Assembly (NCBI GenBank): GCA_944325695.1
Contig: CALVBA010000013.1
Coordinates: forward strand, 1 to 35,543
Direction of reading: 5' to 3'
DNA from: an uncultured Anaeroplasmataceae bacterium
Lineage (GTDB): Bacteria; Bacillota_I; Bacilli_A; Acholeplasmatales; Anaeroplasmataceae
Length of the DNA: 35,543 nucleotides
This document shows positions 1 through 35,543 of this stretch, piece after piece. A program made the translations under genes and the position numbers. The notes beneath the pieces were generated by a model. That model had not been told where the DNA came from, searched no databases, and saw only the letters and a list, made by a program, of their open reading frames with translations. How positions within the stretch are numbered: the first letter of the stretch is position 1; the number at the start of each line of letters is the position of its first letter.

Positions 1-57
1 AAGATTAACTTTATTGAGGTTTTTTCTTATTATTAAAAATTTTAAAAAATAAAAAAG

Positions 58-96
58 CCAAAGTAAATTCGATAAAAGATTTATCGTTTACTTTGG
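58..96 (-). terminator. Intrinsic terminator closing the leftmost minus-strand operon
   Basis: A long hairpin: outer arms 58-67 and 87-96 (CCAAAGTAAA / TTTACTTTGG), inner arms 70-76 and 80-86 (CGATAAA / TTTATCG) with loop AGA and a 2-base bulge. Read on the minus strand it is followed by a T-rich run (complement of 44-57). It lies 23 bases after the stop of the DUF3137 gene. To its left, a T-run at 20-26 after TTGAGG may be the 3' half of a plus-strand terminator cut off by the window edge, but its partner arm cannot be seen. Confidence 0.85.
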
Positions 97-118
97 AAAT
101 AAATATTCAGACTCTAAA

Positions 119-1009
119 TTATAATGTATCTCCATCTTTAAATTTGCTAGAATTGATTTTTAATTCTTTAATAACTTCTTCAGCAAACAGAATTTGATTA
201 TCAAATGACTTAAAAAGATTTTTATTTATTGGTTTTGTGATTTTAAATTCTAGACTATCAGAAAAATCATTTACTCCTAAAATCAATTTACCATCATGAA
301 AGGCAAATGATAAATGACCTTTAATGCTATTAGCGATTTCTAAGAATTTTATTTGCATCGTTGGTGTTAATAAATAATATACAATATTATCATTTGAGGC
401 ATAAACAGAGAACTTTTTATTAAAATCAATTGACTCTAAATTATATTTTTTTAATCCTTTTGCCGGAATAAATTGTAAGAATTCATTTTCAATAACTTTT
501 AATGTTGATTTCATTTCACGTTTAAAATCAAATATATAGAAACGACCTTGAAAATATGGTTTATACGTTATTCTTACCCTATTTCCAGTACGTATAGTTT
601 GTCGTTTTTGTAATAAAACGTCACTAAATGCATATTGGACATCCTCAAAACTACCATAAATCAAGTCTTCAAGATAAGTTGTATCTGGCTGATCGACAAT
701 TCCACTATCTAATATTTCTTCTAAGTTTACTCCACCTCTATATACATATGTTAAATGTGGAAACTGTTCTTTGATATATGCAGTTAAAATTTTATTTTTA
801 AACGTTTGTTTGATATTTTTCGTATAATGAGATAACGAAGGTACTCCAAAACAAAAAACAATAACAAGGATATATAGAAAAAATTCATTCAATAAAACGC
901 CAAAAACGAATAAAATTAAGGAAAATAGTATTACTAAACTAAGAATGAAAACATATGTTTCTAAATTCTTTCTACGCAATTTTTCTAACTCAACGATTTG
1001 CTTATCCAT
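119..1009 (-). CDS. DUF3137 family membrane protein
   Basis: A 296-residue protein with a short charged N-terminus, two adjacent hydrophobic segments (about residues 20-42 and 44-62) and a long soluble C-terminal part of mixed alpha/beta character. The start is an ATG with GGGAG six bases upstream. This layout, and its position directly after lemA, match the DUF3137 ('galanin-like') family, which frequently accompanies LemA. That family assignment comes from architecture and context, because the family has no catalytic motif to check. The soluble part probably faces the cytoplasm given the short N-terminus and closely spaced TM pair; function is unknown. A small hairpin terminator separates it from lemA, so it may be expressed at a lower level than lemA by read-through. 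Confidence 0.7.
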   Translation of the reverse strand: MDKQIVELEKLRRKNLETYVFILSLVILFSLILFVFGVLLNEFFLYILVIVFCFGVPSLSHYTKNIKQTFKNKILTAYIKEQFPHLTYVYRGGVNLEEILDSGIVDQPDTTYLEDLIYGSFEDVQYAFSDVLLQKRQTIRTGNRVRITYKPYFQGRFYIFDFKREMKSTLKVIENEFLQFIPAKGLKKYNLESIDFNKKFSVYASNDNIVYYLLTPTMQIKFLEIANSIKGHLSFAFHDGKLILGVNDFSDSLEFKITKPINKNLFKSFDNQILFAEEVIKELKINSSKFKDGDTL

Positions 1010-1029
1010 GTATTTCTCCCCTTTTTTAA

Positions 1030-1056
1030 AAAAAGACCATTTAAAATGATCTTTTT
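1030..1056 (-). terminator. Weak terminator or attenuator between lemA and the DUF3137 gene
   Basis: The minus-strand RNA forms AAAAAGATCATTT / AAATGGTCTTTTT with one U-G wobble that would be a C-A mismatch on the plus strand, so the structure belongs to minus-strand transcripts. The 3' arm ends in a run of seven Us. Only about 20 bases separate it from the DUF3137 start codon, leaving no room for an independent promoter, so partial read-through is likely. Confidence 0.6.
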
Positions 1057-1059
1057 AAA

Positions 1060-1620
1060 CTAAAACTCAATTTTGACATCATTTCTTTTATGTTCTTCAA
1101 TTTCAAAGAAATTACGTTTTTCTAAATTAATTTTTTTAGCTACAATGCTTGTTGGGAATGTTACAATCGCTTGATTTAAAACAGTAACATTAGCATTATA
1201 AATACGACGAGATGATTGTAGATTTTCTTCTACTTCTGATATGTTAAACATTAATTCCTTAAAATTAGCTTGTGCTTTTAAATCTGGATAATTTTCTACA
1301 ATAACATTTAAGGAATCTAGTGTTCTTGTAATACTATCAGCAAACTCTTGTTTTTCTTGCATATTTGATTGAACTGTTGGTCGACGCAACTCAATAATTT
1401 TTCTTAATGTTTCATTTTCATGTTTCATATAACCTTTACATGCATCAACTAATTTTGTGATTAAATCAAATCTTTTATTCAAAGCTACATCAATCCCCGA
1501 TTCAGCTTCATCACATTTAACTTCTACACGGCGTAGATGATTCATTGTTGCAATATACCAGATAATTATAATAAATATAATTACAGCAATTACTCCTAAA
1601 AAAATATATAATCCTTCCAT
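1060..1620 (-). CDS. lemA: LemA family membrane-anchored protein
   Basis: A 186-residue protein with one N-terminal TM helix (about residues 4-24) and a long helical cytoplasmic or extracytoplasmic bundle. The family signature is visible: the N-RV--- AESGIDVAL-KRFDLI-KLV segment after the TM, then K-YM-HE-ETL and a central L-VIVENYPDLKA-ANF--LM motif, close to the classical LemA core (ENYPDLKA). The usual LemA length is 180-200 residues, so it appears complete. ATG start with GGAG close upstream. LemA proteins are conserved but of unresolved biochemical role. The next gene downstream encodes its common partner DUF3137, and the gene upstream a lipid kinase, so a membrane-related unit is plausible (inference). 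Confidence 0.92.
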   Translation of the reverse strand: MEGLYIFLGVIAVIIFIIIIWYIATMNHLRRVEVKCDEAESGIDVALNKRFDLITKLVDACKGYMKHENETLRKIIELRRPTVQSNMQEKQEFADSITRTLDSLNVIVENYPDLKAQANFKELMFNISEVEENLQSSRRIYNANVTVLNQAIVTFPTSIVAKKINLEKRNFFEIEEHKRNDVKIEF

Positions 1621-1653
1621 TTTTCTCCACCATCCCTAACTTTTTTCTAATTT

Positions 1654-2553
1654 TTATTTACTAATAATTTTAACATGATTTGGTAAAACTTCAATTTTAA
1701 CTGATCCTCGCATTCCTTCTTCGCCATCTAAGCACCACGGAATATCTTGATTAGTACGAATTTCAACTTTTCTTGCTTCATAATACTTAATTTCCTTATT
1801 TTGCATTTTTTTTATGCCAAATAAGAAAATACCAATAATATGAAAGATCGATTTAATCGAAATTTTACCTTTAACTAAAGGATTATTATCTACAGTAATA
1901 AAATCTAGTTTTCCATCTTTCATACTATTAGTTTTATTAACTTTAAACCCAGCAACACTTTTCGAATTTAAAAATAAAATTAATGAATAATGTCCTTTAA
2001 TATGTTTTTTATCATCTAATACAATGTCTAGATTTAACTCGTTAAAATGAATTAAATCATCGCCAATATTTATAAAATATGCAGCTTTACCAATCAATTT
2101 TTTGATAATTTGTTTGGTTGAATAACTTACCTTAGTAAATATTCCTGCTGCAGCTGCATACATAAAATAACTATTATTTATTTTACAGACATCATAACTT
2201 TGAGCAGTTTTAGAACATATTAAATCCAAAGCAGCATCAATTTTTTTAGGAATATTTAAACTTTGAGCAATATCATTTACCGTCCCTGAAGGAATATATC
2301 CTAATATTGGTTTTTGATTCATGTTAGAAATTCCTTGAATAACTTCGTTAAACGTCCCATCCCCACCAGAAAAAATTAAATAATCGATTGTACCACAACT
2401 ATTTTGAGCTAACTCTCTAGCATGACCTTTATATTTTGTGCCACAAAATTCTACTTCTGAAAATACTTCATTAAGGCGTTTAGCAATTAATAATAAATTA
2501 TCATTAATCTTTCCTTTTCCGCTATTAGGGTTATAAATAAATCGACACTTCAT
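1654..2553 (-). CDS. YegS/BmrU/DgkB-type lipid (diacylglycerol) kinase
   Basis: A 299-residue member of the DAGK-catalytic family. Evidence: N-terminal YNPNSGKGK nucleotide-binding segment (residues 7-15), the catalytic SGGDGTFNEV glycine motif near residue 62-71, and GYIPSGTVNDIA near residue 84-95. The C-terminal half has the two-layer beta region ending in LDGEEG, which in this family contributes to the active site. Expected reaction is ATP-dependent phosphorylation of diacylglycerol or a related lipid at the inner membrane face; B. subtilis DgkB recycles diacylglycerol from lipoteichoic acid synthesis, which cannot be asserted here from sequence alone. ATG start preceded by AAGGTGA. The HAD gene ends six bases upstream, indicating cotranscription. 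Confidence 0.88.
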   Translation of the reverse strand: MKCRFIYNPNSGKGKINDNLLLIAKRLNEVFSEVEFCGTKYKGHARELAQNSCGTIDYLIFSGGDGTFNEVIQGISNMNQKPILGYIPSGTVNDIAQSLNIPKKIDAALDLICSKTAQSYDVCKINNSYFMYAAAAGIFTKVSYSTKQIIKKLIGKAAYFINIGDDLIHFNELNLDIVLDDKKHIKGHYSLILFLNSKSVAGFKVNKTNSMKDGKLDFITVDNNPLVKGKISIKSIFHIIGIFLFGIKKMQNKEIKYYEARKVEIRTNQDIPWCLDGEEGMRGSVKIEVLPNHVKIISK

Positions 2554-2559
2554 CTTTAA

Positions 2560-3216
2560 TCACCTTATTAAAAAAACAAATTTTGCAATATCTTTAGGAT
2601 CATTAACAATATAAGAGGGACTACTTTTAGCTAACTCTAAATAGCTTTTAAAACCATATGTACAAGCAACTGATTTTATTTCGCAAGCTTTAGCTGTTTT
2701 AATATCTACTGGTGAATCCCCCACCATTAAAACTTCGGATGATTTAAGATGATATTCATTTAAAATATATTCTAACATCACAGGACTTGGTTTTTTCTTT
2801 GCTTCATCACTACATCCAAAAACTTCATCAAATAAATTGTTAAAATAATGTTTAACGATTTTTAAGGTATCAAGATGCGGTTTGTTTGATAAAACAAAAA
2901 TTTTTATTCCTTTTCCTTTTAATTCCTTTAATAAATCAATAACATGATTATATGGTTTTGTTTTAATTAAACAATGTTCATGATAATAAGCAGCATAATA
3001 TTGTTTGATATTTTGTAGTAATGGATTATTATCATCAAAAATTTTACTAGCTCTTTTAACTAACATCGTAATTCCATCACCTAAATAATTTTTCGTATCT
3101 TCAATTGTAATTACTGATTTTTTATAGAAAGTTAATGCTTTATTTAATGCATCGTGAATATCTTCTAATGAATCAATAATTGTTCCATCTAAATCAAATA
3201 CGACGGCTTTAATCAA
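2560..3216 (-). CDS. HAD superfamily hydrolase, phosphoglycolate phosphatase (Gph/PpaX)-like
   Basis: A 218-residue HAD subfamily I phosphatase. Motif I FDLDGTIIDS (residues 7-16) supplies the nucleophile and acid/base Asp; motif II FVLSNKP near residue 109 gives the Ser; motif III/IV is the K-KPSP segment (about 141-145) and VGDSPVDI (about 166-173). An alpha-helical cap sits between residues 17 and 80, as in Gph/PpaX. Substrate could be phosphoglycolate, pyrophosphate or a sugar phosphate and is not determined by sequence. The start is TTG at 3216, seven bases after a full AGGAGG; no ATG or GTG in frame is better placed. It lies between the YfcE-like gene and the lipid kinase in one operon. 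Confidence 0.88.
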   Translation of the reverse strand: MIKAVVFDLDGTIIDSLEDIHDALNKALTFYKKSVITIEDTKNYLGDGITMLVKRASKIFDDNNPLLQNIKQYYAAYYHEHCLIKTKPYNHVIDLLKELKGKGIKIFVLSNKPHLDTLKIVKHYFNNLFDEVFGCSDEAKKKPSPVMLEYILNEYHLKSSEVLMVGDSPVDIKTAKACEIKSVACTYGFKSYLELAKSSPSYIVNDPKDIAKFVFLIR

Positions 3217-3230
3217 TGTTATGCCTCCTT

Positions 3231-3770
3231 TTAATAAGATATGTCTAAAACGACTTCTTTTTCTAATGTTTTAACTGTAATTTGTTGATGGTCAATAATA
3301 GCGTAACTTCTAATATCATCTAATTTAGGAATAGAAGTGCTTCCAGGATTAACATATAATACTCCATTAACATCACTATATTTTGGAATATGAAAATGTC
3401 CATAAAAAACAACACTGCCTTTAGGAGCATTTAATGGGTTTTCCGGATTATGAATATGTCCATGCGTAAAATATATAATTTTATTTCCAAAAACTAAAGA
3501 ACTTTCTTTTAAAATTGGAAAGTCCAAAACCATCTCATCAACTTCAGAATCACAATTACCTTTAACACAAATAATTTGGTCTTTGATATCATTTAGCATT
3601 GATACACATAACTTGGGATTATATTCTAATGGTAAATCATTTCTTGGACCATGATATAAAATATCACCTAGTAATACTAATAAACTTGCTTTCTCTTCTT
3701 TAAAACAATCAATTAATTTTTTAACATAATAACTTGATCCGTGTAGATCACTAGCAACCATTATTTTCAT
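3231..3770 (-). CDS. YfcE/MJ0936-type metallophosphodiesterase
   Basis: A 179-residue calcineurin-like phosphoesterase. Metal-binding motifs are all visible: SDLHG (residues 7-11), LGDILYHGPRND (about 34-45), VKGNCD (about 70-75), THGHIHNP (about 103-110) and YGHFHIPKY (about 123-131). Length is normal for the YfcE family, which hydrolyses phosphodiester substrates in vitro; the physiological substrate is unclear. The ATG overlaps the stop of the epimerase-like gene by one base (TAATG), and no separate Shine-Dalgarno is seen, so translation is probably coupled. Confidence 0.9.
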   Translation of the reverse strand: MKIMVASDLHGSSYYVKKLIDCFKEEKASLLVLLGDILYHGPRNDLPLEYNPKLCVSMLNDIKDQIICVKGNCDSEVDEMVLDFPILKESSLVFGNKIIYFTHGHIHNPENPLNAPKGSVVFYGHFHIPKYSDVNGVLYVNPGSTSIPKLDDIRSYAIIDHQQITVKTLEKEVVLDISY

Positions 3771-4633
3771 TAATTTAACGTAATTGTATAACCAGTTTCG
3801 TAACTTTCATTTGGTTTTAAAGAGATTAAGAAGGCTTTATTTAAGAAATTTTTATCAGTATTTTTATTATCCATAATTCCATGCCATGGTTCAAGACATA
3901 CAAAAGGGCAATCTTCCATTTGTGGGTGCCATAGTCCGATTAATGGTAATTTTTCAAAATCTAAGCGAACACTATGATTGTGACGATGTGATTTTAAAGT
4001 AACATTAGAAACATTTTCTAAAATTACAACTCCATGCTTTTTAATTTCTTCTTCAAAATTAATTTGTTGTATAGCATCTTCTTTAAAAGGGTGTTTATCT
4101 CCTGTTAAATTATTCGCAAATTCAAAAATATTCAATTTTTTTGGTTCATCTAACTCTAAATAATAATCACTTGTTTTATCATCATCGTTTAAACGTAAAC
4201 TAAACCCAGTATGAGCTCCGATATGATAATACATCGTTTTATTAGATTTATTTAAAACATTCCAAATTACTTTAATTTGGTTATTTTCTAATTTATATGT
4301 TACATGTAAAACAAATTCATAAGGATATTCTTTTAATGTTTCTTCACTACTTGTAAGTTCATATTTAACCTCATTATTTGTCAAAGATATTACTTTGTAA
4401 GAAGCTAGTTTTCCAAAACCATGATTCACTGGCATTTCATAACGTTTACCATCAATAAAGCATTCATTGTCTTTTAAAAATCCGACAATAGGAAACAACA
4501 TTGGGCTTCTAAATTTCCAAATGGTACTATCGCCATTCCATAAATATTCTTTTTCTTTGTATTTAATACTTTGAAATTCACATCCAATATTCGATGTAGT
4601 TAGTTCAATAATTCCATTATTAATCTTTTCCAT
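3770..4633 (-). CDS. Aldose 1-epimerase (galactose mutarotase, LacX-like) family protein
   Basis: About 287 residues with the beta-sandwich aldose-epimerase pattern: an early YLWNGD...WKFRSPMLFPIVGFLKD block, MPVNHGFG (a probable catalytic His), AHTGFS-RL in the centre, and CLEPWHGIMDN toward the C-terminus (a probable Glu). This resembles the LacX/YeaD branch rather than GalM proper; the sugar or sugar-phosphate substrate is unknown. Start choice: an ATG at 4651 lies almost inside the promoter, whereas the ATG at 4633 has AAAGGAAA seven bases upstream, so 4633 is preferred. First gene of a probable operon continuing through lemA. Confidence 0.85.
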   Translation of the reverse strand: MEKINNGIIELTTSNIGCEFQSIKYKEKEYLWNGDSTIWKFRSPMLFPIVGFLKDNECFIDGKRYEMPVNHGFGKLASYKVISLTNNEVKYELTSSEETLKEYPYEFVLHVTYKLENNQIKVIWNVLNKSNKTMYYHIGAHTGFSLRLNDDDKTSDYYLELDEPKKLNIFEFANNLTGDKHPFKEDAIQQINFEEEIKKHGVVILENVSNVTLKSHRHNHSVRLDFEKLPLIGLWHPQMEDCPFVCLEPWHGIMDNKNTDKNFLNKAFLISLKPNESYETGYTITLN

Positions 4634-4658
4634 ACAAATCTTTCCTTTCATATATCCT

Positions 4659-4687
4659 ATTATATCAAATTTTTTTTAATCTTTAAA
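4659..4687 (-). promoter_or_regulatory. Sigma-A type promoter for the epimerase-to-lemA operon
   Basis: On the minus strand TTTAAA (4682-4687), a 17-base spacer and a perfect TATAAT (4659-4664). The -35 overlaps the end of the SNF2 helicase gene. The predicted start of transcription falls near 4651, which excludes the upstream ATG and supports the ATG at 4633. Confidence 0.55.
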
Positions 4688-7600
4688 TAATTCTAAGACT
4701 TCTTTTTGTGTTAAATTTTTAATAAATTCTTTATCATCACCAACAAAATCCATCAATTTACGTTTATGTTCTTGTAGATTGATAATTTTTTCTTCAACAG
4801 TATTTTTAGCGATTAATTTAATTACTTTAACTTCATTTGTCTGTCCCATACGATAAGAACGATCAGTAGCCTGATTTTCAGCTGCTAAATTCCACCATGG
4901 ATCAAAATGAATTACTACATCAGCACTCGTTAAATTAAGTCCTGTTCCCCCAGCTTTTAAACTGATTAAAAAAACAGAAACATCATTATGATTAAAGTTA
5001 TTGGCCATCTCAAGGCGATCTTTACTACTTGTTTTTCCCGTTAACATGTAATGTTTAATATCTTCATATTGAAGACGATCACTAATTAAATCTAACATTG
5101 ATGTAAAACTTGAGAATAGTAAAACCTTATGACCATCTAAAATATATTCTTTAATAATTTCGATTGCTAATTCCAATTTGGCACTACTTCCTTGATAATC
5201 CTTGATAAATAAGCGTGGATGACAAGCAATTTGACGAAGATGCATTAAAGCCGTTAATGCAAAGAAGCTTTTATTGGTTGCTTCCTTTAACTCTTCTTTA
5301 ACTTTTACTAAATACCCTTCATAAAGTTTACGTTCTTCCTTCGATAAAATAGCATAACTTGGAATAATAATTTTTTCTTTCAAGGTTGTTAAAACATCTT
5401 TTTTTAATCTTCTTAAAATAAATAAACTGATTTTCTTTTTTAAATATGATGTATCTAATTGGTCTTCATATAAATCTTTAAATGTCTTTAAATCTGGTAA
5501 ATATCCCGGTAAAATAAAATCAAAAATACTCCATAAATCCGTTAATGAATTTTCAATTGGTGTACCAGTAAGCGCATATCGCACATGAGCTTGTAGATTT
5601 TTAACTGCCAATGTTTTTTTAGCAAATTGATTTTTTATATACTGAGCTTCATCTAAAATTAAAAAGCGGAATTTAAAATCATAAAATTTTTCACAATCAT
5701 TTAAAAATGAATCATAACTAATAATAAAAATCTTTTTATACCCTTGTTGGATTTGTCTAATTACTTCTTCTCTTTCACTAGCCATCCCAGAAATAATTTC
5801 ACATTCTAACTTATTAGAAAACTTATGAATTTCTTGTTGCCAATTGTAGATTAATGATGTGGGACTGATGATTAATGATGGTTCAGATATTGGATCAAGT
5901 TCTAATAAACTGATTATTTCAAGTGTCTTACCTAACCCCATGTCATCAGCCAATAATCCACCTAAATTATATTTAGCAATAATATGTAACCATTTAACAG
6001 CTTCAATTTGATAATCACGTAAAATATCTTTTAATGGCGATGAAATTTCTAATTTTGATTCTTTATATTGAGCGATATCTTTAAAAAAATCGAAAATTTT
6101 ATTAGAGAAAACAAAATTTTTATAGCTTTGGTCGATATTAAAAGCCTTATATAATGGTAATTGTTGGACAAAACCTTTTTTTACATCTAAATTTAATTCA
6201 TCGACTAAATTCGATAAATTAACAAAACTTTCATCATCTAAATTAATGACAGTGTTATTTCCTAGTTTGAAATAATGTTCATGACTTTTAAATGCTTTAA
6301 TTGCCCCTTCTAACTCATAAGGACTTAACTCTAAATTTTCAAAATTAATATCTAATAAATTATTTGTAATACCAAAGTTAATTTTGAATTGTTTTAATCT
6401 GCGGACTGGCATCTTGTGCAAATTCTCACTTAAAAAGACATCACCATATTCTTTTAACAGCTGCACTTTTTTATCTAAAAAAGTATAAATATTATTTTTA
6501 CCATCTAGAGTATAATCGTTTTCATCTTTAAATCCTAAATGATAAATTAAATTTAAATAATTGCGCTCTTTCACACGATCAATAATAGAATCAGTTTTAA
6601 TACCTTCACTATTATAATAATCAAAATGATATTCTAATAATAATTTGTTATCGACATAATCTAAGTACGTCTTAATGTATAATTTATTGTATTCATCAAA
6701 ATATGATGTAAAAAGATTCGGATAGACTTTTGATAAGAAAGCTCCTTTAACTTCTTTATCGATAATTAAGGTAAACTTATTGTTTTGTAACAAATGCAAA
6801 ATAGATGCATATTTATTAGTAAAAAGCGCTGAGACTAGCCAGATTTTATCTTCATAAAATAAAATAGATGTCTGATTGTTGTGATAAAAATTTATAAATT
6901 TTTGCGTATCAACACCAAAAACATCATTTTCATAATAGAATTTAATTTGCGGATCTTTTTTTACAACTAGATATTTTTGTGTTAAACCACTTAATAAAAC
7001 CTCAATGTCGTTATTTAAGTAAAAAGAAAGCAAAAAATGTAATTTGATGTAATCTAACTTAATTTCTTTTTTTGATTCACCTATATAATTTTCAATAATA
7101 AAGTTAATAAACATTAATCCTTTTTCATCAAATTCATTATTATTAAAACTTGTTTTAAATTCTTTTCCAAAACTAAAAGCTTTTTTAATTTTGTAATTAT
7201 TCACAAGCTCTTCTAAGTTCGTAATTATATATTTTTTACTACGACCGATTTTAAAACTAGCATAAAAAATACCACCTTCTTCTCGCAATAACAAATCAAG
7301 TGTTGCAGAAGAAACATCATAATTTTTGATTAACGCATTTTCTAAACCCGTAAAAGCTTCTTGCATTTGGTCATGCATAACACTTTTCGGATCAAAATTG
7401 GCTTTTGTACGTTCATAATTATTGTCTTTTACAACAAACATTAAAGCCACTTGATGTTGGCAATAATCCCCTTTTTGACAACTACATTCTCCTATTATTG
7501 AGTTAGGTGATGTGATTAGTTTTGTTTCAGCGCCATCATTAAAAGAAGCCTCAAAAATAAGACTATTGTCATAATCTTTTCCATCATATATTTTTAAATT

Positions 7601-7696
7601 ATTATAATCTTTTTTTTGATACAATCTAAAACCCGCATTAAGGACGTTTAAATCGCCTGTAATTTCGCGAATTTTAGCGATATCTAAATTAATCAT
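4676..7696 (-). CDS. Stand-alone SNF2-family helicase with N-terminal SWIM zinc finger
   Basis: A 1006-residue Swi2/Snf2 ATPase. A SWIM-type zinc finger is present at residues 71-81 (C-S-C then C-Q-H: CxCx5CxH). A long middle region (about 100-550) corresponds to the bacterial SNF2-associated part. The ATPase core has Walker A DDMGLGKT (about 583-590), DEAQ box (about 682-685), the LTGTPIENS motif III region, and C-terminal helicase lobe with FSSF, KAGGTGLNLTSADVV and the arginine-finger region QATDRSYRMGQ. Such proteins translocate on duplex DNA and remodel protein-DNA complexes; in bacteria RapA-like and SWIM-SNF2 types exist, and this is the latter. No methylase, nuclease or other defence gene flanks it. 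ATG with GAGGTGG upstream. Confidence 0.92.
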   Translation of the reverse strand: MINLDIAKIREITGDLNVLNAGFRLYQKKDYNNLKIYDGKDYDNSLIFEASFNDGAETKLITSPNSIIGECSCQKGDYCQHQVALMFVVKDNNYERTKANFDPKSVMHDQMQEAFTGLENALIKNYDVSSATLDLLLREEGGIFYASFKIGRSKKYIITNLEELVNNYKIKKAFSFGKEFKTSFNNNEFDEKGLMFINFIIENYIGESKKEIKLDYIKLHFLLSFYLNNDIEVLLSGLTQKYLVVKKDPQIKFYYENDVFGVDTQKFINFYHNNQTSILFYEDKIWLVSALFTNKYASILHLLQNNKFTLIIDKEVKGAFLSKVYPNLFTSYFDEYNKLYIKTYLDYVDNKLLLEYHFDYYNSEGIKTDSIIDRVKERNYLNLIYHLGFKDENDYTLDGKNNIYTFLDKKVQLLKEYGDVFLSENLHKMPVRRLKQFKINFGITNNLLDINFENLELSPYELEGAIKAFKSHEHYFKLGNNTVINLDDESFVNLSNLVDELNLDVKKGFVQQLPLYKAFNIDQSYKNFVFSNKIFDFFKDIAQYKESKLEISSPLKDILRDYQIEAVKWLHIIAKYNLGGLLADDMGLGKTLEIISLLELDPISEPSLIISPTSLIYNWQQEIHKFSNKLECEIISGMASEREEVIRQIQQGYKKIFIISYDSFLNDCEKFYDFKFRFLILDEAQYIKNQFAKKTLAVKNLQAHVRYALTGTPIENSLTDLWSIFDFILPGYLPDLKTFKDLYEDQLDTSYLKKKISLFILRRLKKDVLTTLKEKIIIPSYAILSKEERKLYEGYLVKVKEELKEATNKSFFALTALMHLRQIACHPRLFIKDYQGSSAKLELAIEIIKEYILDGHKVLLFSSFTSMLDLISDRLQYEDIKHYMLTGKTSSKDRLEMANNFNHNDVSVFLISLKAGGTGLNLTSADVVIHFDPWWNLAAENQATDRSYRMGQTNEVKVIKLIAKNTVEEKIINLQEHKRKLMDFVGDDKEFIKNLTQKEVLELFKD

Positions 7697-7728
7697 TAAA
7701 CCACCTCAATAAAATATAATACTAATCT

Positions 7729-7734
7729 ATTATA
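7729..7734 (-). promoter_or_regulatory. Extended -10 promoter for the SNF2 helicase gene
   Basis: Minus strand reads TATGATATAAT, a perfect TATAAT with the TGn extension. No convincing -35 is found at 16-18 bases. It lies 33 bases upstream of the ATG. Confidence 0.5.
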
Positions 7735-7779
7735 TCATATTTTTAGAAAGATAATATCAAATTTTTACATCTAAAAAAT

Positions 7780-7803
7780 AAACCCACTTCTAAAAGTGGA
7801 TTT
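7780..7803 (-). terminator. Terminator of the FtsX-type permease gene
   Basis: Stem CCACTT / AAGTGG (7784-7789, 7794-7799) extended by AAA/TTT pairs and one wobble that pairs only in the minus-strand RNA; a T-rich run follows (complement of 7771-7782). The stem overlaps the stop codon of the permease gene. Confidence 0.75.
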
Positions 7804-9577
7804 ATAATTCTTTTAACGAGTTGGTCATATCAATTTTTAAAATTGTTTTAGTTAATAATAAATCAACAATAAAAATAAATGCTAACACTAAGAAAAAAGT
7901 AATTAAATAGTTGTACCATGTTACATCTGCTAATGAACCAATTTCTAAATATCTAAATAAAATTGATAATAATCCGCATCCCATTGGAATACCAAATAAA
8001 ATTCCAATGATTGTCATGATAAGAATTTCTCGATAAATATATGAAGTTACTTCTAAGTTACGATAACCTAAAACTTTTAATGTAGCAATTTCACGTTTTC
8101 TTTCACTGATATTCATACTCGTTAAATTATAAATGACAAAAATACATAAAAGTAAAGCAAAACATACAATTACAACAGAAATTGGAATTAAAGCTTCACT
8201 TAAACCTGTCATATTAGGATTATTAACGTTTGTTGAAAAACTATAAATTCCTAAACCAGCTAATACTAACGCTGTACAACCACTTACTGATAAAACAGTC
8301 ATCACTAAGTTAGCTTTATAACGGAAAATATTGCGTAATGTTGATTTATATTTGAAAGATAGTTTTTTCCAAATAAAATGAATTTTTTCTAAGAAAATCT
8401 TCTTTCCTGCTTTAGGTGCTTTAAGATTAAGTAAACTTGCTGGGACTTCTTTTAAGTTATGACGAAGTACTAAAATACTAACAAATAAAGCAGAAAATAA
8501 AATTAATATAAAGGAACTCATTCCTGGTAAAAGGTATACATAGTCAGATTTAGGTGGTAGATAATATGTTACATCAAATACTGGATAAATAACACCAGGA
8601 AGTAAAATAACTCCAATATAAAGCCCGAAAATCGTTGCGATTAGACAAGATACTACAAAATAAGAAATATATTTTCCCATGATTTTAGCATCAGATATTC
8701 CTAAACTCTTATAACAAGCGATAATGCTTCTTTCTTCTTCTACCATTCGAGTGATGGTTGTTAAAACAACTAAACAACTTACAAGAATAAAAAATAGCGG
8801 AAAAATAAATGTTATAACCTCAATTTTATCGCAATATGTTTTTAAACTAATATAACTACGATTTTCCTCTAATGTTAAATAAATATAATCATCGCTAAAG
8901 GATTTTATAACAGATTTAACATATTCTTGATACTCATCACTAAAAAGACTATTATTGATATTTTCCAAAGTTATGTATAAATCTGTTTTTGGTAACAAGT
9001 TTAAAATGTCTGGTCTAGAAAATGTATAATACACCGCTTCTAAATATTGCATATTAGTACTATATTCGCCTGTTTCTTCAAATAATAAAGGATTAACGAC
9101 AATACCAACTACCTTAAATTCATATCCCATAACAGAAATAACCGTATTCAAATTAATAGGTGCAATTTTTTTTGTTTCACGCTCAACCACAATTTCATAA
9201 TCATTTTCTGGTAGGCGTCCTTCAATTAATGTTAGTTTATTAATTTGGTTAATTGAATCAAATACATAAATGCGTGTTTCTTTATTATTCAATGGTAAAT
9301 CAAGCATTGTAAAAGCTTCAACTTGATCGACTTTTTCTAAACTTTCAAAATATGCAATTTCATCATCCGTAAATCCTTGAGTATTAGTTGTTTTAACATT
9401 TAAATCAGAGATATTACTTTCTTGTAAAAATGTATCAAAGGATTCTCTAATAGTCGGTGATAACGAACCTAATCCACCTACAAAAGAGATTCCTAATAGA
9501 ATTATAATCGTGACTGAAATTAATCTTGAAAGATTTGTTTTAATACTACGAAAAACTGTTTTATAAAAAGCTTTCAT
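7802..9577 (-). CDS. FtsX-like ABC transporter permease
   Basis: A 591-residue membrane protein of the FtsX/MacB permease superfamily. Visible order: TM1 (about 19-39), one extracytoplasmic domain (about 40-250, beginning like a MacB-type periplasmic core domain), TM2-4 (about 252-375), TM5 (about 422-445), a short outer loop of about 20 residues, then TM6-8. The cytoplasmic segments ERSIIACYKSLG after TM2 and ERKREIATLKVLGYRN after TM6 are the repeated FtsX coupling motifs that contact an ATPase. The second half lacks the large outer domain found in many full-length relatives. No ATPase gene is adjacent; the gene has its own promoter and terminator, so a partner must be encoded elsewhere. 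ATG start with AAGGTGA. Confidence 0.85.
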   Translation of the reverse strand: MKAFYKTVFRSIKTNLSRLISVTIIILLGISFVGGLGSLSPTIRESFDTFLQESNISDLNVKTTNTQGFTDDEIAYFESLEKVDQVEAFTMLDLPLNNKETRIYVFDSINQINKLTLIEGRLPENDYEIVVERETKKIAPINLNTVISVMGYEFKVVGIVVNPLLFEETGEYSTNMQYLEAVYYTFSRPDILNLLPKTDLYITLENINNSLFSDEYQEYVKSVIKSFSDDYIYLTLEENRSYISLKTYCDKIEVITFIFPLFFILVSCLVVLTTITRMVEEERSIIACYKSLGISDAKIMGKYISYFVVSCLIATIFGLYIGVILLPGVIYPVFDVTYYLPPKSDYVYLLPGMSSFILILFSALFVSILVLRHNLKEVPASLLNLKAPKAGKKIFLEKIHFIWKKLSFKYKSTLRNIFRYKANLVMTVLSVSGCTALVLAGLGIYSFSTNVNNPNMTGLSEALIPISVVIVCFALLLCIFVIYNLTSMNISERKREIATLKVLGYRNLEVTSYIYREILIMTIIGILFGIPMGCGLLSILFRYLEIGSLADVTWYNYLITFFLVLAFIFIVDLLLTKTILKIDMTNSLKEL

Positions 9578-9604
9578 AACATCACCTTATTTCTTTACAC
9601 CTTT

Positions 9605-9633
9605 ATTATAAATCTTTTTCTTCAATTTAACAA
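9605..9633 (-). promoter_or_regulatory. Sigma-A type promoter for the permease gene
   Basis: Minus strand TTGTTA (9628-9633), spacer of exactly 17, TATAAT (9605-9610), 28 bases before the ATG. Together with the terminator at 9680-9705 this makes the permease gene a single-gene transcription unit. Confidence 0.65.
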
Positions 9634-9679
9634 CAATGCTAAAAATAGATCGATATAAAAAGTAATATCCATTAATAAA

Positions 9680-9705
9680 AAAACTGTGAAGTAAATCACA
9701 GTTTT
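9680..9705 (-). terminator. Terminator after dnaI
   Basis: Perfect 10-base inverted repeat AAAACTGTGA / TCACAGTTTT (9680-9689, 9696-9705), loop of six, followed on the minus strand by a T-rich tract. It starts immediately after the dnaI stop codon. Confidence 0.88.
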
Positions 9706-10578
9706 CTAACGAAATCTTTTGTCTAATGATGACCTAATAACCATCGCTTTAATTCGGTCAATAATGCGTAAGGCTTTCGATTCGTTTATCGTTTTTGTTT
9801 CCCCACAAGATAGGTTTAAAGTAAGATCATCGAAATCAGCATTCGAAGAAATAAAAATCGGTAAATTTTGTTGATAACGATAATTAATAATTGGAGAAAA
9901 AACATCATCACGTATCCAAGGAGTCATAAGTTCTGCTCCAAAATCATCTAATATTAAGATATCAATATTTTTTAATTCATTAATACGCTCTTCTAAAGTA
10001 TTATTTGAAATACTTGATTTTAAATTACGAACTAAATCAGGAAAATATACCATTATTGACTTAATATTATTTAGCGCCAATTCATTTGCAAAACATGTTA
10101 ATAAATAAGTTTTTCCTGTTCCAAAACGTCCACATAAAAAAAGGCCTTTATCGATTTTACCATTTTTATAATCACTAATAAAATGATGTAGGTATTCAAC
10201 TTTTTTCATTCTTTCAGGCGAGCTAATATCGTAGTCTTTTAATAAAATATTTGCATTAATGCCATTCATATATAAATATTTAGCATTATTTTTTAAATGT
10301 TGTTTCTTTTTTTCTAACTTTAAAAAATCACATTCATGGTATGTCAAATCATAATAATTTTCATGTACAATACGAGCATAATATCCTTTTGTTGCATATG
10401 GACAACTATCTAATGATTTACATTTTTCGCATGCTTCAGTATTTTCTAAATAATTCATAAAAAATAAAACATTGTTTTCATCAATTTGATAATTTTTTAA
10501 TTTCTCATTATCTTTTAAAGAAGAGATTAGTTTATTTAAAGAATCTTTATTAGCCTTTGCAAATGATCCTTTTATCAT
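9706..10578 (-). CDS. dnaI: Primosomal protein DnaI (helicase loader)
   Basis: A 290-residue AAA+ loader of the replicative helicase. The N-terminal domain carries a probable zinc site with C50, C53, C59, H72 and C83, as in Bacillus DnaI. The ATPase domain has Walker A GRFGTGKT (about 149-156), Walker B ILILDDFGAE (about 205-214) and the sensor FISSNAD further on. DnaI delivers the DnaC helicase to the origin together with DnaB and DnaD. Its ATG overlaps the dnaB stop by four bases (ATGA), with a purine-rich GGGGTGGAAG upstream inside dnaB, so translation is coupled. The dnaB-dnaI order is conserved in Firmicutes. Confidence 0.93.
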   Translation of the reverse strand: MIKGSFAKANKDSLNKLISSLKDNEKLKNYQIDENNVLFFMNYLENTEACEKCKSLDSCPYATKGYYARIVHENYYDLTYHECDFLKLEKKKQHLKNNAKYLYMNGINANILLKDYDISSPERMKKVEYLHHFISDYKNGKIDKGLFLCGRFGTGKTYLLTCFANELALNNIKSIMVYFPDLVRNLKSSISNNTLEERINELKNIDILILDDFGAELMTPWIRDDVFSPIINYRYQQNLPIFISSNADFDDLTLNLSCGETKTINESKALRIIDRIKAMVIRSSLDKRFR

Positions 10579-11786
10579 AATTCTTCCACCCCTTCATTAA
10601 TATTTTTACGATATTCATCTAACCAATCCATCCCTTTAAGTGCTTGTTTAGGTTTTGAATTATTAAATGATGGTTTTTTAGTATTATCATTTTCTAAGTA
10701 CTCACACGCTTTTTCAATAGTTGTCAGACCTTTTTTAATCCAATCTGCTTCTACTTTTTTAAAATAATTTAATCCCGGAACAGCCCCATCTTTAGTCTGA
10801 AGGACATACATCAAAATGCAGTTTAAAATCCCACGATCTAATTCAGAATCATTATAAAAACTTTGAATATTATTTAAATCCATTGCAATAGGTACCATTC
10901 CGGTAATATTTCTGATAATACTTTCAGCGCTCATATTACGAATTTTACTGTATTTTTTTTCTTCTTCTGACTGAATTACAGTATCTAAAACAGGAGGAAT
11001 ATTTTTATTTAAAAAATTATAATGTTCTCGAGCCTTTCTACTTAGTACAGCATAATCAAATTCCGGTGCTGTAATAGAATTTAAATAAATTCCACGCATC
11101 GTTTCTTCATTAAAACCATATGTATAGGCGAGATTAATAATTGTTTTTTTAAACTTTGGATTATTAATTCTTACTTTATCGATTGTTTTTCGCGATAATC
11201 CACCAACAAAACTATCGTAATTAAATTGATGCGTTGAAACTTGAATAGATTTATTAGGTTTACGCCCTAATAAATATTCATCAATATCAAAGAAGTTACC
11301 TTTTAAATCACTTTTGAAAACATCATCAAATTTTTTTGTAATATCAGTATAAGCTTTTTTATCTATTGTTGTGATTTTGAAAAAATCAACTAGCTTATAA
11401 AAACTATCTTTTTCTATTTTACTTTCTAAATAAACACTCAATGAACCATCTTTTAAAAACTGTTTACTTGTTAAAGGAATTTTTAAAAGATAGATATAAT
11501 GATTATTTTTTTGATATGTTGTCAATAAATCAATGGCTTCTAATTTAATGCGGGCTTGATAGAATTCTTCTAATGTCATATTAGTCATCTTTAAAATCAT
11601 TTTATGATCTAACAAAAGATTTGATGATAATGATGAGCGTTCTAAGAGACTATTAAATACTAAATATAACGTAAAGGCTTGTACACCGATTAAGGGTTGA
11701 TATAAAAGAGTTAAACTATGATAATCATCACTTCCTAATGTCGCACAAGAAACGATTTGTATTTGATCAGTTTCTAACAATTCCAA
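10575..11786 (-). CDS. dnaB: Replication initiation and membrane attachment protein DnaB (DnaD/DnaB family)
   Basis: A 403-residue protein, somewhat shorter than B. subtilis DnaB (about 470). The N-terminal winged-helix DDBH1-like region starts with the YHSLTLLYQPLIGVQAFTLYL segment, typical of this family, and a C-terminal DnaD-like DDBH2 region spans roughly residues 290-360 with the NCILMYVLQTKDGAVPGLNYFKKV-ADW stretch. It acts in DnaA-dependent loading of the replicative helicase. This is the Gram-positive initiator, not the E. coli DnaB helicase. The start is TTG at 11786 with GGGGGAG six bases upstream. The gene ends in TGA overlapping the dnaI start, which shows that UGA terminates here. 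Confidence 0.88.
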   Translation of the reverse strand: MELLETDQIQIVSCATLGSDDYHSLTLLYQPLIGVQAFTLYLVFNSLLERSSLSSNLLLDHKMILKMTNMTLEEFYQARIKLEAIDLLTTYQKNNHYIYLLKIPLTSKQFLKDGSLSVYLESKIEKDSFYKLVDFFKITTIDKKAYTDITKKFDDVFKSDLKGNFFDIDEYLLGRKPNKSIQVSTHQFNYDSFVGGLSRKTIDKVRINNPKFKKTIINLAYTYGFNEETMRGIYLNSITAPEFDYAVLSRKAREHYNFLNKNIPPVLDTVIQSEEEKKYSKIRNMSAESIIRNITGMVPIAMDLNNIQSFYNDSELDRGILNCILMYVLQTKDGAVPGLNYFKKVEADWIKKGLTTIEKACEYLENDNTKKPSFNNSKPKQALKGMDWLDEYRKNINEGVEEL

Positions 11787-11800
11787 TTAAATCTCCCCCT

Positions 11801-12145
11801 TTAATTTTTATTTTGTAGTCCTAAACCAACAAAATTTAATTCTTTTTTTAATTCATCATAAATTTTACTGAATTTCTTTAAAATTCTCCTTCTTTCAAAA
11901 AAGGAACCTTCAAAAGAAAAATCTAAAAATGAGTAACGTTCATAAGTTTCAAATTTCATTAAAACTTCAACACCTTTAATAGCGATTAAATAATCATTAA
12001 AGGTATCATCAATACTCAAAACATCAATATCAAGCTTACCACAAGCTTTTAGAAAAGCATCTTTTAATTTAAAAAGTGGATTTTGATAATAATGTGTTAT
12101 TAATAATTCATTTTGACCATATTCTCTACTTTCTACCAAAGTCAT
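11801..12145 (-). CDS. Hypothetical protein between coaE and dnaB
   Basis: A 114-residue soluble protein that I do not recognise. It is predicted alpha/beta with a basic helical stretch (FFERRRILKKFSKIYDELKKEL, residues about 82-103) and no cysteine pair. The ATG overlaps the coaE stop by one base (TAATG) and dnaB starts 14 bases after its end, so it is firmly inside the polA-mutM-coaE-dnaB-dnaI operon. In B. subtilis the gene between coaE and dnaB includes nrdR; this protein has neither the NrdR zinc ribbon nor an ATP cone, so it is not NrdR. A role linked to replication start or CoA synthesis is only suggested by position. Confidence 0.75.
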   Translation of the reverse strand: MTLVESREYGQNELLITHYYQNPLFKLKDAFLKACGKLDIDVLSIDDTFNDYLIAIKGVEVLMKFETYERYSFLDFSFEGSFFERRRILKKFSKIYDELKKELNFVGLGLQNKN

Positions 12146-12720
12146 TATAACGCCTCAACCTTCTTGATCAACTGATCTATTTTATAATATAAATCTTCTA
12201 GACTATCACTATCATTATACACCACAAAAGAAGCTTTTTGCACTTTTTCTTCTTGAGACATTTGACTTTCTATCATTTTAATTGCTTCTTGTTTAGTAAT
12301 ATTATTACGTTTAATTAAACGTTTGATTTGAATTTCTTTAGAACAAGCAACAACCAAAGTGTAATCACATAAAAGGTCAAAATTAGCTTCAAATAACAGT
12401 GGCACATCTATGAATTTAATTTTATCTTGTGAAGCATTTACTTCTTTTATCATTTCTTTTTTAACAAGTGGATGAATCAAATTATTTATTTTTTGTCGTT
12501 TATCACTATCATTAAAAATTAAATTTGAAACATATTTTTTATAATTATTCTTAGGTAATGTAATTTTTAATTCCTTTTCTAATAATAAGCGAAAAGAATC
12601 TTTTTCCCATAATTTTCGAACAATTAAATCCGCATCAGAAACAAAATAACCTTTCAAAGTTAAATAATTACTTACAGTCGATTTACCACAGGCAATTCCA
12701 CCAGTGATACCAATAATCAT
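12145..12720 (-). CDS. coaE: Dephospho-CoA kinase
   Basis: A 191-residue P-loop kinase performing the last step of coenzyme A synthesis (phosphorylation of dephospho-CoA at the ribose 3' hydroxyl). Evidence: IGITGGIACGKST at the N-terminus (Walker A), VSDADLIVRKL (about 31-41), the HP motif in NLIHPLVK, and the DVPLLFE segment. Start choice: the reading frame extends to a TTG at 12738 within mutM, but the ATG at 12720 makes a standard ATGA overlap with the mutM stop and gives the usual MIIGITGG N-terminus. The TTG does have an upstream AGGAAGAGG, so it cannot be fully excluded. Confidence 0.93.
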   Translation of the reverse strand: MIIGITGGIACGKSTVSNYLTLKGYFVSDADLIVRKLWEKDSFRLLLEKELKITLPKNNYKKYVSNLIFNDSDKRQKINNLIHPLVKKEMIKEVNASQDKIKFIDVPLLFEANFDLLCDYTLVVACSKEIQIKRLIKRNNITKQEAIKMIESQMSQEEKVQKASFVVYNDSDSLEDLYYKIDQLIKKVEAL

Positions 12721-13526
12721 TTTTGGCAACAAGGACAATAATAAGTTCCTCTTCCTCCAACTTTAATTTTTTCAACTGGCGTTTGACATTTTTTACAATT
12801 TTTCATCGTATGCACATTTAAGTTTTGTTGAAACATCCCTGTTACTCCTAACTGTGAAGTATAACTACGAATTGTCGTTCCACCAGCTTTAATCGCATCA
12901 TTTAGTATCGAAATGGTAGCTTGTTTAATATTTAATAAATCATTATCTGTTAATGTATTACCTAATCTAGTTGGTAATAAACCAACTGCGAAACATATTT
13001 CATCAGCATAAATGTTACCAATTCCTGCGATAACACTTTGATCTAATAATAATGTTTTAATTGGTTTACGTTTTAAAAACTTAGCACGTAAATATTCTAA
13101 ATCACATTTATCATCAAAAGCTTCTAAACCTAAATTTTTAAGAGGGCTTTCGGTAAACAAATCATCCTTATTAACAATATCAAATGTTCCAAATTTTCTT
13201 GTATCGTGATAGCGAAGTGTAAAATGATCAAAGAAAAATTCAACATGCTCGTGTTTCGAGTGAACTTCTCCAAATTTTTTTACATAATATTTTCCTTCCA
13301 TTCGCAAGTGACTTAACATATAAAAGTCATCGAAACAAAAAATTAAATATTTACCATATCGTCGAATATCATTGATTTTTTGATTTTCTAAACGTTTTTT
13401 AAATTCTTCAACACTTGTATTTTTAATTACACCATCATAATATACTTCGACTTTACGAATTGTTTGGTGCAATAGTTCTTTTTTTAAAATTTCTTTTACT
13501 GTTTCTACTTCTGGTAATTCTGGCAT
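12717..13526 (-). CDS. mutM: Formamidopyrimidine-DNA glycosylase (Fpg/MutM)
   Basis: A 269-residue base-excision repair enzyme that removes 8-oxoguanine and formamidopyrimidines. The mature N-terminus PELPEVETV supplies the catalytic Pro and Glu. The conserved Lys in RRYGKYLIF (about residue 58), the SQLGVTGMFQQ-L-VH segment and the terminal zinc finger CKKCQTP...CPCC are all present. Length is normal. ATG start with GAGGTTGAT about ten bases upstream. It follows polA and the nitroreductase gene and overlaps coaE, the standard Firmicutes polA-mutM-coaE order with one insertion. Confidence 0.96.
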   Translation of the reverse strand: MPELPEVETVKEILKKELLHQTIRKVEVYYDGVIKNTSVEEFKKRLENQKINDIRRYGKYLIFCFDDFYMLSHLRMEGKYYVKKFGEVHSKHEHVEFFFDHFTLRYHDTRKFGTFDIVNKDDLFTESPLKNLGLEAFDDKCDLEYLRAKFLKRKPIKTLLLDQSVIAGIGNIYADEICFAVGLLPTRLGNTLTDNDLLNIKQATISILNDAIKAGGTTIRSYTSQLGVTGMFQQNLNVHTMKNCKKCQTPVEKIKVGGRGTYYCPCCQK

Positions 13527-13528
13527 TT

Positions 13529-14038
13529 CTAATCAACCTCGTTAAATTTTATTTTACTTTCATCAAAATAATTTTTATTATAAAACTCATTTTCATTTTT
13601 TGGATATCCAAAACATACTAAGGCAAAACAAGTTAAACTATCTGTTAATCGTAGAATTTTATTAATTGCTTGTGTTTTATCATCTAAAGGATAAACTCCA
13701 ATCATGCAACTTCCAATACCTAATGCCCTAGCTTCAAGCATCATATTTTGACAAACCATTCCTAAATCCACTGAAACCAATTCATCTACTTTGACATCAT
13801 TTTTATCAAAGTAAACGGCGATTAATTCTTTGGCATTAGAAACGGTCATTGTTCCCTTACATACTTGTGACAATTTTATAATCAAATTTTGATTATCAAT
13901 AACTAAAAACCGTTCTACATGCTGATTTTTAGCTGATGGAGCTTGAAAACCAGCTTTGATAATTTTATATATACTATCTTTGGAAATTCTTTTATCTGTA
14001 TAACTGCGAATACTTCTTCTTGTGAAAATTTCTTCCAT
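13529..14038 (-). CDS. Nitroreductase family protein (FMN-dependent)
   Basis: A 169-residue flavoprotein of the NADH-oxidase/nitroreductase fold. The N-terminal RRSIRSYTDKRIS segment contributes the FMN phosphate-binding Arg residues, followed by QAPSAKNQH (residues about 31-39), a hallmark FMN site, and the LGIGSCMIGVYP segment around 106-117. It is short, typical of the compact class of these enzymes. The physiological substrate is unknown. It sits between polA and mutM, where other Firmicutes usually have nothing, and has a good GAGGTGG ribosome binding site overlapping the end of the nitroreductase-polA junction. Confidence 0.88.
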   Translation of the reverse strand: MEEIFTRRSIRSYTDKRISKDSIYKIIKAGFQAPSAKNQHVERFLVIDNQNLIIKLSQVCKGTMTVSNAKELIAVYFDKNDVKVDELVSVDLGMVCQNMMLEARALGIGSCMIGVYPLDDKTQAINKILRLTDSLTCFALVCFGYPKNENEFYNKNYFDESKIKFNEVD

Positions 14039-16660
14039 TTAATCCACCTCGAACCATGTATCTCCAAAATCATACTCTATTTTAAGTGGTACTTTTAACT
14101 TAATAGCATTTTCCATAGCATCTTTGACAAGTTTTATAACCGTATTATGTTCATCTTTTTTAACTTCTAAGATTAATTCATCATGAACTTGTAAAATTAT
14201 GCGACTAGCTAATTTTTCTTTTTTTAGATTTTCATCTAATTTAATCATCGCTAATTTAATAATATCTGCAGCACTACCTTGAATTGGAGCATTCATGGCT
14301 GTCCTTTTACCAAATTCACGCATTTGATATACTGGAGATTTTAACTCAGGGATAAATCGTTTACGATTTTTAATCGTTTTAACATATCCTTTTTCTTTGG
14401 CTTCTTCTAATAATCCATCCATATAAACTTTAATTTCTGGATAAACTTCATAATAAGATGCAATAAAATTTTCTGCTTCCTTAGCGCTGATATGAAGATC
14501 TGTTGCTAACCCCCAACTTGACATTCCATATATAATTCCAAAGTTAACGGCTTTAGCTTTACGACGATCATCATATGTAATATCTTCTTTTTTAAATATC
14601 TTTTTAGCTGTTTCAGTATGGATGTCATGATCATCATTGAATGCTTTAATTAGCTCTTTAACATTAGCTAAAGAAGCTAAAACGCGTAATTCAATTTGCG
14701 AATAATCGGCAGCTAAAAATTCAAATGTATCGTCGGTTGGAATAAACATTTTACGAATATTTTTTCCTTCTTCATAACGAATAGGAATATTTTGTAAATT
14801 TGGTTCAATCGATGATAAACGTCCTGTTTGTGTTAAGGCCTGTTGGTAGATAGTGTGTAGTTTATGATCAGAATAAATATGTTGTTTCATTCCTTCTAAA
14901 TAAGTTGAATAAAGTTTAGTAAGAGTTCGATATTCCATAATATATGGAATAATTGGATGATATGGGCGTAAATTTTCTAAAACTTCAATGTTTGTAGCAT
15001 ATCCTGTCTTCGTCTTTTTAGCAAACGGTAATGCTAAATCATCAAATAAAACCTCACCTAATTGTTTTGGACTAGCAATATTAAACTCTTTATTAGCTAA
15101 TCGATAAATTTCTTGTTCGATATTTTTAATTTTAGCATAAATATCATTTGTTTGTACTTTCAATTCATTTAAATCAATTCTAATTCCCGAAACTTCCATT
15201 TTAGCTAATACTAAGCTTAATGGTAATTCTATTTCACTAAATAATTCATATTGTTCATTTTCTTTTAATTCTTTAATTAAATTATTTTTTAATAGGTATA
15301 AACATGTTGTTTTTTTCACAATATGTTCGTATAAAATTTCTTCTTTTGGTAGAGCTTTTTTAGCTCCTTTTCCATAGATTACTTCCTCATATTCTACGTT
15401 GTTATAATCAAAATAACTAGCGACTTGACGCATTTCTTCTTTAGCTATACTTGGATTTAAAATATAACTAGCTAAAAGCATATCAAAACTAACTCCTGAT
15501 AAGTTAATATTATGATGCATACATAAAACATAACATTTTTTAGCATTATAAACGTGTTTTTTATTCATCTCATCTTCTAAATATAATCGAAAATCAATTG
15601 ATTCATCTAACATTTTCGGATTGATAATAAAATTTCCTAATTTATTTTTTAAACCAATCGCAATTAACTCATCTTGGTGATAATTCTCACCAAATGTTTC
15701 AAATATCAAACTAGAATTTGGTAGTAAAATTTTTTTTATTTCCTCATTTTTATCAATTACTTGATATGTATATTCCATTGTTTTGGAAATTGGGGTTGTT
15801 GTTTTACGTTTAATTAAAGAGTGAAATTCCATATTTTGATAAAAATCAATTAATTTATTATCGTCATATTCTTTCTTAATACAATCTTCTAAACCAATTT
15901 CTAAAGGAGAATCTGTTTTAATTTTTACCATTTGGCGACATAATTTGACTTGATCAATTCCTGCGCGAATTTTTTCTTGTAATTTACCTTTTATTAAATC
16001 AACATTATTAATGATATTATCTAATGAATCATATTCACTAAGTAATTTAACAGCCGTTTTTTCGCCAACACCGCTTATACCGGGTAAATTATCCGATGGA
16101 TCTCCCATAATTGCTTTATAATCGATAAATTGATCATAACGAATATTAAAATGCTCATAAAAATTATCAACATTTAAATCTAGAGTATCCGTTAAACCTC
16201 TTTTTGATAAATGAACATCAGTATTTTTATTAATAAGTTGTAGTAAATCTTTATCTGAAGAATAAATATCAACATGAAAATCTTTTAATGAAGCCTCATT
16301 AGCAATCGTTCCAATAATATCATCAGCTTCATATAAATCTACTTCATAGCGTTTAATCTTAACAACATCTAAAAATTCTTTAATAAAAGGAATTTGCAGG
16401 CGTAATTCTTCGGGCATTGGACTTCTTCCACCCTTGTAAGATTCTAATAAATCATGGCGAAAAGTTTTCTTTCCCTTATCAAAAGCAACTAAAATATAAT
16501 CATATTCCGTATTCATGATATTTTCAAACATATTACAAAAAGCAAAAATTGCATTTGTATAAAGTCCTTTACTATTTTTCATTAAATTACCTGAATCTGC
16601 TGTTGCAAAATAAGCTTTATACATTAAGCTATTTCCATCAATTAATACAACCCGCTTCAT
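14039..16660 (-). CDS. polA: DNA polymerase I
   Basis: An 873-residue family A polymerase. The 5'-3' exonuclease domain (1 to about 290) starts with LIDGNSLMYKAY and includes EADDIIGT, SSDKDLLQL and GDPSDNLPGI-GVGEKTA. The middle 3'-5' exonuclease-like domain (about 300-460) has lost the canonical DxE (the segment reads IFETFG), so proofreading is probably absent, as in Bacillus Pol I. The polymerase domain holds motif A DYSQIELRVLA (about 650), motif B RRKAKAVNFGIIYG (about 700) and motif C QVHDEL (about 825). It fills gaps and removes RNA primers. ATG start with AAGGAG. A terminator lies between yhbY and this gene, and no strong promoter is visible in the remaining 50 bases. Confidence 0.97.
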   Translation of the reverse strand: MKRVVLIDGNSLMYKAYFATADSGNLMKNSKGLYTNAIFAFCNMFENIMNTEYDYILVAFDKGKKTFRHDLLESYKGGRSPMPEELRLQIPFIKEFLDVVKIKRYEVDLYEADDIIGTIANEASLKDFHVDIYSSDKDLLQLINKNTDVHLSKRGLTDTLDLNVDNFYEHFNIRYDQFIDYKAIMGDPSDNLPGISGVGEKTAVKLLSEYDSLDNIINNVDLIKGKLQEKIRAGIDQVKLCRQMVKIKTDSPLEIGLEDCIKKEYDDNKLIDFYQNMEFHSLIKRKTTTPISKTMEYTYQVIDKNEEIKKILLPNSSLIFETFGENYHQDELIAIGLKNKLGNFIINPKMLDESIDFRLYLEDEMNKKHVYNAKKCYVLCMHHNINLSGVSFDMLLASYILNPSIAKEEMRQVASYFDYNNVEYEEVIYGKGAKKALPKEEILYEHIVKKTTCLYLLKNNLIKELKENEQYELFSEIELPLSLVLAKMEVSGIRIDLNELKVQTNDIYAKIKNIEQEIYRLANKEFNIASPKQLGEVLFDDLALPFAKKTKTGYATNIEVLENLRPYHPIIPYIMEYRTLTKLYSTYLEGMKQHIYSDHKLHTIYQQALTQTGRLSSIEPNLQNIPIRYEEGKNIRKMFIPTDDTFEFLAADYSQIELRVLASLANVKELIKAFNDDHDIHTETAKKIFKKEDITYDDRRKAKAVNFGIIYGMSSWGLATDLHISAKEAENFIASYYEVYPEIKVYMDGLLEEAKEKGYVKTIKNRKRFIPELKSPVYQMREFGKRTAMNAPIQGSAADIIKLAMIKLDENLKKEKLASRIILQVHDELILEVKKDEHNTVIKLVKDAMENAIKLKVPLKIEYDFGDTWFEVD

Positions 16661-16709
16661 ATAATCACTCCTTTTTGATTGTTTTTTTATTTAACAGTTT
16701 AATAAAAAA

Positions 16710-16725
16710 TACGCTATAAAGCGTA
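16710..16725 (-). terminator. Terminator after yhbY
   Basis: Stem TACGCT / AGCGTA with loop of four, followed on the minus strand by TTTTTT. It lies seven bases after the yhbY stop and about 50 bases upstream of polA, so yhbY may be largely separate from the polA operon, or read-through may feed it. Confidence 0.75.
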
Positions 16726-16731
16726 GTAATT

Positions 16732-17025
16732 TTATTTTGGTAAAACAATTGGATATTTAGCGTTTTTACTTTTTTGATATAAAACAATTGTTCTTCCGAT
16801 AACTTGAACTAATTCAATATCTGTATCTTTAAAATTTTCAGCAATTTCTTCTGTTTCATAAATACAATTTTGTAATACTGATACTTTCATTAATTCATGT
16901 TTATTTAAGTAATTATAAATATCTGTGATAATATTTTCTGTTAGCCCATCTTTACCAATTTGACATGTTGGCGTTAAGTTGTGAGCTAATTTTTTTAAAT
17001 AACTTTTTTGTTTACTAGTAAGCAT
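16732..17025 (-). CDS. yhbY: Ribosome assembly RNA-binding protein YhbY (CRM domain)
   Basis: A 97-residue single CRM-domain protein that binds pre-50S ribosomal particles. It begins LTSKQKSYLKKLAHNLTP as usual for the family, contains QIGKDGLTENI (residues about 22-32), the KVSVLQNC strand, and VQVIGRTIVLYQ near the end, all standard. ATG start preceded by GAAAGGGTG. In B. subtilis the gene lies between aroE and nadD; here it stands alone at the head of the polA unit, behind its own promoter. Confidence 0.93.
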   Translation of the reverse strand: MLTSKQKSYLKKLAHNLTPTCQIGKDGLTENIITDIYNYLNKHELMKVSVLQNCIYETEEIAENFKDTDIELVQVIGRTIVLYQKSKNAKYPIVLPK

Positions 17026-17048
17026 TTAATACACCCTTTCTGCATAAT

Positions 17049-17078
17049 ATTATATCATAAAATTATGTTTATTGACAA
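17049..17078 (-). promoter_or_regulatory. Promoter for yhbY (and possibly the polA operon)
   Basis: Minus strand TTGTCA (17073-17078), 18-base spacer, and TATAAT (17049-17054) with a TGn extension (TATGATATAAT). The ATG follows 23 bases after the -10. Confidence 0.7.
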
Positions 17079-17097
17079 ATGGTTTTATTTTAAACTA

Positions 17098-17126
17098 TTC
17101 ATATTTTAAAAAACTCATGCTATAAT
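17098..17126 (+). promoter_or_regulatory. Promoter for the LD-carboxypeptidase gene
   Basis: Plus strand TTCATA (17098-17103), 17-base spacer and TATAAT (17121-17126) with a TG at the extended -10 position (ATGCTATAAT). A GTGAGG Shine-Dalgarno at 17146-17151 follows. A perfect TTGACA at 17072-17077 has no matching -10 at normal spacing and belongs to the divergent promoter. Confidence 0.65.
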
Positions 17127-17159
17127 GAGAAATAAATTAACTAAAGTGAGGTAAAATAA

Positions 17160-18170
17160 ATGCGTTATCCCCAATTTTTAAATCAAAATAATACTATATT
17201 ACTAATTGCACCTAGTTTTGGATGCACAACTGAACCTTATAAATCACGATTAATCAAAAGTGTTGATGTTTTAAAAGAACATGGATTTAAACCAACTTAT
17301 GGACCTAATGTTTTTTCAAGTATCGGAATTAGATCAAATACATCTGAGTTATGTGCCAAAGAATTTACTGATGGATATAAAAGCGATTATGGACTTTTAT
17401 TATCTGTCGGTGGTGGTTTTTTAATGAATGAAATCTTAGATTATATTGACTTTGAATTACTTAAAACATTAAAACCAGTTTGGTTTATGGGATATTCTGA
17501 CAATACCAATTTAACTTTTGTTATGACTACTTTAATGGATGTTGCCACAATTTATTGTTCATGTGCTCCAGAATTAGGAACTTCTAAATTGTATGATTCT
17601 CAATTAGATCTTTTAAAATTATTAAAAAAGGAAAAATTAACATTTACTGGATACCCTAAATTTGAACTTAATCCTATAAAGGATGCTGATAATCCTTATG
17701 CTCCTTATAATTTGACTGAAACCAAAATTTTAACTAATTATCCAAATAAAATTCAAATGGAAGGACGTTTATTGGGAGGGTGTATCGATTGTTTAACTTA
17801 TTTAATTGGAACACCTTATGATAAAGTAAAAGAATTTAACGAAAAGTATCAAAAAGATGGCATTATTTGGTTTTTTGAAGCGTGTGATTTAAATGCTCCA
17901 CTCTTAAGATTGGCAATCTTACAAATGAAACGTTGTGGTTGGTTTAAATATGCTAAAGGTTTTATTTTTGGTAGAAGTTTATTAATCAATGATACATTTT
18001 TTTCTCTTAATATGCATAATGCCATCTACGATTGTATAAAAGATTTAAATGTACCTATTATTTTAGATGCTGATTTTGGACATTTAAAACCACAAATACC
18101 AATTATTTGTGGAGCTTATGCACAAATTAAAGCCGATGAAAATATTGAAATAAAATACATTTTAAAATAA
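17160..18170 (+). CDS. LD-carboxypeptidase / MccF-like S66 peptidase
   Basis: A 336-residue serine peptidase of family S66. The catalytic triad can be placed: nucleophile Ser112 in FMGYSDNT, Glu240 in WFFEACD and His308 in FGHLKPQIPI; the GGGFLMNEIL segment just before the nucleophile is also typical. LdcA members trim the terminal D-Ala from tetrapeptide peptidoglycan stems in the cytoplasm during wall recycling, while MccF members cleave microcin C-type toxins; length and the YCSCAPELGT segment resemble the MccF-like branch, but I cannot decide the substrate. It is one of only two plus-strand genes, with its own promoter and terminator. Confidence 0.88.
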   Translation: MRYPQFLNQNNTILLIAPSFGCTTEPYKSRLIKSVDVLKEHGFKPTYGPNVFSSIGIRSNTSELCAKEFTDGYKSDYGLLLSVGGGFLMNEILDYIDFELLKTLKPVWFMGYSDNTNLTFVMTTLMDVATIYCSCAPELGTSKLYDSQLDLLKLLKKEKLTFTGYPKFELNPIKDADNPYAPYNLTETKILTNYPNKIQMEGRLLGGCIDCLTYLIGTPYDKVKEFNEKYQKDGIIWFFEACDLNAPLLRLAILQMKRCGWFKYAKGFIFGRSLLINDTFFSLNMHNAIYDCIKDLNVPIILDADFGHLKPQIPIICGAYAQIKADENIEIKYILK

Positions 18171-18184
18171 ATTAATTTTAATAG

Positions 18185-18206
18185 CCCTCTAAGTTGAGGG
18201 TTTTTT
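18185..18206 (+). terminator. Terminator of the LD-carboxypeptidase gene
   Basis: CCCTC (18185-18189), loop TAAGTT, GAGGG (18196-18200), then six Ts at 18201-18206. The GC-rich stem stands out in this AT-rich region. Confidence 0.88.
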
Positions 18207-18210
18207 CATG

Positions 18211-18256
18211 AAAAAAAGGTATATTTTGTAACAACTTTTGTTAAAAATATACCTTT
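18211..18256 (-). terminator. Terminator closing the rlmN-spoVM operon
   Basis: Outer arms AAAGGTATATTTT (18215-18227) and AAAATATACCTTT (18244-18256), inner arms TAACAA / TTGTTA, 3-4 base loop. On the minus strand it runs into seven Ts (complement of 18211-18217). It begins 12 bases after the spoVM stop and faces the plus-strand terminator at 18185. Confidence 0.88.
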
Positions 18257-18267
18257 ATTACTACTAT

Positions 18268-18354
18268 TTACTTTTTATCTTTTCTGAAAAGCTTCATAAT
18301 AGAACTAACAATACCACTTAAAAATTTTGGTAATTTAATAACGTAAATGTGCAA
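18268..18354 (-). CDS. spoVM: Stage V sporulation protein M (SpoVM), TTG start
   Basis: A 28-codon gene that gene callers easily miss. From a TTG start it reads (M)HIYVIKLPKFLSG... and ends FRKDKK. Aligned without gaps to the 26-residue B. subtilis SpoVM as I remember it, 16 positions agree, including IKLPKFL, GIV, the key Pro9 and the terminal FRKD. SpoVM is an amphipathic helix that recognises the convex forespore membrane and anchors SpoIVA to start coat assembly. The frame has a TGA stop three codons upstream, so TTG is the only sensible start; GAGGTG lies seven bases before it. Position directly after thiN matches B. subtilis. The two extra C-terminal lysines are unusual. Confidence 0.95.
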   Translation of the reverse strand: MHIYVIKLPKFLSGIVSSIMKLFRKDKK

Positions 18355-18372
18355 AACCTTTCACCTCAACTA

Positions 18373-18401
18373 ACTATATGCTTACTCATTAGTTAATATC
18401 A
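18373..18401 (-). promoter_or_regulatory. Probable sigma-E type promoter for spoVM
   Basis: Minus strand TGATATT (18395-18401), 14-base spacer, CATATAGT (18373-18380). The sigma-E consensus in Bacillus is KMATATT, 14-15 bases, CATACAMT; here 6 of 7 and 6 of 8 positions agree. It lies inside the 3' end of thiN. The predicted start of transcription would fall about at the Shine-Dalgarno, giving a very short leader, which is a caveat. Confidence 0.5.
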
Positions 18402-18981
18402 CTAAAACTTTACCTTGCACACTTATAAAAGCTTCTTCCTTGATGAAACTGTTTGAGATTGTTAATGGATCAAATGGTTTTAATAAATAATTATCTAATT
18501 CATATTTTAACCCTTTAATCGATATTATACTATCTTTTAAAGCAAAGAAATTGACGTGTTGATATTCATTTTGTAAAGTAAAATCATTTTCTTTAACCAT
18601 TAAATATGAATTATCATCTTTCATTATTAATTGCGGATAATTATTTAATAAAATGACATTAGCGATAAAATGTTCACAACGAAAACCCTTAATCCCACCT
18701 AAGATTGTAATGTCATTATATCCTAAATTAATCAAATATTTAACTGCATATGCTGTATCTGTATCATCTTTTTCTCGTGGAAGATGAACCAACTTTTGGG
18801 ATTTATTACTTATCTTTTTAAAATTTGTTACTGAATCAAAATCACCTAAAGCAATAAAGTTGTGATGTAATTTCATCAACTTATTACATCCATCTTCAAC
18901 ACCTACTATCAAACTATTACTAAAATCTGTTGCAGCAATTAATTTATCAGATACATTTCCTAAAACAATAAAAGCTTTCAT
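18382..18981 (-). CDS. thiN: Thiamine pyrophosphokinase
   Basis: A 199-residue enzyme converting thiamine to thiamine diphosphate with ATP. Signature segments: VGVEDGCNKL, LGDFDSV (residues about 46-52), the REKDDTDTAYAV motif (about 74-85) with the metal-binding Asp residues, and ILGGIKGFRCEH (about 98-109), which replaces the common GGRLDH version while keeping the His. The C-terminal beta domain is normal. The ATG overlaps the rpe stop by one base with AAGGA upstream. The order rsgA-rpe-thiN-spoVM is the same as in B. subtilis. Confidence 0.94.
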   Translation of the reverse strand: MKAFIVLGNVSDKLIAATDFSNSLIVGVEDGCNKLMKLHHNFIALGDFDSVTNFKKISNKSQKLVHLPREKDDTDTAYAVKYLINLGYNDITILGGIKGFRCEHFIANVILLNNYPQLIMKDDNSYLMVKENDFTLQNEYQHVNFFALKDSIISIKGLKYELDNYLLKPFDPLTISNSFIKEEAFISVQGKVLVILTNE

Positions 18982-19610
18982 TAACGGATATCCTTAATTG
19001 CTTGGTTGCGATCTTTTGCTTTAAAAACATATGAGCCTGCAACAGCAATATCAGCTTGAGCTTTTTTAACGATATGAGCTGTTTCTTCATTAATTCCACC
19101 GTCAACTTCGATTAAATAATGATAATTATTTTCTTTTCTTATACGAGCTAATTCTTCGATTTTATATACTTGATTAGGCATAAATTTTTGTCCACCAAAT
19201 CCAGGCTCAACTGTCATTACTAAAACTAAATCAACATCTTTTAAATAAGGTTTTATAACCTCTAAACTTGTGTTTGGTTTTAGTGAAATTCCAACTTTTA
19301 TATTTTTATTTTTAATCTTATCGATTGTTTTTTGAATATCGCTTTCAGACTCACAATGAAAGGTAATAATTTCTGGATTACATCGTGCGAAATCGTCAAT
19401 ATATTGTAATGGATTGAGAATCATTAAATGAATATCTTTTAATAAAGGACATTCCTTTAAACTATCGATAACCGATAATCCAAATGAAATGTTAGGGACA
19501 AAAACACCGTCCATCACATCTAAATGAATATAATCAGCTTCTAAAATAGTTTTAAATTCAGCTTCTAAATTATAAAAATTAGCAGATAATAAAGATGGCG
19601 CAATTTTCAT
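18981..19610 (-). CDS. rpe: Ribulose-phosphate 3-epimerase
   Basis: A 209-residue TIM-barrel enzyme of the pentose phosphate pathway. Family motifs: the N-terminal IAPSLLSANF, IHLDVMDGVFVPNISFG with the catalytic Asp and metal ligands, the DIHLMILNP segment with metal-binding His, MTVEPGFGGQKF in the middle and EVDGGINEETA, then AGSYVF at the end. Complete and of normal length. Its ATG has no close strong Shine-Dalgarno: AAAGGAAGG lies about 27 bases upstream and a hairpin stands between them (separate entry), with only a weak GGGA close to the ATG. Confidence 0.96.
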   Translation of the reverse strand: MKIAPSLLSANFYNLEAEFKTILEADYIHLDVMDGVFVPNISFGLSVIDSLKECPLLKDIHLMILNPLQYIDDFARCNPEIITFHCESESDIQKTIDKIKNKNIKVGISLKPNTSLEVIKPYLKDVDLVLVMTVEPGFGGQKFMPNQVYKIEELARIRKENNYHYLIEVDGGINEETAHIVKKAQADIAVAGSYVFKAKDRNQAIKDIR

Positions 19611-19622
19611 TTTATTAATCCC

Positions 19623-19645
19623 GCTACTAAAAGTAGCCTTCCTTT
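19623..19645 (-). promoter_or_regulatory. Hairpin-separated ribosome binding site of rpe
   Basis: The minus-strand leader reads AAAGGAAGG (19637-19645), then hairpin GCTACT-UUU-AGTAGC (19623-19637, sharing one G with the SD), then about 12 bases to the ATG at 19610. Folding the hairpin would bring the strong SD to a normal distance. The alternative is that the weak GGGA eight bases before the ATG is used. Confidence 0.5.
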
Positions 19646-19654
19646 CTTTTAAAA

Positions 19655-20596
19655 TTAATATTTTTTTATTTCTTTAACTTCCTCGATAAATAATTTATAT
19701 GATTCATATCTTGATGGTAAAATGTCACCGTTTAAAACAGCTTCCTTTACTCCGCATCCCGGTTCTTTTAAATGCATACATCCACGATACTTACAATGAT
19801 ATTGTTTGAAATCTTTAAAATGTGTTGGTAAATCTTCAATATGCATATCATATAATTCTAATGATCCAAACCCTGGGGTATCACCAATTAGTCCTCCGTT
19901 ATATTGATAAAGTTCAATACATCTTGTAGTATGTTTACCACGACCTAAAGCTTGCGAAGTTTCTTGTGTACGTAGACTGAATCCTGGTATTAAAGCATTG
20001 ATAAAACTTGATTTACCAACCCCACTTTGTCCAGATAAAATACTTACTTTATCTTTAAAAATACTTTTTACATCATCATCTAATTTATCTAGACTGTTGA
20101 CATAAAATAATTTGATTTTAATATTTTTTTCATAATAGTGCATTTTATCTTGAATTTGTTGTAGCTCATCTATACTAACTAAATCAATTTTAGAAATAAC
20201 AACAACAACATCAATATCATTGGCATCTAGTAAAACTAAAAAACGATCTAATAAAGTATAACTTAAATTTGGTGAAACACATGAAAAAATTAAGATAATT
20301 TGATCGACATTACTAACATCAGGTCGAATTAACGAATTTTTTCGTTCATAAATATCTGTAATATAATTAATTCCATCATTTAATTCATATGTGACAAAAT
20401 CGCCCACTTTAGGTGAAAGTTTGATTGTTTGTACTGATGTGTTGCGTTTGGTTTTACTTTTTAAAAAACTAGAGTTCTTATCTAATTTCATAAAACGCAG
20501 TTTACCTCGAGCTTTTGCTTCAATTATATCGTTTGTTTCTAAATCCATTACGGTATATAATCCCCCGATTAATTTAATAATACGCCCTTTTTTCAT
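19655..20596 (-). CDS. rsgA: Ribosome small subunit GTPase RsgA (YloQ/CpgA)
   Basis: A 313-residue circularly permuted GTPase for 30S maturation. An OB-fold occupies the N-terminus (about 1-80). The G motifs appear in permuted order: G4-like VVISKIDL (about 152-159), then G1 GQSGVGKSSFINAL (about 188-201), G2 region ALGRGKHTTR and G3 DTPGFGS. The C-terminal zinc site is C-x-YRGCMHLKEPGC, with Cys, His and Cys ligands. ATG start with GAGGTGAG nine bases upstream. In Bacillus, this protein is phosphorylated by PrkC, whose locus is next door; here the neighbouring gene has no kinase domain. Confidence 0.95.
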   Translation of the reverse strand: MKKGRIIKLIGGLYTVMDLETNDIIEAKARGKLRFMKLDKNSSFLKSKTKRNTSVQTIKLSPKVGDFVTYELNDGINYITDIYERKNSLIRPDVSNVDQIILIFSCVSPNLSYTLLDRFLVLLDANDIDVVVVISKIDLVSIDELQQIQDKMHYYEKNIKIKLFYVNSLDKLDDDVKSIFKDKVSILSGQSGVGKSSFINALIPGFSLRTQETSQALGRGKHTTRCIELYQYNGGLIGDTPGFGSLELYDMHIEDLPTHFKDFKQYHCKYRGCMHLKEPGCGVKEAVLNGDILPSRYESYKLFIEEVKEIKKY

Positions 20597-20614
20597 GTAT
20601 TTATCTCACCTCAT

Positions 20615-21274
20615 TTATTCATTTTGTGCAATATATATAGTAATTACATATGGATAATAATCCCAAATAAGACTTCCACTTTCTAAATCTTGATTAAGAC
20701 ACGTATTTTTCAAATTTGAAGATGGAATAAAGACATACTGAAAATGAAGATGATGCTGTAATTCAAAATCAATGCAGTCATTTAAAGATTTTCCAATAAA
20801 ATTAGGCATTTGCATATTAGTATTTAAATTAGCAATGTATAATGTAATTTCATTTTCAATTTTTTTATTAGCCATTGGAAATTGGTCAATAATAATATTA
20901 TCTAATTGACTATCTACTAAAACTAAATCTAAAGTAACACCTAAATTACAGACCAATTCATCGATTAAAAATGTTACTTCATCATAACTCTTACCAACTA
21001 AAAATGGCATTAAAACGTCTTCTTTATACTTTGAAACATAAATTTCAACAATCCCATTTTTAGTGGTTTGATAGATAATTGTTCCTTCAACTTCATCTGA
21101 TTTAACATATTTAATTTTATAATTATCTTGTATTGTAATATTATTAATATTTTTACCAATAACATTTTCTAATATCGTCATTTTTGTTGGTAAAAAAAGT
21201 TCAAATAGAAAATATATAATAATAGCTACATCAATAATAAAACTGATAATAAGGATTTTTTTTATTGTTATCAC
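20615..21274 (-). CDS. Membrane-anchored PASTA-repeat protein, PrkC remnant without kinase domain
   Basis: A 219-residue protein with a six-residue cytoplasmic tail, one TM helix (about residues 7-28) and an outer part of three PASTA-like repeats: about 32-83 (degenerate), 88-150 (MPFLVGKSYDEV) and 155-217 (MPNFIGKSLNDC). In B. subtilis this place between rlmN and rsgA holds prpC and prkC, whose product has about 330 cytoplasmic kinase residues before a TM and PASTA repeats. Here the frame begins just at the TM; an in-frame TAA stands two codons before the GTG start, and no Shine-Dalgarno is present upstream. It may be a surviving muropeptide-binding anchor or a decaying gene. Confidence 0.8.
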   Translation of the reverse strand: MITIKKILIISFIIDVAIIIYFLFELFLPTKMTILENVIGKNINNITIQDNYKIKYVKSDEVEGTIIYQTTKNGIVEIYVSKYKEDVLMPFLVGKSYDEVTFLIDELVCNLGVTLDLVLVDSQLDNIIIDQFPMANKKIENEITLYIANLNTNMQMPNFIGKSLNDCIDFELQHHLHFQYVFIPSSNLKNTCLNQDLESGSLIWDYYPYVITIYIAQNE

Positions 21275-21314
21275 CAGTTATTATTATCGTAATAAAACTA
21301 TTATTTATGCATCA

Positions 21315-22337
21315 TTATTTTTTAATATTTTTACTACGCAATTGACCACAAGCAGCATCGATATCATGACCTTGTTCACGACGTAAAGTAACGTTGGTTC
21401 CACGTTTTTTTAAGATATCATAAAACTGGTTCATCGCTTCTTTAGTTGAGCGTTTAAAAGGCATTTCAGACACTTCATTATATGGTATTAAATTAACATA
21501 AACATTCTTTTTATATAATAATTCTGCTAATTCATAAGCACAAGCTGGCATGTCATTTACTTTATCCAATAATATATATTCAATCGTTACACGTCTATTT
21601 GTTTGTGCAATATAATCATCCATCGCTTTAATAACTTCTTTAATGCTATATTTACGATTAATTCGCATAATTTGACTTCTTATTTCATCATTTGGGGCAT
21701 GAAGAGAAATCGCTAAATTAGTTTGAATTCCTTCATTTGCATAATCGTAAATACGTGGTACTAATCCACTTGTCGATATCGTAATGTGTCGTGCACCAAT
21801 TGCTAGACCTTTTGGATCATTAATTATACGAACAAAACGCATAACATTTTCGTAATTATCGAAAGGTTCACCAATCCCCATTACGACAACATGAGTTACT
21901 TTTTCATTGATTAATGATTCAACAGTCATAATTTGAGAAACAATTTCATACGTTTCTAAATTACGAATCTTTTTATTTAATCCACTCGCACAAAAAGCAC
22001 ATCCCATATTACATCCGACTTGTGTTGTAACACAAATACTTTTTCCATAATCATGTTGCATTAAAACTGTTTCAATTAAATTTCCATCATTCAATTTAAA
22101 TAAAAATTTAATCGTCCCATCTTTTGATTTTTGCATCGTTACTAAATTCAATAATTCAATTTCAAAGATCGAGCACAACTTATCAATTAAATCTTTTTTC
22201 AAATTGCTCATTTCAGCAAAAGAAAAACATTTTTTTTGATAAAGCCATTCATAAATTTGTGTTGCTCTAAATGGTTTATCATTAAATGTTTTAAAATAGT
22301 TTTCTAATTCTTTTTTAGGTAAATCAAAAATATTCAA
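21315..22337 (-). CDS. rlmN: Dual-specificity 23S rRNA/tRNA adenine C2-methyltransferase RlmN
   Basis: A 340-residue radical SAM methyltransferase acting on A2503 of 23S rRNA and A37 of certain tRNAs. The iron-sulfur motif CNMGCAFC is at about residues 109-116; the segment VVMGIGEPFDNY follows, ISTSG and LAISLHAPN are in place, and the methyl-carrying Cys sits in the terminal CGQLR (about 331). The start is TTG at 22337: an in-frame TGA lies three codons upstream and AAGGAG is ten bases before it. First gene of the rlmN-PASTA-rsgA-rpe-thiN-spoVM unit. Confidence 0.95.
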   Translation of the reverse strand: MNIFDLPKKELENYFKTFNDKPFRATQIYEWLYQKKCFSFAEMSNLKKDLIDKLCSIFEIELLNLVTMQKSKDGTIKFLFKLNDGNLIETVLMQHDYGKSICVTTQVGCNMGCAFCASGLNKKIRNLETYEIVSQIMTVESLINEKVTHVVVMGIGEPFDNYENVMRFVRIINDPKGLAIGARHITISTSGLVPRIYDYANEGIQTNLAISLHAPNDEIRSQIMRINRKYSIKEVIKAMDDYIAQTNRRVTIEYILLDKVNDMPACAYELAELLYKKNVYVNLIPYNEVSEMPFKRSTKEAMNQFYDILKKRGTNVTLRREQGHDIDAACGQLRSKNIKK

Positions 22338-22360
22338 GGTAAATCAACTCCTTCTTGTTA

Positions 22361-22366
22361 ATTATA
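22361..22366 (-). promoter_or_regulatory. Promoter (-10) for the rlmN operon
   Basis: Perfect TATAAT on the minus strand, with a poor TTTCAA-like -35 at 17 bases. It is followed by AAGGAG at 22348-22353 and the TTG start, and lies just downstream of the pheT terminator. Confidence 0.5.
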
Positions 22367-22390
22367 CTAAAATTTACTCTTTTTTGAAAG

Positions 22391-22426
22391 AAAAAAATCT
22401 AACCTTGAAATAAAAGTTAGATTTTT
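22391..22426 (-). terminator. Terminator after pheT
   Basis: Arms AAAAATCTAAC (22393-22403) and GTTAGATTTTT (22416-22426) with a 12-base loop; the minus-strand 3' arm continues into a run of seven Ts. Six bases after the pheT stop. Confidence 0.85.
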
Positions 22427-22432
22427 ATTATT

Positions 22433-24808
22433 TTATTTACGAATATAAGCTTTTAAATTAAAATCAAGACGGTTTAAAATACTATTGATTACTTTATCAA
22501 CAGTTTCAGTTTCTAGTGTCTTTTCACGATCTTGGAAAACTAATTTAAGTGCTAATGATTTTTCATCACTACCAACTTTTTCACCTTCATATACGTCAAA
22601 AATATCTAATTCAACTAAATATTTTTTAGAAACCATCTTAACAATGTCAACTACTTGACTTGCATTAACATCTTTTTTAACAACAATTGCTAAATCACGA
22701 GTAACCGTTGGGAATTTTGGAATTGGTTCATATTTAAATTCTTTTTTAGCAATATTAAATAAAATCGATAAATTAATTTCAAAGACAAATGTATCATTTA
22801 AATCGTTTTCTTTTTCAAATGATGGATGTAATTTACCAATTATACCAATAACTTTATTACTAACAATAATTTCAGCTGTCATACCAGGATGAAAATTAGG
22901 CATATCTTTTAAAGCATTGTAACTTGCTTCATATCCTAACATGGAAAATAAAGCGTCTAATTTACCTTTTAACAAGTAAAAATCAACTTTACCTTTATTC
23001 CCTTGCCATAATGAAGAATTATAACATCCCGTCATAACACCACTTAATAAAAGTTCTTCTTTATCTAAACGATATTTACTTCCGATTTCAAATAAGGCTA
23101 AATCATCTAGTTTACGGGCTTTGTTATAAGCAACAACTTTTACTAATCCATTTAAAAGTGAACGACGCATTACACTACGATCTTCTGATAAAGGCATTAA
23201 TAATTTAATTGGATCAGAAATATCATTAGTAAATAAACCTAATTCTGCTTCAGAAACCAGACTATAAGTAATCGTTTCATTAAATCCATTATTCATAAAA
23301 TATTGGCGAATATGTCGTAATGTGCTTTGTTTTTCAGTTAAAGCTCCTTTATCGCTTGTTGCAGCAATAACTGTTGGAATATTATTATATCCATAAATTC
23401 TTGCAACATCTTCAATAATATCTTGATTACTAGCTTCTAAATCCATTCGACGTGATGGAATTTGAATTGTGTAAACATCATTATTTAACGTATATTCATA
23501 TGCCAAAGCATCGAAAATATCTTCTAATTCAACTTTAGTAATATTAGTTCCTAAAACTTTATTTACCTTATTTAATGTAATAGTTACATTTTTCTCAACA
23601 AAACCTAGATTATCAATTCCATTTACTCCTGATAATACTTCAGCATCACATAAATTTTGCATCAATTCAGCAGCGCGATCTAAAGCACGTAAAATACGTT
23701 TTGGATCAATTTTTCGTTCAAATCGAGTTGATGATTCACTACGTAAATCTAAACGACTTGATGTTTTGCGGACAGTAAGTGGATCAAAATAAGCAGCTTC
23801 TAAAACAACATTTTTCGTATTATCATTTACCTCAGTAGAAGCCCCACCCATTACACCACCTAAGCATAAAGGTTGTGATCCATCAGTAATGACAATATCA
23901 CTTACATCTAAATTACGTTCAATACTATCTAATGTCAATAATTTTTCATTTTCTAAAGCATTACGTACGACAATTTTATTGCCTAATAAATCGGCATCAA
24001 AAGCGTGTAAAGGTTGTCCTAGTTCCATTAAAACATAATTTGTAATATCCACTACATTATTGATAGGACGAATTCCAGAAGCCATTAAACGGGCTTTTAG
24101 CCAGTTTGGAGATTCTTTAATAGTAACATTTTTCAAATAACGTGTAAAATACATTTTACAGTTATCAGAAGCGATTGTTACTTCTATTGGATTAAGTTCA
24201 TCAACTTCTTTAACAATTGGTTTAACCTTGTCAAACTTTTGGCGTAACACTGCCCCTAAGTCAAAGCAAACACCTTCAATTGACAATAAATCACTACGAT
24301 TCGCTGTTAATTCTAAATCAATAATATAATCGTCAAATCCTAAATATTTAAGTGGATCATCTCCAATCACAGCATCATCATCTAAGACAAAAATTCCATT
24401 TCTAAACTCTTCTTTAATATATTTTTCTTCGATACCTAATTCTTGAAGAGAGCAAATCATTCCTTTAGATTCCACTCCACGAACCTTAGCTTCTTTAATT
24501 TTAAAATTACCTGGTAAAACTGCCCCTGGCAAAGCCACAATTACTTTTTGATTGACATCAACATTACTAGCTCCACATACAATTTGTCTTATACCATCAG
24601 AAAGCTCAACTTGACAAATGTTTAAATGATCAGAATCTGGGTGAGCTACTTTTTCTTTAACTAAACCAATCATTAAATTACTAGCTTCAACCATTTTTTT
24701 ATACTCTTCAATTTCTCCAATATGAAAAGTTATTAAATTATATAATTCTTCATGTGAAAGATTTGTTAAGTCTAAATATTCTTTTAACCAATTATAAGAA
24801 ACTTTCAT
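22433..24808 (-). CDS. pheT: Phenylalanyl-tRNA synthetase beta subunit
   Basis: A 791-residue subunit. In order: B1 region at the N-terminus, the EMAP-like tRNA-binding OB domain (about 40-150, VKEKVAHPDSDHLNICQV), B3/B4 editing domain (about 210-380, with NRSDLLSIEGV before it and the GVMGGASTEV segment), B5 domain, the catalytic-like core and the C-terminal ferredoxin-fold anticodon-binding domain (from about 700, KFPTVTRDLAIVV). Full length. The ATG overlaps the pheS stop by one base (TAATG) with AGGAGG upstream, so the two subunits are translationally coupled. Confidence 0.97.
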   Translation of the reverse strand: MKVSYNWLKEYLDLTNLSHEELYNLITFHIGEIEEYKKMVEASNLMIGLVKEKVAHPDSDHLNICQVELSDGIRQIVCGASNVDVNQKVIVALPGAVLPGNFKIKEAKVRGVESKGMICSLQELGIEEKYIKEEFRNGIFVLDDDAVIGDDPLKYLGFDDYIIDLELTANRSDLLSIEGVCFDLGAVLRQKFDKVKPIVKEVDELNPIEVTIASDNCKMYFTRYLKNVTIKESPNWLKARLMASGIRPINNVVDITNYVLMELGQPLHAFDADLLGNKIVVRNALENEKLLTLDSIERNLDVSDIVITDGSQPLCLGGVMGGASTEVNDNTKNVVLEAAYFDPLTVRKTSSRLDLRSESSTRFERKIDPKRILRALDRAAELMQNLCDAEVLSGVNGIDNLGFVEKNVTITLNKVNKVLGTNITKVELEDIFDALAYEYTLNNDVYTIQIPSRRMDLEASNQDIIEDVARIYGYNNIPTVIAATSDKGALTEKQSTLRHIRQYFMNNGFNETITYSLVSEAELGLFTNDISDPIKLLMPLSEDRSVMRRSLLNGLVKVVAYNKARKLDDLALFEIGSKYRLDKEELLLSGVMTGCYNSSLWQGNKGKVDFYLLKGKLDALFSMLGYEASYNALKDMPNFHPGMTAEIIVSNKVIGIIGKLHPSFEKENDLNDTFVFEINLSILFNIAKKEFKYEPIPKFPTVTRDLAIVVKKDVNASQVVDIVKMVSKKYLVELDIFDVYEGEKVGSDEKSLALKLVFQDREKTLETETVDKVINSILNRLDFNLKAYIRK

Positions 24809-25848
24809 TATTTAACCTCCTTAAATTGTTGTAAGAAACGAATGTCATTGATGTAGAAGTTACGAATATCGTCAATTCGATTTTTTAGCATCGCAACACG
24901 TTCAACACCTATTCCAAACGCAAATCCTTGAATTTCATTTTTATCGTAGCCAGACATTTCTAAAACATTATTGTTAACCATTCCAGCACCTAATACTTCA
25001 ATCCATCCAGTATTTTTACACATTGGACAACCTTTTCCACCACATTTAGCACATGAAACATCTACTTCTACAGATGGTTCAGTAAATGGGAAAAATGATG
25101 GACGCAAGCGAATTTCACGTTCTTTTCCAAACATTTTACGAGCTACTTCTAATAAAGCTCCTTTTAAATTCGCAAAACTAATATCTTTCCCTAAAACAAG
25201 GCCTTCAATTTGCATAAATTGATGTGAATGTGTAGCATCATCTGCATCACGACGATATACTTTTCCTGGACATAAGATTTTAATCGGTTGTCCATTTTTT
25301 AAAGCCATTGTTCGAACTTGAATTGGTGAAGTTTGACTTCGTAATAACAGTTCAGGATTGATATAAAAGGTATCTTGCATATCACGAGCTGGATGACCTT
25401 TTGGTAAGTTTAACTTTTCAAAACAATTTTCATCAGTTTCAATTTCTGGACCTTCACAAATTTCATATCCCATTCCAATAAATAAATCTTCTAATTCCAT
25501 AATAGTTTGATTTAAGGGGTGAATTGAACCAGAATTAACTTTAACCCCTGGTAATGTAACATCGATAGTTTCTTTGCTTAGTTTTTCATTAATAATTTGT
25601 TGTTCTAAAGCAATTCTTTTATTTTCAAATAATGTTTCTAATGCTGTACGAGCTTTATTAGAAGCCATTCCTAATTCTTTTTTTAGCTCAGCTGGCAAAT
25701 CTTTAAATGTGGCCATTGCTTGAGCGATAACCCCTTTTTTACCTAAAAAATTAGGCTTTTCTTGGTTTAAATCATTAATTGTTGTGATTCTTTCAAGCTT
25801 TTCTTTGGCAACAGCAACAGCTTCATCAAATTTTTTAATTAAATCCAT
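24808..25848 (-). CDS. pheS: Phenylalanyl-tRNA synthetase alpha subunit
   Basis: A 346-residue class II synthetase catalytic subunit forming an alpha2-beta2 enzyme with PheT. The N-terminal helical coiled-coil (about 1-85) is followed by motif 2 ([21 protein letters not shown], about 200-220) and motif 3 ([19 protein letters not shown], about 310-330). A zinc-like [12 protein letters not shown] segment stands before motif 3. ATG with AAGGAGG. It is preceded by a T-box leader, so its expression responds to uncharged tRNA-Phe. Confidence 0.97.
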
Positions 25849-25863
25849 TACAATTCCTCCTTA

Positions 25864-26088
25864 AAATAAAAATAGTCCTTGAATATAATCCAAGGACGAA
25901 TATAAACTCGCGGTACCACCTTAGTTCTAGTAAAAAACTAGCACTCGAAACTTTTAACGCAAGCAACGGGTGGGATTAGCACCATTCCAAAGTGAATTCA
26001 TTAAATTCTTTTTAGGAATTTTCACCAACCATTCCCTCTCTTAAAAAATAAATTTAATTACTACTCTTCTTCAACACATTAATATACG
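25864..26088 (-). promoter_or_regulatory. Phenylalanine T-box riboswitch leader of pheST
   Basis: The minus strand shows the T-box AAGGTGGTACCGCG (25909-25922), which includes the UGGU that pairs with the ACCA end of tRNA-Phe. Upstream are a stem I with GAGAGGGAAUGGUUGGUG (apical AG-bulge type segment, about 26023-26040) and a probable UUC specifier codon at 25994-25996 followed by A. Downstream is the terminator GTCCTTG / CAAGGAC (25875-25881, 25891-25897) with a T-rich run at 25864-25874. The specifier and the pheST target agree with each other. Uncharged tRNA-Phe would stabilise the antiterminator. Confidence 0.92.
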
Positions 26089-26094
26089 ACAATA

Positions 26095-26123
26095 ATTATA
26101 ACAATTTTTAATTTGTTATGCAA
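26095..26123 (-). promoter_or_regulatory. Promoter of the pheST operon
   Basis: Minus strand TTGCAT (26118-26123), exactly 17 bases, TATAAT (26095-26100). The expected start near 26088 gives a leader of about 240 bases, fitting the T-box. Confidence 0.8.
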
Positions 26124-26303
26124 GACTATTAAAGTAGTATTCCTGCTTTTTTCTATTTGATTTAATTGACATATTTTTATTTTTTTTTAAATTTATACTT
26201 TTTGCCAATTTCATAACAATAAAATGTCAATTATTATGAAGATATGTAGAATAATTACTTTTTATATATCTTTTAAAAATCATACTTTAAGAAGATTAAA
26301 TAT
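26124..26303. other. AT-rich intergenic stretch without a recognisable gene
   Basis: About 180 bases of very AT-rich DNA between the pheST promoter and the terminator of the membrane-protein cluster. TTGACA occurs at 26166-26171 on the plus strand and again on the minus strand at 26225-26230, forming an imperfect inverted repeat, but neither has a -10 at proper spacing. Two short open frames (26116-26214 minus, 26224-26313 plus) lack ribosome binding sites. I see no supported function. Confidence 0.5.
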
Positions 26304-26343
26304 AAAAAAGTGAGGATTTGATAAAAATCTTGTCCTCACTTTT
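26304..26343 (-). terminator. Terminator of the membrane-protein cluster (possibly bidirectional)
   Basis: Arms AAAAGTGAGGA (26306-26316) and TCCTCACTTTT (26333-26343). On the minus strand the 3' arm runs into six Ts then ATATTTA. The plus-strand T-run is weaker. It lies 38 bases after the last cluster gene, preceded by another small palindrome at 26350-26368. Confidence 0.8.
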
Positions 26344-26380
26344 ATATTTAACTTTTATCGATAAAGTTTTAATATTCAAC

Positions 26381-26860
26381 TTATCGACGATTTTTTTGAT
26401 ATTCTCTTTCAGCCATTTTATATAAAGCTTCTTGTTGGTTTTTACGGCGCATCACGGCTAAGTTCATGCGTTCAATCTTACTTTTTCTAATTCTTCTAAA
26501 AAAAGAGCTAATAATGAAGAACACTAAAATTATTCCAACTGAAATATAAATTCCGTCAATATTTTCAAATGTTACAAATGAAGCACTAAACTTTTCTAAA
26601 ATTTCTCCACTAAGGAAAGTTGAAGTAAATTCAATGATCGGCAAATATATTGTTTGTGATAACATTCCGACAAAATCTTGATATGCTTTCATAAATGTAG
26701 TATTAGCTTCTTCAATATAAACTTTTGAAGATATAACAATTATAAAAGATCCAAAAATAGCTAAAATTAGTCCAAAAATAAAACCATTTCGTTTTGAAAA
26801 AATCATAATTAATAATATAAATACAATACCAATTAAATAAGGTAAAAAATCATTAAACAT
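26381..26860 (-). CDS. Small three-TM membrane protein, cluster member D
   Basis: A 159-residue protein, not recognised. TM1 about 6-22, the conserved connecting motif IFSKRNGFIFGL (about 20-31), TM2 about 28-46, an outer segment (about 50-112) and TM3 about 104-122, then a long basic tail with RRIRKSKIERM and further Arg/Lys to the end. It is the last of four consecutive genes with this build. The positive loop between TM1 and TM2 and the positive tail suggest N-out, C-in topology. The tail is about 20 residues longer than in the other members and looks helical. ATG with AGGAGGTG. Confidence 0.82.
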   Translation of the reverse strand: MFNDFLPYLIGIVFILLIMIFSKRNGFIFGLILAIFGSFIIVISSKVYIEEANTTFMKAYQDFVGMLSQTIYLPIIEFTSTFLSGEILEKFSASFVTFENIDGIYISVGIILVFFIISSFFRRIRKSKIERMNLAVMRRKNQQEALYKMAEREYQKNRR

Positions 26861-26917
26861 TGACTACACCTCCTAAGTTTATAAACATTCATCCCTTCTA
26901 ATTTTGTCCAAATAAAA

Positions 26918-27373
26918 CTATAGACTGCGATATTTACGTTTTAGACGTTTATATTTTCTAATGCGATGTTTACGTAGTGATGAAGCAATAGCATGGAAGA
27001 TAATCCATAAAACAATTGTTCCTATTAATAAATATAACGGATTATTTGTAAATGTAGCTATTTCACTATTAGTAATGATAGTTTCAATAATATTTAATCC
27101 ACCAATAAAAAGTACAGATTGGATCGAAAATGCTTCTTTAATTACAGATAATAAATTTGGATCTTTAATAATATTAGTGATATTTTCTCCAAACGAATCT
27201 ATAATCATAAATCCAGCAACAGGAAGTAAAATTCCTACAAAGATTGTTACGAAAAAACCATGTATGAAATTATATCTTTTGGCAGAAAAACATCCAAATA
27301 TAATCGGTAATAATAAAATTATTATTCCAATTAATGAATATTTTTGGGTAAGATCCATTAAAATTATGTTCAT
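26918..27373 (-). CDS. Small three-TM membrane protein, cluster member C
   Basis: A 151-residue protein of the same build as its neighbours. TM1 about 10-27, motif CFSAKRYNFIHGF (about 27-39), TM2 about 36-56, outer segment about 57-115, TM3 about 114-132, and a strongly basic tail rich in RKHRIRKYKRLKRK. Start choice: the frame stays open to 27448, but a strong promoter (TTGCAT to TATAAT, 27420-27448) lies in that stretch, and the ATG at 27373 has AAAGGA at good distance, so 27373 is taken. No known family recognised; a distant resemblance to the CvpA-type TM pair is possible but weak. Confidence 0.82.
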   Translation of the reverse strand: MNIILMDLTQKYSLIGIIILLLPIIFGCFSAKRYNFIHGFFVTIFVGILLPVAGFMIIDSFGENITNIIKDPNLLSVIKEAFSIQSVLFIGGLNIIETIITNSEIATFTNNPLYLLIGTIVLWIIFHAIASSLRKHRIRKYKRLKRKYRSL

Positions 27374-27419
27374 TAGATCATATCCTTTCTCATTTATTTT
27401 GTCTATTTTTATCGACTTT

Positions 27420-27448
27420 ATTATACATTTTATTTTATAAAAATGCAA
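27420..27448 (-). promoter_or_regulatory. Internal promoter within the membrane-protein cluster
   Basis: Minus strand TTGCAT (27443-27448), 17-base spacer, TATAAT (27420-27425). It lies between members B and C and would drive C and D separately from A and B. Confidence 0.75.
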
Positions 27449-27469
27449 TTAACTTGATAAAAATTTCCA

Positions 27470-27889
27470 CTAATTTAAAGTGGCAATTCTTTTTAATTCT
27501 TTAATGCGATTAATTTTTCTCACCCTAAAAAAATGCGATATAATTGCTGTAATAACAAAAACAATTGACGATGCTATAAACATATAATTTTCTAAATTAT
27601 CCATTATTAAATCGACAGTTGAATAATTTAAATCAAGGCGATTTAAAAAGTTATCAATAACGTTAAAAATAATATTTTTATAATATAAAATAGCATTTCC
27701 AAAAATGTTAATCGTAGTATCTGCTTCTTCACTTATAAATGGCGTGCTGACATTTTTAATAAAAAATAAAAGTGATAACACAAAGAAAAAAGATACGATT
27801 CCAAAAAAAGAGTTATAAACTTTGGATATAACAGCACACAAACATATAATTAGAAAAAACATTAAACAACTTGATGTTAGGATATCCAT
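27470..27889 (-). CDS. Small three-TM membrane protein, cluster member B
   Basis: A 139-residue protein. TM1 about 5-20, motif VISKVYNSFFGI (about 20-31), TM2 about 28-46, outer segment about 47-100 and TM3 about 101-118, ending in a basic tail with RVRKINRIKELKR. It is the most compact of the four. ATG with GAGG at seven bases; it starts five bases after the end of member A. Unknown family. Confidence 0.8.
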   Translation of the reverse strand: MDILTSSCLMFFLIICLCAVISKVYNSFFGIVSFFFVLSLLFFIKNVSTPFISEEADTTINIFGNAILYYKNIIFNVIDNFLNRLDLNYSTVDLIMDNLENYMFIASSIVFVITAIISHFFRVRKINRIKELKRIATLN

Positions 27890-27893
27890 AATT

Positions 27894-28364
27894 TTACCTC
27901 ACTTTAGAATTCATTTTTAACGCATACATTTTGTTTCTACGATGGGTATAAAAAATACTTGAAACAGAATGTGATAAAAAGAAAATTATAATTGATGAAA
28001 ACAACAAAAGATGCATTCCATCATCGTTAAAAAAACGATTTAATTCTGCATTATCCATTTCTACAACAAGATTTTTTACCGGTTTTAAGACAATATCTGA
28101 TAAAAAATCAATTGAAGTATAATTATTATTTATATCAATCATAAAATATGACGCAATATTTTTTATTAGCATTTGATTTTCGTTAATTTGACTAGTAGAT
28201 GCAAGCCAATCACCGATTATACGAAAACTTATAATCATAATAAAACTAAATGAATAAAATGTAATTATTCCATGGATAATATTGTATTTTTTTGAAAAGT
28301 GAAATGCTAAAAATAAAGGAAAAAGCATGCTTATAAAACTACATATTAACTTAATATTTTCCAT
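27894..28364 (-). CDS. Small three-TM membrane protein, cluster member A
   Basis: A 156-residue protein and the first gene of the cluster. TM1 about 6-21, motif HFSKKYNIIHGI (about 22-33), TM2 about 30-49, outer segment about 50-118, TM3 about 119-137 and a basic tail (YTHRRNKMYALKMNSKVR). The motif is nearly the same as in member C, which shows common descent. ATG with AAGGAG at good spacing. A TATAAT-like box at 28389-28394 may be its promoter. Function unknown. Confidence 0.82.
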   Translation of the reverse strand: MENIKLICSFISMLFPLFLAFHFSKKYNIIHGIITFYSFSFIMIISFRIIGDWLASTSQINENQMLIKNIASYFMIDINNNYTSIDFLSDIVLKPVKNLVVEMDNAELNRFFNDDGMHLLLFSSIIIFFLSHSVSSIFYTHRRNKMYALKMNSKVR

Positions 28365-28388
28365 AATATCACTCCTTCCTTTTTACAA

Positions 28389-28394
28389 ATTATA
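28389..28394 (-). promoter_or_regulatory. Possible -10 of the membrane-protein cluster
   Basis: TATAAT on the minus strand, 25 bases before the ATG of member A. No -35 of normal kind is seen at 16-18 bases; a TTTACA occurs at 23 bases, too far. Confidence 0.3.
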
Positions 28395-28432
28395 TATTGA
28401 AGTAAGTCTTTTTGTGTTGTAAATTTAGTGAA

Positions 28433-28465
28433 TAAAAAAAACGAATGTCTTTTTACATTCGTTTT
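28433..28465 (-). terminator. Terminator of the CotD-like gene
   Basis: Perfect AAAACGAATGT / ACATTCGTTTT (28438-28448, 28455-28465), loop CTTTTT, with eight consecutive Ts on the minus strand. The stem overlaps the stop codon of the CotD-like gene. Confidence 0.88.
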
Positions 28466-28739
28466 ATCGATAATTCCAATTATTCCAGTTAGAAAAACTG
28501 CTACAATTATTGTTGTTAGATATCATGCTAAAATCATCATAACAAGCACAAGACTCACTACAAGTATAATATGGAACAGGATAAAATCGTCTAATACAGT
28601 TATTTACAAAATGCGTGTGTTGATTTTGGTAATATGGGTGCATTTCGACAAAATTACGATTAACATAATTAGGCATATTATTAGTATTATTATCAAAGCT
28701 AGATGAATAATTTGGAAAGTTATAGTTTGAATTAAACAT
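28464..28739 (-). CDS. CotD-like spore coat protein
   Basis: A 91-residue low-complexity protein: Asn/Ser/Tyr-rich ends and a central part with HPYYQNQHTHFVNN followed by a Cys cluster (YYTCSESCACYDDF). The HP-Y-H-H-V-N pattern followed by spaced cysteines recalls CotD-type coat proteins; no catalytic motif. Start choice: TTG at 28745 is too near the SD AAAGGAG, while the ATG at 28739 is seven bases after it. A sporulation-type promoter precedes it and spoVM is on the same contig, both supporting a coat role. Assignment by composition and context only. Confidence 0.6.
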   Translation of the reverse strand: MFNSNYNFPNYSSSFDNNTNNMPNYVNRNFVEMHPYYQNQHTHFVNNCIRRFYPVPYYTCSESCACYDDFSMISNNNNCSSFSNWNNWNYR

Positions 28740-28759
28740 AATCAATCTCCTTTCCTTAA

Positions 28760-28790
28760 TAATATATGCATGGTATATAAATCAAGATAG
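28760..28790 (-). promoter_or_regulatory. Possible sporulation (sigma-E/K type) promoter of the CotD-like gene
   Basis: Minus strand CTATCTT (28784-28790), 15-base spacer, CATATATTA (28760-28768). The -10 matches the CATAnnnTA pattern of mother-cell promoters exactly; the -35 agrees with ATATT at 4 of 5 positions (ATCTT). As for spoVM, the start would fall almost on the Shine-Dalgarno. Confidence 0.42.
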
Positions 28791-28792
28791 GC

Positions 28793-31700
28793 TTAAAGAG
28801 CAAATAAACCAAAATCTTCAATTTCACTTTCGTCTTTTAAACTATCCAATGCTCCTAACATCGTCATCTTTTCAAAAACAGTTTTATTGACCTTTGTACG
28901 ACGTTGCAAGTCTTCTTTTGAGGTAAATGCTTTTTCATTACGTTTTTCAACAATATCAATAGCAACAGATTCTCCTAAACCATCAATCGCTGAAAAAGGA
29001 ATACGTAGCTCTGTTTCTGATTCAATAACAAATTCAGTTGCTTGAGAACGATTAATATCTACTTGTAAAAATTTAAGGCCACGAGCATTCATTTCTAATG
29101 CTACGTTAAAACACGTGATTAAATCTTCTTCTTTTTTCGTTATATCTTTTTTATTTTGTAATTCAATTAAACGATTTTTAATCGCATTAATTCCATTGAC
29201 TAATACATCAACTTCAAACTGTTCAGCACGTTTAGAAAAATATGCACTATAGAATAATACTGGTTTATAAACTTTAAACCATGCAATACGCAAAGCCATT
29301 AAAACATATGCTGTGGCGTGGGCTTTTGGAAACATATATTTAATTTGTTCACATGACCAAATATACCATTCTGGCACTTTCATTTGGCGCATATATTCTT
29401 TGTGTTTTTCCCAATCTTCTGGCTTTTTCGATGGTAATCCTTTACGAACAAATTCCATAATTTTAAAAGCTCTAATCGGTTCTAGACCTTGATATAACAA
29501 ATAAACCATAATATCATCACGACATCCAATTACTTCATTAAAATCAATTTTACCAAATGGCGTTTTTCCCAATACTAAGCTTTGTGCATTATTTAACCAT
29601 ACATCCGTTCCATGAGATAACCCTGAAATTTTAACTAATTCAGCAAATGTTTTAGGTTTAGTATCCGTTAACATTTGACGTGTAAAGTTCGTTCCAAATT
29701 CCGGAACAGCATAACTAGCAACCTCACTAAAAATGTCATCTTTTGTAACCTTAATAACTTCTGTTCCACAAAATAATCGATATACATTTTTATCATCAAT
29801 TGGAATATCTTGTGGTCGACTAAACGGAAATTCACTTGGATGTTTATAAACATAGTCCATTAAAAATTTAATTAATGTTGGATCATCATGTCCTAATATA
29901 TCTAGTTTTAATAAATTGTCCTCAAAAGAATGGTAATCAAAATGTGTTGTACGCCAACTATTTGATGTATCATCTGCTGGATATTGAATTGGCGTGACAT
30001 CATATATTTCAACATAATCTGGAACAACAATAATTCCACCTGGATGTTGACCTGTAGAACGTTTGGTTCCCTCAATTTTTTTAGCTAAGCGTTCCACTTC
30101 GGCATTACGTAATGTAATTCCTTGTTTTTCTAAATATCCTTTAACATATCCAAAAGCATTCTTTTCTGCTACTGTAGCGATTGTTCCACTTCTAAATGCA
30201 TTTTCATTCCCCATAATAGAACGTATATATTCGTGGACAACTGGTTGATATTCACCAGAAAAATTTAAATCAATATCCGGTACTTTATCTCCATCAAATC
30301 CTAAGAATGTTTCAAAAGGAATATCGTGTCCATCTTTAATCAATTTAGCCTGACAAACTGGGCATAATGCATCATCTAAATCATAACCTGATTCAACTTT
30401 TTCTAAATTGATTTGCACCGCTTTTTCATTTTCTTTAATTCCATATCGCTGTTTTAATTCTTCATTCAATTTAAAACTAGTAAATTGACACTTTGGACAA
30501 CGATAATGGGGAGGAAGAGGATTTACTTCGGTAATATCCATCATTGTGGCTACAAAGCTTGAACCGACAGATCCTCTTGATCCAACTAAATAATCATCAT
30601 CTAATGATTTTTTTACAATTAAATGTGAAATATAATAATTGCTACTAAAACCATTATTAATAATTGAATTTAATTCTTTATTTAATCGATCTGAAACTAA
30701 TTGTGGAAGAGGATTACCATACCAAGCATGTGCTTTATTGTAAACCATTTCCTTTAATGTTTTTTCAATTGATACTACCCCTAAAATATCTTTAAAAGCA
30801 TCATCTTTTGGAGTAAATAATTGATCCGGGAAAACTTTAATCTTTTCGATCATATCAGCGATTAAATTCGTATTTGTAACGACAATTTCATATGCTAAAT
30901 CTGGGTTTAAAAATGAAAATTCTTCCAACATTTCTGTTGTTGTTCTAAAATGTTGATGTGGAGATTCTTTATAATAAGCTAATGAGTGCATTCCCCCGCC
31001 AATTTGTGGGGTTTTTATGTATATATCTCGATATTTTTTGTCTTCTTTATTTAAATAATGACAGTCACTTGTCGCTACAACAATTTTTTTCAAACGTTTA
31101 GCTGTCATGATAATTTTTTTGATAACTTCTAAAACAACCTCATGACCATTTTCAATTCCTTTATATAATTGCATATATGCAGTAGGTGGCTGAACCTCAA
31201 TATAATCATATAAATCCATACGATTTTCTAATTCACTTTGAGATTTATTTAAGGCTGTTTCAAATATTTCACCATTGACACAACCACTTCCAACTAAAAT
31301 TCCTTCCCGGTATTTATCTAAAACCGATTTTAATAAACGACCTTCACCATAAAAATGAACCGTTAAAGAATCTGATACAATCTTATATAAATTTTTTAAA
31401 CCAGTTTGATTTTTAACCAATAAATTAATATGTGATGGAATAACATGTTTCCACGATTCTTCTTTATCATAGCTATTATTAATGTCTTTATAATCGTAGA
31501 TACCGCGTTTAAATAAATCATTTAACATATGCATAAAAACTTCAGCTGTAACTCGTGTATCATCTGTTGCACGATGATGATGATCTTGCTTAACTTTAAA
31601 AAACTTCGCACATGCTTTTAAATTAAATCGTTTTAACTCTTTATAATAAAATGAACGAGCTAACTGTAGCGTATCGATTACTGGAAATGTCTTTTCTATT

Positions 31701-33214
31701 TTTAAACGACGCATATTTTCATAAATATGTGCCATATCAAATGAAGCATTATGTGCAACTAAAATACAACCATCAATAAAATCCAAGAATTCCTGCATTT
31801 TTTCTTCAATTTTAGGAGCTTTATTAACATCTTCATCGGTGATTGAAGTTAATTCTTTTGTTAATTCACTTAATTTTCGTTCTGGATTAATAAATGTTTC
31901 AAATTTAGCAATTGTCTGCCCTTGATGGATTTTATGACAAGCTATTTCAATAATCTTATCCCTTTCAACACTAAAACCCGTTGTTTCTAAGTCAAAAACA
32001 ACATAAGTAGCGTTGCGCAAATTAATTGATTCTTCAGTAAATGCAATTTTAAAATCTTCTTCTCTTACAAATGAAGATTCTAATCCATAAATTGGTTTAA
32101 TATCTAATCCTTTACATGTTTTATTTATTTCTGGAAAAGCATAAACACCGCTATGATCAGTAAAAGCAATAGCTTTATGTCCCCATTTAACAGCTTGTTT
32201 AATATAGTCGCTTGCATCACAAATCCCATCCATATTACTCATCTTAGTATGACAATGTAATTCGATACGTTTTTCTAAAGCTAAATCAACAGTTTCTTTT
32301 TTACTAGCCTTTTTAACATAATTAATAACATCGGCCATCAAAACCATATCTTTTAAGAAGTTATCAAATTGGGCTTTTCCCGAAACTTTAATAACATCAC
32401 CATTTTTTAGTTTTGCTATTTCATCAATCTCTTCTTGTTTACGTAAGAACCGTTTTACTACAATACTATCAGTTTGATCAGTTACTTTAAAAGTTGCTAA
32501 ATGAAAATTAGTTAATTTTTTAATTTCACATTCAAAGATTTCTCCTTCAATGACAAAACTTGGAAATCCATGTGTATTTTCATAACGCTCTAAATCTAAT
32601 TGCGTTACAGGAATTTCTTTAATACTAACTGGATCATCTTTAATATTTCTTGAATATTTAAAACGGCCAATATTAACATCTTTTTTCTCTTTATCATCTA
32701 ATATTACAGTGTTTTTTACTTGATTTGTTGCTTTTTGTTCTAATATTAATTGACTTGTTTCTTTGATATCATCAGAAATTTCTACATTGAATTTTAACTC
32801 TTTAAATCCATATGTCATAAAATAATCTTTTAACTGTGGCAGATATCCTTCTAAATGCTTACTATCTTTATCAACAAAAGTTGTGAATGTATAATTTTGA
32901 TATTCTGTTTTAAAACTATTAAAAGCTAAAAAACGACCACGTAAATTATTAATAACAAAACTAAAGTAATCTAGCATCATATGAGTTTGATATTTATCTT
33001 TTGGAATTTCAAAAAAAACATTAACCGCTAATAACATACTATTAACATATTCTTTATTAAGTTCTTCATAAAAAGTTTTTAATTTATCTAATTCAAAAGG
33101 AGCCGATAAAAGCAAATAAATATCTAACGAGCGTTCTTTACGGTCTAAATAAAGATCCAAAATCTGATCAATATTATTAAATTTTAGTAGAAAATCTTTA
33201 AATTTGATAGCCAT
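28793..33214 (-). CDS. polC: DNA polymerase III PolC-type alpha subunit
   Basis: A 1473-residue Gram-positive replicase, full length. Order: N-terminal PolC domain (1 to about 190), OB-fold (about 215-300), first PHP part with HCHTKMSNMDG (about 319), the inserted 3'-5' exonuclease with FDLETTG (about 408) and HNASFDMAH, second PHP part, a zinc finger with CPKC (about 905) and CPVC (about 952), the active site PDIDLNFSGE (about 980), then helix-hairpin-helix and tail. The exonuclease acidic residues are intact, so proofreading is expected. ATG with AGGAGGG. In Bacillus polC follows proS; here it follows a DUF1189-like gene, across a terminator. Confidence 0.98.
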   Translation of the reverse strand: MAIKFKDFLLKFNNIDQILDLYLDRKERSLDIYLLLSAPFELDKLKTFYEELNKEYVNSMLLAVNVFFEIPKDKYQTHMMLDYFSFVINNLRGRFLAFNSFKTEYQNYTFTTFVDKDSKHLEGYLPQLKDYFMTYGFKELKFNVEISDDIKETSQLILEQKATNQVKNTVILDDKEKKDVNIGRFKYSRNIKDDPVSIKEIPVTQLDLERYENTHGFPSFVIEGEIFECEIKKLTNFHLATFKVTDQTDSIVVKRFLRKQEEIDEIAKLKNGDVIKVSGKAQFDNFLKDMVLMADVINYVKKASKKETVDLALEKRIELHCHTKMSNMDGICDASDYIKQAVKWGHKAIAFTDHSGVYAFPEINKTCKGLDIKPIYGLESSFVREEDFKIAFTEESINLRNATYVVFDLETTGFSVERDKIIEIACHKIHQGQTIAKFETFINPERKLSELTKELTSITDEDVNKAPKIEEKMQEFLDFIDGCILVAHNASFDMAHIYENMRRLKIEKTFPVIDTLQLARSFYYKELKRFNLKACAKFFKVKQDHHHRATDDTRVTAEVFMHMLNDLFKRGIYDYKDINNSYDKEESWKHVIPSHINLLVKNQTGLKNLYKIVSDSLTVHFYGEGRLLKSVLDKYREGILVGSGCVNGEIFETALNKSQSELENRMDLYDYIEVQPPTAYMQLYKGIENGHEVVLEVIKKIIMTAKRLKKIVVATSDCHYLNKEDKKYRDIYIKTPQIGGGMHSLAYYKESPHQHFRTTTEMLEEFSFLNPDLAYEIVVTNTNLIADMIEKIKVFPDQLFTPKDDAFKDILGVVSIEKTLKEMVYNKAHAWYGNPLPQLVSDRLNKELNSIINNGFSSNYYISHLIVKKSLDDDYLVGSRGSVGSSFVATMMDITEVNPLPPHYRCPKCQFTSFKLNEELKQRYGIKENEKAVQINLEKVESGYDLDDALCPVCQAKLIKDGHDIPFETFLGFDGDKVPDIDLNFSGEYQPVVHEYIRSIMGNENAFRSGTIATVAEKNAFGYVKGYLEKQGITLRNAEVERLAKKIEGTKRSTGQHPGGIIVVPDYVEIYDVTPIQYPADDTSNSWRTTHFDYHSFEDNLLKLDILGHDDPTLIKFLMDYVYKHPSEFPFSRPQDIPIDDKNVYRLFCGTEVIKVTKDDIFSEVASYAVPEFGTNFTRQMLTDTKPKTFAELVKISGLSHGTDVWLNNAQSLVLGKTPFGKIDFNEVIGCRDDIMVYLLYQGLEPIRAFKIMEFVRKGLPSKKPEDWEKHKEYMRQMKVPEWYIWSCEQIKYMFPKAHATAYVLMALRIAWFKVYKPVLFYSAYFSKRAEQFEVDVLVNGINAIKNRLIELQNKKDITKKEEDLITCFNVALEMNARGLKFLQVDINRSQATEFVIESETELRIPFSAIDGLGESVAIDIVEKRNEKAFTSKEDLQRRTKVNKTVFEKMTMLGALDSLKDESEIEDFGLFAL

Positions 33215-33227
33215 AAATATCCCTCCT

Positions 33228-33253
33228 AAAAAAAATGAACTTTAATAGTCCAT
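33228..33253 (-). terminator. Terminator of the DUF1189-like gene, just before polC
   Basis: Minus-strand ATGGACT, loop ATTAA, AGTTCAT (33235-33253) with one G-U pair, followed by eight Ts (33228-33235). It ends two bases before the polC Shine-Dalgarno, and its loop and 5' arm overlap a candidate polC promoter. Confidence 0.7.
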
Positions 33254-33270
33254 CTTTTATCTTGTTTCAA
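33242..33270 (-). promoter_or_regulatory. Candidate polC promoter overlapping the upstream terminator
   Basis: Minus strand TTGAAA (33265-33270, inside the end of the previous gene), 17 bases, TATTAA (33242-33247, in the terminator loop). 5 of 6 and 4 of 6 positions agree with consensus. Transcripts would start in the 3' arm and so escape the hairpin. Confidence 0.42.
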
Positions 33271-34045
33271 TTTTCACAATGGTTGAAATCGCTTTTTGAG
33301 AATATACAAACATTAATATGATTCCAATTAATGATAATGAAATGCCATATAATGATCCTAACAATGTTAATAATAAATAAATTGTTCCGGCATATAAAGA
33401 TACGTTAAACTTGATTCCTAATGGAATATTAATATATGGTGAACGTATTAATAGTGCACATATAAAAGCTAATAGTAAATAACTAACTACAATATTAAAA
33501 ATCAATTGGACTATTGTAGTAGAACGAATAAATCCAATTTGACTATCAATTATTCCGCGATAAGCGTAATAAAATTGTTCGCGACTACTGATATTGTTAT
33601 TAATAAAATCAGCAAAATTAAAATTTGATAATCCTATTTCATCATATGATTTTTCGACTAAAACAATATTAGCAAAATATAATTTAACATTTGTTGTATC
33701 AAAAGAAATAACATACGAATCTTGAGAATTATATAAAGTTGGTTCGTGATTGAAAGCTAAACTTTCTAATGATCCATATCTTATAATATATTTTTCATCT
33801 GTATTTAAAATACCATCTTCAATCTTAAAGGTATCAATATTAGATGAACTTGTATTTAATGTGTATTGTAAATTATTAAGTTCTTGAACAGAAAATGAAT
33901 CCATCATAAAAACCGAAAATAAACTCGGGATTAAAGAAATTAATAAAATTAAACAAACATATAAGAAAGTCATCAATTTTCGTTCTCTAACGAATAAAAT
34001 AATTTTACGTGGTGAAAAAAGGCATGTTGAAATTTTTTTAATCAT
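33257..34045 (-). CDS. DUF1189-like membrane protein
   Basis: A 262-residue protein with TM1 at about 27-48, a large outer segment (about 50-172) and a group of three or four TM helices at 173-200, 213-232 and 233-252. The layout and the N-terminal FSPRKIILFVRERKLMTFLYVCL region resemble DUF1189 proteins, membrane proteins of unknown role in Firmicutes. The family call is tentative. The ATG at 34045 is 26 bases after a perfect AGGAGG, with a small hairpin between. No in-frame start codon lies nearer the SD. Confidence 0.65.
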   Translation of the reverse strand: MIKKISTCLFSPRKIILFVRERKLMTFLYVCLILLISLIPSLFSVFMMDSFSVQELNNLQYTLNTSSSNIDTFKIEDGILNTDEKYIIRYGSLESLAFNHEPTLYNSQDSYVISFDTTNVKLYFANIVLVEKSYDEIGLSNFNFADFINNNISSREQFYYAYRGIIDSQIGFIRSTTIVQLIFNIVVSYLLLAFICALLIRSPYINIPLGIKFNVSLYAGTIYLLLTLLGSLYGISLSLIGIILMFVYSQKAISTIVKIETR

Positions 34046-34054
34046 ATATAACTT

Positions 34055-34077
34055 GCAATAAAATTGCCTTACCTCCT
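34055..34077 (-). promoter_or_regulatory. Hairpin-separated ribosome binding site of the DUF1189-like gene
   Basis: AGGAGG (34072-34077) is followed by hairpin GCAAT-UUU-AUUGC (34055-34067) and then nine bases to the ATG at 34045. With the hairpin folded the effective spacing becomes about 13 bases. An alternative reading is an eight-codon leader frame from ATT at seven bases, whose stop overlaps the ATG. Confidence 0.45.
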
Positions 34078-34099
34078 TTTAATTATTAATATATATATA

Positions 34100-34108
34100 A
34101 TTATATCA
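34100..34108 (-). promoter_or_regulatory. Extended -10 promoter for the DUF1189-like gene
   Basis: Minus strand TGATATAAT, perfect -10 with TGn; the -35 region (TATCAA at 17 bases) is poor. Confidence 0.5.
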
Positions 34109-34193
34109 TAACGATTAAATAATTGATATAATTTAACTATATTTTTACAATTTAATTTATTTTAATACAATTAAACTTAATATTACATAATGA

Positions 34194-34222
34194 TTGTTTG
34201 TCTTTTTTAAAAATGATATAAT
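34194..34222 (+). promoter_or_regulatory. Promoter for the radical SAM gene
   Basis: TTGTTT (34194-34199), 17-base spacer, TATAAT (34217-34222) with TG extension (TGATATAAT). AAAGGTGAT follows and the ATG is at 34240. Confidence 0.7.
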
Positions 34223-34239
34223 TAAAAAAGGTGATTTAC

Positions 34240-35163
34240 ATGAATCTTATGAATAATGAAAAACATTATAATACTTTAAATAATTATTATAAATCGACAT
34301 ATAACAAAAAAGTCTTTAAAGTAGCCTTAAATGCCAATTTTTCTTGTCCGAACAAACAAAACGGAAATACCGGATGTAGTTACTGTTCGAGCAATGGAAG
34401 TGGCGATTTTGCAGGTGATAAAAACGATGATTTAATCACACAATTTAATAAACAAAAAATAATGATGCATAAAAAATGGCCTGATGCTTATTACATCCCT
34501 TATCTACAAGCTAATAGTAATACCTATGATACTTTAGAAAACTTAAAAAAAGTGTATGAACCTCTTACAAACTTAGAAAATATTGTGGCTATTTCAATTG
34601 CTACAAGACCTGATTGTTTAGAAGATGATAAAATTAAATATTTAGGTGAATTGAATAAAAGAATTAAAATTCAAGTCGAATTAGGATTACAAACTATTTT
34701 TTCGGTTACTTCTAATAAAATTAATCGTGGTCATAGTTTAGAATGTTTCACTGATGCCGTTGATAAATTACGAAAAGAAGGAATCGAAGTTGTAGTTCAT
34801 ATCATTAATGGTCTTCCTGGTGAAACAAAGGAAATGATGCTTGAAACCGCTAAATTTTTATCTAAATTAGATATACAAGGTGTTAAAATCCATATGCTTC
34901 ACGTTATGTATCATACGAAAATGGGAATTGAATATTTAAAAAAACCTTTCCCTCTTTTAACATTAGAAGAATATGTCGATATTACTGTTTCACAATTACG
35001 TCTATTTCCTAAAAATTTTATTATTCATCGCATAACAGGCGATGCACCTAGAGAATTATTGATTGAACCGAAATGGACTTTAAAAAAACTAGTTGTTTCT
35101 AATGAAATTGATAAATACATGCGCAAATATAACTATTATCAAGGTGATTTATACCAAGAATAA
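34240..35163 (+). CDS. Radical SAM protein, YtqA/YhcC family (TIGR01212 type)
   Basis: A 307-residue radical SAM protein. The iron-sulfur cluster motif differs from CxxxCxxC: FSCPNKQNGNTGCSYCS (Cys at about residues 33, 43 and 46, spacing Cx9Cx2C), which is typical of the YtqA/YhcC family. Further segments: IATRPDCL, VELGLQT, HIINGLPGET and HMLHVM. The reaction is unknown; the family is related to tRNA/oxygen-independent coproporphyrinogen-type enzymes by fold only. Start choice: GTG at 34231 is part of the SD (AAAGGTGAT), so ATG at 34240 is preferred. Ends one base away from the convergent gene. Confidence 0.9.
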   Translation: MNLMNNEKHYNTLNNYYKSTYNKKVFKVALNANFSCPNKQNGNTGCSYCSSNGSGDFAGDKNDDLITQFNKQKIMMHKKWPDAYYIPYLQANSNTYDTLENLKKVYEPLTNLENIVAISIATRPDCLEDDKIKYLGELNKRIKIQVELGLQTIFSVTSNKINRGHSLECFTDAVDKLRKEGIEVVVHIINGLPGETKEMMLETAKFLSKLDIQGVKIHMLHVMYHTKMGIEYLKKPFPLLTLEEYVDITVSQLRLFPKNFIIHRITGDAPRELLIEPKWTLKKLVVSNEIDKYMRKYNYYQGDLYQE

Positions 35164-35164
35164 A

Positions 35165-35497
35165 TTATATAAATTGTAAAATATGATATTTTGCTACATA
35201 CATTGCATTAAGCAGTGGTAAAAACTTTTTATATTGTTTTGTATTTATATCATATTTTTCTTGTGCTTTTTTAAGTTTCATAATAATCGATTCAATAGGT
35301 TTTAATGCTCTTTCAATTTCTATTTTTGAAATATTATTATTTTCTTCAATTAAACCTTTGGCAACATTCAATGCTTTAATGCGATTTACTAGTAAACTAT
35401 ATTGTGGTTTATTTGGATTAAACTTATCGAGCATTTTAGAACAATTTTTGATTGTTTGATTAATTACTTTAAGAGTTTCTTCTTTAGTATATTCCAT
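35165..35497 (-). CDS. Hypothetical protein made of two 56-residue repeats
   Basis: A 110-residue, Lys-rich, probably all-helical soluble protein, not recognised. The two halves align without gaps at an offset of 56: E6/E62, L9/L65, K10/K66, I12/I68, I16/I72, K21/K77, K25/K81, N29/N85, Q32/Q88, Y33/Y89, A42/A98, V45/V101, A46/A102, K47/K103, I50/I106. It thus arose by internal duplication. Start choice: the ATG at 35506 overlaps the AGGA SD, while the ATG at 35497 is eight bases after it. A partial hairpin with GCGGGG and a T-run at 35511-35538 precedes it and probably terminates an upstream gene outside the window. Confidence 0.72.
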   Translation of the reverse strand: MEYTKEETLKVINQTIKNCSKMLDKFNPNKPQYSLLVNRIKALNVAKGLIEENNNISKIEIERALKPIESIIMKLKKAQEKYDINTKQYKKFLPLLNAMYVAKYHILQFI

Positions 35498-35510
35498 ATT
35501 GACCATCCTA

Positions 35511-35538
35511 TTAAAAAACCCCGCAAGTTATTATAACT
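35511..35538 (-). terminator. Partial terminator of a minus-strand gene beyond the right edge
   Basis: The minus strand reads AAGTTA-TAA-TAACTT then GCGGGG and six Ts. The partner of GCGGGG (CCCCGC) would lie past the end of the window, so only the inner palindrome and the T-run are seen. Confidence 0.4.
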
Positions 35539-35543
35539 TTATA

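Follow-up and report, generated by a model that had tools for sequence, protein, structure and literature searches.

A genome fragment from an uncultured Anaeroplasmataceae bacterium carries four successive small genes, each apparently encoding a membrane protein, between polC and the phenylalanyl-tRNA synthetase genes pheS-pheT. This raises three questions: are the four related, to what family do they belong, and what might a cell do with four of them? The window, by which we mean the whole 35,543-nucleotide stretch that was analysed, lies in a 1.34 Mb genome of genus g1 that is 97% complete (G000). The four genes, which we call A to D, and the elements around them are as follows, in the direction of reading:

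28438..28465, minus strand: terminator hairpin between an Asn-rich gene and A, upstream border of the putative unit; 11-pair stem with a T run; -10.7 kcal/mol, z -4.1
27894..28364, minus strand: gene A, ORF of 156 aa, first in the quartet; loop FSKKYNIIHG
27470..27889, minus strand: gene B, ORF of 139 aa; loop ISKVYNSFFG
26918..27373, minus strand: gene C, ORF of 151 aa read from an ATG; loop FSAKRYNFIHG
26381..26860, minus strand: gene D, ORF of 159 aa; loop FSKRNGFIFG, longest basic tail in the quartet
26294..26352, minus strand: terminator-like hairpin after D, downstream border of the putative unit; GTGAGGA...TCCTCAC then T6; -20.5 kcal/mol, z -7.7
25889..26083, minus strand: T-box leader of pheST (RF00230, 132.5 bits), the downstream neighbour, outside the unit

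The minus-strand order is polC, an Asn-rich gene of 91 aa, the terminator, A, B, C, D, the terminator-like hairpin, the T-box leader and pheS-pheT. With a terminator or terminator-like hairpin on either side (the loop of the downstream one exceeded the limit of a simple terminator scanner), the quartet looks like a transcription unit of its own. Each gene has a Shine-Dalgarno-like sequence by eye, that of B being the weakest. Promoter scans yielded no more sites than shuffled sequence, and hence we assign no promoter or sigma factor. Called mechanically, the ORF of gene C starts at a TTG further upstream and encodes 176 aa; a plus-strand ORF opposite C (26961-27440) was dismissed as a mechanical antisense frame.

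Some other genes of the window deserve mention in their own right. The Asn-rich gene (28464-28739, minus strand) follows polC, contains a HTHFVNNCIRRFYPVPYYTCS stretch, has no Pfam match and resembles a CotD-type coat protein by eye; a similar gene follows polC and a Bax-inhibitor gene in G038, a genome from another family of the same order (L142 2805-3107). A 113-aa charged helical protein (35165-35506, minus strand) has no Pfam family above cut-off. The rlmN-rsgA interval in Bacilli usually holds prpC-prkC; here it holds a protein of 219 aa that has PASTA repeats and a single N-terminal helix but no kinase domain (20615-21274, minus strand), and no PF00069 kinase was found in the whole genome.

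A sequence-only reading of this DNA had described the four genes as sharing one build and an alignable loop motif, with outer segments that diverged while loop and tail were kept. Both descriptions hold. All four proteins run from TM1 through a basic cytoplasmic turn to TM2, and from there through an outer segment that varies to TM3 and a basic tail, and in the four-protein alignment identity is 47% in the loop and 22% in the tail, against 13.5% in the outer segment (TM1 20%, TM2 15%, TM3 20%); across the wider family described below it is about 48% in the loop versus about 13% in the outer segment. Net charge is +1 to +2 in the loop, -2 to -5 in the outer segment and +6 to +11 in the tail, a pattern that fits an N-terminus outside, loop inside, outer segment outside and tail inside. 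Apart from the start Met, only the turn glycine is invariant in the family alignments, and there are no conserved polar residues of catalytic type within the membrane. AlphaFold2 models of A (pLDDT 80.3; helices 2-26, 29-58, 65-74, 84-99, 105-111 and 114-155) and C (pLDDT 85.6) are alike: a tight turn joins TM1 to a long TM2, outer helices follow, and TM3, also long, continues into the tail, where both models terminate.

Because hydrophobic proteins align easily, homology was judged against controls that preserve hydropathy, namely block shuffles that preserve the TM segments (300) and decoy reading frames from sister genomes (about 850). Leave-one-out profiles, built from the rest of the family with the tested protein omitted, scored A at 41 bits (E 2.5e-11), B at 29 bits (E 2e-7), C at 67 bits (E 2.2e-19) and D at 26 bits (E 1.3e-6), far above the 10-18 bits of the best block shuffle or decoy frame; B was also matched at E 5.1e-6 by a profile built without it. 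Profiles from just the other three window genes found A (E 1.8e-9) and C (E 1e-10), and found B (0.014) and D (0.003) weakly yet in first rank. A profile made only from relatives in genus g4 gave C 56 bits, D 19.1, B 12.7 and A 12.0, with C, B and A above all of 1000 block shuffles of their own and D exceeded by one; by this score C is the copy nearest the relatives. No further copy was found in the genome at E<=0.1. The resemblance thus extends beyond transmembrane composition, and on these profile comparisons A to D are paralogues that have diverged from one another and represent a small membrane protein restricted to this lineage. Of the proposal that the genes descend from a common ancestor by tandem duplication, the descent is upheld by the leave-one-out profiles; recent duplication within this genome is not, since the tree leaves the four apart. 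Their branches are very long, so that the tree cannot decide on the matter of recent duplication.

The family comprises 27 genes in 19 genomes, all within the order Acholeplasmatales; 23 are relatives beyond the quartet. The window's genome has four copies and the eight g4 genomes have one or two apiece; a single copy occurs in 8 of 11 g7 genomes, in G007 (genus g2) and in G038. Membership is clear-cut in the profile search, the weakest member reaching 4e-15 versus 4e-4 for the best background match. The relatives first came to light when the stretch preceding pheS was read in related genomes, and then through profile searches; single-protein searches of the relatives gave no match except that of C with D (E 0.0016), and a single-protein scan of named genomes gave none. 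No family gene was found in the sampled genomes of g3, g5 and g6, nor, outside the order, among 395 genomes sampled from the class. That no named family had been recognised from the sequence agrees with searches of Pfam, NCBIfam, PHROG and PDB sequences, all without assignment, and with Foldseek searches against the PDB and viral models, which returned no fold match and so no structural match favouring any function. The family appears to be new and previously unnamed in the libraries searched, and of an ordinary kind.

The search for the same array in related genomes also bears on how the proteins might work. The idea that four subunits form an obligate hetero-oligomer is an unlikely description of the family's working unit, because most relatives have one copy and none of the g4 genomes more than two. 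A variant in which a new, order-restricted family of scaffold or channel subunits, working in wall-less and walled sisters alike, would have expanded in this genome to a hetero-oligomer of four, constant on its inner face and variable on its outer ones, strikes us as unlikely too.

Gene neighbourhoods offer a further handle. In g4 the first copy lies immediately upstream of pheST, and in two of these genomes (G003 and G030, the ones with a T-box at or above the gathering score whose gene table was read) the T-box begins at the stop codon of the family gene; second copies in G014 and G018 are located elsewhere. In g7 the family gene overlaps the start of a gene for a 313-aa membrane protein and the pair precedes pheS; in G007 it lies 34 nt after a thrS with a T-box (90.3 bits, just below the gathering score of 93); and in G038 it sits between leuS and rimM-trmD, with no T-box found before leuS. 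In most lineages the neighbours are chromosomal housekeeping genes. No partner gene is common to all lineages: the only tight one is the 313-aa protein, in g7 alone, and we rejected it as a general partner on its absence from g1, g2 and g4. This protein (L041 9793-10734 and its g7 homologues) has no Pfam family and is split into two frames in G006, and distant copies occur in G026, G008 and G076, all without a family gene. At another locus (L050, in G009) two family genes have directly upstream, on the opposite strand, a 409-aa transposase gene that by eye is of IS110 type.

Coupling of expression or function to amino-acid supply would account for the recurrence of aminoacyl-tRNA synthetase genes, since the family adjoins T-box pheST in g1 and g4, lies near pheST in g7, and is found beside thrS in G007 and leuS in G038. 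We nevertheless consider such coupling quite improbable: the adjacency was noticed after the fact, without a statistical test; the gene precedes the T-box in g1 and g4 but follows it in g2; no T-box was found before the leuS of G038, and G014 and G018 carry their second copies at other sites; and in the window itself a terminator parts the quartet from the T-box. The chromosomal housekeeping neighbourhoods of most lineages also speak against holin-like or toxin-like proteins of mobile-element origin, which the size, helix number and basic tail would otherwise suit. Phage holins (PHROG 1129 and others) are likewise small and hydrophobic with a basic tail, but holin profiles matched single members only, and weakly, and the family has no phage or viral context: conserved stretches used as queries found no relative in 2.9 million viral contigs, and the fold searches were equally negative. 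We give such an origin hardly any credence.

A role in the spore, as a membrane or coat-associated protein set, had been suggested by supposed sporulation genes nearby. The genome does carry SpoIVA, and the gene upstream of A is the one that looks coat-like by eye; however, Pfam recognises no sporulation family in the window, and a terminator separates that gene from A. More telling is the distribution. The family occurs in at least nine genomes in which SpoIVA is missing (G007 and all eight of g4), PF00905 transpeptidases are absent from these same genomes, and conversely SpoIVA-positive g3 and g6 genomes, together with two g7 genomes (G017 and G033), lack the family. Dedication to spores or to wall cross-linking is thus not supported; the family is probably not a spore protein, and a spore protein set is in our estimate very unlikely. 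The N-terminal membrane domain of SpoIIGA (PF03419) weakly matched 2 of 18 family members (best E 1.3e-4), whereas the other sixteen were unmatched and the family has no protease domain, so that the match looks like similarity of hydrophobic composition. Across the GTDB family as a whole (G000-G078), SpoIVA and PF00905 are present in g1, g3 and g7, absent from g2, g4 and g5, and mixed in g6. Wall and spore genes appear to have been lost repeatedly within this one bacterial family, and patchy loss of both traits has been described in these orders (PMC10868615).

The comparison that most resembles the quartet in layout is with CvpA, the nearest loose analogy proposed in the sequence-only reading. 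In CvpA of the same genomes, read from sequence, a short basic turn (GYKKGF) links TM1 and TM2, and an amphipathic outer segment of 60-80 residues leads to TM3, which ends in basic residues; its turn, like that of the family, is basic and has a glycine followed by Phe. In a global profile alignment TM1 to TM3 pair in order with a score of 19.9, which none of 800 block shuffles attained. The quartet could on this basis be trimmed CvpA-like proteins whose homo- or hetero-oligomers would transport or keep out a small amphipathic solute, the part suggested for CvpA in bile-salt resistance; CvpA has a link to deoxycholate resistance and is a proposed exporter (PMC6705877). Yet CvpA continues into a fourth transmembrane helix and a long C-terminal tail, both absent from the family, whose members have three hydrophobic helices instead of the four to five of CvpA. 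The profile-profile probability is only 3.6% local and 9.7% global, the local score was attained by 8 of 800 shuffles, and single CvpA sequences scored a median of 4.8 versus 4.0 for 57 ordinary membrane proteins of sister genomes. PF02674 does not match the quartet genes and is absent from the Pfam matches of all 18 members searched; across the genome it marks a CvpA on contig C12 and, weakly, one place on C23, with nothing on the window contig, and a separate true CvpA scores above the Pfam cut-off in 50 of 55 genomes of the bacterial family. The analogy of layout from TM1 to TM3 therefore stands, membership of PF02674 is not supported, and homology to CvpA is possible without being established. 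As an account of function, the trimmed CvpA-like protein seems to us doubtful.

Our preferred reading, offered tentatively, is that each member is a small scaffold or adaptor of the plasma membrane that was amplified and diverged in this genome. Starting outside with its N-terminus, each chain would make three passes through the plasma membrane. The cytoplasmic turn, [SA][KR][KR]-x-N-[FI][IL]-[HQ]-G, and the basic tail would together form a constant inner face, which may pack against or dock one conserved cytoplasmic or membrane partner, and the amphipathic outer segment would provide a variable face touching the outer leaflet or a variable client. The difference in identity between loop and outer segment indicates constraint on the inner side, chiefly on the turn and less on the tail, with an outer segment free to change, as a small scaffold or adaptor with a steady inner contact would lead one to expect, although helix-hairpin packing alone could also account for conservation of the turn. 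Since the family occurs in genomes with and without SpoIVA and transpeptidases, we place its role in the membrane itself; and since most relatives manage with one copy, we regard the quartet as an amplification. One copy would suffice in most relatives, and in this genome, with four, C may retain an ancestral-like sequence while A, B and D have specialised. The analysis shows the family, its topology signals and copy numbers, the borders of the transcription unit and the pattern of conservation; the scaffold or adaptor function, the partner and the way the copies share the work are inferred. For a small membrane protein that has no catalytic signature, such a function is the default assignment, and it is weakly constrained.

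Lineage-restricted small membrane proteins are common as a kind, and the finding is modest. Its interest lies in where the family persists: in a bacterial family in which the genes for peptidoglycan cross-linking and sporulation come and go. Among relatives of the mycoplasmas, a membrane protein that is kept without those genes becomes a candidate for a membrane function that does not depend on a wall.
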